From assembly GCA_026398895.1 (NCBI GenBank), contig JAPLRZ010000048.1, positions 1-64,000 of the forward strand: 64,000 bases of DNA, given 5' to 3'. Shown piece by piece: positions 1-64,000 of this stretch. Both the position numbers and the translations under genes were made by a program. The DNA is from Methylococcales bacterium. Its GTDB lineage: Bacteria > Pseudomonadota > Gammaproteobacteria > Methylococcales > Methylomonadaceae. The notes under the pieces were generated by a model. The model was not told the origin of the DNA. It saw only the letters and a list, made by a program, of their open reading frames with translations, and searched no databases. Each line of letters opens with the position of its first letter. Positions within the stretch are counted from its first letter, which is position 1.

Positions 1-369
1 AATCCGTTTTTTCAATACCTTACTGATTAATCGCTTTTCTTGCAACTTTGACTTAGACCTGAATTTGATTAAATCCTCACCTCTTTATGAGCAGATTTGT
101 AAGTTCGGGGCTGTGTCTTATTAAAACTGTCCGAACCATTGCAGTAAGGCATCACATGAATAACACAGTGGTGTTTGCCAGATGACTGTCTAACGCCGTC
201 ATACTGTTCTGTCCAGCGTTTCATATTCACCAATAAGTTCTTAGTAACAAGTAAGGATGTATTGCTTAACGTTGGAGGTCAGGCTTTGCCTGACTTGCAA
301 GCAAAGCTTGCACTCCTAAATACACGCAAACTTATTGTCACGCACTTAACACGGATACCTCATTTACGA
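1..369. other. Left-edge intergenic stretch, no confident gene
   Basis: This stretch lies downstream of mfd, which is on the minus strand. A frame is open from the window edge to a TAA at 122-124 on the plus strand (about 40 codons). It could be the 3' end of a gene cut by the window, but no family is recognisable and chance is possible. The rest contains a palindromic repeat (274-317) and no convincing coding signal. Confidence 0.4.
274..317. repeat. Palindromic repeat with GGAG...CTCC ends
   Basis: Two adjacent hairpins, GTCAGGC-ttt-GCCTGAC and TGCAAGC-aaa-GCTTGCA, are enclosed by GGAG at the left and CTCC at the right. A diverged copy occurs at 17867-17907, so this is a dispersed repeat. 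The terminal tetranucleotides match those of REP-type elements. Confidence 0.7.
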
Positions 370-3300
370 CTATGGGCTTAGCTTTTGCAATAACTCGGTA
401 ATAAACGTTACTTTTTGTTCAACGCTGGTGAAGTTTTGGATAAAGCGTAATTTATCCGCGCCATCAAATTTATAGACTTGGGCTTGGGTTTGAATTAAAT
501 GAATGAGTTGTTCGGCGTTGATAGTGGGTTGGGCGGTGAAGATAATGCGTCCACCGTTGGCGTTGGCTTCTATTTTTTTGATACCTAGCGACTGTGCTTG
601 TTGTTTGAGTTCGGTGATGCTGAATAAGGTTTTGACAGGTTCGGGTAGTAAGCCAAAACGGTCGATCATTTCGATTTGTAGCTCACGCAAATCGGCGGTG
701 GTTTCAGTGTTGGAAAGTCGTTTGTATAGCACTAAACGCAGATGGACATCAGGCAAATAATCTTCGGGAATTAACGCAGCAGCTTGTAAATCGACTTCCG
801 CGCCTTTGTCCATTGGCGTATCGAGTTCGGGTTGTTTACCAGATTTTAACGCAGTAACCGCACGTTCTAGCAATTCGCTGTACAGGGAAAAACCGATTTC
901 TTGAATTTGCCCGCTTTGTTCATCGCCCAATAATTCACCCGCGCCGCGTATTTCCATATCGTGCGACGATAACATAAAACCCGCGCCTAATTCTCCAGAG
1001 GCTTCGACAGCTTCTAGGCGTTTTTGCGCGTCTTTGCTCATTAACGACTTGGGTGGCACAATAAAATAAGCATAAGCACGATGATGTGAGCGTCCAACTC
1101 GACCGCGTAGTTGATGCAGTTGCGCTAAACCCAATTTATCAGCGCGGTTGATGATGATGGTGTTGGCACTGGGAATGTCGATACCGCTTTCAATGATGGT
1201 GGAACATAGCAGCAAATTAAAACGCTGGTGATAAAAATCCCGCATGATACGTTCCAATTCACGTTCTGGCATTTGTCCGTGCGCTGATTCTATCCGCGCT
1301 TCTGGGATTAACACCGCCAGTTCTACCGCCATTTTATCCATGCTTTTGACATCGTTATGCAGGAAAAATACCTGCCCGCCGCGTTTAATTTCGCGCAAAC
1401 AGGCTTCTTTGATTTGTGAGTCTATCCATTCGCTGATGAAGGTTTTGATAACGTGGCGATTAGGCGGCGGACTGGCAATAATGGAAATGTCGCGTAGTCC
1501 CGCCATTGCCATATTCAATGTACGCGGAATCGGTGTGGCAGTGAGTGTCAGCATATCCAGCTCATGACGCATTTTTTTGAAATGTTCTTTTTGCCGTACT
1601 CCAAAACGATGTTCTTCATCAATAACCACTAAACCTAGGGCTTTGTATTTCAGCTCTTTGGATAATAAGGTGTGCGTGCCAATGATAATATCGATTTGCC
1701 CTTGCGCCAGTTGTTCAGCAAGTTGTTTTTGCTGTTTGGGACTGACAAAACGCGACAGCACTTCTACTTTTATCGCCCAATCAGCGAATCGATCTTGAAA
1801 ATTTTGATAATGTTGTTGGGCAAGTAGGGTGGTTGGCACTAATACCGCGACTTGTTTGCCATTTTGTACCGCGATAAATGCGGCTCGCATTGATACTTCA
1901 GTTTTACCAAAACCGACATCGCCACAGATAACTCTGTCCATTGGTTGCGGACTGACCATGTCTGTTAAAATGGCTTCGATAGCGGATTGTTGGTCGGGGG
2001 TTTCTTCAAACGGAAAGGCATCGGCAAAAGCTTGGTAATCTTCGTTGTCGATGACAAAGGCATGACCTTGTTTAACCGCACGTTTAGCGTGAATTTCTAA
2101 TAATTCAGCCGCCACATCATGAATACGTTCAATGGCTTTTTTCTTGAGTTTTTGCCACGCATCGCCGCCTAATTTGTGTAACGGTGCGTCTTCGGGATTC
2201 ATGCCCGTGTAGCGACTTATAACGTGTAAGGAGGCGACGGGAACATAGAGTTTGTCTTTGTTGGCATATTCCAGCATTAAAAATTCGCTGGTAATGCCGC
2301 CGACGGTTAGTGTCTGTAATCCTAAATAACGCCCAACACCGTGTTCTTGATGCACAACAGGTGAACCAATGCTCAATTCATTGAGATTATTGACAATATT
2401 TTCCAACTCTCGTGCGGCTGATTTTCGCCGTCTGCGGCGTTGCTCAACTTTTTCATTGGACAGTTGGTTTTCGGTGATGATAGCAATGCTGGGAGAGTCC
2501 AGCACTAAACCTTGGTCTATCGGTGCAACTAGCAAACACGGTGAGCTGTTGGATTTTAAAAATCCTTGCCAATTATCGACCTGTTTAGTGGTGATTTTAT
2601 AGCTGCGTAATTTGTCGGCTAAGACTTCTCTGCGTCCTGCGGATTCAGCAACAAACAGGATTTTGCCCTGAAAATCTTGAACAAATTGCTGTAAGGCATG
2701 GGCGGGTTCTGGCAGTTTGGCGTTGATGATTAAATCGGCTAGGGCAGGGCGTGTGTCATCGGCAACAGGATTGGCTAATACAATACGCGCAAAGCCATCG
2801 ACTGTTTGCGCTATTTCAGCCGCTGATAAAAACAAGTGTTCTGGTTTAAGTAACGGGCGTTCAATATCGTATTTGCGTTGTTCAAAACGCTCTTCGGCTT
2901 CGCTGTAAAATGCACGGCTATAATCATTAAAGGTTTCTGGCAATACCAATACAGCGGTTTGTGGCAAATAATCGAATAAGGTTGCCGTGCGTTCAACAAA
3001 CAGCGGCAGGTAATATTCAATGCCGTTGGGAGTTATGCCTTTGCTGACATCAACATACAGAGTATTTTTCGCACTGGCGTTAGGGAAATAGTCGCGAAAT
3101 GATTGGCGAAAATGTTTGATGGACTCATCAGTAAACGGAAATTCGTGCGCTGGAAATAATTGAATCTGGTCGATTTTTTCTAAGGATAACTGGGTTTCAG
3201 GATCAAATGTCCGTATGGTATCGATTTCTTCATCCCATAACTCGATACGAAACGGCGTATTACTGCCCATCGGGAATATATCAATAATTGCACCGCGTAT

Positions 3301-3801
3301 TGCAAATTCAGCATGGCTGTAGACTTGAGAAACGCATTGATAACCGACACTTTCCAACTTCAAGCGGTTAAGTTCCAGATTAAAATCATCGCCGACTTTT
3401 ATCGCGAAACTATTGGCTAAAACGTGTTCTCGTGGTGCGAGTTTGTGCATCAGTGTGTTGACCGACACCACCAACGCGCCACGTTTAACTTCGGGCAACA
3501 ACACCAATGTTTTTAAACGTTCGGAAATAATTTCAGGCAGCGGTGAAAATACATCGTAAGGCAAGGTTTCCCAGTCGGGAAAATGCAGTATTGGATATTG
3601 TTGCTGTGAAAAAAACGCCAGTTCTTGGATAAGCTGTAAAGCAATCTGATTGTCGGGAGTGACAATGACAAATAAACGCTTTTCTTGGTCTATGGCATTG
3701 GCTAATGCCAAGGATTCAGCACAACCAGTTAAGCCAGACCAGAGAATGCTTTGTTGCTTGTTTTGCGGAATGGGGAGATGAGGAATCGGCGTGTTAGCCA
3801 T
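370..3801 (-). CDS. mfd: Transcription-repair coupling factor Mfd
   Basis: Mfd is a DNA translocase that displaces RNA polymerase stalled at template lesions and recruits UvrA for nucleotide excision repair. The 1143-residue protein has the full family length. A UvrB-homology region is at the N terminus. The RNA polymerase interaction domain lies around residue 480-560 (HGVGRYLGL). The superfamily 2 translocase module follows, with Walker A GDVGFGKTE near 625, DEEH near 728 and the QLRGRVGR motif near 900. A TRCF C-terminal domain closes the protein. The ATG is the first start upstream of the conserved N terminus. The gene appears intact and is followed by repeats. Identity is secure. Confidence 0.98.
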   Translation of the reverse strand: MANTPIPHLPIPQNKQQSILWSGLTGCAESLALANAIDQEKRLFVIVTPDNQIALQLIQELAFFSQQQYPILHFPDWETLPYDVFSPLPEIISERLKTLVLLPEVKRGALVVSVNTLMHKLAPREHVLANSFAIKVGDDFNLELNRLKLESVGYQCVSQVYSHAEFAIRGAIIDIFPMGSNTPFRIELWDEEIDTIRTFDPETQLSLEKIDQIQLFPAHEFPFTDESIKHFRQSFRDYFPNASAKNTLYVDVSKGITPNGIEYYLPLFVERTATLFDYLPQTAVLVLPETFNDYSRAFYSEAEERFEQRKYDIERPLLKPEHLFLSAAEIAQTVDGFARIVLANPVADDTRPALADLIINAKLPEPAHALQQFVQDFQGKILFVAESAGRREVLADKLRSYKITTKQVDNWQGFLKSNSSPCLLVAPIDQGLVLDSPSIAIITENQLSNEKVEQRRRRRKSAARELENIVNNLNELSIGSPVVHQEHGVGRYLGLQTLTVGGITSEFLMLEYANKDKLYVPVASLHVISRYTGMNPEDAPLHKLGGDAWQKLKKKAIERIHDVAAELLEIHAKRAVKQGHAFVIDNEDYQAFADAFPFEETPDQQSAIEAILTDMVSPQPMDRVICGDVGFGKTEVSMRAAFIAVQNGKQVAVLVPTTLLAQQHYQNFQDRFADWAIKVEVLSRFVSPKQQKQLAEQLAQGQIDIIIGTHTLLSKELKYKALGLVVIDEEHRFGVRQKEHFKKMRHELDMLTLTATPIPRTLNMAMAGLRDISIIASPPPNRHVIKTFISEWIDSQIKEACLREIKRGGQVFFLHNDVKSMDKMAVELAVLIPEARIESAHGQMPERELERIMRDFYHQRFNLLLCSTIIESGIDIPSANTIIINRADKLGLAQLHQLRGRVGRSHHRAYAYFIVPPKSLMSKDAQKRLEAVEASGELGAGFMLSSHDMEIRGAGELLGDEQSGQIQEIGFSLYSELLERAVTALKSGKQPELDTPMDKGAEVDLQAAALIPEDYLPDVHLRLVLYKRLSNTETTADLRELQIEMIDRFGLLPEPVKTLFSITELKQQAQSLGIKKIEANANGGRIIFTAQPTINAEQLIHLIQTQAQVYKFDGADKLRFIQNFTSVEQKVTFITELLQKLSP

Positions 3802-3845
3802 AGATTTTATTTGCTGCTGAGTTGTTGTGTGACACCGCGCTTATC

Positions 3846-3881
3846 GTACGCACGGACGGATTTAATCAATCCGCCCTCTAC
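3846..3881. repeat. Palindromic repeat between mfd and BON gene
   Basis: The core is GGACGGATT-taatc-AATCCGCCC and the right end reads CTCTAC. It resembles the GTAG...CTAC class of repeats found elsewhere in the window. It lies upstream of mfd and downstream of the BON-domain gene. Confidence 0.5.
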
Positions 3882-3890
3882 AGTTTTTAA

Positions 3891-4205
3891 TCATTTTATG
3901 ACTAGGCTGTTATTAACGACTCTAACCCCTTTAACGGTTCTTACTACCTGTACAGCTCTTGTTGCAACATCGCTGGAATTAACAAAGCCGCTGAGTTGTA
4001 CCGCGCCTTTGAAGGTTGTCACGGTAATGTCTAGCAGTTTGAGTCTGGAATCACCCAAAATAGCCGCTTTAACTTTGGTCGTTATCATTGAATCATCAAA
4101 ATATTCACCCGTACTTTCAGTCACTTTGCTACCCGCACAACCCGCAACGGACATAATCAAAAAGAGAGCCAACAAAAACCGCGTTATCAAATTTAATTTA
4201 CTCAT
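3891..4205 (-). CDS. BON-domain lipoprotein
   Basis: This is a small predicted outer-membrane or periplasmic lipoprotein of 104 residues. The N terminus is a signal peptide ending in the lipobox VAGC (Cys around residue 23). The rest is one BON domain (about residues 35-103), with alternating strands and the typical VVRTVKGVRVVNNSL ending. BON domains bind phospholipid surfaces, as in OsmY and DolP. This copy has one domain, whereas OsmY and DolP have two. It is probably a single-gene unit upstream of mfd. The exact role is not known. Confidence 0.85.
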   Translation of the reverse strand: MSKLNLITRFLLALFLIMSVAGCAGSKVTESTGEYFDDSMITTKVKAAILGDSRLKLLDITVTTFKGAVQLSGFVNSSDVATRAVQVVRTVKGVRVVNNSLVIK

Positions 4206-4392
4206 AATATTTTTAGTTTACGTTATGAAAAGACAGGCAATAGTGGCTGTTTAATGATCCAAACAGTATGCCACTTACATTACAAGAAGCTGATTAATCC
4301 TAAACTCTGCTGACAAATAAAATCAGTCACGCTTAGCATTATAACCCAGTGCCTTATTTTTACCGATAGTCACACAAGTGGATAAGTGTGGC

Positions 4393-4860
4393 TCAGCGAT
4401 GATAAGGGTGATTATGCAGAATGCTCCACGCGCGATAAAGCTGTTCAGCGACGATAATACGCACCAGTGGATGAGGGAAAGTGAGTTTTGATAAGCTCCA
4501 TGATTCACGCGCCAGTTGTTTGACTTCATCGGCTAAGCCTTCAGGGCCGCCAATGAGTAAAGAGACTGATTGCCCGCTTGCTAACCAACGCTGCATGGAT
4601 TGCGCCAATTCTGGGGTTGTCCACGGTTTACCTGGAATGTCTAAAGTCAACACATGAGTGCCTTGTGGCATAGCGGCAATCATGCGTTCACCTTCTTCTT
4701 TGACTATGCGGGCAATATCGGTATTTTTACCGCGTTTACCAGCGGGAATTTCCTTCAATACCAGCTCGCATTCACGCGGTAAACGCTTGGCATATTCATC
4801 GTAGCCTTGCTGCACCCAGCTAGGCATACGATTACCGACACAAATCAAATTTATCTGCAC
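4393..4860 (-). CDS. rlmH: 23S rRNA pseudouridine-1915 N3-methyltransferase RlmH
   Basis: RlmH methylates pseudouridine 1915 in helix 69 of 23S rRNA, using S-adenosylmethionine and acting on 70S ribosomes. The 155-residue length is standard. The SPOUT-class SAM site LLIGGPEGL (about residues 101-109) and the C-terminal [17 protein letters not shown] are diagnostic. The start is a GTG that overlaps the stop of the upstream TM2 gene by one base (TAGTG), so the two genes are probably translationally coupled. The common rsfS neighbour is not seen here. Confidence 0.97.
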
Positions 4861-5306
4861 TATTTTAACGGACGACCTTTAGCATCTTTATTGATGTGTC
4901 CTGCAAACAGTAATACGGCATCTATAAATCCCCACAACGCGCCATAGCCTACAGTGAGCGCGGTAAGAGCGAGTTGTGCAAAACCCAAGGTATAAAACCT
5001 ATTCCATTTCCATTCAAACGGAAGCGAAAAACCTAAATAAAATCGGTGCGCTCCTGTAAACCCTAACAGTAATGCTAAGGTGGCAGCCACATATTTGTAT
5101 TTAACGGCTTTGGGTGGCTCTAAATAAGCACCCACTAATTTAATGTTCATGGCAGTGGTGTTGTCTGTATCGAAGTAAACATCGTCGCCTTGGTCAGGTG
5201 GTACGTTGAGTTGCCAGCCTTGCAAATCAAAGGCAAAAAACTGTTCTTCACTTTTAATGACTCCCGATTGGGTTTCGGGATCGTAGCTTTCGATGTGTCC
5301 AATCAT
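4860..5306 (-). CDS. Membrane protein: cold-shock-like domain plus TM2 domain
   Basis: The first 60 residues look like an OB-fold cold-shock-type domain ([17 protein letters not shown], then FFAFD and VYFDTD). About residues 70-140 form a TM2 domain: two membrane helices around [12 protein letters not shown] and a GFIDAVLLF segment. The conserved G-x-HRFYLG element is clear. TM2 proteins of this type are widespread in gammaproteobacteria, but their function is not established. The stop codon overlaps the rlmH start by one base, which suggests an operon. Confidence 0.8.
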
Positions 5307-5336
5307 TATGTATATCCTGTGTTATTTTTATAATTA

Positions 5337-5783
5337 TTATTGTGTATCTTGCAAACGTACTGCCAATACGTCACACGGTGCATAATGCAAAACACCGTTA
5401 GCCGTTGACCCTAGCAATAAAGCCAATCCATGCCGACCATGAGAGCCAACAATAATTAAATCAACTTTATTTTCTATGGCGATACGGATAATTTCTGTTT
5501 TAGGGCTACCCATTTCTAACCATTGATCATTTTTGGCAATCGTCAGTTGTTTGGCAAGTGTCGCTAATCGGGTTTTCGCCCCAGCCATCAGCTCGGCAGT
5601 TAAGTCCATATTAAAAGGAATATCCGCACCATAACCCACATCGGTAATTGGCAAACTATCGACCACATGAACAATGCTGAGTTTTGCCTGATAACGAGTT
5701 GCTAGTTCTTGAGCGCGATCAATGACGGGATCACACTGTTCAAAAAAATCCACCGCCAGTAATATATGTTTGTAATTATCCAT
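5337..5783 (-). CDS. Universal stress protein, UspA family
   Basis: This is a 148-residue single-domain UspA-fold protein. It starts HILLAVDFFE and carries the ATP-binding signature GSHGRHGLALLLGS near the C terminus, in the G-2x-G-9x-G-S/T pattern. It therefore probably binds ATP. An ATG four codons further upstream is also possible. The internal ATG is preferred because GGAG lies about 8 bases before it and nothing similar precedes the first one. It is transcribed in the same direction as the TM2 gene and may be in one unit with it. Confidence 0.88.
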   Translation of the reverse strand: MDNYKHILLAVDFFEQCDPVIDRAQELATRYQAKLSIVHVVDSLPITDVGYGADIPFNMDLTAELMAGAKTRLATLAKQLTIAKNDQWLEMGSPKTEIIRIAIENKVDLIIVGSHGRHGLALLLGSTANGVLHYAPCDVLAVRLQDTQ

Positions 5784-5807
5784 TGATTTCTCCATGTAAC
5801 GATAGCA

Positions 5808-6302
5808 TCAGGAAACAATCATAGCCGTTACCCAATAAGAGATTAGTAAATATAAAAATGCCAGACCCAAACCAAAACTAAGGCTTTCTTCCAGCGCGTT
5901 ACGCATGATATGCCCAGTTATTATCCAATACCAAATAATTAAAGCGATCATCACCAAAAATGCCAATGTCCCACCTTGACCAAGGCTCATAGCAGTAATG
6001 ACGGGTAACATAAAAATTCCGATTAGCGTATCTGTGCCTAATAAGGCGGTCGTTGTTTGATAAAATCGTGGCATTTTTCGACTAAAAAATAAACTAATCC
6101 AGCTAAATCCTCCAATGAGTAACACGCCAACAATGGCTTTCAATAACGCACTAAACCAGTAAATACTGAGGTTTGATTGCAAAAAATTGACTAAAAGATT
6201 AGCAACAAGCACTATTTTCAGTAAATTGATGGAGTGGGGCAAATCCTGCGGTGCTTTTTTGAGCTGGCAGATGTCAAACAATGACTTTATCAGATTAAAC
6301 AT
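5808..6302 (-). CDS. Yip1-like integral membrane protein
   Basis: This is a polytopic membrane protein of about 164 residues with five likely membrane helices. The N terminus MFNLIKSLFDI resembles bacterial Yip1-family proteins. The ATG at 6302 is chosen over a TTG six codons upstream because homologous proteins start at a similar motif. No catalytic residues are visible and the function is unknown. It is followed 24 bases later by the universal stress protein gene. Confidence 0.65.
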   Translation of the reverse strand: MFNLIKSLFDICQLKKAPQDLPHSINLLKIVLVANLLVNFLQSNLSIYWFSALLKAIVGVLLIGGFSWISLFFSRKMPRFYQTTTALLGTDTLIGIFMLPVITAMSLGQGGTLAFLVMIALIIWYWIITGHIMRNALEESLSFGLGLAFLYLLISYWVTAMIVS

Positions 6303-6372
6303 ATTTTTTACGCATAGCAAAGTTTAAAGGGCAGTATAAAAAAGGAGTGTTTAACCAGAGATAGATTTCTCG

Positions 6373-7332
6373 CTAAACGTCAGTAAACACGCCAAAATCC
6401 ATTATACGTTGATAGCGTTTTTCCAGTAGTTCGTCTAGCGTTTGTTGTTGTAATTCCGCTAAATGACGCAACAAGACTTCTTTTAAATTGGCTGAAATAG
6501 TTTCAAAGTCACGATGACCACCGCCTAGAGGCTCTCTAACCACCTCATCTAAGAAACCTTGTTCACGAATACGGTCGGAGGTAATACCCATTGCTTCTGC
6601 TGCGTTAGGGATTTTTTCTGGAGTTTTCCATAAAATTGCAGCGCAGCCTTCGGGAGAAATAACCGAATAAGTGCTGTATTCCAACATGATTAAGCGATCA
6701 CCCACGCCTATCGCTAACGCGCCGCCTGAACCACCTTCACCAATAATAGTACAGATAATCGGTGTTTTGAGTTTTGCCATTTCAAATAAATTTCTGGCAA
6801 TCGCTTCACTTTGTCCGCGTTCTTCGGCACCGATACCAGGGTATGCACCTGGGGTATCAATTAAGCATAAGATGGGCAATCCAAAATGTTCTGCCATTTT
6901 CATCACACGCAAGGCTTTACGATAACCTTCAGGGCGGGGCATACCAAAATTACGATAAATTTTTTCTTTGGTATCACGTCCTTTTTGATGCCCGATTATC
7001 ATCACTGCTTGTCCGTCGAGACGCGCCAAACCGCATACAATAGCAGGATCATCAGCGTAGGCTCTATCGCCGTGTAGTTCGTGAAATTCGGTGAATAAGT
7101 GTTCCACATAATCCAGCGTGTAAGGTCTTCCTGGGTGTCTTGAAACTTGGGATATTTGCCAGTCTGATAAATTGGCAAATATAGACTCAGTCAATGCTTG
7201 ACTTCTATCCTCTAGCTGTCTTAGTGCGTCAGAAATATTGATGTTGTTATCAGACTGCACGTTGCGCAATTCTTTTATTTTTGCTTCTAGTTCAGCGATA
7301 GGTTGTTCAAAGTCGAGAAATTTTAAATCCAT
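6373..7332 (-). CDS. accA: Acetyl-CoA carboxylase carboxyltransferase alpha subunit
   Basis: AccA pairs with AccD to move the carboxyl group from carboxybiotin to acetyl-CoA, the committed step of fatty acid synthesis. The 319-residue length is typical. A coiled N terminus ([17 protein letters not shown]) precedes the crotonase-like fold, with the conserved segments [28 protein letters not shown] and [11 protein letters not shown]. The gene stands alone on the minus strand with a non-coding gap on each side. It also supplies malonyl-CoA for the polyene pathway encoded further right, though the two loci are not linked. Confidence 0.98.
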
Positions 7333-7422
7333 AGCGAAAGTATCTGGGAATTGTGAAGGTGAGTTAGGTGGGGAATTCTATAGAAATAAGGGATAAGGTA
7401 CAAGGTGCGTATCGAGACAGTG

Positions 7423-8562
7423 TTAATTAATAACCTGCCAAATTACAAATTTAGCATTACTTGCTATCACTGTGCAGTTACCAAACAGCCGTTTAAGGTC
7501 TTGATGATAGGCTAAATGGCGATTACCTATCACCCAACATTCGCCACCTTGTTTTAATATTTTTTTCGCCTGTTTAAATAACTGAGTGGCAATCTGATCG
7601 CCAATAGTATTTTGTTGATGAAAGGGAGGATTGCATAAAATCAAATCCGTTGATCGTTCAGTAAAGTCGCTTAAACCATCACTGACTTGAAAATCTGCCG
7701 CGCGGGTTTTGCCAAATGCCCGATAAAAATTTTCCTGAGCAGAGGCAACTGCCATAAATGATTCATCAACAAAATAAAGGGTTGCGTTGGGATTGCGTTC
7801 GGCAGCAATCAATCCAACCACACCATTACCACAGCCCAAATCAATAATATCTGTCGCCTTAGGTTTAATGGGTAGATGCTGTAGGAAAAACCGTGTACCG
7901 ATGTCGAGATGATCACGCGAGAACACATTGGCATGATTGCTTAGCCAATAATCGGTATTTTCTAGCTGATATTCAATGGGATAGGGGTTGCTTGGAATCA
8001 CCAAGTTTTCATCAAAGGTGACAAAAATAAGCCGTGCTTTTTTCTTGGCTAACGAGGTACTGGTTTGACCTAACAAGCGTTCTAACAATTTCCACACCGA
8101 CGGCGGTAACGCTTTAACCATACCCGCGACAATAATTTTTGTGTCAGGACAACAATGTGGACGTAAGCGTATTAATTGGTCTTCCAATAATGCCAGTGTT
8201 TTCGGTACTTTAATCACCACCCAAGTAAACACGCCGTCTAATTTTTCCAAACTGTGTGCCAATTTAACGGATTGTTCAGGCAGATTATTGTGTAGCAGAT
8301 TAAGCCGTGTCGCTTGCTGTGATAAATAGGAGTCAGACAACGACTGGGGGTTAAGCTGATTTAAGGTCACTGCCAACGCACCGAAAGTATCATTAACAAT
8401 CAACACACGATCATTGGTGGTAAATGAGTGTTCGGCAAGCGTATCCAACACATACTCATCAGCCGCATCCCACGCGCGTAATAATTCACGCGGACGATAC
8501 GGCAAACGGTGCAGAATAAAACTGCCTTGTGGAGCTGTGAGTGTGTGATCTAAATACGACAT
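7423..8562 (-). CDS. rlmG: 23S rRNA guanine-1835 N2-methyltransferase RlmG
   Basis: RlmG methylates G1835 of 23S rRNA. The protein has 379 residues, as usual for the family. It has two tandem Rossmann-like halves: a degenerate N-terminal half and a catalytic C-terminal half with the SAM-binding segment IIDLGCGNGVVGL (about residue 240) and the N6/N2-MTase motif NPPFHQ near residue 314. The related RsmC has the same architecture. The C-terminal motif and overall sequence favour RlmG. A palindromic repeat lies directly upstream. Confidence 0.88.
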   Translation of the reverse strand: MSYLDHTLTAPQGSFILHRLPYRPRELLRAWDAADEYVLDTLAEHSFTTNDRVLIVNDTFGALAVTLNQLNPQSLSDSYLSQQATRLNLLHNNLPEQSVKLAHSLEKLDGVFTWVVIKVPKTLALLEDQLIRLRPHCCPDTKIIVAGMVKALPPSVWKLLERLLGQTSTSLAKKKARLIFVTFDENLVIPSNPYPIEYQLENTDYWLSNHANVFSRDHLDIGTRFFLQHLPIKPKATDIIDLGCGNGVVGLIAAERNPNATLYFVDESFMAVASAQENFYRAFGKTRAADFQVSDGLSDFTERSTDLILCNPPFHQQNTIGDQIATQLFKQAKKILKQGGECWVIGNRHLAYHQDLKRLFGNCTVIASNAKFVIWQVIN

Positions 8563-8573
8563 GAGTTATTACT

Positions 8574-8647
8574 GGAGTCCAAAACTTGTTTTGGATTCTT
8601 AATATTGGTAAGAGAGAAGCTGGAATACAAACCAAGGTTTGTACTCC
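8574..8647. repeat. Pair of GGAG...CTCC palindromic repeats
   Basis: Two palindromes are about 24 bases apart. The first has GGAGTCCAAAAC pairing with GTTTTGGATTC. The second has GGAATACAAACC pairing with GGTTTGTACTCC. Both types recur at 51325, 53640, 63408 and 63553. The pair lies between rlmG and efpL. It could form a transcript hairpin, but there is no T-run typical of an intrinsic terminator. Confidence 0.75.
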
Positions 8648-8653
8648 AAATTA

Positions 8654-9220
8654 TTAAGCCCGCGACATAAACTTACCTGTTTCAGTGTTCACTTTGATTA
8701 GCTCGTCGGTTTCCAGATATTCAGGTACTTGTACCTCAATGCCCGTGTTGAGTTTGGCCGTTTTAGTACGTCCTGCCGCAGTCGCACCTTTAATAGACGG
8801 CGCGGTTTCTATGATAGTCAACACCACTGAGGCAGGCAATTCAATCGTGATAACAGTATCGTCTACCAGTAACGCCACGATGCTTTCTAAACCTTCAGTT
8901 AAAAAGCCGATTTGCGCAGCGATGTCTTCACGGTCTAGGGCGTAAGGCGTGTAATCGTCGCTATTCATAAAAATAAAACTATCGCCATCTTGATAAGAAT
9001 ACTGCACTTTTACCCGTGCATAATCTGGCTCTTTAAACATATCCGTGCCTTTTAAAGATTCATCCAGCTTCTGCCCTGTTTTAAGATTGGTAAAACGGAT
9101 TTTATATAATGTCGATGCACCGCGTGAGGATGGATTTCTCACTTCTATTTGTTTAACGATATGAGCAACGCCATTAATTTCAACCACCGATCCTGTTTTT
9201 AATTCACTTGCTTTTAACAC
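8654..9220 (-). CDS. efpL: Elongation factor P-like protein EfpL (YeiP)
   Basis: This EF-P paralogue of 188 residues helps ribosomes through proline-rich and other stalling motifs. It has the three-domain KOW/OB/OB layout. The acceptor loop reads NPSSRGASTL. The Arg at the tip, in place of the Lys of canonical EF-P, is the hallmark of the EfpL/YeiP subfamily. The C terminus IEVQVPEYLETDELIKVNTETG is conserved. The tip Arg means that EpmA-type lysylation of this protein is not expected. Confidence 0.93.
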   Translation of the reverse strand: MLKASELKTGSVVEINGVAHIVKQIEVRNPSSRGASTLYKIRFTNLKTGQKLDESLKGTDMFKEPDYARVKVQYSYQDGDSFIFMNSDDYTPYALDREDIAAQIGFLTEGLESIVALLVDDTVITIELPASVVLTIIETAPSIKGATAAGRTKTAKLNTGIEVQVPEYLETDELIKVNTETGKFMSRA

Positions 9221-9350
9221 GTTTTTCCTTGAAATATAGTTAATTAAGGGCTAATCAATAAAGCCCAAATTGTAGTAATTTTTTAGCAAAAGCCAGTTTG
9301 TATAAATAACTCAAACCGCCGAGACTTTAAAAACCTCTGTAGTTTATTGA

Positions 9351-9743
9351 TTAGTTATCTTGCTGTTCTGGATTGTCGAGTTTTAATAGTTCGGCAATAA
9401 GCTCCATTTGAGCCGCTAATTGCGGTATTGCAGGAATTTTCCACGCTTTACCTACAATATGGGCGAGAATATTATTCAACCACGGCTTGTTAGATTTTGC
9501 CTGTTGAATAATAAATTGGTAGGATTGCTCATTGCTCATAATTCCGAAGCCATCCACCCAAACGTCTATCGGTTCTGCTTCACCGAAGAGCAGTGTTTGA
9601 ACGTGAGCTGTTCGCGCATCAAGATCAAAACGAAAAACTGTTAATTCGGCAATGCCTTTCAGTTTTATATTGGCGACCCACAAAATTAGTTTGATAGGAG
9701 CGCATTTTATAGCGAGTTTTAGTAAACTGGTTTTATAACTCAT
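9351..9743 (-). CDS. Conserved hypothetical protein, 130 residues
   Basis: No family is confidently recognised. The protein is soluble or peripherally membrane-bound, with a hydrophobic amphipathic N terminus (LILWVANIKLKGIAEL), an alternating strand region and a helical C terminus. The small size and amphipathic core could suit a lipid-binding (SCP2-like) or scaffold role, but this is only a guess. Codon use resembles the neighbouring core genes. The restriction-modification pair is inserted just to its left on the + map orientation. Confidence 0.6.
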   Translation of the reverse strand: MSYKTSLLKLAIKCAPIKLILWVANIKLKGIAELTVFRFDLDARTAHVQTLLFGEAEPIDVWVDGFGIMSNEQSYQFIIQQAKSNKPWLNNILAHIVGKAWKIPAIPQLAAQMELIAELLKLDNPEQQDN

Positions 9744-9777
9744 TTTTACCTCTATTTAGTATGGTATAACTGCTTGA

Positions 9778-10848
9778 CTACATCACGTCAATAGCTGAAT
9801 TTTCAATTGCATTTGATATTAATTGCCGACGCTTAACTTGTGATTTTTCGGTAGTTTTTAATTCTGACAAATCATTCCATATTTTTTTTGCTAAGATATT
9901 TGCTATACGAACAGGTACTGCGTTGCCGATCATTTTATAACCTGCTGAAATATTTTTATAATAAAAAATAAAATTATCTGGGAAAGTTTGAATTCTTGCG
10001 CATTCTCTAACACTTAATCTACGATACAAACTTTCTTGATTCGGGACAAATATCCTAACATTTTGTTTTACAAGTTGCATTTTTGGGGCTTGTGGGTGCA
10101 TAGGCGCATGACGACCACCTGCTTGAATAGTGTATGAAACCTCATCCCAACTACGAACCCTATTTCTTGACATATATATTGGAGAAAATCCTCCAGTCAT
10201 ATATTCATGGTTTGCAATAATGCAGTGGTCACCATTAGTATAATTTCCCTGTATCGCAGGTAAAACATTGTCTTTTAAATCGCCTATTGCCTTACTTAAA
10301 GGGATTTTATTTTCAATAGTTGTTGGAGTGGGAAATTTAAATTCAATACCTAAATCATTTCTATAACCAACAAAAAAAACTCTTTTTCTATCTTGAGGTA
10401 CGCCATAATTAGATACGTTTAGCAATTGAAATGACAAATTAAAGCCACTTTCTTTAAACATCGCCTTAATATTTTCTAATGCTTTTTTATGAATAGGTAA
10501 AAGCATTCCTGATACATTTTCTGCAAGAAAAAACTTAGGCTGCTTATCAGCTAAAACGTTAATAAAATCATAGAATAATTGCCCTCTTTTATCATTAATC
10601 CCTCTTAACGCACCTGCTTCAGACCAGCTTTGACAAGGCGGACCTCCAATGATACCGTCACATTCGGGGATTTCATCAATAGGAATATTAGTAATACTAC
10701 GTTTATCTAAATAAACGCTTTTATGATTTTTCTCATAAGTTTCCCAAATTTCCTTATCATATTCATTTGCCCAAATAACATCAAAGCCCGCTTTAGAAAA
10801 GCCTAAATCTAAACCACCCGCACCCGCAAAAAAGGTAACTAATTTCAT
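9778..10848 (-). CDS. DNA (cytosine-5) methyltransferase of a type II R-M system
   Basis: This 356-residue C5 methylase has the ten-motif layout. Motif I is TFFAGAGGLDLGF at residues 5-17. Motif IV is GGPPCQSW with the catalytic Cys. Motif VI is ENVSG, and motif VIII is QDRKRVFFVGYR. A target-recognition region follows, then RRLSVRECARIQTFP and GNAVPV (motifs IX-X). It protects host DNA from the adjacent nuclease, whose stop lies one base before the methylase start. If the nuclease assignment is right, the target is GGCC. The pair is visibly more AT-rich than the flanking core genes, which suggests horizontal acquisition. Confidence 0.95.
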   Translation of the reverse strand: MKLVTFFAGAGGLDLGFSKAGFDVIWANEYDKEIWETYEKNHKSVYLDKRSITNIPIDEIPECDGIIGGPPCQSWSEAGALRGINDKRGQLFYDFINVLADKQPKFFLAENVSGMLLPIHKKALENIKAMFKESGFNLSFQLLNVSNYGVPQDRKRVFFVGYRNDLGIEFKFPTPTTIENKIPLSKAIGDLKDNVLPAIQGNYTNGDHCIIANHEYMTGGFSPIYMSRNRVRSWDEVSYTIQAGGRHAPMHPQAPKMQLVKQNVRIFVPNQESLYRRLSVRECARIQTFPDNFIFYYKNISAGYKMIGNAVPVRIANILAKKIWNDLSELKTTEKSQVKRRQLISNAIENSAIDVM

Positions 10849-10849
10849 A

Positions 10850-11695
10850 TTAATAAACTTGGAATGTTATTAATGTACAATCCAATAACTGAGCAGGATT
10901 ATTTGGACTTTTTATTTTTATTTCCTCTATTAAATAGTGATCTTTTTTAAGTGTTTGCAAAGCAATTTTATCCTCATTAGGAAAAGTGTTTAATTTATCG
11001 GTTTTCATTAAGCAAAATATTTGAAACCTTGCATTGAGATTAATTTTTTTAAAATAAGAAAATATCTTGTGTGGGTTTTCAATATGCCACATCCCTCTAA
11101 TTCTCAAGTCTGTAACACCCAAAGGATCAACTTTCTTTACTTTTCCCAACTCGTTAGTTTCAGTAAATTCAACATCAGGAATTTCTCTAATACCCGAAGA
11201 AATAGTTTTTTTAATTTTTTCATAAACCTCTTTATCTGCTGCAAAACAATCGCCATAGACAAACCATAAATACTTTATATCCGTATCATTGGTATGACCG
11301 ATGATATAAATAATATCTTTTTCTATCCATTGTTCACAGTTTTTACAGGCTTGGGTAAGCATAGGACTATCTGAAAATAGTTTAGCTTTTGGATAAGAAC
11401 TATTTAAAGCCAAAGCACTTGTAGGACTTTGTACTTTTTTAGTTTCTATCGCATCACCATTTCGCAACATAATGTCAGGTGGATTATTTTGATTGCCTAA
11501 ATATGAAAAAACTTCGCTGAATTTTTCTAATCTTTCCTGTTCAGATAATTCAAAAGAATCTGCAAAAATATCCTTTACATAATTTTCTAATGCTTCACCA
11601 ACAGAGTTTGCTCTATTACGACCAGAGTAATAATCTTTAACCTTTATTATTGGATTATCGATTATTAATTTTATTGCTTTTAACAGGTTTGACAT
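10850..11695 (-). CDS. Type II restriction endonuclease, NgoPII family
   Basis: The 281-residue protein strongly resembles the NgoPII restriction enzyme family. Shared features are GRNRANSVGEALENYVKD near residue 26, the catalytic-looking PPDIMLRNGDAIETKK (PD...ExK, about residues 72-88), LNSSYPKAKLFSDSPML, and VDPLGVTDLRIRGMW. NgoPII cuts GGCC, so that is the inferred target. It lies immediately upstream of the C5 methylase and is co-transcribed with it. The frame is intact. Recognition specificity is inferred from the family and not visible directly. Confidence 0.88.
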   Translation of the reverse strand: MSNLLKAIKLIIDNPIIKVKDYYSGRNRANSVGEALENYVKDIFADSFELSEQERLEKFSEVFSYLGNQNNPPDIMLRNGDAIETKKVQSPTSALALNSSYPKAKLFSDSPMLTQACKNCEQWIEKDIIYIIGHTNDTDIKYLWFVYGDCFAADKEVYEKIKKTISSGIREIPDVEFTETNELGKVKKVDPLGVTDLRIRGMWHIENPHKIFSYFKKINLNARFQIFCLMKTDKLNTFPNEDKIALQTLKKDHYLIEEIKIKSPNNPAQLLDCTLITFQVY

Positions 11696-11928
11696 ATTTA
11701 AATTATCTAGCTAGAAAGTGAGGATGAGCGTATTTTCCCCCCTCCGTTTACAGGTTTATCATACTAAGGTTTACGACTATCTCTAATTGCTTGTTCTATG
11801 TGTTCTGCCTTCAGTGCTGATTGTCGCCACACGTCGGGCAGGTAACGTCTTGATAGCAGCTCATAGCCGAATATCCTCATATCGATTGCAATGTTATCTG
11901 ACTAATTATAAATCGAATTACAGGTTTA

Positions 11929-12142
11929 ACCCACTACCAACTTTGCCTATAATCCAAATCCAGCTAATCCTATTAAATATCCTGTTGCAGTTCTTAAAAA
12001 TAACAAGCCTTTAGAAGGGTGGGATTCATTGCTATGTAGCCTTTCTGATGAGAAATGCCCAATAGCGGGTTATAAAGTCACTATCTCTGGACGCTGGGAG
12101 AATAAAATGTCATTTGATGCTTACAGTATTTCGATCAAGTAG
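11929..12142 (+). pseudogene. Gene remnant of unknown origin
   Basis: A plus-strand frame ending at TAG 12140-12142 reads convincingly like protein (YPVAVLKNNKPLEGWDSL, then GYKVTISGRWENKMSF) but has no start codon or upstream continuation. It looks like the 3' end of a decayed gene. No family is recognised. It fills much of the roughly 490-base gap between the restriction gene and the MOSC gene. Its first bases share the word TTTAACCCACTACCA with the inverted repeats at 63383-63521. Confidence 0.35.
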
Positions 12143-12187
12143 CTTTTCTGTACTGTATCGTTGTAAGTGATAACCAAGGTCACTCAA

Positions 12188-13012
12188 TTAAAGCGGTGGT
12201 TGATTTTCGCCTGTTCGCAAAATCTGCACATTGTCACCAACTATCAACGTGCCGCTTTGATTATGAATAGCATTTTGTCCAAAATAGACTTTATTTTGCC
12301 ATTTTCGCAAGCGGTTGAGCGTGGTGAGCGGTTCTTTACCTGTGTGTGCAGTCTCAGGGTCAATGGTGGGAACGGCACAGCGAGAACAAGGCTTGGGCAA
12401 TCTAAAATCAATGTCACTAATGCGAATTTCGCGCCAACTGTCTTCCGCGTAACTAGCGCAACCAGCAATGACTAAATTAGGACGAAAACGCCTCATAGGT
12501 AAGTTAAGCTGCATGGCTTGATTTAACGCCAACAGTGAATTTTCTGAAATCAGTAAAAATGGAAAACCATCGGCAAAGGCAACTTGGTCGCTAGCTTGAG
12601 CATAATTAACATCGACAGGACGAATGACTTCGTCTGGTAAATACACCAGTCGGCAGTCTATGCCTAGAAAAAGGCTAAACCAATAATCCGCTGCTTCCGA
12701 AATATGACGTGCTTCACATTGATTGTGCCAGATAGTGCTGGCAATGTTTTTCCCGTTCATCGGAGCTAAATCTAGCACTAAATCTGGTTGACTAGGTGCG
12801 GATAAGATGAGTTGTTCAGCCGTTAAGGCAGTTTTAATTAACGCCATTTTTGGTAAGCGGCGTTGACTCAAAAATTGCCCTTGATCATCAATCAACATCC
12901 ATTTTCTATCGTATAGAAAACCTGTTTTTGTCACCTGCCAGCTAGGTAAACTAATGCCAGCCAAGGATTTGACGGGGTAGATGATAATCTCGCTTAAGGT
13001 GTAAGAGTTCAT
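12188..13012 (-). CDS. MOSC-domain protein, YcbX-like
   Basis: The N-terminal MOSC beta-barrel domain (IIIYPVKSLAGISLPSW at residues 9-25) is followed by a MOSC domain. The conserved Cys region is LPKPCSRCAVPTIDP, near residue 212. Family members bind the molybdenum cofactor; E. coli YcbX detoxifies N-hydroxylated bases. This 274-residue form lacks the C-terminal 2Fe-2S ferredoxin domain of E. coli YcbX. It would therefore need a separate electron donor. The start lies 8 bases from the PilZ gene stop, so the two may form an operon. Confidence 0.88.
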   Translation of the reverse strand: MNSYTLSEIIIYPVKSLAGISLPSWQVTKTGFLYDRKWMLIDDQGQFLSQRRLPKMALIKTALTAEQLILSAPSQPDLVLDLAPMNGKNIASTIWHNQCEARHISEAADYWFSLFLGIDCRLVYLPDEVIRPVDVNYAQASDQVAFADGFPFLLISENSLLALNQAMQLNLPMRRFRPNLVIAGCASYAEDSWREIRISDIDFRLPKPCSRCAVPTIDPETAHTGKEPLTTLNRLRKWQNKVYFGQNAIHNQSGTLIVGDNVQILRTGENQPPL

Positions 13013-13020
13013 AATACTGA

Positions 13021-13458
13021 CTATTTGAATACTAATGTACGTTGCGTTTCTAATAAGTGATCGCTGAGTTCAGCGTAGTCACAATCAAACTTTACCCCAT
13101 ACTGATGAGGTGATGTTTTTGAACGATAAACAATAGTAGCGGGTATTTTAAAAGCGACTTCAGAGTAAAACTTAAGATTTAACACGATTTTTTTGTGAAC
13201 CGTAATATGATGGGGGCTTGAAAACGACATACCTCGGCTGGTAATGTCGTTTAATTTTACGAAATCGATAAAAATCTCTTTGCCAAAACTGAGCGTAGTT
13301 ATTTCACAAAGTACGACGATAATATCATCGCGTATATAGCGGGTTGCTACGCGTTTGTTTTTGCTAGAATGCCCAGATACATTAACAGCGGATAATCCAT
13401 CATCTTCAGTAGAGTCAGACTGACTATTTATGTTTGGGTTGTCTTCAAAAGTAGTCAT
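13021..13458 (-). CDS. PilZ-domain c-di-GMP-binding protein
   Basis: This 145-residue protein has a disordered acidic N terminus (about 30 residues) and then a PilZ domain. The c-di-GMP-binding motifs are visible: RVATRY (RxxxR) near residue 36 and NDITSRGMSF (D/NxSxxG) near residue 70. It is a probable cyclic di-GMP effector. The partner is unknown. It is divergent from the ABC transporter, with a 177-base intergenic region that should hold both promoters. Confidence 0.85.
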   Translation of the reverse strand: MTTFEDNPNINSQSDSTEDDGLSAVNVSGHSSKNKRVATRYIRDDIIVVLCEITTLSFGKEIFIDFVKLNDITSRGMSFSSPHHITVHKKIVLNLKFYSEVAFKIPATIVYRSKTSPHQYGVKFDCDYAELSDHLLETQRTLVFK

Positions 13459-13635
13459 TATAAATTAAGCGATTTTATGTTAATTTTAAAATAGGTTGAT
13501 ATTTATTTTTCGAGTCGTACAAAAATACCACAGTAGCGTGGCGGGTTAAAGATTTTTAAATGCCTTAATGTTAGGCGTTTGTTTTCCCTAAAGTCTTTAT
13601 AGACAGATATAATTAACATTTTATAAAAATCATCA

Positions 13636-15438
13636 ATGATTATTGCTATGCAATCAGAATCAAGCACACTTATTTATAGTTGGAAAACTATTTATCAAAT
13701 CGCCTTAGAGCATAAAAAACAATTGGTTTATGCGCATTTATTAGCACTATTGGCAACGATTGTCAGTGTCCCCGTGCCGTTGTTGATGCCATTGTTAGTC
13801 GATGAAGTGTTGTTAAAAAAACCTAGCACACTGATTCATACTATTAATTTATTTACGCCTGTCGAATGGCAGTTGCCTGTGTTGTATATTACCGTAGTGC
13901 TGGTGGCAAGTCTTATTTTACGCATTATGGCTATTATTTTTAATATAATTCAATCACGACAGTTCTCTTTTATTTCTAAAGACATTATTTTTCGACTGCG
14001 TAGTAAGCTGATTAACCACTTACAAACCATTTCAATGTCCGAATACGAGAGCTTAGGAACAGGGACGGTAGTTACAAATTTAGTCACTGATCTTGATACC
14101 CTCGATAATTTTATTGGTTCAACAACCAGCAAATTGTTGGTGGCGAGTTTAACGGTGATTGGCACAGCAGTCATTTTATTGTGGATGCACTGGAAATTGG
14201 GTTTATTTATTTTACTCTTAAATCCTGTGGTGATTTATTTTACTCGTGCGGTAGGTTCTAAGGTTAAGCATCTTAAAGCGAAAGAAAATGCGGCGTATGA
14301 AATATTTCAACAAGCATTGACGGAAACCCTAGAAGCCATTCAGCAAATTCGCGCCAGTAACCGTGAACAATATTATTGCCAGCAACTGATAGCCTCTGCT
14401 CGCTCGGTTAAAGACTATTCAATTGCCTTTTCTTGGAAAAGTGATGTCGCAAACCGTCTGAGTTTTTTGGTGTTTTTGTTTGGTTTTGATGTGTTTCGCG
14501 CCTGTGCCATGTTAATGGTATTTTATTCCAATTTAACCATTGGTGAAATGTTGGCTGTGTTTGGTTATCTGTGGTTTATGATGGGACCTGTACAGGAGAT
14601 TCTCAGTATTCAATATGCGTTTTATGCTGCCAAAGGGGCATTAGTGCGTATCAATCGACTCAATATTTTACAGCAAGAGCCGAATTATCCGCACACCAAC
14701 AACCCATTTTTAAATAAAAAAACGGTTGCGGTACGAGTGGAAAATCTGCATTTTAGTTATGGTGAAGACACCGTGCTTAACGGCATTAATCTCACTATTA
14801 AAGCGGGCGAAAAAGTTGCGTTAGTGGGTGCAAGTGGCGGCGGTAAATCAACGCTGGTACAAACCTTAATCGGTTTATATCCTGTCACGAAAGGGCAAAT
14901 TTATTTTGATGAAGTAGCCATTGATTGTATCGGTTTAGAAATAGTGCGAGAACATGTGGTCACTGTGTTGCAGCATCCGATATTGTTTAACGATACCTTA
15001 CGCGCTAATCTTACTTTAGGAAAATCGGCAACTGACGCAGAACTGTGGAACGCACTGGCTATTGCACAATTGACTGATGTAGTCAAAGATTTAGCAAAAG
15101 GTTTGGATACCATCGTCGGGAGACACGGTATGCGCTTATCAGGTGGTCAACGCCAGCGGATGGCGATTGCGCGGATGGTGGTCGCTAATCCTAAAGTTGT
15201 TATTTTGGATGAAGCGACCTCTGCATTGGATACCGAAACTGAATATAAATTGCATAGTGCGTTAAATGCCTTTCTAAAAGAGCGTACCACGATTATCATT
15301 GCCCACCGCCTCAGTGCGGTAAAACAAGCGGATCATGTTTATGTGTTTGAGCAAGGTAAAATCTGCGAACAAGGTCGGCATGAAACGCTAATCAACCAAA
15401 ATGGTCTTTACGCCAAACTGTACGGTGAATATCAATAA
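13636..15438 (+). CDS. ABC transporter, fused permease and ATPase
   Basis: This half-transporter has about 600 residues. Six membrane helices span roughly residues 35-320. The nucleotide-binding domain follows, with Walker A GASGGGKST near 398, signature LSGGQRQR near 501, Walker B VVILDEATSALD near 522 and H-loop IIAHRLS. The order is that of type IV (MsbA-like) exporters. The substrate cannot be read from the sequence. A second ATG four codons downstream (13648) is an equally plausible start, and neither has a strong ribosome-binding site. The RNase AM gene follows after 4 bases. Confidence 0.92.
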   Translation: MIIAMQSESSTLIYSWKTIYQIALEHKKQLVYAHLLALLATIVSVPVPLLMPLLVDEVLLKKPSTLIHTINLFTPVEWQLPVLYITVVLVASLILRIMAIIFNIIQSRQFSFISKDIIFRLRSKLINHLQTISMSEYESLGTGTVVTNLVTDLDTLDNFIGSTTSKLLVASLTVIGTAVILLWMHWKLGLFILLLNPVVIYFTRAVGSKVKHLKAKENAAYEIFQQALTETLEAIQQIRASNREQYYCQQLIASARSVKDYSIAFSWKSDVANRLSFLVFLFGFDVFRACAMLMVFYSNLTIGEMLAVFGYLWFMMGPVQEILSIQYAFYAAKGALVRINRLNILQQEPNYPHTNNPFLNKKTVAVRVENLHFSYGEDTVLNGINLTIKAGEKVALVGASGGGKSTLVQTLIGLYPVTKGQIYFDEVAIDCIGLEIVREHVVTVLQHPILFNDTLRANLTLGKSATDAELWNALAIAQLTDVVKDLAKGLDTIVGRHGMRLSGGQRQRMAIARMVVANPKVVILDEATSALDTETEYKLHSALNAFLKERTTIIIAHRLSAVKQADHVYVFEQGKICEQGRHETLINQNGLYAKLYGEYQ

Positions 15439-15442
15439 CATA

Positions 15443-16303
15443 ATGACTGAACGCTACGATTTACATTGTCACTCAACCGCCTCAGATGGCGCGTTATCAC
15501 CTTCTGCTTTAGTGTATCGCGCCTATCAACAAGGAGTGAGTGTTCTCGCTTTAACGGATCATGACACCACGATGGGACTTAGCCAAGCGAGAAACTGTGC
15601 AGCTGACTTAGGCATACACTTAATCAATGGCATTGAGTTATCCGCCAGTTGGCAAAATAAATGCCTGCATATTATTGGTCTAGGCATAGACCCCGATTAT
15701 GAGCCGTTAGCAACGGCGACTGCGCAGTTGCGTACTAGCCGCTTAGAGCGAGCAGTAAAAATTTCGGAAAAATTAGAAAAAAAACGCATTACTGGCGCAT
15801 TAGCAGCGGTACAAAAAGCCGCAGGTGAGGGCATGATTACTCGCAGTCATTTTGCCAATTTTTTGCTGTCTCAGTTTCATGTCTCCACTCAACAAGAAGC
15901 CTTTGATCGTTATCTGGGAAAAGGCAAGTCTGCTTATGTATCAACTACATGGGCAGAAATGGCATTGGCTATTCAGTGGATTACCCAATCAGGTGGTGTT
16001 GCGGTGTTAGCGCATCCCTTGCGTTACCAATTAACCGCTAGTTGGATGAAACGCTTATTGGCGGCTTTCAAAGAGGCAGGCGGGCAGGGCATAGAAGTCA
16101 TCACAGGTAGAACCAATGCCGATGAAATAAAAATACTGGCTAATTATGCGAGCAGTTTTGGCTTAGCGGGTTCTGTGGGGTCTGATTTTCATAATCCTGT
16201 TAATCCTTGGCTAGAATTGGGTAGACTTGCTCCGTTACCAGAGACTGTGCAACCTGTTTGGGAATTGTTTGATAAATCTGCATCTTCTGTAGGCGCGAAT
16301 TAA
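15443..16303 (+). CDS. rnm: PHP-domain 5'-3' exonuclease, RNase AM (YciV)
   Basis: The PHP metal-binding motifs are DLHCHSTASDGALSP near the N terminus, LTDHDT, GIELSA, AHPLRY and GSDFHN. This arrangement matches YciV/TrpH. In E. coli that enzyme, RNase AM, trims the 5' ends of rRNAs and degrades short RNA and nucleotide 3',5'-bisphosphates. The chosen ATG begins four bases after the ABC transporter stop. The stop codon TAA lies inside a perfect 26-base palindrome, so the last four codons come from a repeat element. The product has 286 residues. Confidence 0.9.
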   Translation: MTERYDLHCHSTASDGALSPSALVYRAYQQGVSVLALTDHDTTMGLSQARNCAADLGIHLINGIELSASWQNKCLHIIGLGIDPDYEPLATATAQLRTSRLERAVKISEKLEKKRITGALAAVQKAAGEGMITRSHFANFLLSQFHVSTQQEAFDRYLGKGKSAYVSTTWAEMALAIQWITQSGGVAVLAHPLRYQLTASWMKRLLAAFKEAGGQGIEVITGRTNADEIKILANYASSFGLAGSVGSDFHNPVNPWLELGRLAPLPETVQPVWELFDKSASSVGAN

Positions 16304-16314
16304 TTCGCGCCTAC
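16289..16314. repeat. Perfect 26-base palindrome at the end of the RNase AM gene
   Basis: The arms are GTAGGCGCGAATT and AATTCGCGCCTAC, with no spacer. It has the GTAG...CTAC ends of the class seen at 57431 and 59488. It overlaps the last codons and stop of the upstream gene. It could also act as a transcript hairpin. Confidence 0.85.
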
Positions 16315-16362
16315 TTTTTAAATATTTAGTTCAAATCCCTCGTTTGCCTCTATACGCTATTT

Positions 16363-16382
16363 CGGTGATAATCACCGCCTAC
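16363..16382. repeat. Short palindrome ending in CCTAC
   Basis: The core is CGGTGAT-a-ATCACCG followed by CCTAC. It lies just before the GTG start of the uracil-DNA glycosylase gene. It may be a half-element of the GTAG/CTAC family. Confidence 0.5.
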
Positions 16383-16389
16383 TTTTATT

Positions 16390-17157
16390 GTGAGACTTAA
16401 CTTGGATAACGCAATACGCTTACACTATCTTGCTGCACTGGGTATTGATGTTTGGATACCAAGGAAAAGCGTGCCTGTCGCGGTGCAGCGATTGACTACA
16501 GTGAGTGATGAATCCTTAGACAATCACGTTGAAAGCAACGTAGTGATCGATAAACCTTTACATCTTCATAGTGAACTCAGCGTAATCGAACAATGGGACG
16601 CACTAAAAGTAGAGGTGCAAAGTTGTATAAAATGTGGCTTATGTCACTCTCGCACTCAAACCGTATTCGGCGCAGGTAATCAACAAGCAGATTGGCTAAT
16701 CATCGGCGAAGCTCCAGGTGAGCAAGAAGATCAACAAGGTCAGCCATTTGTCGGTGTTGCTGGGCAATTATTGACCGAAATGCTACGCGCCATCGGTCTT
16801 GAACGCGAGGATGTTTTTATGACTAATATATTAAAATGTAGACCTCCTGATAACCGCGATCCCCATGTAGACGAAATAAAGCACTGTAAAGACTATCTAC
16901 AGCGACAACAACAACTTATTCGACCAAAAATTATATTGGCGGTAGGGCGTATTGCCGCGCAAACCTTGTTAAATACCAATGAACCTTTAACTAAGCTTAG
17001 AGGTAACGTACATACTTTAAACAATACGCCTGTAGTGGTGGTTTATCACCCCGCGTATTTATTACGATCCTTGTCAGAAAAACGCAAAGCATGGCAAGAT
17101 TTACAATTTGCAAAACAAACCGTTATAGTGATGGAACAAAAATCATGCGTGGATTAG
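16390..17157 (+). CDS. Uracil-DNA glycosylase, family 4 (UDGa type)
   Basis: Family 4 glycosylases remove uracil from DNA and carry a 4Fe-4S cluster. The cluster ligands include the CIKCGLC segment near residue 79 and further Cys residues (CRPPDNRD, HCKDYL). The active-site motif is GEAPGEQED near residue 104, and the C-terminal HPAYLLRS motif is present. The product has 255 residues. The start is GTG, because no ATG precedes the conserved RLHYLAALGIDVW segment that opens many proteobacterial members. It is followed by rimI, the usual neighbour in gammaproteobacteria. Confidence 0.93.
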   Translation: MRLNLDNAIRLHYLAALGIDVWIPRKSVPVAVQRLTTVSDESLDNHVESNVVIDKPLHLHSELSVIEQWDALKVEVQSCIKCGLCHSRTQTVFGAGNQQADWLIIGEAPGEQEDQQGQPFVGVAGQLLTEMLRAIGLEREDVFMTNILKCRPPDNRDPHVDEIKHCKDYLQRQQQLIRPKIILAVGRIAAQTLLNTNEPLTKLRGNVHTLNNTPVVVVYHPAYLLRSLSEKRKAWQDLQFAKQTVIVMEQKSCVD

Positions 17158-17180
17158 TAGACAAAATTAAGGGCTTAATA

Positions 17181-17684
17181 ATGTACGATGCCGACAAAGA
17201 ATTTTATGCCAAAGTATTTCCTAATTCCGTGCCTAAAAAAGATTTAATGCGTCTTCGCACCATGACCGCAGCCGATTTGTCCACTGTGATGGACATTGAA
17301 AGAAAAAACTATGATTTTCCGTGGAGTGAAGACATTTTTAGAGATTGTTTTAAAGCTGGTTATAGCTGTTGGGTGTGTGAAGCGCAGGACAAAGTGTTAG
17401 GCTATAGCTTGTTATCACTCGCCGTCGGTGAAGCACATATTCTTAATGTTTCTGTAGACCCCGCTGAACAAAAACAAGGTATTGGGCGCAAAATGATGGA
17501 AAACTTAATCAACTACGCGAAAGGACGTGCTGAAACCGTTTTTTTAGAAGTCAGACCGTCTAACACCTACGCCATTGCCCTTTATGAAGACTTAGGTTTC
17601 AATGAAATTGGCATTAGAAAAGGCTATTACCCCGCTAAAAATGGGCGTGAAGATGCCATTATGTTGGCGTTGCAGTTGTTTTAA
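17181..17684 (+). CDS. rimI: Ribosomal protein S18-alanine N-acetyltransferase RimI
   Basis: RimI acetylates the N-terminal Ala of ribosomal protein S18. The GNAT fold is clear: acetyl-CoA loop EQKQGIGRKMM, then EVRPSNTYAIALYEDLGF and the C-terminal GYYPAKNGREDAIM. The ATG at 17181 is preferred because TTAAGGG precedes it at suitable spacing. An ATG at 17145 would overlap the glycosylase gene by 13 bases and is an alternative. The product has 167 residues from the chosen start. Confidence 0.92.
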   Translation: MYDADKEFYAKVFPNSVPKKDLMRLRTMTAADLSTVMDIERKNYDFPWSEDIFRDCFKAGYSCWVCEAQDKVLGYSLLSLAVGEAHILNVSVDPAEQKQGIGRKMMENLINYAKGRAETVFLEVRPSNTYAIALYEDLGFNEIGIRKGYYPAKNGREDAIMLALQLF

Positions 17685-17725
17685 GTAGAGACTACACGAG
17701 GTCAAGAATATGTTTTTGACTCGCG

Positions 17726-17834
17726 TAGCCTTAAAACCGTTCGTGCTGAGCTTGTCGAAGCATGAATGGTTTTAAGGCTAGAGTGACGAATTTTTCCGCT
17801 CATCCTTCGATAAGCTTAGGACGAACGGAAAAAT
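17726..17834. repeat. Two adjacent hairpin repeats
   Basis: The first palindrome (17726-17780) has arms TAGCCTTAAAACC and GGTTTTAAGGCTA around a GCTTGTCGAAG-type loop. The second (17789-17834) has arms ATTTTTCCG and CGGAAAAAT. Both lie between the convergent rimI and gspD genes and may terminate both transcripts. The inner sequence resembles a repeat common in many proteobacterial genomes. Confidence 0.7.
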
Positions 17835-17866
17835 CCTTAGTTCATCACTTGTATCAACTGTCGGCA

Positions 17867-17907
17867 GTGGGGCTTTACCTGACTTTGCAAGCAGAGCTTG
17901 CACTCCC
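17867..17907. repeat. Second copy of the 274-317 repeat
   Basis: It contains GGGGCTTTACCTGAC followed by TGCAAGCAGAGCTTGCA and CTCCC. It is a slightly diverged copy of the repeat at 274-317. Confidence 0.65.
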
Positions 17908-17935
17908 GAACACGCCACTAATCGATAAGAGTTTA

Positions 17936-20161
17936 TCAGTAATGTGATTTTGATTCGTTGGGTGAATTTTGATAAATACCCGTGAGTTTGCGTTTAAATT
18001 CATTGGTTACGTCTCTGGAATTTTGTTCATTTCCCACGACACGCGGTGTTATTAAAATAACCAGCTCGGTTTTATCTTTATTTCTGGAGGTCGCACCAAA
18101 CAATGATCCTATGATAGGTAAGTCACTCAAAATGGGCATACCTGTGATACCGTTGCTATTATCTTCTCTAATTAAGCCACCCAACACAATAGTTTCACCA
18201 TTTTTTACGGCGATTGAACTATGAATTTTGCGTTGTTGAATAGTGGGCGAGTTCAGTGAAGATGTCGTGGTAGGAACAGCTTGATTGGCTTCTTGCTCAA
18301 TCTTCATCAGCACCAAACCACCTGCGTTAACGCGTGGCTTAATCTTTAGTGTAATCCCAGTATCCAGCATTTGTATGTTATTAGAGACAATCGCACTGGT
18401 GGTATTGGGAGTTACAAGATTTGGGGTGACATTGACACTGTTAGTATTGGTAGCTTGAGAGGTCGCCACTGGAACTTTATCACCGACATTGAGAGAGGCT
18501 TCCTGATTATTGAGTACCATGATTGAGGGCGAGGCAATGACATTAATGGTTGATTTTGTTGCTAAGGCATTGAGTACCGCTTTAGCTGATCCCCCCGAAT
18601 AAAATAACGAGTAGCCCGATGATACTGTTTTTAGAACATCGGGGCTGGCTTGTGTCAATAAGTTAAGAAAATTCCCATTATTAAAAGACCATTGCACTCC
18701 ATATTTCAAATCATCTTTCAGGTCAACTTCCACGATGGTGGCATCAATCAACACCTGTAATGGCATGACATCCAATTGGTTGATAATCGGCAGAATACGC
18801 TCATATTGTTGAGCTGTTGCGACAATCACTAATGAATTATTGGGTTCATCGGCAATAATTTTGACTTCACCTATCCCAGAGACTGTGGCATCACCCGTTG
18901 CCCCGCTGCCCCCTGTTGATAAAGGCTTAGTATCTGTTGGTGGAGGCTGAGTGTCTGGCGTACTAGACGATATTTCCGCCGCTTGCTGTCCAGGAGCAAC
19001 GCTGGCAGATTTGGTTTTCTTTTGTGTACCATTAAAAACCTCATTAAGGGTATCGGCTAATTCGACCGCATCAACATTCTGAACTTTGTAGACATTAAAA
19101 CTACCACCCGACGCGGTATTGGCTTTGTCTAGTCTAAATACCCAGCTTTCAATATCACTTAAGTAGCGTGCTTGATGGGTGATGGCAAGAATGGCATTGA
19201 GTCGTTCAATAGGAATAAAGCGAAAAAAACCATCTTTATCGCCCGTTTTATCATTAAAAACGGCTTCTAATTCTTTGATTACGGTTTCTGGTTCAACGTG
19301 TGCTAACGAAAACAGGGCAAAAGACCGACCTTTCAAAACATTGGTATCAAAAGTAGTGATCATTTCTACCACACGTTGCACTTCATCGGATGAGCCTGAG
19401 GCGACCAAAATATTGCGTGCATTGTCAACTTGAAGAATGGTTTTTTCCTGTACCAAGGGTTTTAATAGTTTAGAAATTTCCTCGGCAGATACGTTGCGTA
19501 TAGGAATTACACGGGTTTGATAACCCGCCATACTGCTACCTACGGCTATATCGGAGGTATATAAAGCCCCATCAGCAGGTTCGATATGGTAAATATTATT
19601 ATCTTTCACTAAAGCAGCATGATTCATACGCAACACCATTTCTAGGGTCGGCAGTAATTCTTCTTTAGTGAGGGCTTGGGTGGTTTGTAGAGTAACGCGT
19701 CCTTTTACCTCAGGGCTTAATACATAGTTTTCACCTAAGCTGTCGCTTAAAATTGTTTTTGCGACTTCGGCTAAATCGGCATCATCAAAATTGAGTGTGT
19801 ATGAGCCTGTTCCCGTTACCTTTTTTTTACTTGAAACCGTAGTATTCAAAATTGCATCGCTAGTGGCAGGAAACAATTCAGTTTTAGTCTGCATTTGTCC
19901 ATCCGTTGACTGAGTAGCGGGTATTGACTGTTTGCTTGACGGAGCATCACCAAAATTGATTGGACCAGAACCTGTTGTCACCGTTGTTTTTGGGACGGTA
20001 TTCGAGCTTCCATTGCTATTTGGTGGTGCTTTATTACTAGATATTACAGGTAATTTAGGTTTTTGCTTGGAATCCATTGACTCACAACTGGAGAGTGTTA
20101 AGCCAGTCAGCACAAAGCAAGCAAGCGTTATGGTTTTCTTAATCGTGTGCATTAGTGTCAT
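17936..20161 (-). CDS. gspD: Type II secretion secretin GspD
   Basis: GspD is the outer-membrane channel of the type II secretion system. The 741-residue precursor starts with a lipoprotein-type signal peptide (lipobox LSSC, Cys near residue 26). A low-complexity linker follows, then N0 (YTLNFDDADLAEVAKTIL), N1, N2 and N3 domains. A Ser/Thr/Pro-rich insert lies in N3 (about 385-425). The secretin domain closes the protein (LQVLIDATIVEVDL, VPVATSQ, VLGGLIREDN, LVILITPRVV). Being a predicted lipoprotein, it may not need a separate pilotin. It is the last gene of the gspG-D operon. Confidence 0.95.
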   Translation of the reverse strand: MTLMHTIKKTITLACFVLTGLTLSSCESMDSKQKPKLPVISSNKAPPNSNGSSNTVPKTTVTTGSGPINFGDAPSSKQSIPATQSTDGQMQTKTELFPATSDAILNTTVSSKKKVTGTGSYTLNFDDADLAEVAKTILSDSLGENYVLSPEVKGRVTLQTTQALTKEELLPTLEMVLRMNHAALVKDNNIYHIEPADGALYTSDIAVGSSMAGYQTRVIPIRNVSAEEISKLLKPLVQEKTILQVDNARNILVASGSSDEVQRVVEMITTFDTNVLKGRSFALFSLAHVEPETVIKELEAVFNDKTGDKDGFFRFIPIERLNAILAITHQARYLSDIESWVFRLDKANTASGGSFNVYKVQNVDAVELADTLNEVFNGTQKKTKSASVAPGQQAAEISSSTPDTQPPPTDTKPLSTGGSGATGDATVSGIGEVKIIADEPNNSLVIVATAQQYERILPIINQLDVMPLQVLIDATIVEVDLKDDLKYGVQWSFNNGNFLNLLTQASPDVLKTVSSGYSLFYSGGSAKAVLNALATKSTINVIASPSIMVLNNQEASLNVGDKVPVATSQATNTNSVNVTPNLVTPNTTSAIVSNNIQMLDTGITLKIKPRVNAGGLVLMKIEQEANQAVPTTTSSLNSPTIQQRKIHSSIAVKNGETIVLGGLIREDNSNGITGMPILSDLPIIGSLFGATSRNKDKTELVILITPRVVGNEQNSRDVTNEFKRKLTGIYQNSPNESKSHY

Positions 20162-20174
20162 TTATCGGTTTAGT

Positions 20175-20852
20175 TTATTGAGATTCTGCTGGAGGCTCAG
20201 GCTCAGGAACGGCTTCAGGAGCGGGAATAGGAGCAGGAGCAGGTGTGTGCGCACGCGTAGGCATAGTGCGGGAATTAGGCTGCGGTACACTATTTTGTTC
20301 CTGAGCTTCTTTTACTTTTGGTTTTCTAAGTGGGACTTTTTTTGGCATACCGCCTTGCGTCACTATTATTTCATTGGGGTGAATTTCAGTTACCATCCAA
20401 CTTTCAATATTATCACCTACTATCACTTTTCGATACATATCGTTAGACGGTTTGGCTGTTATCGGAGTAGGGGAGGGTGCAGGGATTTTTGCAACAGTTC
20501 GATGCAGTAATGCCATTAAGCCTTTTTTGGTGGTATAAATCCCATTCAATAGCCAGTCAAACGTATTATTAACGCTCGCCGCTTGCGCTTGATCTTGATT
20601 TTTTTCGGCTTCTGCTATGGGTTTTCTGCCTGCAATAAATAAAGGTCTATTGACCAAATCAGCATAACTGTCTTCAGTTTTTGCGTCTAAATCAATAATT
20701 GGCATTTCTTCGAGCGATACTTGCTTGGCAGGAGCATCGACTGCGCTTAGTAGTTGTTTTTGTCTGTATTCCGCATAAAACCATTCAAACATGATGATTA
20801 GTATTAATGTAAAACAAACTAATAATAAGGTTTTAATCAGTTTGTGATTCAT
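20175..20852 (-). CDS. gspC: Type II secretion inner-membrane protein GspC-like (XpsN type)
   Basis: The 225-residue protein has a short cytoplasmic N terminus, one membrane helix (about residues 8-26) and a periplasmic homology region (YADLVNRPLFIAGRKP; then GLMALLHR and VGDNIESWMVTEI). The Pro-rich C terminus has PAP/PEP repeats and no PDZ domain. It fits the short GspC/XpsN proteins that link the inner-membrane platform to GspD. Its position between gspM and gspD supports this. It overlaps gspM by four bases. Confidence 0.82.
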   Translation of the reverse strand: MNHKLIKTLLLVCFTLILIIMFEWFYAEYRQKQLLSAVDAPAKQVSLEEMPIIDLDAKTEDSYADLVNRPLFIAGRKPIAEAEKNQDQAQAASVNNTFDWLLNGIYTTKKGLMALLHRTVAKIPAPSPTPITAKPSNDMYRKVIVGDNIESWMVTEIHPNEIIVTQGGMPKKVPLRKPKVKEAQEQNSVPQPNSRTMPTRAHTPAPAPIPAPEAVPEPEPPAESQ

Positions 20853-21469
20853 TGCTGGGGTTTTCTCATAAAACTAACTGCCTGAAAATTAATGGCTAAT
20901 TCGTTACTAGCATCAATTTGCCCAGTCACTCTATTACGCCGACCCCTTACAGGTCTTATGTCTATTTGGTCAATAATCATAAGTGGTTTGGCTGTTTCTA
21001 TTTTGTAAAGTACGGTTCGCAACATTTCACTGTCGCCTGTCATACTGACTCTGACAATGATACGATTAAATTTAGCGGTACTGTTAGTCGCGTTGTCAGA
21101 TGAGGGAATAGTTTGTGTGCTACTTAGTTGTCCACCTACACTTGCAATGTAGTCTTTAATAAGTTTTTGCATTTCAGCCGACGCTAACGCCTCGGTTTCT
21201 TGTTTGATAAAATAATTTTGTGCTTCGCTTTGCTGTTTTATATGCTCTTGACTTTCAATCACCGCCTCTTTCTTGGCTAAAATCCGCTCATATTGTCGTA
21301 ACTTGAAAACTAGATTATTTTTGGCATCAAGAAGAACTAATCCCTTGTTTACTACGGGAACGATAATTAGCAGCCCCGCTATTAAACTGACAACAAGCAA
21401 TAAACCGACTGCCAGCCAGCGTTGTTGCTTTGCAGTCAACCCCTCATCACGTCCTTTATTTGGCATCAA
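20849..21469 (-). CDS. gspM: Type II secretion assembly protein GspM
   Basis: The 206-residue bitopic protein has a membrane helix at about residues 17-40. A coiled coil follows (about 50-100), then a ferredoxin-like periplasmic domain (FNRIIVRVSMTGDSEML, MIIDQIDIRPVRG). This is the GspM/PilO type. It would bind GspL in the inner-membrane platform. It overlaps both neighbours (14 bases with gspL, 4 with gspC), as expected in a coupled operon. Confidence 0.85.
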   Translation of the reverse strand: MMPNKGRDEGLTAKQQRWLAVGLLLVVSLIAGLLIIVPVVNKGLVLLDAKNNLVFKLRQYERILAKKEAVIESQEHIKQQSEAQNYFIKQETEALASAEMQKLIKDYIASVGGQLSSTQTIPSSDNATNSTAKFNRIIVRVSMTGDSEMLRTVLYKIETAKPLMIIDQIDIRPVRGRRNRVTGQIDASNELAINFQAVSFMRKPQQ

Positions 21470-22580
21470 CGTCTACTTGTTTAGTTGTGTCAACAACTGG
21501 ATCAACAGTAATTTGAAAATGCTCTTGTTTACTAACGCTATCTTGAGTCACAGGAGATACAAATACCGCCTTGTTAAACACTGGCGAATCTTCCAATACG
21601 GCAATCAATGTTGAGGCTGCTGGTGATTCACCTTGTATCTGTAAATGACCATCTGCATATTGTAGATAGGCTAGCCAAGTATCATCTTTCATTAGACTGC
21701 TAAGGGTGTTAAGCATGGTTAGCACTGAAGGAGTGGTATTTTTTTCATTGAGTAATTGCTGTGTTTCATCGATTAACGCACTGGTTTCTAACTGCATGGC
21801 TTTAATTTTATTGGCTTCTTTTTCTACTTTTTGGATTTTTTTTGTCAATTCATCAACTGCCTGATATTCAAACCAAACAGGCATAACAATGACGGCTGCC
21901 AGTAATAAAAAAACCAAACTAATGAGTGTCGAATGAATAATTTGCGGTATTTTTGCTACTTTGGGTATCAGTCTATCGGGTAACAAATTATAAATATCGT
22001 CGCTATGTTCAAAATCATTGGCAACACCTTCATAATCGGCAAACATTGGCACAATACCCATTGCTTTAACATTCGCATAAAGTTCATCAAGCGTTTCTCT
22101 CGATGTCAACACCAGCAGAACCTTAATCTGATCCGCATTGTTTAACTGCTTGGGAAGTCGCTTAACTGCAAAATAAACCTGATCTGCCTTAAATGGCGTA
22201 TAACGATCCAGTTCGTAGGCGATAACTTGTTGGAGATTTTCTTTGGCGGCAGCAGGTAAGCCAAGTTCTTTTTTGATAGCATCTTGTCCCGTTAAACGTA
22301 AGATAACCTTTGCTTTGCTTAGCCTTTCATCATTAGCTAACAAGTCGTTATAATCGGCAACAGCCGATTTATCATACTCTAAGATACCTAGTTGTTCGGA
22401 TTGTCCACCCATTTGAAAGGTCAGTCTCAACTGATTATTCTCGACACTAGCGATAATAAAACCTTGCGCATCGCTAACCCGTTGCTTTATTTTTTCAGGC
22501 ACTAAAAAGCTAAGCTCACGCCCCCACCAGCGCAGCACAGTTTTAACATCAAGATCAATTGTTGAGTTCAGATTCAGCAT
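21456..22580 (-). CDS. gspL: Type II secretion platform protein GspL (PilM/PilN-like)
   Basis: The 374-residue protein has a cytoplasmic actin-like N-terminal part (about 1-200, with LQQVIAYELDRYTPFKADQVYF). One membrane helix lies near 215-240. A periplasmic PilN-type domain with coiled coil and a GDGHLQIQGESPAAS-like strand region follows. GspL normally anchors the GspE ATPase to the membrane. GspE is not encoded here. The gene overlaps gspK by 26 bases. Confidence 0.86.
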   Translation of the reverse strand: MLNLNSTIDLDVKTVLRWWGRELSFLVPEKIKQRVSDAQGFIIASVENNQLRLTFQMGGQSEQLGILEYDKSAVADYNDLLANDERLSKAKVILRLTGQDAIKKELGLPAAAKENLQQVIAYELDRYTPFKADQVYFAVKRLPKQLNNADQIKVLLVLTSRETLDELYANVKAMGIVPMFADYEGVANDFEHSDDIYNLLPDRLIPKVAKIPQIIHSTLISLVFLLLAAVIVMPVWFEYQAVDELTKKIQKVEKEANKIKAMQLETSALIDETQQLLNEKNTTPSVLTMLNTLSSLMKDDTWLAYLQYADGHLQIQGESPAASTLIAVLEDSPVFNKAVFVSPVTQDSVSKQEHFQITVDPVVDTTKQVDVDAK

Positions 22581-23535
22581 AGTTTTTAACGACTAATTCG
22601 CTCATTTTGTTGGTAAATAATGATCCATTGTTTGCAGCAGTACGTTGCCATCTTAATACTTGAAATGGCGTAGTTTGCGATCCGTCTGATTTTTTTACTA
22701 GCGCGTTAATTAGCGCAGTTGATTGGTCGTCACGTTGTACTTCAGAAATAATCGTTAGCAATGTTACCTCAGTCGTTGCTCCTGCTCCCGTTGATTGTCC
22801 AGCGTCTAATGGCCACAGTGGCGAAGGTAAATTATTTCTTGCACTTTCTACTCTAGCCGCTACATAACTATCAATCAATCCAGCATCTACCCTAGGCATG
22901 ACCTGTAAAACTTCTTTACTGGCAAGTTGTAAATCAATTTGTAGCTGATTTGAATAAACTGTAATTAGCGGTTCAAGCCACTGAAGTGTTGCCGCATCCA
23001 TACCTAATACCATCTGTAATTCTTCCAATGATTCAAAGGGTCTGTTTCGTGGTTGATAATTCAAGCCCGCATCTTGATATTGCTGTTTTTCCGCGCCATC
23101 GATTCGCGTTAAATCATCACTGTCACGCCAGTCGAGAATGGCAGCTGCTCGATCAACTGTGGTAGATGACAATTGCGCTTTACCACCATTAGGTGCGTAA
23201 TTCATCAGATTCTGCAATAGTGGTTGCTCCACATTATTGATATTTATTTTACCCGTTTCTGACAATAGCCGTATACGCAATTTAGCATTCGCGGTATTGA
23301 TTTGATAAATACTACCGTCGGCTCGCCAACGTTTATTTACATCAGGATTTTGTAACATCCACTCGGCTATCGCTAATCCAGATTCTGCCATTGCTGTCAC
23401 CTCGGCATTATTTCTAAGCCCTGTGATAATAGCGGTTTCTCTACGCATACTGAGTGCGAAACTGCCTGCCATAATGGTCAGCAAGCTTAATATCCATAGC
23501 ACCAAAACCAGTGCCATACCTTGTTGCTTAGTCAT
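22555..23535 (-). CDS. gspK: Type II secretion minor pseudopilin GspK
   Basis: The 326-residue protein is the large pseudopilin at the pilus tip. The prepilin peptidase site is KQQG|MALVLVLWIL. As in other GspK proteins, the Glu at mature position 5 is absent. The helical insert domain is visible (LLQNLMNYAPNGG, AAAILDWRDSDD, PFESLEELQMVLGM). The DWRDSDD segment is diagnostic. The neighbouring gspJ, gspI and gspH encode the other tip pseudopilins. Confidence 0.93.
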   Translation of the reverse strand: MTKQQGMALVLVLWILSLLTIMAGSFALSMRRETAIITGLRNNAEVTAMAESGLAIAEWMLQNPDVNKRWRADGSIYQINTANAKLRIRLLSETGKININNVEQPLLQNLMNYAPNGGKAQLSSTTVDRAAAILDWRDSDDLTRIDGAEKQQYQDAGLNYQPRNRPFESLEELQMVLGMDAATLQWLEPLITVYSNQLQIDLQLASKEVLQVMPRVDAGLIDSYVAARVESARNNLPSPLWPLDAGQSTGAGATTEVTLLTIISEVQRDDQSTALINALVKKSDGSQTTPFQVLRWQRTAANNGSLFTNKMSELVVKNYAESELNN

Positions 23536-24209
23536 TTTTCGGTCGCAGGACTACTAACAGCTTGGTTTTGAACATCATTTTTGCCCGTAATTTTCAGCGC
23601 AATCAACATATCTGACCAAGGTATATCTTTCTCGTTATCCTGTTTAATAGTAATTTTAACCAACCGTGGCAGGGCGTTTTTATCTAGCCATTCGTCATGC
23701 CAACTACCACTGCTGATGTCTCCTGAATCATCAGAGCCAAAATAAGAAAATGCAAAATCGCCCACTTTTTTTAGCAAAACCACTTCTTCCTTCTGATCTT
23801 GATTGCTTTCAGTAGAGAAAAATGGCGTTATCGTCACTTTAATAATCTGCTCATCGTCTTCTTTTTTCAGCTCAATAGAAAACAGTTGTAAACCCAATCG
23901 TCCGACACTGGCAGGGAATGAGGAAACAAATTGTAAGGACTGGCTTTTACCTTGAAAAGACAGTGATGCTTGCAGATCACTGGTATTTTTAGACTCCTTT
24001 ACTAATGGCTTGGCAATCGCTAAATACTGTTGAAAAAAATTATAAACAACGGCAACTTCATTCACTTTGGTAATTTTACTTTCACCCTTATGCCAGCTAT
24101 CCGCGCAGATTTTCAAGCTACCAAACAGCAATACCACCATGATGCTTAACAAACTCATGGCAATTAGCACCTCAATCAGCGTAAAACCGCTGTTAGATTT
24201 ATTCATCAC
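23532..24209 (-). CDS. gspJ: Type II secretion minor pseudopilin GspJ
   Basis: The 225-residue protein has the class III signal NKSNSG|FTLIEVLIAM with Glu at mature position 5, followed by a beta-rich globular domain (LQFVSSFPASVGRLGLQLFSIE). Its position between gspI and gspK supports the assignment. It overlaps both neighbours by four bases. Confidence 0.9.
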   Translation of the reverse strand: MMNKSNSGFTLIEVLIAMSLLSIMVVLLFGSLKICADSWHKGESKITKVNEVAVVYNFFQQYLAIAKPLVKESKNTSDLQASLSFQGKSQSLQFVSSFPASVGRLGLQLFSIELKKEDDEQIIKVTITPFFSTESNQDQKEEVVLLKKVGDFAFSYFGSDDSGDISSGSWHDEWLDKNALPRLVKITIKQDNEKDIPWSDMLIALKITGKNDVQNQAVSSPATEK

Positions 24210-24613
24210 AATACTTTGTTGACTAATTTTAGCGTGACTAACTTAACTTCTCTGGAACGCTGCTCATCACCCCAATTTACTGTCACTCTCACTTTAAACA
24301 GCGAGGTATTTAAAGTGCTGGTATCGAACTGATCAGGATTAAATTGAAACGCTTGAACGGCAACCTGCCAATGATATTTATCCTGTTCATCACCCACTGT
24401 TTCACCAACTTGCAACGGCATTTCTACGCCTGTTTTAGCCATTAGCGATTCAGCAAGTTGTACCGCCGCGTTATAATCTTCCGCAACACCTGCGCTATTA
24501 ACACCCAAAGAAAATATATTCAACAGAATACTTAAAGACACCGCTAAAATCGAAAAGGCAATCAGAATTTCCAATAAAGAAAAACCCTGTTGGTTATTTA
24601 TTTTCAAGTTCAA
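24206..24613 (-). CDS. gspI: Type II secretion minor pseudopilin GspI
   Basis: The 135-residue protein has the prepilin site NNQQG|FSLLEILIAFSILA. The C-terminal part KVRVTVNWGDEQRSREVKLVTL is characteristic of GspI. It sits between gspH and gspJ and overlaps gspH by 20 bases. Confidence 0.92.
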   Translation of the reverse strand: MNLKINNQQGFSLLEILIAFSILAVSLSILLNIFSLGVNSAGVAEDYNAAVQLAESLMAKTGVEMPLQVGETVGDEQDKYHWQVAVQAFQFNPDQFDTSTLNTSLFKVRVTVNWGDEQRSREVKLVTLKLVNKVL

Positions 24614-25037
24614 TTTGCCCCGTCAGCCAATTTATATCGATTTTCCATACGTTTTCGCCTCGTTTTAAAGACACGCGTCCACCCGTAGAAGAACCATCAC
24701 CAAAAAATCGAATACTGCCTTTATTTTTCTCAGTCAACTGGCTTTGTGCTGTAACCACCGTGACTTTAATCGTTTCAGGAATAGCAAAAACCTTGTCTCG
24801 ATTAGCCACCGTGTAGTTATTTTCGTCAAGATCAAAGGTCACGATGGTTTCTTTATGTGTCATCAACGCCATTCCTCTGGCATAACGCAATGCAGAAACA
24901 ATGTCTCTGGCGGCACGCTGATGTTCAGTTGCGTTATTACCCGATGAAAGATTAATGCCAATAACGGAAAACCCTAACACCATAATAAATAACACTACCA
25001 TTAATTCCAGTAACGTAAAACCCTTATTAAAGCTCAA
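24594..25037 (-). CDS. gspH: Type II secretion minor pseudopilin GspH
   Basis: The 147-residue protein has the prepilin site SFNKG|FTLLELMVVLFI and a GspH/FimT-type domain (RDIVSALRYARGMALMTHKE, then IRFFGDGSSTGGRVSL). It is the second gene of the operon, six bases after gspG. Confidence 0.93.
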   Translation of the reverse strand: MSFNKGFTLLELMVVLFIMVLGFSVIGINLSSGNNATEHQRAARDIVSALRYARGMALMTHKETIVTFDLDENNYTVANRDKVFAIPETIKVTVVTAQSQLTEKNKGSIRFFGDGSSTGGRVSLKRGENVWKIDINWLTGQIELENK

Positions 25038-25043
25038 AACTAT

Positions 25044-25469
25044 TTATTCCCAACCCAATACGTCCCTGTCTTCACCTTCACCGCCTTCTACGCTGTCGGC
25101 ACCCAAACTGGATAAATCAAATTTTCCATGTTTGCCTGGAAACGTGTAAATATAAGGATTTTGCCACGGATCAACAGGCACTTTAGCTTTACGCAGATAA
25201 GGCCCATTCCAATTTTTGGTGTTATCTGGCGATTCAATCAGTGCATTCAAGCCTTGTTCTTGGGTTGGATAATGTCCCAAATCCAACTTATACATATCCA
25301 AACTTGCCATTAATTCCTCAATTTGTACCTTTGCCGCTTTAACTTTAGATTCCCCCATGTGTTTCATAACCTGAGGACCAACTATACCTGCCAGCATAGC
25401 AATAATACCTAAGACGACTAAAAGCTCCAGTAAAGTGAAACCAGACTGTTTAGAGTGTTGTGTGTGCAT
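25044..25469 (-). CDS. gspG: Type II secretion major pseudopilin GspG
   Basis: The 141-residue major pseudopilin has a prepilin site (KQSG|FTLLELLVVLGI). The GspG hallmark region is GHYPTQEQGLNALIE, then WNGPYLRKAKVPVDPWQNPY and the C-terminal DLSSLGADSVEGGEGEDRDV calcium-site segment. It opens the operon, so the promoter should lie in the 282 bases before recA. No gspE or gspF gene precedes it. Confidence 0.97.
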   Translation of the reverse strand: MHTQHSKQSGFTLLELLVVLGIIAMLAGIVGPQVMKHMGESKVKAAKVQIEELMASLDMYKLDLGHYPTQEQGLNALIESPDNTKNWNGPYLRKAKVPVDPWQNPYIYTFPGKHGKFDLSSLGADSVEGGEGEDRDVLGWE

Positions 25470-25751
25470 AATTATGCTCCATAAAAGTGTAGTAAAATCA
25501 AGATACGCGCCGCAATAACAGCTTTTATAACAGCGACTTTTAAATTTGTTATTAAGTGTAACATATCAACACTATCTCACAGCAGTGCAGCGTGATATTG
25601 ATGTTCACCAACTGATTGCATCACGACTTTTTAATCGTTCAGCAAGGCGTGACTGACTATTTGGATTGCTTGAATAGGACTAAATGAACACTACCCGAAC
25701 CCCTATCGGTATGTGATAATAAAGCCTCTTTTCACACACAGGGCAACAGCA

Positions 25752-26801
25752 ATGGATGATAACAAAAAGAAAGCACTAGGCGCGGCATTAATGCAAATCG
25801 AAAAGCAGTTCGGTAAAGGTTCGGTTATGCGTATGGGTGATGTGGCTTATTCGCGTGATATTGATGTGGTTTCAACAGGCTCTTTGGGTTTAGATATTGC
25901 TTTAGGTGTAGGCGGTTTGCCGCGTGGTCGTGTGATCGAAATTTATGGCCCTGAGTCGTCAGGTAAGACTACGTTAACATTACAAGTCATTGCTGAAATG
26001 CAAAAACTGGGTGGTGTAGCGGCATTTGTTGATGCGGAACACGCATTAGATTGCAATTATGCAGGAAAATTAGGGGTTAATGTTGATGATTTACTGGTTT
26101 CTCAGCCTGATACGGGTGAACAAGCCTTAGAAATTACCGATATGCTAGTGCGTTCTGGCGCGGTGGATGTAGTGGTGATTGACTCAGTTGCCGCGCTAAC
26201 GCCAAAAGCCGAAATCGAAGGCGATATGGGCGATTCACACATGGGGCTACAAGCGCGTTTGATGTCACAAGCGTTGCGTAAACTCACAGCAAATATCAAG
26301 CGTTCTAATACGCTGGTTATTTTTATCAACCAAATCCGTATGAAAATCGGCGTGATGTTTGGTTCACCAGAAACCACCACAGGCGGTAACGCACTGAAAT
26401 TTTATGCCTCAGTTCGTTTAGATATTCGCCGTATTGGTTCAGTGAAAAAAGGCGATGACGTTATCGGCAATGAAACCCGCGTTAAAGTAGTTAAAAACAA
26501 AGTTGCTCCCCCCTTTAAACAAGCCGAATTTGAAATTTTATACGGTGAAGGCATTTCTTTCACAGGTGAATTAGTTGATCTAGGCGTAGCTTACGGTTTT
26601 ATTCAAAAAGCAGGCTCGTGGTATAGTTATGGCAATGACAAAATAGGGCAGGGCAAGGAAAATGCCAGAAACTATTTAAAAGAAAATCCCGATAAAGCCA
26701 AAGAAGTCGAAGCCAAAATCAGAGCCGAAGCCTTTAAAAAACCACAGCTTGCTGTTCAGGAATTTGCACCCGATGCCGATGAACTGGATGACACCGAATA
26801 A
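25752..26801 (+). CDS. recA: Recombinase RecA
   Basis: RecA forms filaments on single-stranded DNA, catalyses strand exchange and triggers LexA cleavage. The 349-residue protein has the standard layout. Walker [10 protein letters not shown] is at residues 66-74, and the DNA-binding loops [19 protein letters not shown] and [13 protein letters not shown](N)[10 protein letters not shown]-type region are conserved. One detail differs: the sequence reads [10 protein letters not shown]. The ATG at 25752 gives the normal N terminus. No CTGT-N8-ACAG LexA box was seen upstream by eye. recX follows after 6 bases. Confidence 0.99.
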
Positions 26802-26807
26802 AATTCT

Positions 26808-27296
26808 ATGGCTGTAGACGCTGATAGAGACGCGATTAATCGCGTCTCTACTGACATCAAAAATACCTGTTTACGCCTACTTATGCGTCGCGAACATAGC
26901 CAAAAAGAACTGCTCACTAAATTGCTACTAAGAGGTTTTAACAAAGAGGATAGCCTGCCAGTCATTGCCGAATTAGCTGACCAAGGTTGGCAAAGTGACA
27001 GCCGTTATGCGGAAAGTTATGCACGGCATCGAATACAAAAAGGCTATGGTTCGCTTGCTATCGCTTATGAACTTAAACAAAATGGCATAGAAGCAGTTAA
27101 TCTTGATACTATCATGTTAGCATTCGCCAATAGTTGGCTAGAATTGCTTGAACAGGTGTATCACAAAAAATATGACCACGACACGCGTTTAAGCCGTTCA
27201 GAATGGGCAAAACGCTGTCGTTTTTTAATGCAGAGGGGGTTTCCCAGTACGCTAATGACTGCTTTATGCCAACAATTAAACATTCAGTTTATCTAA
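26808..27296 (+). CDS. recX: RecA regulator RecX
   Basis: RecX binds RecA filaments and limits their extension. The 162-residue protein has three helical repeats (LLMRREHSQKELLTKLLLRGF, VIAELADQGWQSDSRYAESY, and the C-terminal KRCRFLMQRGFPSTLM). Codons 7-15 lie in a perfect 26-base palindrome at 26825-26850, just before the conserved domain. The frame is kept through it. The real start could lie further in, but no ATG stands between the palindrome and the conserved region before residue 26. Confidence 0.93.
   Translation: MAVDADRDAINRVSTDIKNTCLRLLMRREHSQKELLTKLLLRGFNKEDSLPVIAELADQGWQSDSRYAESYARHRIQKGYGSLAIAYELKQNGIEAVNLDTIMLAFANSWLELLEQVYHKKYDHDTRLSRSEWAKRCRFLMQRGFPSTLMTALCQQLNIQFI
26825..26850. 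repeat. Perfect palindrome inside the recX coding region
   Basis: The arms are TAGAGACGCGATT and AATCGCGTCTCTA, with no spacer, continuing to CTAC at the right. It belongs with the other GTAG/CTAC palindromes and has been tolerated as an in-frame N-terminal extension of RecX. Confidence 0.85.
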
Positions 27297-27323
27297 GTTT
27301 TCCACTTTCAAACCCCTACTATC

Positions 27324-29936
27324 ATGAAAAAAATGACTAGCGCAGAGTTGCGCTCCGCTTTCCTTGAATTCTTTGCCCAACGCGGACATTCGGTCGAAGC
27401 GTCTAGCTCACTGATTCCAGCCAATGATCCGACGCTATTATTTACTAATGCAGGCATGGTGCAGTTTAAAGACGTATTTTTAGGGCGTGAACAGCGCGAA
27501 TTCACTAAAGCTGCCACTAGCCAACGCTGTGTGCGAGCAGGCGGTAAACACAACGACTTGGAAAACGTTGGTTATACCGCACGCCATCACACCTTTTTTG
27601 AAATGCTGGGCAATTTTAGCTTTGGTGATTATTTCAAAAAAGACGCGATTCATTACGCGTGGGATTTTTTAACTAAAGAGTTAGGCATCCCCGCAGAAAA
27701 ATTATGGGTGACGGTATTTGAAGAAGATGCAGAAGCCGAACAAATTTGGTTAGAAGAGATTGGTGTTGATAAAAATCGATTATCCAAAATTGGCGCGAAA
27801 GATAATTTTTGGTCGATGGGGGATACAGGTCCTTGCGGCCCTTGTACCGAAATTTTTTACGATCACGGCGAACATATTGCAGGCGGTCCACCTGGAACAC
27901 CCGAAGAAGACGGCGATAGATATATCGAAGTGTGGAATCTAGTTTTCATGCAATACGACCGTGATATTGATGGCACGTTAACCCCCTTACCGAAACCGTC
28001 GGTTGATACGGGTATGGGTTTAGAGCGGATTGCCGCTGTCGTCCAAGGCGTACACAGCAACTACGAAATTGATTTATTTCAAAAACTTCTAACAGCGGCG
28101 GCACGGTTAGCTAACACCACTGACTTAAATCAAAGTTCGTTACGCGTCATCGCCGATCATATTCGTTCCTGTGCATTTTTGATTGCCGATGGTGTCATGC
28201 CGTCTAACGAAGGTCGCGGTTATGTATTGCGCCGTATTATTCGCCGTGCGATTCGTCACGGCTACCGTTTAGGCATTCAAGACGTATTCTTTTATCAATT
28301 AGTCGCGCCGTTGGTTGAAGAAATGGGCGATGCGTTTCCAGAATTAAAAGCTAATCATGCCCAAGTTGAACGCGTATTACAAAAAGAAGAACAACGTTTT
28401 GCCGAAACGCTAGGGCAGGGCATGAAAATACTGGAAGCCTGTGTGGCTAAATTACACGGCACGGTTATTTCAGGTGATGTGGTGTTCCAGCTTTATGATA
28501 CTTACGGTTTCCCAGTGGATTTAACCGCTGATTTTGCCCGCGAGAATAATTTAACAGTAGATCATGCAGGTTTTGAGATCGCCATGAACGCCCAGCGCGA
28601 TAGAGCGCGTTCTGCCAGTAGTTTTGGTGGCGATTATCACCAAGATATTAAGCTCGATAGCCAAACCGAATTTACAGGTTACGACCACCTAGACGACACC
28701 GCACACATTGTCGCGCTGTATCAACAAGGGCAAGCCGTTGACCATTTGAACGCAGGCGAAGAAGGTTTGGTGGTGCTGGATAAAACACCATTTTATGCAG
28801 AATCAGGCGGTCAAATCGGTGATAGCGGGCAGATTGTCGTTGCGAGTGCGGTGTTTGAAGTCAGCGACACGCAAAAACAAGGCGGCACATTATTTTTACA
28901 CAAAGGCAAGCTGGTTTCAGGGGTATTAAGTACAGGACAAACTGCTTTAGCAACTGTCAACCAAACTGAGCGTAAATCCACTGAACTCAATCATTCTGCC
29001 ACGCATTTACTTCACGCTGCGTTACGGCAAACCTTGGGCGATCACGTTACGCAAAAAGGTTCATTAGTAAACACTGAACGGCTACGTTTTGACTTTTCGC
29101 ATTTTGAACCTGTGACTGATGAACAAATCGCCATGCTTGAGCGTTTAGTCAATGAACAAATTCGCTTAAACAACCCCGTATCTGCACAAGTCATGGCAAA
29201 AGATGACGCGGTCAAAGCGGGTGCAATGGCATTGTTTGGCGAAAAATACGGCGCGGAAGTGCGCGTGTTAAAAATTGGCGACTTCTCAACTGAGTTATGC
29301 GGTGGAACTCATGTGGACAGGGCAGGGGACATTGGTTGTTTTAAAATTATCAGCGAAACAGGTGTTGCCGCAGGTGTGCGTCGTATTGAAGCGGTCACAG
29401 GTCAAGGTTGTATTAATTGGTTAGCTGAGCGTGATACTGCACTAACTACCATTGCCAGTTTACTCAAAAGTCCAACCGACAAAGCCGCTGAAAAAGTTGA
29501 ACTCCTGCTAGAAAAAAACCGCAGTCTGGAAAAACAACTCGAACGCTTAACCGCAAAACTTGCCAGCGCGGCAGGTAATGAATTGCTTTCTCAAGCGGTT
29601 GAAATTAACGGCGTTAAAGTGTTGGCGGTCAAACTCAACGATGTCGCTGCTTCCTCCTTACGCGACATGGCAGACCAGTTGAAAAATAAACTTGGCAGTT
29701 GCGCTATCGTGTTAGCTGTTGTCGATGGCGATAAAGTCAGTCTAGTCGCTGGTGTCTCTAAAGATACAATGGGCAAAGTCAAAGCAGGCGAATTAGTTAA
29801 TTTTGTCGCCATCCAAGTGGGCGGTAAAGGTGGCGGTAAACCTGATTTAGCACAAGCGGGTGGCACGAATCCTGCGGCATTAGCGGGTGCGTTGGCGGGT
29901 GTTTCCGCGTGGGTGCAAGAACGATTAGGCTCATAA
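27324..29936 (+). CDS. alaS: Alanyl-tRNA synthetase
   Basis: AlaRS charges tRNA-Ala and edits mischarged Ser and Gly. The 870-residue protein has the class II catalytic core at the N terminus ([34 protein letters not shown]). The tRNA recognition domain and the editing domain ([12 protein letters not shown], then [13 protein letters not shown] with the zinc-binding Cys/His) follow, and the C-Ala domain ([16 protein letters not shown]) closes it. It follows recX by 27 bases, the usual gammaproteobacterial order. An intrinsic terminator follows. Confidence 0.99.
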
Positions 29937-29952
29937 AACACTCTCTCTCATC

Positions 29953-29992
29953 AAGACCTTTCAGCTTTTAAAAACCTGAAAGGTCTTTTTTA
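29953..29992 (+). terminator. Intrinsic terminator after alaS
   Basis: The stem AAGACCTTTCAG pairs with CTGAAAGGTCTT over an 11-base loop and is followed by a run of T. It lies 16 bases after the alaS stop. Similar AGACCT...AGGTCT hairpins bound the toxin-antitoxin island genes at 45822 and 49338. Confidence 0.85.
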
Positions 29993-30037
29993 TGTTGCAC
30001 ATAATTTTAAAAACGATAAAAACTCACAGAAATTACT

Positions 30038-31168
30038 ATGGCTAAGTTTTTAAATACCAGTGCAACTAATTATTTTCTTGAAGAACTGATTAAAAATGCC
30101 AAAGACAGACTTATTTTAATTAGCCCATTTTTTAAACTAAATGATCGTATGCGTGAATTATTAGCCGATAAAAATAGGCTAAAAATTGATATGCGTATTG
30201 TTTATGGCAAAAGCGAATTAGCCCCCGAAGAACTTAACTGGTTAAAAACCCAATCTTATATTCGTACCAGTTTTTGCAAAAATTTACACGCTAAATGTTA
30301 TTTAAACGAAGATCTTTGTATTATTACCAGTCTTAACTTATACGAATTCAGCCAAATCAATAATAATGAAATGGGGGTATTAATTAATCGTAATGAAGAT
30401 GTGGAGCTTTACAAAGATGCTTATGAAGAGGCTCAACGGATTATTAGAATTAGTGAAGAAGTTAATAACTTATCGCCAGAAATAGTTTTAAAAAAACCAG
30501 AGCAAAAAATTAAAACCGATAATAATTATGAAAAACTTACTACCTCAAAATTGGCGCAAAAATTAGGGCTTAAAACCGATGATCTCACCGAGAAATTAAT
30601 TAATCTTGGTTATCTGGAAATCCGTGATGACAAACAATACCTAACAACAAAAGGCAAAGAAGCTGGTGGTGAAGTTCGTACAGGAAAGCAGTTTGGTATT
30701 TACTTTCTGTGGGATGGAAATTTTAATCCAGAAGCAATAAAAAAACTGAGAACAGCCGAACTGGCTGAAAAACTGGGGTTTTCAACCAATGAACTGATAG
30801 TTAAATTAATTAACCTTGAGTATTTAGAAATTCGTGATAAAAAACCCTATCTAACCGAAAAAGGGAAATTGGCAGGTGGTGAATTGCGAGATGAACAATC
30901 TGGATATAATTGTTTTTGGGCTGAGGATTTTTTTTTAGCCGTTGAAAAAATTAATTCCGTAAAATTGGCTAAAAAACTGGGTATTACCATCGATGAACTG
31001 ATAGATAAATTAGTTACATCGGAGTATTTAAAACAAGATATGGGCTGGTTAATTTTCCCGCATAGTTATTATTTAACAGAGAAAGGAAAAAACGCTGGAA
31101 TTGAAGAAACAGAGATTAGTTTTACAAACGAGGATCGTTTTATTTATCCTGAAAATATTAAATTTTAA
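30038..31168 (+). CDS. PLD-like protein with three winged-helix-like repeats
   Basis: Residues 1-140 form a phospholipase D-like domain with one HxK motif: H84, K86, then S98 and N100 in LHAKCYLN...ITSLN. One motif suggests a dimer forms the active site, as in Nuc-type nucleases. Residues 166-228, 236-296 and 306-356 are three tandem repeats. Each reads about LxTxxLAxKLGxxxDELxxKLxxLxYLE followed by YLTxKGKxAGGE, which looks like a winged-helix fold. The combination suggests a nucleic acid binding or cleaving enzyme. The function is unknown. Base composition is AT-rich, unlike alaS before it, which suggests transfer. The gene splits alaS from lysC. Confidence 0.7.
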   Translation: MAKFLNTSATNYFLEELIKNAKDRLILISPFFKLNDRMRELLADKNRLKIDMRIVYGKSELAPEELNWLKTQSYIRTSFCKNLHAKCYLNEDLCIITSLNLYEFSQINNNEMGVLINRNEDVELYKDAYEEAQRIIRISEEVNNLSPEIVLKKPEQKIKTDNNYEKLTTSKLAQKLGLKTDDLTEKLINLGYLEIRDDKQYLTTKGKEAGGEVRTGKQFGIYFLWDGNFNPEAIKKLRTAELAEKLGFSTNELIVKLINLEYLEIRDKKPYLTEKGKLAGGELRDEQSGYNCFWAEDFFLAVEKINSVKLAKKLGITIDELIDKLVTSEYLKQDMGWLIFPHSYYLTEKGKNAGIEETEISFTNEDRFIYPENIKF

Positions 31169-31299
31169 TATTTGTGATGATTTAGTTTACATTGTTCCAC
31201 CGCTTAGTATCAGCACTGCCTCAGTGTTTAGGATTCGGACGATCAATCATCACTCACTTTTTAGCACTACCCTTAATTCAGACCTAGTGAGATTCGCTC

Positions 31300-33030
31300 A
31301 TGGAACAAATAATGCTTTTAGCATTTTTAATAATCGGACTTGCTGTTGGTGTAGTGGCGACATGGTTGATACTTGGCAACCGAGTTGCTTCGGCTAAAAA
31401 TGACAATCAATTGGAAGCGGTTAGACTCAATGAGCGGATGCTAGCGGTTCAAGAAGAAAATGTGCGTAGTTTACAGGCTGTTAGTGAAAGCCAGCGGCAA
31501 ATAAATACTCTGCGTAATCAACTTAGCGATAGCCAAAATCAACGCGCACAATTGGCAGAGCGTGCCGCTATTCTTGAACAACAACTGGAAAAATGTAACG
31601 CAGCTGAACAGGTTGCCCAACAAAAATCTGAATCGTTACAAGCGAAACTACAACAAGAAAGCAATCGCAGTGCAACTTTAGCGGAGCAGGTTGTCTATTT
31701 GCCTGAGTCACTGGAAAAAATTACCAAATTAGAAGCGGAACAAGCGCAACTTAAACAAATCCTTGCCGATTTACGCGAGAAAATAGGGGCATCTGAAACA
31801 ACCATCAACCATCAAGCGGAGCTAATACAAAGCCTAGCTCAAGAAAAAGATAATCTTGCGGTAAGCAAAACGGAGCTTACTCGGCATCAGCAACAATTAA
31901 CAGCAAGAGTCGCTGAACTGTCTACTCAATTGGAATCTGAACGCGCACAAAGTGGCGAAAAAATTGGATTACTGAATGAGGCTAAGGCTGAATTATCCAA
32001 TCAGTTTAAAGCAGTGGCAAATGACATTTTGGAAGAGAAAAGTAAACGTTTTACTGAGCAGAATCAAAGCAATATCGAGCAAATTTTAAATCCGCTAAAA
32101 GTTAAGTTACAAGAATTTCAGAATAAAGTGGAAGAGGTTTATGTACAAGAAGGCAAAGACCGTAGCACCTTAGCTGAGCAAGTAAAACAGTTGATGTCAC
32201 TCAATCAACAGATGTCAAAAGATGCGCATAATCTGACCAGTGCGTTGAAAGGTCAGGCAAAAACGCAGGGCAACTGGGGTGAGTTTATTCTTGAACGGGT
32301 ACTTGAAAATTCTGGACTCAGTAAAGGTGAACATTACAAAACGCAAGAAAGCCATAGTCGCGAAGATGGTTCACGCGCTCAACCCGATGTCATTATCTAT
32401 TTGCCCGAAGGTAGGCACCTAGTCGTTGATGCTAAAGTATCGGTTGTTGCTTACAACGATTACGCCAATTCTGATAATGAGCAAGTCAGAGATGCTGCGC
32501 TTAAACGCCACATTGATTCTGTTCGCACTCATATCAAAGGGCTTTCTGGCAAAAATTATCAAGAAATTTATCAATTGAAATCGCTGGATTTCGTCATTAT
32601 GTTCATACCCGTAGAACCCGCTTTTATGCTGGCTATCGCTCAAGATGCTGAACTTTGGCAAGATGCGTGGACAAAAAATGTCTTGCTGGTTAGTCCAAGT
32701 ACCTTGCTTTTTGTGGTGCGTACCGTGGCTAATTTATGGCGACAAGAGCAGCAAACCCGCAATTCTCAAGACATTGCTAAACGGGGAGGGGAGTTGTATG
32801 ACAAATTGGTCGGTTTTGTGGATGATTTTGAAAAAATAGGCGATAAGCTCAAGCAAGCCCAAAAAAGTTACGATGATGCCTTCGGAAAATTGTCAGGTGG
32901 GCGAGGCAATGTTATTCGACAAGCGCAAATGCTTAAAGACTTGGGCGTTAAACCGACTAAATCATTGCCAGCAACGATTGTTGATTTAGCATTGGAAGAC
33001 GATTTAATTAAAACGCTTCATGTAGATTAA
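31300..33030 (+). CDS. rmuC: DNA recombination protein RmuC
   Basis: RmuC limits sequence inversions at short inverted repeats and is also linked to anti-plasmid or anti-phage functions in some studies. The 576-residue protein has an N-terminal membrane helix (residues 5-24) and a long coiled coil (about 30-245). The RmuC PD-(D/E)xK-like domain follows, with QGNWGEFILERVLENSGL near 325, QPDVIIYLPEGRHLVVDAKVS near 360 and the FVPVEPAF-like FIPVEPAF. The repeat-rich genome makes a repeat-related factor noteworthy. Confidence 0.95.
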   Translation: MEQIMLLAFLIIGLAVGVVATWLILGNRVASAKNDNQLEAVRLNERMLAVQEENVRSLQAVSESQRQINTLRNQLSDSQNQRAQLAERAAILEQQLEKCNAAEQVAQQKSESLQAKLQQESNRSATLAEQVVYLPESLEKITKLEAEQAQLKQILADLREKIGASETTINHQAELIQSLAQEKDNLAVSKTELTRHQQQLTARVAELSTQLESERAQSGEKIGLLNEAKAELSNQFKAVANDILEEKSKRFTEQNQSNIEQILNPLKVKLQEFQNKVEEVYVQEGKDRSTLAEQVKQLMSLNQQMSKDAHNLTSALKGQAKTQGNWGEFILERVLENSGLSKGEHYKTQESHSREDGSRAQPDVIIYLPEGRHLVVDAKVSVVAYNDYANSDNEQVRDAALKRHIDSVRTHIKGLSGKNYQEIYQLKSLDFVIMFIPVEPAFMLAIAQDAELWQDAWTKNVLLVSPSTLLFVVRTVANLWRQEQQTRNSQDIAKRGGELYDKLVGFVDDFEKIGDKLKQAQKSYDDAFGKLSGGRGNVIRQAQMLKDLGVKPTKSLPATIVDLALEDDLIKTLHVD

Positions 33031-33042
33031 GTCAGGTCTAAA

Positions 33043-33130
33043 TGCGATAAGATTTATCGCAGTGCAATTAAGTAAAATAGCCGATTAAAAATTCGGCATT
33101 ATGCGGGTATAAGGCGGCTTATGCCTTTAT
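33043..33130. repeat. Cluster of small hairpins upstream of lysC
   Basis: Three stems follow one another: TGCGATAA/TTATCGCA, GCCGA/TCGGC around an A-rich loop, and AAGGC/GCCTT. They lie between rmuC and lysC. They may terminate rmuC or be degenerate repeat elements. I found no lysine riboswitch signature in this 197-base gap. Confidence 0.45.
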
Positions 33131-33227
33131 AATGCTGTATCAACACAAAAAAACTTTTATCATAGCGAACTGCTGGAAGAGTTTCTTCATAATGCTTCGC
33201 AAGAAATAACACACAACAGGTTTAAAA

Positions 33228-34454
33228 ATGGCACTTTATGTCTATAAATTTGGCGGTACATCGGTCGGTGATGTCGAGCGTATAAAAGCTGTCGCTGAAA
33301 AAGTAAAAAAAGCTCATGACTTGGGCGATCAGATTGTGGTGGTTTTGTCGGCAATGAGCGGCGAAACTAATCGTTTAATCGGCTTGGCAAAACAAATGCA
33401 GGCGTATCCTACCGAACGGGAGTTGGATGTTTTAATTTCCACGGGCGAGCAGGTGACAGTGGCGTTGCTGAGTATGGCGTTGCATGAACTGGGTTGTGAT
33501 GCCTGTTCTTATACGGGCAGTCAGGTCAAAATATTAACGGATAGTAGCTATACTAAAGCGCGTATTCGTAAAATTGATGATGATCGAATTCGTAGCCATC
33601 TTAATGAGGGTAAAGTGGTGGTGGTGGCAGGTTTTCAGGGTGTTGATGAGGACGATAACATCACTACCTTGGGGCGCGGCGGTTCAGATACCACTGCGGT
33701 CGCGTTAGCCGCCGCCTTAAAAGCCGATGAATGCCATATTTATACTGATGTCGATGGCGTTTATACCACAGACCCTAGAGTTGAACCGAAAGCTCGCCGT
33801 TTGGATAGAATCACTTTTGAAGAGATGCTGGAAATGGCAAGTTTAGGTTCAAAAGTATTGCAAATTAGGTCAGTGGAGTTTGCAGGCAAGTATAATGTTG
33901 CATTACGGGTATTATCATCATTTAAAGATGGGTGTGGCACACTCATTACTTACGAGGAATTACAAATGGAAAGTGCGTTAATTTCAGGCATTGCTTTTAA
34001 TCGAGATGAGGCAAAATTGACCATCACGGGCGTACCTGATTTACCAGGGGTAGCGTTTAAAATTTTAGGTCCTATTGCTGACGCGAATATTGAAGTCGAT
34101 ATGATTATTCAAAATATTGCCGAAGATGCGACCACGGATTTAACCTTTACAGTGCCTCGAAACGATTACCAACGTGCTAAAACCTTATTGGAGCAAACTT
34201 GTGTTACTTTAGGTGCAAGAAAAGTGACAGGTGATGATAGCATTGTGAAAGTGTCGATTGTAGGTGTCGGTATGCGCTCTCATGTAGGTATTGCCAGTAC
34301 CATGTTTCAAACGCTGGCGGGTGAGGGCATTAATATTCGTATGATTTCTACCTCAGAAATTAAAATTTCGGTGGTGGTCGATGAGAAATATTTAGAACTT
34401 GCGGTCAGAGCATTACACGCAGCATTTAAGTTAGAGCAGGGCAGTAAAGAGTAA
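33228..34454 (+). CDS. lysC: Aspartate kinase
   Basis: Aspartokinase phosphorylates aspartate in the first step of lysine, threonine, methionine and diaminopimelate synthesis. The 408-residue protein has the kinase motif YKFGGTSVGD at the N terminus, FQGVDEDDNITTLGRGGSDTTA near residue 132, and TDVDGVYTTDPR. Two C-terminal ACT domains follow (about 260-408; ITGVPDLPGVAF and VGVGMRSHVG). Such feedback domains usually respond to lysine and threonine. The AGG-containing leader before the ATG is a reasonable ribosome-binding site. csrA, often found after lysC in relatives, is absent here. Confidence 0.97.
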   Translation: MALYVYKFGGTSVGDVERIKAVAEKVKKAHDLGDQIVVVLSAMSGETNRLIGLAKQMQAYPTERELDVLISTGEQVTVALLSMALHELGCDACSYTGSQVKILTDSSYTKARIRKIDDDRIRSHLNEGKVVVVAGFQGVDEDDNITTLGRGGSDTTAVALAAALKADECHIYTDVDGVYTTDPRVEPKARRLDRITFEEMLEMASLGSKVLQIRSVEFAGKYNVALRVLSSFKDGCGTLITYEELQMESALISGIAFNRDEAKLTITGVPDLPGVAFKILGPIADANIEVDMIIQNIAEDATTDLTFTVPRNDYQRAKTLLEQTCVTLGARKVTGDDSIVKVSIVGVGMRSHVGIASTMFQTLAGEGINIRMISTSEIKISVVVDEKYLELAVRALHAAFKLEQGSKE

Positions 34455-34522
34455 CATCTGTGTTAGCTTTCCAATATCCTTAATCAAAAATAGTTGTCCA
34501 CTGAAATAAATAGGAAATACTC

Positions 34523-35662
34523 ATGGAAAGAAATGAAGCGATGACCTTCATCATTAAATTACTTAGGCTGATGCTGGAAAAAGAAGGTTCGGATTTATTT
34601 ATTACCGCTGGCTTTCCACCTGCGATAAAAATTAAAGGCAAAATGCTACCTGTAATGAAGCAGGTATTAACGCCTAATGATTCTAAAGCACTGACTCAGT
34701 GTATTATGAATGACAAACAACTAAAGGAATTTGAATCGACACAAGAATGTAATTTTGCTATTGCACCTCCAAATTTGGGACGTTTTCGCGTCAATGCGTT
34801 TGTTCAGCAGGGTTGTCAGGGCTTGGTGATGCGGGTGATCGCTGCCGAAATACCTAATTTTGATAAACTGGGACTGCCAGCCGTTTTAAAAGATGTAATC
34901 ATGGCGAAAAATGGCTTAATCATCATGGTCGGTGGTACAGGTTCTGGTAAATCGACTTCAATGGCGGCGATGGTTGATTACCGCAATGAAAATAGTTATG
35001 GTCATATTATTACCATAGAAGACCCTATCGAATATGTGCATCCTCATAAAAACTGCGTGATGATGCAAAGAGAAGTCGGCGTGGATACCAAAAGCTGGGA
35101 GATTGCCTTACACAATACTCTGCGACAAGCTCCAGATGTGATTCTGCTTGGGGAAATTCGTGATGCGGAAATTATGAATTTTGGACTTGAATTCGCCCAA
35201 ACAGGGCATTTGGCAATGGCTACGCTGCACGCTAATAATGCCAATCAGGCAATTGATCGGGTGTTGGGATTTTTCCCAACTGAAACACAAGTCAAATTAA
35301 TGCAAGACCTTTCGGTTAATTTACGCGCTATCGTTTCTCAGCGTCTGGTAAAAACCGTTGATGGCGGGCGATGCGCTGCGATTGAAATTTTGTTAAATAC
35401 GCCGTTAATTTCGGATTTAATTGCCAAAGGCGAAGGTTCTAGTATTAAACCTATTATGAAAAAATCGCGTGAATTAGGAATGCAAACCTTTGACCAAGCC
35501 TTGTTTGATTTATACCACAGCGGCAAAATAAATTACGAGGAAGCCTTAAGAAACGCAGACTCGACTAATGAATTACGCTTACAAATTAAATTGGCTGAAG
35601 GAGGCGATTTAAGTCAAGGTGGATTGTCATTAGAGAACAAAGAGGAAGATGAAGAAACATAA
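34523..35662 (+). CDS. pilU: Type IV pilus retraction ATPase PilU
   Basis: The 379-residue protein is a PilT/PilU-type hexameric ATPase for pilus retraction. An N-terminal PAS-like domain (SDLFITAGFPPAIKIKG) is followed by RecA-like core motifs: Walker A GGTGSGKST near 135, Asp box TIEDPIEYVH, Walker B VILLGEIRD, and His box LATLHANNA (MATLHANNA). The long acidic C-terminal tail (LENKEEDEET) fits PilU rather than PilT. The AGGAAA before ATG 34523 supports this start. A second ATPase gene follows after 88 bases. Confidence 0.9.
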   Translation: MERNEAMTFIIKLLRLMLEKEGSDLFITAGFPPAIKIKGKMLPVMKQVLTPNDSKALTQCIMNDKQLKEFESTQECNFAIAPPNLGRFRVNAFVQQGCQGLVMRVIAAEIPNFDKLGLPAVLKDVIMAKNGLIIMVGGTGSGKSTSMAAMVDYRNENSYGHIITIEDPIEYVHPHKNCVMMQREVGVDTKSWEIALHNTLRQAPDVILLGEIRDAEIMNFGLEFAQTGHLAMATLHANNANQAIDRVLGFFPTETQVKLMQDLSVNLRAIVSQRLVKTVDGGRCAAIEILLNTPLISDLIAKGEGSSIKPIMKKSRELGMQTFDQALFDLYHSGKINYEEALRNADSTNELRLQIKLAEGGDLSQGGLSLENKEEDEET

Positions 35663-35750
35663 AATATAATTCATCAGCAATACTCATCAGCAATACATTG
35701 ATATGATGCAATAATCTTGTTTTACCACCCACAGTATTTATCCATTTATT

Positions 35751-37199
35751 ATGCTTAAGCCAGTAAACACCATTGATTTAAAACCTTTTTTAAGATTAAT
35801 GTTAGAAAAAAAGGCAGATTATTTGTCCTTGAAGGTAGGTTCGCCAATCATGCTTTGTTTAGCTGGCGAAAATAAACCCTTGGGTAAAACAGAGTTAACT
35901 GATGCAATGACGGATCAAATTGCATTCAGTATGCTCACTGAAAAGCAAAAAAACACGCTGATTAATTCGAGCAAAGTAACCATTGACTACATTACGCCTG
36001 ATGACGAGTATTTTAACGTTCATATTGAAGTAGAAGACAATGGCTTATCGTTGCTAATCAAAGCTTATAATACTGATGAAATACAGAGCATCAAAGAAAA
36101 TAAACCTATTGAAGTATTAGGTAAAGCACCGATAGGTAACTTAGACCTCCTACCGTATTTGAAAAAAATAATTGAACTGGGTGCGTCTGATCTATTTTTA
36201 ACAGTTGATTCGCCTGTTAAAGCGAAGGTTTTTGGAAAAGCAGTTAAATTGGACGATTTTTTACTCACGCCTGAGCTAACAAAATCAGCCACGCTAAGCA
36301 TTATGACGCAAGAGCAAATTGACGAATTTCAATCCACTAAAGACCTAGATTTTGCTATCGCTATGCCCGATGGTAGTGCGCGTTTTCGAGCCAATGCCTT
36401 TTATCAACGCAAAACCGTCGGTTTGGTTATGCGGTTAATTCCATCGATTATTCCTACTGCTGAAAGCATGGGACTACCCGAAATTTTGCTAGAACTCATC
36501 ATGGCAAAACGTGGCTTATTGCTAATGGTAGGCGCGACAGGTTCTGGTAAATCAACCACATTAGCCGCAATGATTAATCATCGTAATGCCAATGCGGCAG
36601 GGCATATTTTAACCATCGAAGACCCCGTAGAATTCTCGCATCCTAACCTCATGTCCATCATGAACCAACGTGAAGTCGGCATTGATACCGCCTCTTATGC
36701 GCGGGCATTGAAAGCCAGTTTGCGTGAAGCCCCTGATGTTATTTTAATCGGTGAGATTCGTGACAGAGAAACAATGGAAGCTGCGCTAGAGCTAGCCAAC
36801 ACAGGGCATTTATGTATTTCAACCTTACACGCCAACAATGCCAACCAAGCAATGGATCGTATCATCAATATGTTTCCACACGTTCAACACAGACAATTAT
36901 TCATGGATATTGCAACGAACTTAAACGGCGTTGTTTCTCAGCGTTTAATTCCTGACTTGCAAGGAAAACGCTGTGCAGCCATTGAAGTAATGATTAATAC
37001 GCCTCATGTATCCAGTTTAATTTTAAAAGGCGAGTTAAATGAAATTAAAGAAGCGATGAAAACCAGTGGCAGCAAAGGCATGAAAACATTTGATGATGCT
37101 TTACATGATCTCTATAAAGCAGGAAAAATTAGCATGGAAGAAGCATTAAAAAATGCAGATTCACGAAATGACTTAGAAGCCAAAATGACCTTTGGTTAA
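35751..37199 (+). CDS. PilT/PilU-type ATPase with a duplicated N-terminal domain
   Basis: Residues 126-482 are a complete PilT/PilU ATPase: N domain ASDLFLTVDSPVKAKVFG, Walker A GATGSGKSTT, Asp box TIEDPVEFSH, Walker B VILIGEIRD and His box STLHANNA. Residues 1-120 are a second, diverged copy of the N domain (LRLMLEKKADYLSLKVGSPIM versus the LLPYLKKIIELGASDLFL version), so the protein is about 100 residues longer than usual. It probably arose by duplication next to pilU. It may be a modified pilus retraction motor or accessory ATPase. Confidence 0.88.
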   Translation: MLKPVNTIDLKPFLRLMLEKKADYLSLKVGSPIMLCLAGENKPLGKTELTDAMTDQIAFSMLTEKQKNTLINSSKVTIDYITPDDEYFNVHIEVEDNGLSLLIKAYNTDEIQSIKENKPIEVLGKAPIGNLDLLPYLKKIIELGASDLFLTVDSPVKAKVFGKAVKLDDFLLTPELTKSATLSIMTQEQIDEFQSTKDLDFAIAMPDGSARFRANAFYQRKTVGLVMRLIPSIIPTAESMGLPEILLELIMAKRGLLLMVGATGSGKSTTLAAMINHRNANAAGHILTIEDPVEFSHPNLMSIMNQREVGIDTASYARALKASLREAPDVILIGEIRDRETMEAALELANTGHLCISTLHANNANQAMDRIINMFPHVQHRQLFMDIATNLNGVVSQRLIPDLQGKRCAAIEVMINTPHVSSLILKGELNEIKEAMKTSGSKGMKTFDDALHDLYKAGKISMEEALKNADSRNDLEAKMTFG

Positions 37200-37261
37200 G
37201 TCTACCTAAAATTATTAGCGAGAGGAGTGTTTTTTATGGGTTCGTTAGCAAGATACCTTTA

Positions 37262-37289
37262 ATTTAACATAATATACATTATGCGAAGT
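37262..37289 (-). other. dif: Chromosome dimer resolution site dif
   Basis: Read on the minus strand, the 28 bases divide into a XerC arm ACTTCGCATAA, a central TGTATA and a XerD arm TTATGTTAAAT. The E. coli dif site has GGTGCGCATAA, TGTATA and TTATGTTAAAT, so only the first four bases of the XerC arm differ (three of the four). The site is in non-coding sequence between the pilU-like gene and a minus-strand gene. XerC and XerD, with FtsK, would recombine here to resolve chromosome dimers. It marks the replication terminus. Confidence 0.93.
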
Positions 37290-37414
37290 TATATAGTGGG
37301 CGATTATAAGGGCGGATTCGTGATTCTGACTTTGTAGTGAGTTATTAAAAAATGTTTTTTTCCATCTTACCTACTCTACTGGCGCGTTTGTTCAGATTTA
37401 ATCGTTTACAAAAT

Positions 37415-38473
37415 CTAACGTAAAGGTTTTCCTATTCGAGTAACACGGTCAAAACTATAAACGTGTTCTGTTGGTGATTCTGAACAACGACCAATTAAAC
37501 GATGATGGAATTCTCTACCGCCATTTTCTACATCAATTCTGACATTACGCTGTAGTGTATTTTTACATATTGGACAAGTCGCCCAATAACTAACCAATTG
37601 TATTCTTCTAATGGGATTACCTGTGCTTTCTCTAATTTCATCCGTGGCAACGCATTCAAGTTGAGTAAATGTAAATCTAGGATTAGCTGTTAATGGTGGA
37701 TTGATAGAAATAACCCTTTTTCTTAGGCAATCCCACTTTCTTTTAAAAAATAATGCAGTGAAAAAATACATACCTATTATCGGAAAATCTGAAATAGAAA
37801 ATTTACCATAAAAAACCATATTTATGATATAAATTCCAAAAATAGCCGTTATTACCCATACTAAAATAAAAGCCATTATTTCAATACTAAATCGAAAGCC
37901 AGAAAATTCGTAGTTATAAATCCAGTTAGTTATTCTTGGTAATTTAATATGTTCTACAAAATAATTAACATAGTTTTTTGGTAAATCATCCTTATTAACA
38001 TCTCCTAATAAATTATTTTTATCAATATTTTCTTGTGTTTCTACATTTTCATAATCAATATAATATAAATTACGATTACCAGAGCCACCATCTGTTCCAG
38101 ATTTTTTTACTGTCGGAATTACTAATAAGTTATTTTTACCTGCTATTTCTATGAAGCTATCGGTATGATCTGAAATACGGTCAATTAAAGTTTTCATATA
38201 GCCTTTAACGACTTTCATTATTTTCTCTTTATCCTCTTTGTCCCATTCTTTTTGTATTTTCCCTGCAATCCTCATAGCATCATATCGACATTCTTCAACT
38301 GATTTTCCTGTATTTAAATCAGCAAGTGTCAATTCTGCCAACGCTTTAAAAGCTTGATAAGCATAAATCTTGTTATCTACATAACTATAAAATATGTTAT
38401 CTGCACTTGAATACCCCTCTAAAAAATTTAAAGCACACTTCGCTGCGTTTTCTATAAGCTCTTGTTTTTCCAT
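37415..38473 (-). CDS. Membrane protein with zinc-ribbon-like C terminus, unknown
   Basis: This 352-residue protein has a helical, charged N-terminal half (about 1-190). Two membrane helices lie near residues 200-245 (IEIMAFILVWVITAIFGIYII and the FPIIGMYFFTALFF segment). The C-terminal domain has CPIC...GRC and other potential metal ligands. No family is recognised. It is divergent from the CoiA-like gene, with a 133-base shared upstream region. It is AT-rich, suggesting transfer, and the terminus is a common site of such genes. A defence or stress role is possible but not shown. Confidence 0.6.
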   Translation of the reverse strand: MEKQELIENAAKCALNFLEGYSSADNIFYSYVDNKIYAYQAFKALAELTLADLNTGKSVEECRYDAMRIAGKIQKEWDKEDKEKIMKVVKGYMKTLIDRISDHTDSFIEIAGKNNLLVIPTVKKSGTDGGSGNRNLYYIDYENVETQENIDKNNLLGDVNKDDLPKNYVNYFVEHIKLPRITNWIYNYEFSGFRFSIEIMAFILVWVITAIFGIYIINMVFYGKFSISDFPIIGMYFFTALFFKRKWDCLRKRVISINPPLTANPRFTFTQLECVATDEIRESTGNPIRRIQLVSYWATCPICKNTLQRNVRIDVENGGREFHHRLIGRCSESPTEHVYSFDRVTRIGKPLR

Positions 38474-38606
38474 AAAATAAATACCATTAATACGGTTTGA
38501 AACTGTTCTTATAACCGTTTTGCAAACGGTTTCCCCCTGTAATTAACTGGGAATTATCGGCATAATTACCCCCACTGGCAATTAAATTTTTTCTTACGGA
38601 ATAATA

Positions 38607-39509
38607 ATGAATGATAAAACAAAATTAGAGCTTCAAAATGAAGTGGAACTTAAATATGCACTATTTAAAAATTCAATAGTGCATATTAGTGAAGTAAGTA
38701 GCGGCTTAAACTTAAATAATTATCGCTGTCCAAAATGTAATAGTTTTTTGATTGCTAAAAAAGGCGATATAAGAATTCATCATTTTGCCCATTACAATTA
38801 TGAAAACTGCCAAGGCGCACAAGAAACGGCATTACATAAACTGGCAAAAGAAATATTACTGCAAGAAAAAATGGTTGCTATTCCCGATATTAATAATCCA
38901 GAACAGCGTGTTTTTATTGAATTTGATGAGATTAAGCAAGAGGTCAGAGTTTTTAACCTAATCGTAGATGTATTAGGTTATTGGAATAATAACGAATTGG
39001 CTATTGAAATTAAAGTTACGCATGAAGTTGATTTGAGGAAAATAGCCGTTGTTAGAGAGAAAGAAATTGACATGATCGAAATAGATTTATCCAGTTATGT
39101 TAATGCAAATTTATCTAGGGATGAATTGACTACTGTGGTTATAGAAACCGCACCTAGAGTTTGGATAAACACACCCATAATTCAAGTTATCGAAGAGGAA
39201 AATAAAATGAGTAATAATGTTAAAGCAATGGGATTTATATCAGCTTATGGCTATTCAAGAAAAAATAATAGTAATTTTGAAATGAGTAATATTTATGTCA
39301 TGCAGCCAATTGAAAAAAAGGCGAGTCAAAACTTTACTGTGACCGCTTGTGCTGGCTATGATTTAATAAAGTTTGAGATAGATGATAATCGTGATTTGCA
39401 TGACAAATTGGAAAGATTTGATTTTCCTTGTGATGTTGCCTTAACTTTTGACATAAGATTAAAGGGTAACAAAACAATACCCATTGTTACCGACGTTAAT
39501 CTGATTTAA
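38607..39509 (+). CDS. CoiA-like zinc-finger nuclease-fold protein
   Basis: The 300-residue protein opens with a CoiA-type zinc module: CPKC at 41-44, HHFAH at 58-62 and C68, then ETALHKLAKEIL. This is followed by a PD-(D/E)xK-like core, D121 in NLIVDVLGYW and E134-x-K136 in LAIEIKV. The C-terminal 100 residues are a beta-rich domain of unknown type. CoiA proteins act in DNA uptake in Gram-positives, but related genes in other genomes are probably DNA-processing nucleases. The function here is open. The gene is AT-rich. Confidence 0.65.
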   Translation: MNDKTKLELQNEVELKYALFKNSIVHISEVSSGLNLNNYRCPKCNSFLIAKKGDIRIHHFAHYNYENCQGAQETALHKLAKEILLQEKMVAIPDINNPEQRVFIEFDEIKQEVRVFNLIVDVLGYWNNNELAIEIKVTHEVDLRKIAVVREKEIDMIEIDLSSYVNANLSRDELTTVVIETAPRVWINTPIIQVIEEENKMSNNVKAMGFISAYGYSRKNNSNFEMSNIYVMQPIEKKASQNFTVTACAGYDLIKFEIDDNRDLHDKLERFDFPCDVALTFDIRLKGNKTIPIVTDVNLI

Positions 39510-39608
39510 AAGCGGAAAATTGCACATAGCCACAAATCGCGGCAAACAGGTGGTTTTTGATAGCTACTTTGCCGCGAACTTGGAAATATTCCAATGACCT
39601 TGTCACTT

Positions 39609-40841
39609 TTATCTGTATGTGGTGCGTTTAAAAATTAAGCTGGTATTTATACCGCCAAATGCAAAATTATTGCTCATGACATAATCGCAAGTCGTGTGTC
39701 TAATATCGCCTTTAATATAATCCAGTGGCGCACAGGCAGGATCGATATTATCAAGATTAGCCGTGGCATGAAACCAGCCTTCATTCATCATGTTGATTGC
39801 CGTCCATGCTTCCAACGCGCCACAAGCTCCTAGCGTATGACCTGTAAAACTTTTCAACGAACTAATCGGTGTATTCACGCCAAACACAGCGGCGGTTGCA
39901 TGACTTTCGGCAATATCGCCATGCGTAGTCGCCGTACCGTGTGCGCTGATATAACCGATAGCTGACGCGTCCAGTTGTGCATTCTGTAACGCCAACCGCA
40001 TGGCAATCTGCATACTGCTACTGTCAGGTTGCGTGACGTGTAGACCGTCTGAATTAGTGCCGAAACCCACCAGTTCCGCATAAATACGCGCACCCCGTGC
40101 TAGTGCGTGTTCGCGTTCTTCGAGAATCAATGTTCCTGCGCCCTCCCCTATCACTAAACCATCCCGATCACGGTCAAACGGTCGGGGGGTTTTTTCAGGC
40201 GTGTCATTGCGCAGGCTGGTCGCAAATAACGTATCGAACACTGCCGCTTCCGATGCGGAAAGCTCTTCCGCACCACCTGCCACCATCAAGGTTTGATAAC
40301 CGTGTTTAATGGCTTCGAATGCATAACCGATACCCTGACTGCCAGAGGTGCAAGCACTGGAGGTGGTATAAACACGCCCGTTAATACCGAAAAAAAGTCC
40401 GATATTGACCGCTGAGGTATGCGCCATCATGCGAATATAAGAGGTGGCATTGAGACCATTGACGGTGTGGTTAAGCAGCATATTGCCGAATTCTGCTAGT
40501 GCATCAAGACTACCCGCCGAACTGCCGTAAGCAACCCCCATTGTTCCGCTGCTAAGAACAGGGTCGTTTAACAAACCTGCGTCGATGAGAGCTAATTCAG
40601 TGGCGAATGTTGCCATTAAGGCAATGCGCCCCATACTGCGTGTTTGTTTTCGGGAATAATGCGCAGGTCTTACAAAATCAACAGGCGCGGCTAAACGGGT
40701 ATTCAAACCGATATATTTATCCCAGTCGGGCATAGTTTGAATGCCCGTAGTTTGGCTTTTAAGCCGTGCAGATACTTGTTGCCAATCATTGCCTATCGGT
40801 GAAATACCCGCCATACCCGTCACAACCACACGTTTCAACAT
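39609..40841 (-). CDS. apeR: Aryl polyene ketosynthase ApeR-like
   Basis: This type II beta-ketoacyl-ACP synthase of 410 residues has the catalytic triad: C164 in TSSACTSG, the His in HGTATTHGD and the His in FTGHTLGACGALE. It belongs to the FabF-like KS of aryl polyene clusters that starts or extends the polyene chain. Its neighbours are a ketoreductase and a dehydratase, which overlap or nearly touch it. It is the last gene of the minus arm. The name follows the published ape nomenclature and is inferred by gene order. Confidence 0.87.
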   Translation of the reverse strand: MLKRVVVTGMAGISPIGNDWQQVSARLKSQTTGIQTMPDWDKYIGLNTRLAAPVDFVRPAHYSRKQTRSMGRIALMATFATELALIDAGLLNDPVLSSGTMGVAYGSSAGSLDALAEFGNMLLNHTVNGLNATSYIRMMAHTSAVNIGLFFGINGRVYTTSSACTSGSQGIGYAFEAIKHGYQTLMVAGGAEELSASEAAVFDTLFATSLRNDTPEKTPRPFDRDRDGLVIGEGAGTLILEEREHALARGARIYAELVGFGTNSDGLHVTQPDSSSMQIAMRLALQNAQLDASAIGYISAHGTATTHGDIAESHATAAVFGVNTPISSLKSFTGHTLGACGALEAWTAINMMNEGWFHATANLDNIDPACAPLDYIKGDIRHTTCDYVMSNNFAFGGINTSLIFKRTTYR

Positions 40842-41560
40842 AAACCGCCATTAACTGAAATGACTTGGCGCGTGATATAGCCCGCATCTTCCGACATTAA
40901 AAAAGCCACGGCGGCGGCAACTTCTTTAGGATTGCCAACGCGCCGCGCAGGTATCATTTTTTTGATTTCATCCAGTGGTAAATCCTCCAACATTTCAGTA
41001 TCAATTAAACCAGGGGCAACACAATTGACGGTAATATCACGTTTTGCCAGTTCCAACGCGAGTGCTTTAGTTGCACCGATGATACCTGCTTTTGCCGCGC
41101 TGTAATTGACCTGTCCACGATTGCCAATCAGCCCAGACACTGAAGACAAGGTCACAATACGCCCCGCTTTGCGCCGCCGAATCATTGGCATAATGACAGG
41201 TTGTAAGACATTATAAAAACCGTCCAGATTGGTGTGTATCACGCTGTCCCATTGTTCACCCGTCAATGATGGAAAGGCATTGTCAGCGGTAATGCCTGCA
41301 TTACACACCACGCCATAATACGCGCCATGTGTGTCCATATCTTGCGTCAATTGTTCGGCGCATTGTTCACGGTCGGCTATATCAAATTGCAATAATCGTG
41401 CTGATTGCCCCAACTGTTCAATTTCAGCAATTACTGTTTCTGCCTGTGCTTTCTGGCTACGGCAATGCAGCACTAAATCAAAGCCATTTTTTGCCAGATA
41501 TAAGGCAATGGCTTTACCGATACCGCGACTTGAGCCAGTGACTAAAATGGTTTTTTTCAT
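40835..41560 (-). CDS. apeQ: Aryl polyene ketoreductase ApeQ-like (FabG family)
   Basis: A short-chain dehydrogenase of 241 residues: NADPH motif TGSSRGIGKA at 9-18, NAGI near 90, and catalytic Ser/Tyr/Lys in VSGLIGNRGQVNYSAAKAG. It would reduce the beta-keto group in each elongation cycle. Start overlaps apeP by four bases (ATGA). The downstream apeR overlaps its end by seven bases. Confidence 0.92.
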   Translation of the reverse strand: MKKTILVTGSSRGIGKAIALYLAKNGFDLVLHCRSQKAQAETVIAEIEQLGQSARLLQFDIADREQCAEQLTQDMDTHGAYYGVVCNAGITADNAFPSLTGEQWDSVIHTNLDGFYNVLQPVIMPMIRRRKAGRIVTLSSVSGLIGNRGQVNYSAAKAGIIGATKALALELAKRDITVNCVAPGLIDTEMLEDLPLDEIKKMIPARRVGNPKEVAAAVAFLMSEDAGYITRQVISVNGGLC

Positions 41561-41985
41561 ATTAAGGTTTCTGTGGAAGGTTGATAGACATTAAGACTAG
41601 CAGTGATTTCAATCCCTGCACCTTGAATTTTACAATCAAAAACACCCAGTTTATCGTCCTGAATAATTTTTGTTACTCGTATAGTGAGCATCGTGCCAAC
41701 CGCAAAACTGCCCACATTGCTAGTGTAGCGGCGTGTTCCCAATAAAAACCCTATTTTTATCGGTTCGCCTGCTTGTTTTGCTTGAATGCCCGCATAAGCG
41801 GCAATGGCTTGTGCCATGTATTCAATGCCTGCATAAGCAGGTACGCTGTTAGCATCACCCAGCAAGCCATCATTTCGCACCGTCAGTTCAGCGGATAAAC
41901 TGTGTTCATCAGCATCAATAATATTATCCAGTAACACCATGCGTCCGCTGTGCGGGATGAGTTCAGCTATGTCAGTACAATTCAT
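41557..41985 (-). CDS. apeP: Aryl polyene 3-hydroxyacyl-ACP dehydratase ApeP-like
   Basis: The 142-residue hotdog-fold protein has the motif IPHSGRMVLLD at residues 10-20 and GIEYMAQAIAAYAG, with the Glu that fits the dehydratase centre. In the described aryl polyene pathway ApeP and ApeI form a heterodimeric dehydratase. The ApeI counterpart is fused to the C terminus of the AMP-ligase at 51901-53601. A 114-base gap with a palindromic tandem repeat separates apeP from apeO. Confidence 0.87.
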   Translation of the reverse strand: MNCTDIAELIPHSGRMVLLDNIIDADEHSLSAELTVRNDGLLGDANSVPAYAGIEYMAQAIAAYAGIQAKQAGEPIKIGFLLGTRRYTSNVGSFAVGTMLTIRVTKIIQDDKLGVFDCKIQGAGIEITASLNVYQPSTETLI

Positions 41986-42010
41986 TTTTCAGTAGGTAAA
42001 AAAAAAGCAT

Positions 42011-42092
42011 ACGTCCACGAAAGGCACGAAAACAGCAAACGGTTTTTTTCGTGCCTTTCGTGCCTTTCGTGTTTTTCGTGTTTTTCGTGGAC
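42011..42092. repeat. Palindromic repeat with 9-base tandem units
   Basis: The right arm has five tandem nonamers of the form TTTCGTGNN, and the left arm is the inverse, beginning GTCCACGAAAGGCACGA. A similar element occurs at 54469-54591. It lies in the gap between apeP and apeO. The tandem unit could vary in copy number by slippage. Confidence 0.75.
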
Positions 42093-42099
42093 AGTATAA

Positions 42100-43251
42100 T
42101 TACGCTCTACCAATCACGATAGATATATTATTGCCGCCAAACGCAAAAGAATTACTCTGACAAACAGTAATACTACGTCCCAGCGTTGTACCTTTTGTCA
42201 CCAAATTCAAGGGTAGCAACTCACTATCTAACTCGTCATCATTAATATTAGGGATTAACGCGCCATATGGATTATCAGTCAGTAATAGCCAACAAAATCC
42301 CAGCTCCAATGCTGCCGCCGCGCCTAGCGTATGCCCTGTCATACCCTTGCTGGAACTAGCTGCAACGTGGCTACCAAATAAGGCATTCACCGCTTTACTT
42401 TCCATTGCATCATTTAACACCGTCGCCGTGCCGTGCAGATTCAAATAATCAACTTCATCAGGTTGCTTGCCTGCATCGTTTAACGCCTGCTGCATAGCAG
42501 TGATAACAGCCGCACCTTCAGGGTCTGGAGCTGAAAAATGATACGCATCACTACTCGCCCCTATGCCTAATAATTCCACCGCAGCAGGTTCTTTGCTCAA
42601 CACAAACAAACTCGCCGCCTCACCAATATTAATACCATTACGATGACGACCAAACGGTTTGCAATAGCCTGTACTGAGAGATTCCAACGCGGCAAAACCA
42701 TGCAGTGTCAAACTGCATAAACTGTCAGCACCACCGACAATTACCGCATCACATAAACCCAGATTAATTAAACGACGGGCAGATGCAAACGCCTTGCCAC
42801 TCGATGAACACGCGGTGGAAATGGTGTAAGCAGGGGCAGTTAAACCCAAATACCTCGCCAGAAAATCTGCCCCCGCGCCCATTTGTTGCTGTTTATAATG
42901 GAACGGTTTCGGCAACGCATTAGCCAATGCCAATTCCGTATTTCTAACACCTGAGGTACTCGTTCCCAACACCACGCCAACACGATGACAACCAAATTTG
43001 GCTATCATACTATCCACGGTAGGTTTAATTTGGCTTAACGCAGCCAGCAATAATTGATTATTGCGACAGGCATAAAACGGCGACTCTATTTCAGGTAATT
43101 CCGCTGTCACTTGCCCGACAATCGCAGGAAAACCAAATTCACTGGTGGCAACTAAACCCGAACGGTCGCCCTGCAATAAACGTTTTAAAATTTCAGAGCG
43201 AGAATTTCCAGCCGCGCACAACAAACCGACATCATTCAGATAAAGTTTCAT
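42100..43251 (-). CDS. apeO: Aryl polyene ketosynthase ApeO-like
   Basis: The 383-residue ketosynthase has C148 in ISTACSSSG, HGTATVLND and MTGHTLGAAAALE, so the Cys-His-His triad is complete. In characterised clusters ApeO works with the truncated ketosynthase-like partner ApeC, which is encoded in the plus arm at 49398. It overlaps the apeN gene by 20 bases, which implies coupled expression. Confidence 0.85.
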   Translation of the reverse strand: MKLYLNDVGLLCAAGNSRSEILKRLLQGDRSGLVATSEFGFPAIVGQVTAELPEIESPFYACRNNQLLLAALSQIKPTVDSMIAKFGCHRVGVVLGTSTSGVRNTELALANALPKPFHYKQQQMGAGADFLARYLGLTAPAYTISTACSSSGKAFASARRLINLGLCDAVIVGGADSLCSLTLHGFAALESLSTGYCKPFGRHRNGINIGEAASLFVLSKEPAAVELLGIGASSDAYHFSAPDPEGAAVITAMQQALNDAGKQPDEVDYLNLHGTATVLNDAMESKAVNALFGSHVAASSSKGMTGHTLGAAAALELGFCWLLLTDNPYGALIPNINDDELDSELLPLNLVTKGTTLGRSITVCQSNSFAFGGNNISIVIGRA

Positions 43252-43780
43252 AACTGACGGTTTTTATATGCAGAGTGTAATGATAGCGGTGATTGGTGAC
43301 AGTAACCGATTTAGTCCATACTGCATCAGGCTGTAAATACTCAACTTCAGCGCGTATTTCATCATCATAATACAAGCGACGATGTTTATTATCAGCCTCT
43401 AAACGCCAGTGCGGCGGCAATAATTTTTGTAAATCTGCCAATGTCCAATAGACCAATTGCAAATCTTTAATAATGTATTCAGGCGAAAAATCGGCGGGTA
43501 ATAATGGGCTTTTATCCAGCGAGAGCGTTTTGCCGTCATAATTTAGATTAAATAAACTCATGCCCTCATTGCTCAAACCAGCGATAGCAATATGCTTTTT
43601 ATCCAGCTCCAACACACACAACAGCGATTCTTGTTTGTTCTCCCAAATGGCGGTGATTTGCTGCACTATGCGTCTAGGCGGGTCTATCGGTGCCGCCATC
43701 GGTATAACGGATTCAACAGGTGTCAACGAAGCGCAACCCTGTAAACAAACCAGCAACACACAGATTAATCGGCGCGGCAT
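43232..43780 (-). CDS. apeN: DUF3261 lipoprotein ApeN-like
   Basis: The 182-residue lipoprotein has a short signal peptide and lipobox LQGC (Cys near residue 16). The rest matches the DUF3261 type of aryl polyene clusters: DLQLVYWTLADLQKLLPPHWRLEA-like region and the closing HTKTVSYETL-type strand. It is predicted to sit on the outer membrane and assist placement of the polyene lipid. It overlaps both neighbours. Confidence 0.78.
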   Translation of the reverse strand: MPRRLICVLLVCLQGCASLTPVESVIPMAAPIDPPRRIVQQITAIWENKQESLLCVLELDKKHIAIAGLSNEGMSLFNLNYDGKTLSLDKSPLLPADFSPEYIIKDLQLVYWTLADLQKLLPPHWRLEADNKHRRLYYDDEIRAEVEYLQPDAVWTKSVTVTNHRYHYTLHIKTVSYETLSE

Positions 43781-44982
43781 AACTCAACCAGCGTATCCAA
43801 TCGGCTACGCGCATTTTTAACATACGGATTCGCTTCATCCCACGCATAACCTGCCAATATGGAACAAATCATGGCTTTAACCTCAGGTTGCTGACGGTCA
43901 TGAAAAATCACATCCTGAAACCGCCCGTCATACCACGCATCCACAAACACCCGAAAAGTATTCACACCGCGCTGCAAAGGCAACGCATATTCAGTATTCC
44001 AATCCACTATTTCACCATTAAATTGTCTATCCAACACCTCAGCGGCAAGACTGGCAGACTTCATGGCAATGGTAACGCCCGATGAAAACACAGGGTCTAA
44101 AAACTCCCCCGCATTGCCCAACAACGCATAACCCTTACCATACAGACTTTTAACATTGGCAGAATAGCCAACAATCGCATTAATCGGTTCATCAAACACC
44201 GCGTTTTTCAGTAACTCACTCAAACCCTCATCCTGATTAATAATGTCCTGCAAGGCGATTTTATTATCGTCCATCGATTGATAAAAAGATTCTTCGGCAA
44301 CCACACCAATACTGCTACGCCCATTACTAAATGGAATCAACCAAAACCACACATCTTTATGCTCAGGATGCACAGTAATACGGATTTTATCTCTATCAAA
44401 CTGCGCGTTATCAATACGGTCTTCTATATGCCCAAATAACGCCTTTCTGACAGGAAAACCCGAAGGCGATTCTAAATCCAGCAAACGCGGCAAAATGCGC
44501 CCAAAACCACTGGCATCCAGCACAAAATCCGCTTCATAATTCACCACATCACCCGATGGTTCAAGCACCTCAAGCCTAGCTTTATCGCCCGAAAAATCCA
44601 CCGCCATCACTTCCGTTTGCCAGCGTATATCAACGCCCATACGCTCCGCTTCCTGCGCCAAAATATTATCAAATCGCCCGCGCTGAACCTGAAAAGTCGT
44701 TCCCATGCCCGCAGTAAATTTATCTTCAAATAGAAACTCTGACCGTTGCTCACGGTACGCAAATGCCGCCCCATTTTTAAACTGAAATCCCGCATTCACC
44801 ACCGCGTCCAGCATCCCCGCTTGCGCAATGAATTCCATACACTGCGGCAACAGACTTTCACCAATACTAAAACGCGGAAACAGTTGCCGCTCCAAAATAG
44901 TGACGTGATAACCTTTATTCTGCAACAACGCCCCCGCAATACTGCCAGACGGCCCTGCACCTATGATAATAACGTGTCGCAT
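43765..44982 (-). CDS. FAD-dependent oxidoreductase of the pigment cluster
   Basis: The 405-residue flavoprotein has the dinucleotide motif IIGAGPSGSIAG at residues 5-16, LERQLFPRFSIGESLLP near 31 and GNAGEFLDPVFSSGVTIAM near 290. It resembles the tryptophan-halogenase/geranylgeranyl-reductase superfamily members found in aryl polyene, xanthomonadin and flexirubin clusters. The Lys and WxWxIP motif of true tryptophan halogenases is not complete: WFWLIPFSNG is present. The substrate is unknown. It opens the minus-strand operon. Confidence 0.82.
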   Translation of the reverse strand: MRHVIIIGAGPSGSIAGALLQNKGYHVTILERQLFPRFSIGESLLPQCMEFIAQAGMLDAVVNAGFQFKNGAAFAYREQRSEFLFEDKFTAGMGTTFQVQRGRFDNILAQEAERMGVDIRWQTEVMAVDFSGDKARLEVLEPSGDVVNYEADFVLDASGFGRILPRLLDLESPSGFPVRKALFGHIEDRIDNAQFDRDKIRITVHPEHKDVWFWLIPFSNGRSSIGVVAEESFYQSMDDNKIALQDIINQDEGLSELLKNAVFDEPINAIVGYSANVKSLYGKGYALLGNAGEFLDPVFSSGVTIAMKSASLAAEVLDRQFNGEIVDWNTEYALPLQRGVNTFRVFVDAWYDGRFQDVIFHDRQQPEVKAMICSILAGYAWDEANPYVKNARSRLDTLVELCRAD

Positions 44983-45087
44983 TGAATGATTACCCTGATT
45001 AACAACAGTGAGTTCGTAAGCATCATTCTAACTGAATTTCACTGGCTCAGTTGAAGCTAATCAAGCCCTGACAGCCACAACGATTTT

Positions 45088-45127
45088 TAGCGGTAGGTTT
45101 TGAACGTAGTCAAGTAGAATACCGCTA
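45088..45127. repeat. Inverted repeat upstream of the first toxin-antitoxin pair
   Basis: The arms TAGCGGTA and TACCGCTA are 24 bases apart. They lie in the divergent intergenic region between the FAD oxidoreductase and the antitoxin gene. They could be an operator or a degenerate repeat. Confidence 0.4.
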
Positions 45128-45186
45128 ACCGCCCGCACCCAAACAGCGGCAGATTTTTTAGGTTTTGATTTTAGGAGAATTTCAAA

Positions 45187-45423
45187 ATGAATATTGCAGA
45201 AGAAAAATTAAGTTTGTTTCATGAAATTGATGATTTATCAGAAGAATCGCTCATTGAGTTAAGAAAAATCATTTTTAAGTTAAAAGCTAAACAAAAAATG
45301 AAAGAAAAATCCTCAAATGAAAATGATATTTCTGATTTAGGCGGTTTTTTTAAGAATAATACTATTGTATTAACTGATGAAGAACTGTGTAAGCCAGTAG
45401 ATTTTACTGAGGAATCGGCGTGA
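45187..45423 (+). CDS. Antitoxin of a PIN-type toxin-antitoxin pair
   Basis: The 78-residue protein starts with a helical region (EEKLSLFHEIDDLSEESLIELRKIIFKLKAK) and ends in an acidic tail (EELCKPVDFTEESA). It lies directly before a PIN-domain gene, overlapping it by one base. The first helix closely matches the antitoxin at 45950. It is expected to bind the toxin and repress the operon. The family name is not recognised. AGGAGAA precedes the ATG. Confidence 0.8.
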   Translation: MNIAEEKLSLFHEIDDLSEESLIELRKIIFKLKAKQKMKEKSSNENDISDLGGFFKNNTIVLTDEELCKPVDFTEESA

Positions 45424-45815
45424 TGATTGCGGTTGATACTAATATTATTATTCGACTGGCAATGCGCGATGATGAAATGCAATATCAGAAAGTAGTCGCT
45501 TTATTGAAGGAACAGACGTTTTATATTAGTCGAACCGTACAGCTTGAAACAGAATGGGTTTTGCGTTCCCGTTATAAACGTTCAACTAAAGAAATCGCTG
45601 ATTTTTTTGCGTTGATGTTAAAGAAAAAGCAGATTATTTGTGAAAACGAGCAAGCCTTGCTGAACGCGCTTTATTGTTATCGTTTAGGAGCGGATTTTGC
45701 CGATGCCTTACATTTAACAAATACGCAGAACTTAGATTTTTATACGTTTGATGAGCGATTTTGTAAAAAGGCGATTGCGGAAGGTTTTGTATCGCAGGTT
45801 ATTATTTGTAATTGA
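45423..45815 (+). CDS. PIN-domain toxin (VapC-like)
   Basis: The 130-residue PIN domain has the acidic residues in AVDTNIIIRLAM, QLETEWVLRS, GADFADALHL and FDERF. PIN toxins are RNases that often cut tRNA. The frame is intact. It overlaps the antitoxin by one base. The hairpin at 45822 follows and may terminate the pair. Confidence 0.9.
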   Translation: MIAVDTNIIIRLAMRDDEMQYQKVVALLKEQTFYISRTVQLETEWVLRSRYKRSTKEIADFFALMLKKKQIICENEQALLNALYCYRLGADFADALHLTNTQNLDFYTFDERFCKKAIAEGFVSQVIICN

Positions 45816-45821
45816 AAAACT

Positions 45822-45854
45822 AGACCTGCGAGGTTTTAAAAACCTCGCAGGTCT
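45822..45854. repeat. AGACCT hairpin after the first toxin gene
   Basis: A perfect stem, AGACCTGCGAGGTTTT paired with AAAACCTCGCAGGTCT, has almost no loop. A nearly identical hairpin is at 49338-49370, and a variant at 48234. It may be an intrinsic terminator-like repeat. Confidence 0.8.
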
Positions 45855-45874
45855 TAATACGAAACGGGGGAATT

Positions 45875-45946
45875 ATGGCAAAAGATTTTCGTGGGCAGGA
45901 TTTACGCGGACGGTCGATTAAAAATCAAGATTTAACAGGAGAATAA
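45875..45946 (+). pseudogene. 23-codon fragment of a pentapeptide-repeat gene
   Basis: A short frame ATG...TAA reads FRGQDLRGRSIKNQDLTGE. It matches the start of the pentapeptide protein at 46552 (FKEQDLRGRSFKGQDLTG). It looks like a truncated duplicate of that gene's 5' end, ended by a stop after GE. It lies just upstream of the second antitoxin. Confidence 0.6.
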
Positions 45947-45949
45947 AAA

Positions 45950-46156
45950 ATGAATATTATAGAACACAGATTAACAATTTCTCATCAACTTGAGGAATTA
46001 TCAGAAGAATCGTTGCTTGAAGTGGAAAAATTAATTGCACAACTAAAATCGAACCAAAAAAGAAAACAATTTAATCCTAAGCAATTTTTTGCGGTGAGCC
46101 ATTTAAAAGCTATTGATAAACAGCTTGAAGAAATGCGCAATGAATGGGCGCGTTAA
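45950..46156 (+). CDS. Antitoxin of the second PIN-type pair
   Basis: The 68-residue helical protein (SHQLEELSEESLLEVEKLIAQLKSN) shares its first half with the antitoxin at 45187. The C-terminal part (HLKAIDKQLEEMRNEWAR) differs, which suits a different toxin partner. It lies 2 bases before the ATG of the toxin gene. Confidence 0.82.
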   Translation: MNIIEHRLTISHQLEELSEESLLEVEKLIAQLKSNQKRKQFNPKQFFAVSHLKAIDKQLEEMRNEWAR

Positions 46157-46158
46157 AA

Positions 46159-46539
46159 ATGGCGCGTTATTTATTCGATACCAATATTCTCATTTATTAT
46201 TTTAATGGCGAAATGGAAGACTCTGTAGCCGATAATGTTTCAGAATTAATGGCGATAAACTTTGAGGTTTCGGTGATTTCCAAAATGGAGTTTTTAGGAT
46301 TTCCTTTTACGGAACAAGAAAAACAACAAGCGATTGAATTTATGGATTATGCTGAAATTATAAAATTGAATGATGAAATTGTGCAGCGGGTGATTGATAT
46401 TCGACAAAAAAAGAAAATTAAATTGCCCGATGCCATTATTGCAGCAACGGCAATGGAATATTCAGCGGTTTTGGTCACGCGCAATACGAAAGATTTTAAT
46501 TCACTTGCGCTTGAAACAATTAATCCTTTTAAAGATTAA
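46159..46539 (+). CDS. PIN-domain toxin, VapC type
   Basis: The 126-residue protein has PIN motifs YLFDTNILIYYF, SVISKMEFLGF, LPDAIIAATAM and LVTRNTKDF. These match the VapC/FitB type. An upstream GTG-like start would overlap the antitoxin; the ATG at 46159 is preferred. The reading frame is intact, and the pentapeptide gene follows after 12 bases, so it may be in the same transcript. Confidence 0.9.
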   Translation: MARYLFDTNILIYYFNGEMEDSVADNVSELMAINFEVSVISKMEFLGFPFTEQEKQQAIEFMDYAEIIKLNDEIVQRVIDIRQKKKIKLPDAIIAATAMEYSAVLVTRNTKDFNSLALETINPFKD

Positions 46540-46551
46540 GTGGCGGTTAAA

Positions 46552-48225
46552 ATGCAAAACGAAAATAGAAATTTCAAAGAGCAAGATTTACGCGGACGGT
46601 CGTTTAAAGGTCAGGATTTAACAGGGGCTGATTTTTCGGATTGTGACTTGCGTGGGGTGGATTTTTCGTTTGCGAATTTAACGGATGCTAAATTTTGTAA
46701 TGCAAAAACAAAGGAAAGCTTTAATGGTTTGTTTTTTAAGTGGATATTAACCAGTCTGTTTTCAGGAATTATCTTAGGTTTTTGTAATTTTTGGACTTTT
46801 AAAGTATTTAAATTTAATTTAGATATTTTGCATTTATATAATGAATTGTTATTTATGAAGGTGGCAAGTCTTTATTCAATTATTCTTTTTTTATTAGCAT
46901 ATATTATTACGAAATATAAAGAATTAAGAGTTATTTTATTCTTTTTCTTTGTTGTTTTGGCAATCCCATTTTGGATAGTGGCAGATTTTAAAATAACTGG
47001 CGCATCATTTGGTAATCAAGCTTTATTAGTAGCAACTACAATAGCAATAATTACAACTGTAATTGCCGCATCAATTATGATAAAAAGCACAATATTAGAT
47101 TTTGCATTTATATTAGTGGTATCAGTAATAATTGCTGGTTCTTTTACAGCCGAACAATCAGAATTAGAATCTGGAATATCTGGAGCATTAGCAGTTACAG
47201 GATCAAAGTTTTTATCTGTAAATTATTTTATGCTTGGTGTTTTTATTGCCAAATCTTGTATGGAAGAAGAATTATCCCAGTTAGCAAATCTTCGTCGTTT
47301 TGTTATGCAACTACTTGGTAAAGCTGGAACAAGTTTTGAAAATTCCAATCTGACAGATGCCAATTTCTCTGGTAGTGACTTAAAATTTGCCAATTTTAAA
47401 AATGCTATTTTTATTCGGACTCTTTTTTATCAAGTTCAGAATTTACACTTGGCATATACGCTAAATACACCACTTGAACCTCGCGTAGTCCGAAATCTTC
47501 TTGTTACACGGACTGAAACTTCTGATAAAAACTTTGCCACCTTAGACTTACGCGGCTTGGATTTTTCCAACCTCAATTTACAAGACTTCGATTTCAGCCA
47601 TGCCAATTTATCAGGTGCGAATTTAAGCCATACTCAAATGACGGGTGCGATACTTGAAGGCTGGGCTATCGATACCGAAACGCGATTAGATGATATAGAG
47701 TGCCACTATTATTACTACCTAGAGAACGGTGAGAAAAAACGAATGCCACCCGAAGGCGAAGAATACAAGGCTGGAGAATTTACCCGCATTTTTCAAAAAA
47801 TCGCCAAGACCATTGACATTATCGCAGTTAATGAAATAGAGCTGGCGGCTATTAAACTTGCTGTCAACAAAGTAAAAATTGATAGCGACAATGATGATAT
47901 TCGAGTACAAGCCATAGAAGAAAAAGACGGTTTTATAGTAGTGAAAGTTAATGTACCAAAAACCGAAGATATAGGGCAGTTATATTACAAATTGCAACAA
48001 GAATTCAAAACAATTCAAACGCTATTATCTGGTGGGTCTAATCAAATAAAAGAGTTAGGAAAAACAATTGATGAACTGAAAATGGGGGTAAATAAAGAAC
48101 GCGAAAATCTTGAAAAAGAAGTTACTACTACTATTGTTAATATCACCGACTCAATAATTTATAATGATGATGGGATTATAAATATCGGCAAAGTAGGCGG
48201 CGATATTACTCAACAAAAATCATAA
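46552..48225 (+). CDS. Membrane pentapeptide-repeat protein with C-terminal motif
   Basis: The 557-residue protein has an N-terminal pentapeptide helix (NFKEQDLRGRSFKGQDLTG, ADFSDCDLRGVDF). About six membrane helices follow (roughly 55-240), then two more pentapeptide blocks (ANFSGSDLKFANF; FSNLNLQDFDFSHANLSG). A region MPPEGEEYKAGEFTRIFQKI and a coiled coil come next. The last 27 residues have a motif NITDSIIYNDDGIINIG. The same type of motif opens the small protein at 48945. The layout resembles multidomain pentapeptide proteins of cyanobacteria and other bacteria, some of which are associated with conflict systems. Function is unknown. It is flanked by toxin-antitoxin modules and AT-rich. 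Confidence 0.75.
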   Translation: MQNENRNFKEQDLRGRSFKGQDLTGADFSDCDLRGVDFSFANLTDAKFCNAKTKESFNGLFFKWILTSLFSGIILGFCNFWTFKVFKFNLDILHLYNELLFMKVASLYSIILFLLAYIITKYKELRVILFFFFVVLAIPFWIVADFKITGASFGNQALLVATTIAIITTVIAASIMIKSTILDFAFILVVSVIIAGSFTAEQSELESGISGALAVTGSKFLSVNYFMLGVFIAKSCMEEELSQLANLRRFVMQLLGKAGTSFENSNLTDANFSGSDLKFANFKNAIFIRTLFYQVQNLHLAYTLNTPLEPRVVRNLLVTRTETSDKNFATLDLRGLDFSNLNLQDFDFSHANLSGANLSHTQMTGAILEGWAIDTETRLDDIECHYYYYLENGEKKRMPPEGEEYKAGEFTRIFQKIAKTIDIIAVNEIELAAIKLAVNKVKIDSDNDDIRVQAIEEKDGFIVVKVNVPKTEDIGQLYYKLQQEFKTIQTLLSGGSNQIKELGKTIDELKMGVNKERENLEKEVTTTIVNITDSIIYNDDGIINIGKVGGDITQQKS

Positions 48226-48233
48226 TTAAATTC

Positions 48234-48267
48234 CAAACCTAACAGGTTTTTAAAACCTGTCAGGTTT
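48234..48267. repeat. AAACCT hairpin after the pentapeptide gene
   Basis: The arms AAACCTAACAGGTTTT and AAAACCTGTCAGGTTT pair with one mismatch. It is related to the hairpins at 45822 and 49338 and lies just after the pentapeptide gene stop. Confidence 0.75.
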
Positions 48268-48296
48268 ACTATTAAAACACTTATCAGGAAAACACC

Positions 48297-48503
48297 ATGT
48301 ACGCCATTGAATTTGAAGCCGATGTCCATAATCACAGCATCCAGATTCCCGACGAATACCACGAACTTGAATCAAAACATATTAAAGTGTTTATTGTGGA
48401 TGTCAGCATCCCTAAAAAACAGTTACCCGATGGTTTTTTAAATCCAGTTATTACCATAGATTACAGCGAAATACCCACACGCGAGGAAATTTATGACCGC
48501 TAA
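48297..48503 (+). CDS. Antitoxin of the third PIN-type pair
   Basis: The 68-residue protein (VHNHSIQIPDEYHELESKHIKVFIVD) has the AbrB-like or DUF2281-type small-beta start followed by a tail with PTREEIYDR. It overlaps the toxin gene by 11 bases. It probably still binds a full or partial toxin. Confidence 0.78.
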   Translation: MYAIEFEADVHNHSIQIPDEYHELESKHIKVFIVDVSIPKKQLPDGFLNPVITIDYSEIPTREEIYDR

Positions 48504-48930
48504 GGCTTTTATTGACACCAATATTTATATCTACGCCTTAACTAATCCCAAAAATGAGGAAGATGGCTATAAAAGAGACATTGCCTTATCCGTGTTGGGT
48601 ACGCTGATAGCATCACAAGCTATTATTACTTCAACTCAAGTTTTAAACGAGTTTCATAGTGTCTTAATCAAAAAATTCAAACAAGAAGATACTACTTTTT
48701 TTAAAATGGTCGAGCAGAATATTGTCTCGGTTTCGCTTATTAGTCCGATAAACTATCAAACCTATTAATCGGCTTATCAACTTCGCACAAAATACAGCGT
48801 TTCTTATTGGGATTCGCTGATTATTGCCAGTGCGTTGGAAAACAATTGCAGCACCCTTTACAGCGAAGATATGCAACATCAACTAATCATTGAAAATAAA
48901 CTCTGTATTATTAATCCACTAAAAATATAA
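48493..48930 (+). pseudogene. PIN-domain toxin gene with an internal in-frame stop
   Basis: The first 91 codons (FIDTNIYIYALTNPKNEEDG) are a PIN N-terminal half and end at TAA 48766-48768. The same frame continues without other stops to 48930 (SYWDSLIIASALENNCSTLYSEDM), giving the conserved C-terminal half. So one nonsense codon breaks a complete gene. It may be inactive, or read through at low level. A sequencing error is possible. Confidence 0.85.
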
Positions 48931-48944
48931 ACCTGAGAAATACT

Positions 48945-49319
48945 ATGAACAATCACATCAATATTACTGACTCAACTATTAACAACAACGGCATTTTGAA
49001 TTTAGGAGAAATTAACGGCAACGTGTCGCAAACCATTCAACAACTCCCCGCTGAACAAACCGATTTAAAAGCCCTGCTAAGCCAATTACAAACCCTGATT
49101 AATACCAGCCCATTATCAGAAACCGCTAAACAAAAAGCCCTAAGCAAAACCCAAGACATTGCCGAAGCCACGCAACAACCCGAAGCAGAACAACAAAACA
49201 TCGTGCAGAAAACCTTAGGCTATTTTGACGGTTTAGCCGATAGTTTAGAAAGCGGCACTGAAACCGCTATAAAACTGGGTGAAACCGTAGCAGGAATCGC
49301 TAGTTTGTTTGGGCTATAA
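48945..49319 (+). CDS. Small protein sharing a motif with the pentapeptide protein
   Basis: The 124-residue protein opens with NITDSTINNNGILNLGEI, close to the C-terminal motif of the pentapeptide membrane protein (NITDSIIYNDDGIINIG). The rest is helical (LSQLQTLINTSPLSETAKQK and a C-terminal YFDGLADSLESGTETAIKLG), ending in a hydrophobic SLFGL. The small-start motif could be an interaction module. No family is named. A hairpin at 49338 ends the unit. Confidence 0.6.
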   Translation: MNNHINITDSTINNNGILNLGEINGNVSQTIQQLPAEQTDLKALLSQLQTLINTSPLSETAKQKALSKTQDIAEATQQPEAEQQNIVQKTLGYFDGLADSLESGTETAIKLGETVAGIASLFGL

Positions 49320-49337
49320 ATACGCGATGTTGCTAAA

Positions 49338-49370
49338 AGACCTGCGAGGTTTTGAAAACCTCGCAGGTCT
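49338..49370. repeat. AGACCT hairpin before apeC
   Basis: It is almost identical to the hairpin at 45822 (arms AGACCTGCGAGGTTTT and AAAACCTCGCAGGTCT). It separates the toxin-antitoxin island from the plus arm of the pigment cluster and may act as a terminator. Confidence 0.8.
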
Positions 49371-49397
49371 ATCAACTACTTAATATGATGAGTAACA

Positions 49398-50084
49398 ATG
49401 CTTGATTTTATCGTGCTTAACTGGAGCGCGTGGTGTCCTGATTTGGATGTTAGTGATAACAGGCTAATAACAACGGACAACATGACTATTCCAGCAACCG
49501 TTCCTAAAATGCTACAGCGTCGATTAACGCCGTTGGCACGAGCGGTTTTTAGCGTTGCTGATGCCTGTATTAACGAGGGTGAAGTGTTGCCTGTGGTGTT
49601 CAGTTCGGCACATGGTGAATTGAGTAAATCGCTGGCTATGCTGCAAGTCATTCAAGCAGGGGAAGAATTATCACCGACGGCGTTTAGTTTATCGGTGCAT
49701 AATGCAATTGCGGGGCTGTTTTCGATTGCCTATCATAATCATCAAGAAATCACTGTGATTGCGTCAGGTCAAGAAGGCATCGCGCCTGCGTTTATCGACG
49801 CACTGGGCATACTGCATGAAGGCGCGGCGGCGGTGTTGATTGTTTTTTATGATGAACCTGTCGCTGATTTTTATCCTATCGCGCCGTTTAATCTGAGTGC
49901 CGCGCCGTGTGTGTTGGCGTTACGCATTGCTTTGAACGGTGAGGGTTTGCCGTTATCCTTGTGCCGTTCAATTGAATCGCGTGATGATGGCGAGCATTCG
50001 GTACAATTGCGGACGTTGTTAAAATTTCTGCTTGCTGATGAGCAGGTGTTGCATTTGGGCAATTGGGTAGGGTGCAGAAAATAA
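49398..50084 (+). CDS. apeC: Ketosynthase-like partner ApeC
   Basis: This 228-residue protein matches the short beta-ketoacyl-synthase N-terminal-like proteins of aryl polyene clusters. The region LPVVFSSAHGELSKSLAML and FSLSVHNAIAGLFSIA aligns with a ketosynthase fold, but the catalytic Cys is absent and the C-terminal half is missing. It is thought to act as a chain-length-factor-like partner of ApeO, which is encoded in the minus arm. The stop TAA overlaps the start of apeD (TAATG). Confidence 0.82.
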   Translation: MLDFIVLNWSAWCPDLDVSDNRLITTDNMTIPATVPKMLQRRLTPLARAVFSVADACINEGEVLPVVFSSAHGELSKSLAMLQVIQAGEELSPTAFSLSVHNAIAGLFSIAYHNHQEITVIASGQEGIAPAFIDALGILHEGAAAVLIVFYDEPVADFYPIAPFNLSAAPCVLALRIALNGEGLPLSLCRSIESRDDGEHSVQLRTLLKFLLADEQVLHLGNWVGCRK

Positions 50085-50836
50085 TGCGAAAACTAAATTA
50101 TGGCTGGCGGTTATTTGCGACAGGCTTTAGTTTTGTTTGTTTTGGGCTGGGTGGTTTGTTGTTGTGGGGCTTGGTGTTTCCTGCGTTGTCGGTGTTGCCG
50201 ATGAATCGTTTACGACGTGTCAGACTAGGGCAACAGGTGGTACATTACAGTTTTTATGTGTTTATCGGTTTGATGCACCGAATCGGTATCATGACATACC
50301 AAATAAACGGTCTGGAAAAACTCAACCGTGCGGGGCAGTTGATTATTGCCAATCATCCGACGCTGGTCGATGTGGTGTTTTTAATCAGCCGTATTAAACA
50401 GGCGAACTGTATTGTTAAAGACAGTTTGTGGCGTAATCCCTTCATGCGCAGCTCGATTTTAAACGCGGGTTATATCAGTAATGGCGATCCTGAAAAAATG
50501 ATTGCTGACTGTGTGGCGTGGTTGCAGTCAGGCGGTAGCATGATTATTTTTCCAGAAGGTACGCGCTCTGTGCCGAATAAGCCCACTCATTTTCAACGCG
50601 GCGCGGCGGCAATCGCGTTGCAAGCGAATACAATAGTCACCTTAGTCACCATTTCCTGCACGCCAAGCACACTCACAAAAGCCGAGCCGTGGTATCACAT
50701 TCCTGAACGCCGTTTTCATTTGGTTATGAATGTCGGTGATGATGTGGACTTAACGGAATTCACTCACATAGAACCAAAATCAATTGCTGTGCGCCGTTTT
50801 ACTCATACTTTAGAAAATTATTATTATGGAAACTGA
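50084..50836 (+). CDS. apeD: Lysophosphatidic acid acyltransferase-like ApeD
   Basis: The 250-residue PlsC-family protein has an N-terminal membrane helix and the acyltransferase motif NHPTLVD (NHx4D form), followed by FPEGTRS. It probably transfers the polyene or an acyl group to a lipid or sugar carrier. The ATG at 50084 overlaps the stop of apeC by one base. It overlaps apeE by 11 bases. Confidence 0.85.
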   Translation: MRKLNYGWRLFATGFSFVCFGLGGLLLWGLVFPALSVLPMNRLRRVRLGQQVVHYSFYVFIGLMHRIGIMTYQINGLEKLNRAGQLIIANHPTLVDVVFLISRIKQANCIVKDSLWRNPFMRSSILNAGYISNGDPEKMIADCVAWLQSGGSMIIFPEGTRSVPNKPTHFQRGAAAIALQANTIVTLVTISCTPSTLTKAEPWYHIPERRFHLVMNVGDDVDLTEFTHIEPKSIAVRRFTHTLENYYYGN

Positions 50837-51074
50837 ATTAAAACAATTAATCATTGACGCGTTGGCGTTGGAAGACCTCAGTGTTGACGATATAGACAGT
50901 CACGCGCCGCTGTTTAATGAAGGTCTGGGGCTGGATTCCATCGACGCGCTGGAATTAGGCTTGGCGATACGCAAAAAATATGGGGTAAAAATTGAAGCCG
51001 AAAAAGAAGATGTGGTGCGGATTTTTTCGTCAGTGGCGAGTTTAGCCACTTATATTCAATCGGTACGAGGTTGA
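50826..51074 (+). CDS. apeE: Acyl carrier protein ApeE
   Basis: The 82-residue acyl carrier protein has Ser38 in the motif LGLDSIDALEL, the site for the phosphopantetheine arm. The start overlaps apeD. Together with apeF it carries the growing aryl polyene chain. Confidence 0.92.
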   Translation: METELKQLIIDALALEDLSVDDIDSHAPLFNEGLGLDSIDALELGLAIRKKYGVKIEAEKEDVVRIFSSVASLATYIQSVRG

Positions 51075-51075
51075 G

Positions 51076-51339
51076 ATGATGGACACGCGTGAAGACATTT
51101 TAGCCGCCATTAAAACTATTATGGTCGAGTTGTTTGAGCTGGATGCCGATGATATTACCCTCGATGCCCGACTGTACGAAGACCTTGATTTTGACAGTAT
51201 TGATGCAATTGACATGATCGTGCGGCTAAAAGAAATGACAGGCAAAGCGGTGAAACCTGAGAATTTTAAAACCGCGCGGACGATTGGCGATGTGGTGGAG
51301 GCGGTTTACAGTATGCTACATACTGGAATACAAACCTAG
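51076..51339 (+). CDS. apeF: Acyl carrier protein ApeF
   Basis: The second acyl carrier protein has 87 residues and Ser41 in DLDFDSIDAIDM. It follows apeE by one base. The stop codon TAG lies in the centre of the GGAATACAAACC repeat, so the last few residues (HTGIQT) come from repeat sequence. Confidence 0.92.
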   Translation: MMDTREDILAAIKTIMVELFELDADDITLDARLYEDLDFDSIDAIDMIVRLKEMTGKAVKPENFKTARTIGDVVEAVYSMLHTGIQT

Positions 51340-51350
51340 GTTTGAACTCC
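51325..51350. repeat. GGAATAC...CTCC repeat at the end of apeF
   Basis: The arms GGAATACAAACC and GGTTTGAACTCC surround a TA centre. Copies are at 8622 and 63553. It contains the apeF stop codon. Confidence 0.8.
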
Positions 51351-51359
51351 ACAATTAAT

Positions 51360-51911
51360 ATGCGCCTACTCATCAACGCCGTTATCGGCTTTTTAACCAT
51401 GCTCTACCCATTCGCTGTGTATTTCGGTACGCAATATTTAGAGCCGTGGAAAATAGCCAGTGTGTTATTCGTATTACTGGCTATTAGATTAATAGCCAGT
51501 TACAGCGTCAAGCACTGGAGCAGCCCGCTGTTGCTGGTCGGCATGGTGTATTGTGGCTTTGCTGTGTGGAGTAATGAGTTGCTCACTTTGCGCTTTTATC
51601 CTGCCATTGCCAATGCCGCGATGTTGTTATTATTTTCATGGAGCTTATGGTTTCCGCCCACGGTGATTGAACGTTTAGCGAGACTGCAACACCCCGACTT
51701 ACCGCCTGAGGGCGTTGCTTATACCCGCCGTGTGACCCAAGTCTGGTGTGGCTTTTTTATTGTTAATGGCAGTATTGCTCTCGCCACTGCACTGTTCAGT
51801 AGCATTGAAATCTGGAGTTTGTACAACGGCTTGATTGCCTATTTATTGATGGGTGTTTTATTTATCGGCGAATACCTTGTTAGACGCAAAACCCAAAATC
51901 ATGCCCGATAA
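51360..51911 (+). CDS. apeG: COG4648-type membrane protein ApeG
   Basis: The 183-residue protein has several hydrophobic helices (FLTMLYPFAVYFG, LLVGMVYCGFAVW, FIVNGSIALATAL, GLIAYLLMGVLF). It matches the membrane protein conserved in aryl polyene clusters, whose function is not established. An upstream TTG would start inside the repeat; the ATG at 51360 is preferred. It overlaps apeH by 11 bases. Confidence 0.8.
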   Translation: MRLLINAVIGFLTMLYPFAVYFGTQYLEPWKIASVLFVLLAIRLIASYSVKHWSSPLLLVGMVYCGFAVWSNELLTLRFYPAIANAAMLLLFSWSLWFPPTVIERLARLQHPDLPPEGVAYTRRVTQVWCGFFIVNGSIALATALFSSIEIWSLYNGLIAYLLMGVLFIGEYLVRRKTQNHAR

Positions 51912-53601
51912 ATCTATAAGGGATATTTTCTCAATGATTGCCAGTCCTTTGAAGGACTGGCAGTCATGTTCAACTGAAACACCCATTGCCTATCATGCAA
52001 GGCATTATTATCATGCGGATGAGTTTTATGCGGCTGTCAGTTATTGGGTTAAACAGTTACAAGCCCAGCCGTTTCAACGTTACGCGCTGTACACCGATGA
52101 TGCCTACCCGTTTGCGGTGCTGTTATTCGCCTTGTTTCATGCGGGTAAACAAGCATGGATTGCAGGCAATAATCACACAGGAACTGCGCAACAATTATCA
52201 CAACATCAATGCCAGTTAATCGGTGATTGGGAAGGTCATCAAATGTTTGATTATCATCTCAACAGTGTAGAACAAGCGGATTTATCAGTGTTAAATCCGC
52301 ATGATACACGCTTGGTGATTTTTACCTCAGGTTCAACAGGGCAAGCCAAGCCCATAGAAAAACGCCTGAGCCAATTGGAACGTGAGTGCGCCACGTTGGA
52401 AGCACAATGGGGTAAACAACTGGGTGATGCTGAGGTGTTGGCAACCGTCAGCCATCAGCATATTTACGGCTTGTTGTTTCGCGTGTTGTGGCCGTTATCA
52501 GCGGGTCGGTGTTTTCATAGCCAAATCGCCATGAATCCTGAAATGCTGGTCAACGCCATTCATAAACCTGCGTGTTGGATTGCCAGTCCTGCGCAATTAA
52601 AACGACTAGATGCAGATTCACCGTGGCAAGGTATTAGCCAGCTAACGAGTGTTTTTAGTTCAGGTGGTGCGTTGCCAGAAACGGCTAGACAACAAATTGT
52701 TATCCGTAGCAAACAGCAAGTAATTGAAGTTTACGGCAGTACAGAAACAGGCGGTATTGCGTGGCGACAACACGACACCGCGTGGCAACTGTTTGACGGG
52801 TTGCGCTTAAGCAGTAGTGATGACAACTGGCAACTACAGTCACCGTATATCGATGCGCTTTTTACTTTAGATGACAATCTCAGCTTACAAACCGACGGGC
52901 GGTTTATCCTGCACGGGCGTAAAGACCGCATTGTAAAAATCGAAGAAAAACGCCTGTCTTTGACTGAACTAGAACAACGGTTGACGGAGTCGCCTTGGAT
53001 AGCCGATGCCTTTACCCTGACGATTACCACTAACAGAGACAGAGTGGGCGCGGCGATAGTTTTAACTGAGGCAGGTTCAGGGCAACTAAGCAAAAAAGGC
53101 AGAAACGCTTTCATCAAACAACTACGCACACAGCTTTATCAATGGTTTGATGCTATCGTTCTACCCAGAAAATGGCTGATAGTAAACGCCATCCCTTTGA
53201 CCACACAAGGCAAAATTAACCAACCGCTGCTTAAAGTTCTGCTAGATACGGATACTCAAAAACTGCCGATAGTACAAGGCGTTAACGTGACAGAAAACAG
53301 CGTGGAACTGACACTCAAAGTCCCTGAAGAACTGATTTATTTTCCTGATCATTTCGCTGAATACCCGATACTGGCAGGCGTGGTACAAATCGCGTGGGCG
53401 GAACATTTCGGCTTGTATTTTTTCACTATAGATCAGTCATTTGCCATACTTGAAGCCCTTAAATTTGTCAAAGTCATTCAACCCAATGCCGTACTGAAAC
53501 TGACTCTGAGCTGGAACGATTCCACTCATAAACTGTATTTTAATTTTTGCTCAGAACAAGGAACGCACAGTTCGGGGCGACTTGTTTATACAAACCCTTG
53601 A
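51901..53601 (+). CDS. apeHI: Fused AMP-ligase ApeH and dehydratase ApeI
   Basis: Residues 1 to about 445 form an acyl-adenylate ligase with the P-loop FTSGSTGQAKP near residue 140, EVYGSTETGGIAW near 276 and GRKDRIVKIEEKRL near 340. It would activate the aromatic acid for loading onto ApeE or ApeF. Residues about 455-566 are a hotdog dehydratase (FPDHFAEYPILAGVVQIAWA), equivalent to ApeI. In several described clusters the two are separate. The first residues include an in-frame palindromic repeat (SMIASPLKDWQS). The stop lies in another repeat. An alternative start is ATG 51934. Confidence 0.85.
   Translation: MPDKSIRDIFSMIASPLKDWQSCSTETPIAYHARHYYHADEFYAAVSYWVKQLQAQPFQRYALYTDDAYPFAVLLFALFHAGKQAWIAGNNHTGTAQQLSQHQCQLIGDWEGHQMFDYHLNSVEQADLSVLNPHDTRLVIFTSGSTGQAKPIEKRLSQLERECATLEAQWGKQLGDAEVLATVSHQHIYGLLFRVLWPLSAGRCFHSQIAMNPEMLVNAIHKPACWIASPAQLKRLDADSPWQGISQLTSVFSSGGALPETARQQIVIRSKQQVIEVYGSTETGGIAWRQHDTAWQLFDGLRLSSSDDNWQLQSPYIDALFTLDDNLSLQTDGRFILHGRKDRIVKIEEKRLSLTELEQRLTESPWIADAFTLTITTNRDRVGAAIVLTEAGSGQLSKKGRNAFIKQLRTQLYQWFDAIVLPRKWLIVNAIPLTTQGKINQPLLKVLLDTDTQKLPIVQGVNVTENSVELTLKVPEELIYFPDHFAEYPILAGVVQIAWAEHFGLYFFTIDQSFAILEALKFVKVIQPNAVLKLTLSWNDSTHKLYFNFCSEQGTHSSGRLVYTNP
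51937..51965. repeat. Palindrome in the 5' coding part of apeH
   Basis: The stem TGCCAGTCCTT pairs with AAGGACTGGCA. A related longer hairpin follows apeH at 53595. It is inside the coding region if the ATG at 51901 or 51934 is used. Confidence 0.7.
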
Positions 53602-53634
53602 TTGCCAGTCCTTTAAAAGACTGGCAATCAAGGG
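53595..53634. repeat. 16-base-arm hairpin at the end of apeH
   Basis: CCCTTGATTGCCAGTC pairs with GACTGGCAATCAAGGG over an 8-base loop. The stop codon TGA of apeH is inside the left arm. It could also act as a terminator-like hairpin. Confidence 0.85.
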
Positions 53635-53639
53635 TCAGA

Positions 53640-53695
53640 GGAGTCCAAAACAGGTTTTGGACGTTTTGTGCCGTCCAAGTCATGCCTTGGACTCT
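53640..53695. repeat. GGAGTCCAAAAC repeat pair before the glycosyltransferase
   Basis: GGAGTCCAAAACAGG with GTTTTGGAC, followed by GTCCAAGTCATGCCTTGGACTC. It is closely similar to the repeat at 63408-63465 and to the first half of the one at 8574. Confidence 0.8.
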
Positions 53696-53738
53696 GAACT
53701 ATACGCAGTTCAGGAATCTAAATGGAAATACGCTCAAC

Positions 53739-54596
53739 ATGAAACCCTGCATCATCATCCCTGTGTACAACCATGAACACGCCATTGTTCAGGTTATCGC
53801 CCACTTAAAACCACACGGTATTCCCTGTTTGCTGGTCAATGACGGCAGTTCCGCCACTTGCACCGCCGTATTGGAGGAGCTTGCCAAACAACAAGCTGAT
53901 TGGCTAACGCTGATAAACCGCGCAGAAAATGGCGGCAAAGGCGCGGCGGTGATTGATGGTTTTAATGAAGCCATAAGACGCGGCTACACGCACGCGCTAC
54001 AAATTGATGCTGATGGACAACATAACGTTGATGATATTCCACGTTTTCTGGAAGCAAGTCGGCAACACCTCAACGCCATGATTTTAGGCAAACCCGTGTT
54101 TGATGACTCAGTACCAAAAAGTCGTTTATATGGTCGGCGGGTGACTAATGTCTGGATAGCCATTAACACCTTATCATTCGCCATCGCCGATGGAATGTGC
54201 GGTTTTCGCTTATATCCGCTGCCTGCGGTACAACAATTAATCAGCACCCACCACATCGGGCAACGCATGGATTTTGATATTGATAGCGTGGTGCGCTTGT
54301 ACTGGCAAGGAGTCGAAGCAATCAACCTGACAACCGCCGTCAACTATCCCCTAGACGGCGTATCCCATTTCAAACTGTGGCGCGATAACGTGATGATTTC
54401 AAAAACTCATGCACGGTTGTTTTTTGGAATGCTGATTCGTATTCCGCGCTTATTATTTTGCAAGCATAGTCCACGAAAAACACCAAAGACACGAAAAAAT
54501 AGAGCTGATTATGTAGACTTTATTAGCCGTCATTTCCGCAAAAACGCGGGAATCCAATTAATTTTTCGTGCTTTTCGTGCTTTTCGTGGACAATAA
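53739..54596 (+). CDS. Family 2 glycosyltransferase, first part of an ApeJ-like function
   Basis: The 285-residue protein begins CIIIPVYNHEHAIVQVI and carries the GT-A motifs NDGSS and ALQIDADGQHNVDDI. It is like the N-terminal glycosyltransferase of ApeJ. The last 40 or so residues (RKTPKTRKNRADYVDF onward) are encoded by repeat sequence and are probably not part of the native fold. In described clusters ApeJ is a single glycosyltransferase-acyltransferase fusion; here a repeat separates the two. The ATG at 53739 is the start; longer frames use repeat sequence. Confidence 0.85.
   Translation: MKPCIIIPVYNHEHAIVQVIAHLKPHGIPCLLVNDGSSATCTAVLEELAKQQADWLTLINRAENGGKGAAVIDGFNEAIRRGYTHALQIDADGQHNVDDIPRFLEASRQHLNAMILGKPVFDDSVPKSRLYGRRVTNVWIAINTLSFAIADGMCGFRLYPLPAVQQLISTHHIGQRMDFDIDSVVRLYWQGVEAINLTTAVNYPLDGVSHFKLWRDNVMISKTHARLFFGMLIRIPRLLFCKHSPRKTPKTRKNRADYVDFISRHFRKNAGIQLIFRAFRAFRGQ
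54469..54591. repeat. Palindromic element at the ApeJ interdomain junction
   Basis: It is enclosed by GTCCACG and CGTGGAC. The right part has three 9-base units of TTTTCGTGC type; the left has the inverse. It contains an inner hairpin with CATTTCCGC and GCGGGAATCC. It sits exactly where the glycosyltransferase frame stops and the acyltransferase frame begins. A related element is at 42011. Confidence 0.8.
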
Positions 54597-55512
54597 AAAG
54601 CCAGCGCACTGGGCGCAAATAGAAGAGCGCAGTTTTATTTCAGGAATGCGTTTATTGTTGCGCGTCTACCTACTGTGTGGGCGTAAAGTATTACAAATAT
54701 TTCTATACCCCGTAGTGAGTTATTACTGGCTAAGCAATCGTCCCGCCAGACTAGCCAGTCAAAATTACTTACACAAAATCGCCGCCTTTACGCCGTTAAA
54801 TGCGAGCTTATGGCAAAGTTTCAAACACTTCATCAGCTTTGCCAATGCCCTGATTGATAAACTCGCCGCGTGGTCGGGTGCATTATCACCAGCCGATGTT
54901 GATTACCACGGACGAGATAAATTACTCGCCGAAACTCAGACAGGGCGTGGCGTGGTGTTGTTAGGTTCACATCTCGGTAATCTTGAAGTGTGCCGCGTGA
55001 TGGCTGATTTTGATAAAGAACTACGCATTAACGTGTTAGTCCACACCAAACACGCCGCAAAATTTAACCATCTGCTAAACCAAACCAGCGACAACAGCCG
55101 CTTAAATCTTATCCAAGTGACTGAGATAACCGCCGCCACCGCCATCATGCTCAGCGATAAAATTGAGGCGGGTGAATTAGTGATTATTGCCGCTGATCGA
55201 ACCCCCGTGAGCAACTCGCAACGAGTAAGCCCCGCAATATTTTTAGGCGCGGAAGCCTTGTTTCCACAAGGTGCATTCATTCTCGCCGCCTTGTTAAAAT
55301 GTCCTGTGTACACGGTGTTCTGTCTAAAACAGCAAGGCAAATACGCCATCTACTTCGACCATTTCAGCGACCAACTAAACTTTCCCAGACAAACCCGCGA
55401 GCAGTCCATACAGAAAGTCGTCCAACTTTATGCAGACCGCTTGCAAACCTACTGCATTAAAGAACCGCTACAATGGTTCAACTTTTTCGATTTTTGGCAT
55501 ACCGATGAATAA
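54568..55512 (+). CDS. LpxL-like acyltransferase, second part of an ApeJ-like function
   Basis: The acyltransferase of the LpxL/HtrB type starts at HWAQIEERSFISGMRLLLRVYLL, as in the C-terminal half of ApeJ. It has the motif LLGSHLGNLEVCR with His-x4-Glu. The GTG start lies inside the repeat; an ATG at 54646 is also possible. It probably acylates the polyene carrier or the lipid part. The ammonia-lyase gene overlaps its last 8 bases. Confidence 0.82.
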   Translation: MLFVLFVDNKKPAHWAQIEERSFISGMRLLLRVYLLCGRKVLQIFLYPVVSYYWLSNRPARLASQNYLHKIAAFTPLNASLWQSFKHFISFANALIDKLAAWSGALSPADVDYHGRDKLLAETQTGRGVVLLGSHLGNLEVCRVMADFDKELRINVLVHTKHAAKFNHLLNQTSDNSRLNLIQVTEITAATAIMLSDKIEAGELVIIAADRTPVSNSQRVSPAIFLGAEALFPQGAFILAALLKCPVYTVFCLKQQGKYAIYFDHFSDQLNFPRQTREQSIQKVVQLYADRLQTYCIKEPLQWFNFFDFWHTDE

Positions 55513-57037
55513 AAAAAACGCTATTATCTTTAATGGGCAAGCAATCAGCATTGAAGATATTTGCCAACTCGCTGGGCAACACGCACCGCTAGAACTCAGC
55601 ACAGCCCCTGATTTTATAAGCCGCATTGATAAAGGCGCGGCATTCATCGAAACGTTGTTAAAAGAAGAAGGTTTTGTGTATGGCGTGACCACAGGCTTTG
55701 GTGATTCCTGCACCGTGTCAATTCCGCCCCATTTAGTTGAACAACTGCCACGGCATTTATACACCTTCCACGGTTGTGGTTTGGGCAATCATTTCGATGC
55801 CGAACAAACCCGCGCTATTTTAGCGACCCGTTTAACCAGTCTGGCGCGTGGCTATTCAGGCGTACGCTATAAACTATTGCAACAACTCTCCACCTTATTA
55901 ACGCTGGATATTTTGCCGCTGATTCCACAAGAAGGCTCAGTGGGTGCCAGTGGTGATTTAACGCCGCTGTCATACCTAGCCGCCGTGTTAGCAGGTGAAC
56001 GCGAGGTGTTATACCAAGGCGAACCGCACACAACCCAAAGCATTTTCGCCGCTCACAACATAGAACCACTGACGCTAAAACCCAAAGAATGCCTGGCGAT
56101 TATGAACGGCACAGCGGCAATGACTGGTGTTGCCTGTCTCGCCTATCAACGCGCCGCCTATTTGTCGCAATTAACTACCCGCATTACCAGCCTGGTATCC
56201 ATCGCCTTAAAAGGTAACGCCTACCACTTTGATGAACAACTGTTTGCCGTGAAACCCCATGTCGGGCAAAACCGTGTCGCTGAACGCATACGCGCCGATT
56301 TACAAGTCACCGAACACGCGCCGCGTCACGATACCCGTTTGCAAGACCGTTATTCGCTACGCTGTGCGCCGCACGTTATCGGCGTGCTGGAAGATTCGCT
56401 ACCGTGGCTACGACAATTTATCGAAACTGAATTAAACAGTGCTAACGACAATCCCATTATTGATGCCGAAAACGAGCGCGTGCTGCATGGCGGGCATTTT
56501 TACGGTGGGCATATCGCCTTTGCAATGGATGGTCTAAAAACAGCAGTTGCCAATCTCGCCGATTTACTGGACAGGCAAATGGCGCAACTCATGGACACTA
56601 AATTTAATCACGGACTGCCTGCCAATTTATCAGGCGCGACGGGTGAACACGCGATGATTAATCACGGATTCAAAGCTGTACAAATCGCCGTGTCCGCGTG
56701 GACTGCCGAAGCCTTGAAAATGACTATGCCCGCCAGCGTATTTTCCCGCTCCACCGAATGCCACAATCAAGATAAAGTCAGTATGGGAACTATCGCCGCG
56801 CGTGATTGCATTCGCATTTTAGAACTCACTGAACAAGTCGCAGCGGCGGTATTATTCGCCGCCGTGCAAGGCGTGGAACTGCGCGGCAATCTCAACACTT
56901 TAAGTCCAGCTCTACAACAAACCGTTAAATCAGTGCGCGACATCAGCCCATTCCTAAGCACCGACCGCGCCTTAGAACACGAACTCCGCGTCTGCTTAAC
57001 CCTCATCCGTCAACAACACTGGCAACTGTATGATTAA
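55505..57037 (+). CDS. Aromatic amino acid ammonia-lyase (HAL/TAL/PAL family)
   Basis: The MIO prosthetic group forms from Ala148-Ser149-Gly150 in GSVGASGDLTPLSYLAAV. The N terminus FVYGVTTGFGDSCTV has the Tyr near position 60 that acts as a base. Family-typical segments FSRSTECHNQDKVSMGT and NDNPIIDAE are present. The product has 510 residues. The residues at the substrate selectivity site read FH in LYTFHGCGLG, unlike SH in HutH and HL in known TAL. In such pigment clusters the enzyme is thought to make an arylacrylate starter unit from tyrosine or phenylalanine. It overlaps apeK by 8 bases. Confidence 0.87.
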   Translation: MNKKNAIIFNGQAISIEDICQLAGQHAPLELSTAPDFISRIDKGAAFIETLLKEEGFVYGVTTGFGDSCTVSIPPHLVEQLPRHLYTFHGCGLGNHFDAEQTRAILATRLTSLARGYSGVRYKLLQQLSTLLTLDILPLIPQEGSVGASGDLTPLSYLAAVLAGEREVLYQGEPHTTQSIFAAHNIEPLTLKPKECLAIMNGTAAMTGVACLAYQRAAYLSQLTTRITSLVSIALKGNAYHFDEQLFAVKPHVGQNRVAERIRADLQVTEHAPRHDTRLQDRYSLRCAPHVIGVLEDSLPWLRQFIETELNSANDNPIIDAENERVLHGGHFYGGHIAFAMDGLKTAVANLADLLDRQMAQLMDTKFNHGLPANLSGATGEHAMINHGFKAVQIAVSAWTAEALKMTMPASVFSRSTECHNQDKVSMGTIAARDCIRILELTEQVAAAVLFAAVQGVELRGNLNTLSPALQQTVKSVRDISPFLSTDRALEHELRVCLTLIRQQHWQLYD

Positions 57038-57434
57038 ACACGCGATTGATATACAAATCCCGTTTCACGATGTCGATATGATGGAAATCGTCTGGCACGG
57101 TCATTACGTCAAATACTTTGAAATCGCCCGTTGCGCGTTGCTGGATAAAATCGCTTATAACTATATGCAGATGCGTAATTCGGGCTACGCATGGCCCGTG
57201 ATAGATTTAAGAATTCGCTATGTAAAACCCGCTGCATTCGGTCAACTCATTACCGTTCACGCTGAAATCGTAGAATGGGAAAACCGCCTAAAAATAAATT
57301 ACCTAATTACCGATAAACTCACAGGCGCAAAACTCACCAAGGGCTACAGCATTCAAGTCGCCATTGATAACCGAACTAAGGCAATGTGTTTTGAATCGCC
57401 TAGGGTGTTGTTGGAGAAGTTGGGAATTGTGTAG
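57030..57434 (+). CDS. apeK: Thioesterase ApeK-like (4-hydroxybenzoyl-CoA thioesterase fold)
   Basis: The 134-residue hotdog protein has the 4HBT-family segment FHDVDMMEIVWHGHYVKYFE at residues 12-31, with the active-site Asp in DVDMMEIVWHG. It probably releases or proofreads acyl chains on the carrier protein. The stop codon TAG is part of the GTAG start of a palindromic repeat. Confidence 0.85.
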   Translation: MIKHAIDIQIPFHDVDMMEIVWHGHYVKYFEIARCALLDKIAYNYMQMRNSGYAWPVIDLRIRYVKPAAFGQLITVHAEIVEWENRLKINYLITDKLTGAKLTKGYSIQVAIDNRTKAMCFESPRVLLEKLGIV

Positions 57435-57505
57435 GGTACGCTGTGCGTACCAAAATGTTATTATTGTGTTAATGTAAACCGAAAGGTACGCAATGCGTAC
57501 TCTAC
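57431..57505. repeat. GTAG...CTAC palindromic element flanking the Septu-like genes (left)
   Basis: The left unit is GTAGGGTACGC-tgt-GCGTACC and the right unit GGTACGC-aat-GCGTACTCTAC. The two are inverted copies separated by about 30 bases. The first TAG is the stop of apeK. This arrangement is as expected for a REP doublet (REPIN). Confidence 0.8.
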
Positions 57506-57524
57506 TTAACTAGGATGAAATCAA

Positions 57525-58844
57525 ATGTGGGTAGAAGAAGTCAGTTTGGAAAATATTAAATCATGTGAAAAGATGACCATTCGATTTGGCAGTAAAGAAG
57601 CCCCTTACAAATGGGTTACTTTATTAGGTGAAAATGGAGGGGGTAAAAGTACAGTTTTGCAATCTTTGGGATTATTATTGGCTGGTCCAGAAGGAGTTAA
57701 TCAGTTATTACCTCGCCCTGTAGGCTGGGTTAGAGATGAAGATAAAACAGGGAAATTATCTATAAAAATACACCAAGGCGATAATGATCCGAATACTTTT
57801 GGCGGCGATGCAAGAATAAGAAAGTCTTTTGGTTATACTTTATTTTTAACAGGTAATCGTAATATTACCATTCGCAATAAAATCTATACTGAACCATCTA
57901 TTGTAGAAAATAAAGATAAAATTCTAACTTGGCTACGGCAAAATGCTTTAAATTCTAAAGAAAAAGGCTGGTTTGCTGTAGGATTTGGTGCTTTTCGACG
58001 TTTAACTCGCGTTAGTCAAATTTTAGTTCCCTCACTACAAACTCCTCAACGATTTACTAATTTCTTAACCCAGTTTAATGAAAATGAACCTTTAGCTGCA
58101 TTTGAACAATGGCTAGTTTATCTGGATTATAGAATCAGCAAAGATAAGGATATGTTAGCAAAAAAGCATTACGAATTAGGTATTGATGCTATCAGTCAAT
58201 TATTACCTAAAGGTAATAAATTTGACTCAGTAACCTCAGAGGGAAAAATACTCTTTAATGTAAATGGTCAAATAGTACCTACCATTGGTTTGAGTGATGG
58301 TTTTCGTAGTGTATTGGCATTAGGTGGTGATTTAATTTGGCGTTTACTAGAAGCTTTTCCAGAAAGTAATGACCCATTAAAAGAAGAAGGCGTAGTTTTA
58401 ATTGATGAACTGGATATTCATCTACATCCTATTTGGCAGCGTGATATTGCTGGCTGGTTAAGAAAACAATTTCCGAATCTACAGTTTATTGTTGCTACAC
58501 ACAGTCCTTTGATTACTATTAGTGCAGGGGAAGATGCAGTTACTTATAAATTATCTATTGATGAAAATAAAGCAACGAAAATAGAAAAAATAGAAAAAAT
58601 AGCCAGTATGAATGTGGATGAGATATTAAAAAGTGATGCTTTTAAACTCATATCCTCTTATTCGCCACAAATTCAGACAAAAATTGACCGATATTACTCG
58701 CTTCAGCGTAAACCTAATAAAAATAATGCTGAGGAAGCAGACCTTTTTGGACTTCAAGATGAGCTTAAACCGATATTAGGTATTAAGGAGAAATCTCCAT
58801 TAGACGAAAAAATTGAAAAGTTTCTTGCTGAAAAATTACTATGA
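57525..58844 (+). CDS. Septu-like AAA/ABC-type ATPase (PtuA-like)
   Basis: The 439-residue ATPase of the SMC/ABC-like (OLD-type) class has Walker A GENGGGKST near residue 36 and a Walker B VVLIDELDIHLHP near residue 290. Further segments are IWQRDIAGWLRKQFPNLQFI and ATHSPLI with the switch His. It pairs with an HNH protein four bases downstream (overlap ATGA). Septu PtuA/PtuB pairs are anti-phage systems. Function in this strain is inferred from the pairing and not shown. AT-rich and inserted in the pigment cluster. Confidence 0.87.
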   Translation: MWVEEVSLENIKSCEKMTIRFGSKEAPYKWVTLLGENGGGKSTVLQSLGLLLAGPEGVNQLLPRPVGWVRDEDKTGKLSIKIHQGDNDPNTFGGDARIRKSFGYTLFLTGNRNITIRNKIYTEPSIVENKDKILTWLRQNALNSKEKGWFAVGFGAFRRLTRVSQILVPSLQTPQRFTNFLTQFNENEPLAAFEQWLVYLDYRISKDKDMLAKKHYELGIDAISQLLPKGNKFDSVTSEGKILFNVNGQIVPTIGLSDGFRSVLALGGDLIWRLLEAFPESNDPLKEEGVVLIDELDIHLHPIWQRDIAGWLRKQFPNLQFIVATHSPLITISAGEDAVTYKLSIDENKATKIEKIEKIASMNVDEILKSDAFKLISSYSPQIQTKIDRYYSLQRKPNKNNAEEADLFGLQDELKPILGIKEKSPLDEKIEKFLAEKLL

Positions 58845-59491
58845 TAAAAGTAAATAGATTAATTAAACCAGCAGTTTTGAAAAAGCATGAGAAAAAATGG
58901 CTAAGTAAGATTCAAAAAGCATTATCATCTGGAAATAAAAAAGAGTTGGAGTTAGCTACTGATAAATATCAACATAATGACATAAAAGCCCAATTACTTA
59001 AAATGTTTCTAGGTAAGTGTGCTTATTGTGAGAGTAAATACGATCATGTTGATTTTGGGGATATAGAGCATTTTCATCCTAAAGAAAAATATCCGATATT
59101 AGCAATAACATGGAAGAATTTATTACTGGCTTGTCCACGTTGCAATATCAACAAAGATAATGAATTTCCTAAACCAAAATTTATTAACCCTTGTGTAGAC
59201 AATCCGAATGAACATTTTTTATTTGAGTATGATGAATATATCGGAATAGCTAATGTATTAGGTATAACACCAAGAGGTGAAATAACAGAAAAAACCTTAT
59301 TACTTAATCGTGATGAGTTAAGAAAAAATCGTTCTTTATATATTAAAAAACTAATCGCTTTAGCTAAATATTACCACGAAGATAATACTGCAAAAGAGCT
59401 ATTAGACCAAGCAATGGATGAGCGTAATGCCGATTCAGAATATTTAGCTTTTGCAAGAATGATTAAAGAAAAATATGTACAAGCATCGTAG
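58841..59491 (+). CDS. Septu-like HNH nuclease (PtuB-like)
   Basis: The 216-residue protein has the HNH-type zinc site of the TIGR02646-like family: CAYCESKYD near 63, DIEHFHPKEKYP near 78 and LLACPRCNINKDNEFP near 98. The ...EHFHP... element supplies the catalytic His. It is the presumed effector nuclease of the Septu-like pair, with the ATPase as partner. The start overlaps the ATPase stop by four bases. The stop codon TAG is part of the GTAG of a palindromic repeat. Confidence 0.87.
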   Translation: MIKVNRLIKPAVLKKHEKKWLSKIQKALSSGNKKELELATDKYQHNDIKAQLLKMFLGKCAYCESKYDHVDFGDIEHFHPKEKYPILAITWKNLLLACPRCNINKDNEFPKPKFINPCVDNPNEHFLFEYDEYIGIANVLGITPRGEITEKTLLLNRDELRKNRSLYIKKLIALAKYYHEDNTAKELLDQAMDERNADSEYLAFARMIKEKYVQAS

Positions 59492-59583
59492 GTTGGGCTG
59501 CCGCTTTTTGGCAACCCAACATTCAACATAAATCCAATATAATCGTGGGTTTTGTTGGGTTGGCTATCGCCAGCCCAACCTAC
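59488..59583. repeat. GTAG...CTAC palindromic element flanking the Septu-like genes (right)
   Basis: The left part GTAGGTTGGGCTGCCG with GGCAACCCAAC and the right part GTTGGGTTGGC with GCCAGCCCAACCTAC are inverted copies with about 30 bases between them. The start GTAG carries the stop of the HNH gene. A different sequence family from the left flank (57431) but with the same architecture. Confidence 0.8.
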
Positions 59584-59610
59584 CGACTTATACATTTATA
59601 AGCTCTTGTG

Positions 59611-60192
59611 ATGATTCTAAAAGCCTTACTCCTGTTCCTACTGTCATGCAATCTCAGCTACGCCGCCGATGTGTTGGCGGACATTACTGCGCGGTTAATA
59701 AAAACCCCCATTACCCAAGGCGAGTTTCAACAAGAAAAACGCTTGAAGATTTTACGCAAGCCGTTACTGTCTACGGGTGCATTTACTTATTCGCAAAGCA
59801 ACGGTGTTATCTGGAAAACGCTTACGCCGATTCCGTCTTTGTTGTTGGTGAATGACGCGCATTTGTTGACGGGACAAGGGGAACAAGCTGTGCCACCTGC
59901 GTTTGGCAAGGTGTTTAAAGCCATGCTGGGCGGGGATTTAAAGCAGTTGAGTGACGGTTTTGTTATCACGGGCGAGAATAAAAAATCGGCGTGGTCATTA
60001 CAACTCACGCCTAAAGATGAAATGCTGAAAAAAATAATCAGCTCTATCGTACTGAGCGGCGATACTGAATTGAGGGGGCTGGATATGCAGGAAGTGAACG
60101 GTAATATCACCCGTATTAGTTTTACGAAAATCACCCACCCCGACCAACTCACCAGCGAGCAACAAACCGATTTTGAACGTTTATCACCCTAG
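59611..60192 (+). CDS. apeL: LolA-like periplasmic carrier ApeL
   Basis: The 193-residue protein has a Sec signal peptide (ILKALLLFLLSCNLSYAA) and a LolA-like half-barrel (TQGEFQQEKRLKILRKPLLS, then GVIWKTLTPIPSLLL). It would carry the polyene lipid, or a precursor, across the periplasm. The ATG at 59611 is chosen; a GTG one codon earlier is also possible. The MMPL gene overlaps its last 20 bases. Confidence 0.84.
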   Translation: MILKALLLFLLSCNLSYAADVLADITARLIKTPITQGEFQQEKRLKILRKPLLSTGAFTYSQSNGVIWKTLTPIPSLLLVNDAHLLTGQGEQAVPPAFGKVFKAMLGGDLKQLSDGFVITGENKKSAWSLQLTPKDEMLKKIISSIVLSGDTELRGLDMQEVNGNITRISFTKITHPDQLTSEQQTDFERLSP

Positions 60193-62500
60193 AATTACCG
60201 CGTGGCTGTGGTTGTTGGGACTGCTGATTGTCGGCGTGCTGGGCAGTCGCGTATTGACTAGCGATTGGCTGGAAACTGGCTTTTTGGCGTTACTACCTGT
60301 CACAGAACAACAGCCAGAAATAGCTAAAGCGGTTCAGCAACACAATCAACTATTAAATCGTAAAGTGATTTGGCTGACAGGTGCGGCAAGCTCTCAAGAA
60401 GCGATTACGCAAGCGCGGCAACTGAAACAGCAGTTACAACAAAGCGGTTTGTTTAGCCAGTTGATGCTGGAAGTGCCGATGCAGCAGACGGTCAACAACT
60501 ATCAGCAGCTCTTTCCCTATCGTTATCAGTTGCTAGATGCGCAAACCAAACTCACCTTAGCCAATAATCCTAAAAACCTACTCAGTCAGAATCTGGAAAT
60601 TTTGTATAGCCCGATGGCGCAGATGTTGGCAAGCGATTTGGAACATGATCCCTTATTATTATTCAGCCGTTATTTTAATGCGCAAAATCCGCTTAAATTA
60701 AATGTGGAACAAGGCATTGTGATTCTGCATGATGCTAATCGCTACTGGGCGTTGTTGTTGAGCGATTTGCAAGACGAGCATTTGCAGTTGGATAAGTTGG
60801 AAACTTTGCTCACGCTAGTCAATAACGCAAAAGCAAACGGTGACTTGATGGTGACAGGAATGCCGCTGTTTACCGCTTACGGTGCGGATTCGGCGAAACA
60901 GGAAATTTCCACCGTCGGCGTTGGCTCCAGTGTCGGTATTATTGTGTTGCTGTTGCTGACTTTTCGCAGTCTCAGACCGTTGTTGTTATCGTCAATAGCC
61001 ATTGGCTGCGGGCTGTTTGCGGCGTTGGTAGCGTGTGTGCTGTTTTTTGGTAAAGTGCATATTATTACGCTGGTGTTTGGCGCGAGTTTAATCGGTGTCG
61101 CTGATGATTATGCCATTCATTTTATGTGCGACAGTTTCGGCACAAAAGACTGGCAACCACGTCAGGGCTTACGTTATATTTTTTCTGGATTAGTCATCGG
61201 TTTATGCACTAATTTATTGAGTTATGTCGGGCTGGTATTTTCGCCCTTCCCTGCTTTACAAGAAGTCGCGCTATTTTCAGCGGTGGGCTTGTTAGTGGCG
61301 TGGCTGACGGTGGTGTTATTGTTTCCGTTATTACTCACAGGTTTTAAACACACTCATGAACCTGCCATTTTAAAAGTCGCCAATTATTGGCAACAGCATT
61401 CCCCTCGCTGGCTGTTAAAAAATAAACGCTGGTTATTGCCGATGTTTATCGTGTTTATTGTTGGTGGACTGTGGCAACTGACACCGCGTGATGATGTGCG
61501 TTTATTGCAATCTGCACCCGCTGAATTACTGCAAACCGCCGATAAAATAAAACAGTTATTGCCCGTCAGTCAGGAAAGCCAGTTTTTTCTGGTGTCAGGG
61601 CGTGATGTGAATGACTGGCATCACAATGAACAACAGCTATTAGGGCGATTAAAATCACTGACGCAACAGTATCAATTGATAGCTTATCAAGGCATTAGTG
61701 ATTATTGGTCGGACGAACAAAATCAACAAAAAAATTACCAATTACTGAACAAAACGCTGTATGAATCGGGCTTATTCAAGAGCTATATGACTGAGCTGGG
61801 CTTCAGTGAAGCGGCAATTAATACCGAATTAAAGCAGTTTAACGAGGCGAAAAACAAAACGATTTCATTACCCGACTGGCTGAAAACTGCCGATGAAGTG
61901 AAACAGCAATTGTGGCTAGGCTGTGATGCTGAACGGTGTTTGAGTAGGGTGTCTTTAACAGGTATTCGTGATTTATCTGTATTTCCTGCGTTACAAAGTT
62001 TGCAAGGTGTGACGTGGGTGGATCAAGTCGAACAATTATCTTCATTGTTTGCGCGTTATCGCGTTCGCGTCAGTGGCTTGATTATCGCGGCGTATTTACT
62101 GGTGTTTATCGGCTTAGGTTTTAAGTTTGGTTGGCGCAATAGCCTGAACATCACCGCCGTTCCTGTGGTTGCGGCATTGGTTGCTTTAGCCACAATGGGG
62201 TGGTTTGACCAGTTGTTTAGTTTGTTTAATTTATTCGCACTGTTGCTGGTGTTGGGCATAGGCGTTGATGATGCGATTTTCTTTTTTATGGCAGATAATG
62301 CACCAGCCAGCGACCATGATAAACGTGTCAGCACCTCGTTAGCGGTGACTTTATCCGCCTTAACGACATTGTTAGCATTCGGTTTATTAGCAGTCAGTGC
62401 TACCGAAATTGTTCATGCGTTTGGTTTTACGGTGGCGGTGGGGATTTTAACTGCACTGGTATTTTCGCCCCTAGTTGGGCATAGAGAGAAGGATGTATGA
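60173..62500 (+). CDS. apeM: MMPL/RND-type exporter ApeM
   Basis: The 775-residue protein has two repeated halves, each a periplasmic domain and six membrane helices (GSSVGIIVLLLLTF and GADD-like GVADDYAIHF in the first half; VLGIGVDDAIFFFM in the second). It is the RND-superfamily exporter of aryl polyene clusters. No ATG fits; a TTG at 60173 is the best candidate and overlaps apeL. It probably extracts the lipid product from the inner membrane for ApeL. Confidence 0.87.
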   Translation: MNVYHPRITAWLWLLGLLIVGVLGSRVLTSDWLETGFLALLPVTEQQPEIAKAVQQHNQLLNRKVIWLTGAASSQEAITQARQLKQQLQQSGLFSQLMLEVPMQQTVNNYQQLFPYRYQLLDAQTKLTLANNPKNLLSQNLEILYSPMAQMLASDLEHDPLLLFSRYFNAQNPLKLNVEQGIVILHDANRYWALLLSDLQDEHLQLDKLETLLTLVNNAKANGDLMVTGMPLFTAYGADSAKQEISTVGVGSSVGIIVLLLLTFRSLRPLLLSSIAIGCGLFAALVACVLFFGKVHIITLVFGASLIGVADDYAIHFMCDSFGTKDWQPRQGLRYIFSGLVIGLCTNLLSYVGLVFSPFPALQEVALFSAVGLLVAWLTVVLLFPLLLTGFKHTHEPAILKVANYWQQHSPRWLLKNKRWLLPMFIVFIVGGLWQLTPRDDVRLLQSAPAELLQTADKIKQLLPVSQESQFFLVSGRDVNDWHHNEQQLLGRLKSLTQQYQLIAYQGISDYWSDEQNQQKNYQLLNKTLYESGLFKSYMTELGFSEAAINTELKQFNEAKNKTISLPDWLKTADEVKQQLWLGCDAERCLSRVSLTGIRDLSVFPALQSLQGVTWVDQVEQLSSLFARYRVRVSGLIIAAYLLVFIGLGFKFGWRNSLNITAVPVVAALVALATMGWFDQLFSLFNLFALLLVLGIGVDDAIFFFMADNAPASDHDKRVSTSLAVTLSALTTLLAFGLLAVSATEIVHAFGFTVAVGILTALVFSPLVGHREKDV

Positions 62501-63291
62501 CTTATCATTTAACGCGATTTTGTTTCATAGCTGCCATTGGCGTGATTGCCTTGTTGTACTGGTTTTTTGCCATTACCTTATGGTGGCTAGTATTGCCCAG
62601 CGTCATTTATTCGGCGTGCCTTATTTACGGCTCGTCAGTGATTCAAGCCAATTTTTTCGCGCCTGCAACTTGTTCTGCTGATACCACAGAAAAAATCATT
62701 GCCCTGTCATTTGATGATGACCCTCACTCAGAATACACGCCACAAGTGCTGGCACTCTTAGCCAAATACAACGCAACGGCTAGTTTTTTTGTCATCGGCA
62801 AACATATTCACGGTAATGAAAACTTGTTGAAACAAATAATTGTCGAAGGACACAGCATCGGCAACCACAGTTACAGCCATTCTTTTTTTATCGACTTTAA
62901 AAATGTGCAAGGCTTTAAAGAAGAGCTGACGCAAACCGAAGAACTGATTTTTAAGGTCATCGGCAAGCGTGTGAAATTATTTCGCCCGCCTTACGGAGTC
63001 ACTACGCCTAATCTTGCCAAAGCCGCAAAGTTATTGGATTATCGCATTATTGGCTGGAATATTCGTTCGCTGGATACCACCAAGGACACGGTAGAAGTCA
63101 TCACTCAGCGCGTACAATCACAAATGAAATCAGGGGCAATTATTTTGCTACATGACACCTCGCATAAGAGCATTCAAGTATTAGAACAAACGCTTAACTA
63201 TGCACAACAACAGGGCTATAAAATTGTTAGCATCGAACAGTTATTGAATATTAAGGAAGTTGGGGTACAAATGGACAGAAACATACGCTAA
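62497..63291 (+). CDS. Membrane-anchored polysaccharide deacetylase-like protein
   Basis: Two N-terminal membrane helices (about 5-48) precede a NodB-fold domain. The metal/catalytic motifs are SFDDDPHSE (usual form T/SFDDGP), GNHSYSH, and RPPYG near residue 168; also LLHDTS. The Gly-to-Asp change in the first motif is unusual. It overlaps apeM by four bases and closes the plus arm. It may deacetylate a sugar part of the product, but polysaccharide deacetylases are not part of most described aryl polyene clusters. Confidence 0.8.
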   Translation: MTYHLTRFCFIAAIGVIALLYWFFAITLWWLVLPSVIYSACLIYGSSVIQANFFAPATCSADTTEKIIALSFDDDPHSEYTPQVLALLAKYNATASFFVIGKHIHGNENLLKQIIVEGHSIGNHSYSHSFFIDFKNVQGFKEELTQTEELIFKVIGKRVKLFRPPYGVTTPNLAKAAKLLDYRIIGWNIRSLDTTKDTVEVITQRVQSQMKSGAIILLHDTSHKSIQVLEQTLNYAQQQGYKIVSIEQLLNIKEVGVQMDRNIR

Positions 63292-63382
63292 AAAAAGTAA
63301 TTAGTTCCATATAATTTTATATGTCAAACTCCTTTTCAAGCATTGCAACAGTGACACAAAAATAAGCCAGCTTTCTTTTTTT

Positions 63383-63521
63383 TGGTAGTGGGTTAAATCT
63401 GTTACACGGAGTCCAAAACACGTTTTGGACGTTTTTTAAAAAGCCCAAGTCATGCCTTGGACTCCAAACTATAGTCGGAAGAATCCAAATGTAGGAAAAG
63501 CACAGATTTAACCCACTACCA
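63383..63521. repeat. Small element with 20-base perfect inverted ends
   Basis: The left end TGGTAGTGGGTTAAATCTGT and the right end are perfect inverted copies, about 100 bases apart. Inside is the GGAGTCC...CTCC repeat (63408-63465). It has no coding capacity and resembles a MITE. A single end copy (TTTAACCCACTACCA) lies at 11926-11940. Confidence 0.75.
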
Positions 63522-63552
63522 TTTTTTTGATAATCCTATAAAGTAAATACTT

Positions 63553-63578
63553 GGAATACAAACCTAGGTTTTTACTCC
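63553..63578. repeat. GGAATAC...CTCC repeat copy
   Basis: GGAATACAAACC and GGTTTTTACTCC, with a TA centre. It is a third copy of the 51325 and 8622 elements and lies just beyond the 3' end of the type ISP remnant. Confidence 0.75.
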
Positions 63579-63593
63579 TGCATATTAATATTT

Positions 63594-64000
63594 TTACACC
63601 ATTATCATGTCAATTTCTTGCATAATTCTGGCGGTTTTGGTCAGGGCTTTAATCATTTTCTGATAATGCAAAATATCATCAAAACTTAATACTCGTCCTT
63701 GTCGGTCTTTTAGCCATTTTTGTACGGGTTGATAACCACCGACATAAAACTCCCACGCAACTAATGGCACATTATCAAAATACTGGCTGGGATTAATTCA
63801 TATTTGCCCGTATTGTTTTTCGTTATGACCTTTATTTCCTAGATATAAAGTTCCGTGACAATTTATTTTTGAAGTCACTAAAACATGGGAAAAACTATCG
63901 CCTACAAATTGACGATTTATAATTAATCCTATATTTTTACCTCTAATAAAATGCTGCATTATTTTAGTTCTAGGTCTACCAACAAACCCACTAGATACCC
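63594..64000 (-). pseudogene. Decayed type ISP restriction-modification gene, 3' end
   Basis: On the minus strand the frame reads GFVGRPRTKIMQHFIRGKNI, then LGNKGHNEKQYGQI and an in-frame TGA at 63798-63800. It continues in the same frame with NPSQYFDNVPLVAWEFYVGG, KWLKDRQGRVLSFDDILHYQ and MQEIDMIMV, ending at 63594. These are the C-terminal segments of type ISP (combined restriction-methylation) enzymes. The section normally found between the two parts is missing, so there is an internal deletion as well as the stop. The gene runs off the window edge. Confidence 0.82.

What the first reader, a model, noticed from the sequence alone, without database searches (positions are those of the whole stretch)
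37262..37289. Chromosomal dif site: window spans the replication terminus
The minus strand reads ACTTCGCATAA, TGTATA and TTATGTTAAAT. This is identical to E. coli dif in the XerD arm and centre, and differs only in the first bases of the XerC arm. Genes on both sides mostly point toward it (plus strand from 25.7 to 37.2 kb, minus strand from 37.4 to 45 kb except one). The density of accessory genes to its right fits a terminus region. A site this close to the gammaproteobacterial consensus is not expected by chance.
Basis: partly seen in the sequence, partly recalled or inferred. Interest (0 to 1): 0.85.

Follow-up and report, generated by a model that had tools for sequence, protein, structure and literature searches.

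The report
Ordinary chromosomal dif (Xer recombination) site
This is the normal site at which a methane-oxidising-type bacterium separates accidentally joined sister chromosomes before dividing; nearly all of its relatives have the same site, so it is real but ordinary.

Summary
Window 37262-37289 (minus strand) reads ACTTCGCATAATGTATATTATGTTAAAT: 25 of 28 bases equal E. coli dif, and all three differences lie in the four outer XerC-arm bases. It is the only site with 3 or fewer mismatches in the 3.6 Mb assembly; about 4e-5 are expected by chance. The genome encodes XerC, XerD and FtsK with a gamma domain. Fifty-three of 61 genomes of the same order or closer carry the site, some with the identical 28-mer. 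In four near-closed relatives of the same family dif lies 44-48% of the circle from dnaA (shorter way). There the KOPS strand switches at dif, and GC skew changes sign at or within 20-40 kb of it. So this is the chromosomal dif, and the window lies in the terminus.

In this contig KOPS are 7:0 toward dif on the left but 4:3 on the right, and GC skew gives no clean switch once gene strand is removed. Genes converge on dif only between 25.7 and 45 kb; outside that they mostly point away.

The pilU side of dif is conserved in the genus and the other side is variable, which is expected of termini. Interest is low.

The parts
37262..37289 (-). dif site, 28 bp: XerC arm ACTTCGCATAA (37279-37289), centre TGTATA (37273-37278), XerD arm TTATGTTAAAT (37262-37272)
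   Evidence: Direct reading and whole-genome pattern search; conserved in 53 of 61 genomes
35751..37199 (+). PilT/PilU-family type IVa pilus ATPase, the gene next to the XerD arm; same position in G002, G003, G004 and G005 of the genus
   Evidence: TIGR01420; tblastn synteny
37415..38473 (-). 352-aa protein with no family match, the gene next to the XerC arm; absent from the seven congeners searched

Best explanation
It is the chromosomal dif site. When homologous recombination fuses sister chromosomes into a dimer, the septal translocase FtsK, steered by oriented KOPS, brings the two dif copies together. FtsK-gamma activates XerD, which exchanges strands at the TTATGTTAAAT side of TGTATA, and XerC finishes the exchange, giving two monomers. 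Shown here: the site, its uniqueness, its conservation, the presence of XerC, XerD and FtsK-gamma genes, and its place at the terminus in relatives. Inferred from known biology: the reaction itself.
For: Exact match to RNTKCGCATAATGTATATTATGTTAAAT, unique in the genome. 53 of 61 genomes of the order or closer have the site, with 0 control hits. XerD passes TIGR02225 (385 vs 330 bits) and XerC passes TIGR02224 (356 vs 335). FtsK has 4TM, alpha, motor and gamma domains. Near-closed relatives of the family (main contigs 4.4-5.0 Mb) have dnaA about opposite dif: shorter distance 0.44 of the contig in G034, 0.48 in G033, 0.46 in G017 and 0.48 in G030 (positions). KOPS switch strand at dif in all four, and GC skew changes sign at or within 20-40 kb of it. 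On the window's own contig, KOPS left of dif are 7 plus and 0 minus, two of them inside minus-strand genes. The site is intergenic, as 96% of proteobacterial dif sites are, and Methylococcus capsulatus has a dif with the same centre and XerD arm (PMC2731167).
Against: On the window's contig KOPS to the right are 3 plus and 4 minus, and GC skew corrected for gene strand does not switch. The assembly is a draft of 75 contigs, so the distance to dnaA (on contig C20) cannot be measured.
Confidence: 0.96

Rival explanations
1. The site is an attachment site (attL or attR) of an element that integrates at dif by the host Xer proteins, and the DNA to its right (37.3 kb onward) is that element.
For: The XerC side differs between species of the genus while the pilU side is conserved. 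The ORF at 38607-39509 has a marginal hit to CTX phage RstB (27 vs cut-off 26.2 bits). Contigs of G004, G009, G014 and G018 end within a few bases of dif.
Against: No second dif-like site bounds such an element (8 or more mismatches elsewhere on the contig). Of the right-hand genes searched, none is a phage structural or replication gene; they are aryl-polyene biosynthesis and other cellular genes. The RstB-like ORF also matches CoiA and, with its neighbour, forms a pair found elsewhere.
Confidence: 0.03
2. Chance resemblance to dif.
For: None.
Against: 4e-5 expected per genome, and conservation across the order.
Confidence: 0.005

Closest known systems
E. coli chromosomal dif / XerCD-FtsK
   Same: Identical centre, XerD arm and inner 7 bases of the XerC arm; same recombinases and FtsK-gamma encoded
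   Different: Three of the outer four XerC-arm bases, which are the known variable positions (PMC2731167)
Methylococcus capsulatus Bath dif (TATGCGCATAATGTATATTATGTTAAAT, PMC2731167)
   Same: Same centre, same XerD arm, same order as judged from named relatives
   Different: First four bases TATG in place of ACTT

Membership tests
Chromosomal dif of the XerCD type | 28-bp site with 11-bp arms and 6-bp centre matching the proteobacterial consensus | tested here: met
Chromosomal dif of the XerCD type | Single copy per chromosome | tested here: met
   (assembly about 92% complete)
Chromosomal dif of the XerCD type | XerC, XerD and FtsK with a gamma domain in the same genome | tested here: met
Chromosomal dif of the XerCD type | KOPS polarity switches at the site | tested here: inconclusive
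   Own contig: 7:0 left, 3:4 right. Four relatives: clear switch.
Chromosomal dif of the XerCD type | Cumulative GC skew extreme near the site | tested here: inconclusive
   Raw cumulative maximum of the contig is at 35-40 kb, but GC3 and intergenic skew show no switch. Clear in G033, G034 and G017 and weaker in G030.
Chromosomal dif of the XerCD type | XerCD-dependent dimer resolution | not testable with these tools
   Needs an experiment.
Attachment site of an Xer-integrating element | Second dif-like site bounding mobile-element genes | tested here: not met

The most novel reading that the evidence does not exclude
The variable side of dif in this genus results from repeated Xer-mediated insertion always on the XerC side, leaving one functional dif next to pilU while the distal sites decayed.
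Probability: 0.05. Interest if true: 0.4.

Novelty: new member of a known kind. Interest (0 to 1): 0.1.

Why it matters
It fixes the replication terminus in a draft genome and helps to orient contigs. It gives no new biology by itself.

Tried and rejected
I looked for a second dif and for degenerate dif-like boundaries on the contig and found none. I suspected an Xer-integrated phage in congener G002, which has about 7 kb more than G003 beside dif, but the open frames there read as CheB/CheR-PAS-like and GGDEF/EAL-like signalling proteins (my reading; no family search run), so this was rejected. The apparent double dif in G009 and G014 is one dif repeated in overlapping contig ends of 127 and 40 bases. 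The marginal RstB match at 38607-39509 does not make the region phage-like.

Full report
Observation. The 28 bases at 37262-37289, read on the minus strand, are ACTTCGCATAATGTATATTATGTTAAAT. They differ from E. coli dif at three positions, all in the outer four bases of the XerC arm. With the base composition of this genome, 4e-5 sites this good are expected in 3.6 Mb on both strands. A search of the whole assembly (75 contigs, 92% complete) finds this one site and no other with up to 3 mismatches.

Conservation. In 61 genomes of the same genus, family and order, 53 have a site with at most 3 mismatches, nearly always one, and the reversed control pattern has none. The exact 28-mer occurs in at least 118 stretches of genome contigs (the scan stopped at its limit), mostly Gammaproteobacteria, including Methylobacter, Crenothrix and Methylovulum. 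The window's own relatives include record JABFSH010000014.1, a Methylococcaceae MAG: G008 contig 76 has the same length and the same dif sequence. The organism is therefore most likely a Methylococcales methanotroph; this is an inference from relatives. Methylococcus capsulatus has TATGCGCATAATGTATATTATGTTAAAT (PMC2731167).

Machinery. The genome encodes XerD (TIGR02225), XerC (TIGR02224) and one FtsK with 4TM, alpha, motor and gamma domains.

Position. The window lies on a 144.5 kb contig and dnaA is on another (C20), so the distance cannot be measured here. In four relatives of the same family whose main contig is near closed, the shorter dif-dnaA distance is 0.44-0.48 of the contig (positions). 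In G033, sampled at 35 places, KOPS (GGGNAGGG) turn from plus to minus between the 20 kb pieces that meet at dif, and GC skew turns from positive to negative within the next 20-40 kb. G034, G017 and G030 show the same KOPS switch across dif, 60 kb each side; GC skew turns at dif in G034 and G017 and about 20 kb beyond it in G030. On the window's own contig KOPS are 7 plus and 0 minus left of dif (one-sided p 0.008), including two inside minus-strand genes, but 3 plus and 4 minus to its right. GC skew here is weak and follows gene strand; third-position and intergenic skew do not switch. Thus the terminus location rests mainly on conservation and on the relatives, and the window's own composition agrees on one side only.

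Gene orientation.

Surroundings. The gene next to the XerD arm is a PilT/PilU-family ATPase, followed by a pilT-like gene, an aspartate-kinase-like gene, rmuC, alaS and recA. In G002, G003, G004 and G005 the same pilus gene adjoins dif; in G007 it does not. The XerC side differs between species: an aryl-polyene cluster here, nif genes by my reading of the ORFs in G003, signalling genes in G002, and other genes in G005. No element boundary was found in the window. Variable gene content around the terminus is common; I do not read it as a mobile element at dif.

Verdict. Interest is low.

Noticed in passing
L176 (G004:C115) 262-289: A 7.7 kb contig of a congener with phage-like primase/helicase, DNA polymerase and tape-measure genes carries GATTCGCATAATTAAAATTATGTTAAAT: intact dif arms with a different centre. 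It could be the attachment site of a tailed phage that uses host Xer. In the same genome the chromosomal dif lies at a contig end (C42:2-29).
   Followed up: partly
L041, L175, L178-L181: In G004, G009, G014 and G018 assembly contigs end within a few bases of dif, as would happen if part of the population carried something integrated there; assembly artefact not excluded.
   Followed up: partly
window 37415-39509: Divergent pair of genes, a 352-aa protein without family and a CoiA-N/RstB-like 300-aa protein. The pair recurs in the same arrangement in G010:C41 and G048:C7, so it is a two-gene module of unknown function.
   Followed up: partly
window 39609-62500: Aryl-polyene-type biosynthesis genes (ketoacyl synthases, ApeP-like and ApeI-like dehydratases, aromatic amino acid lyase, MMPL exporter, halogenase-like flavoprotein), interrupted by a PIN-domain gene and a pentapeptide-repeat gene (46.1-48.2 kb).
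   Followed up: no
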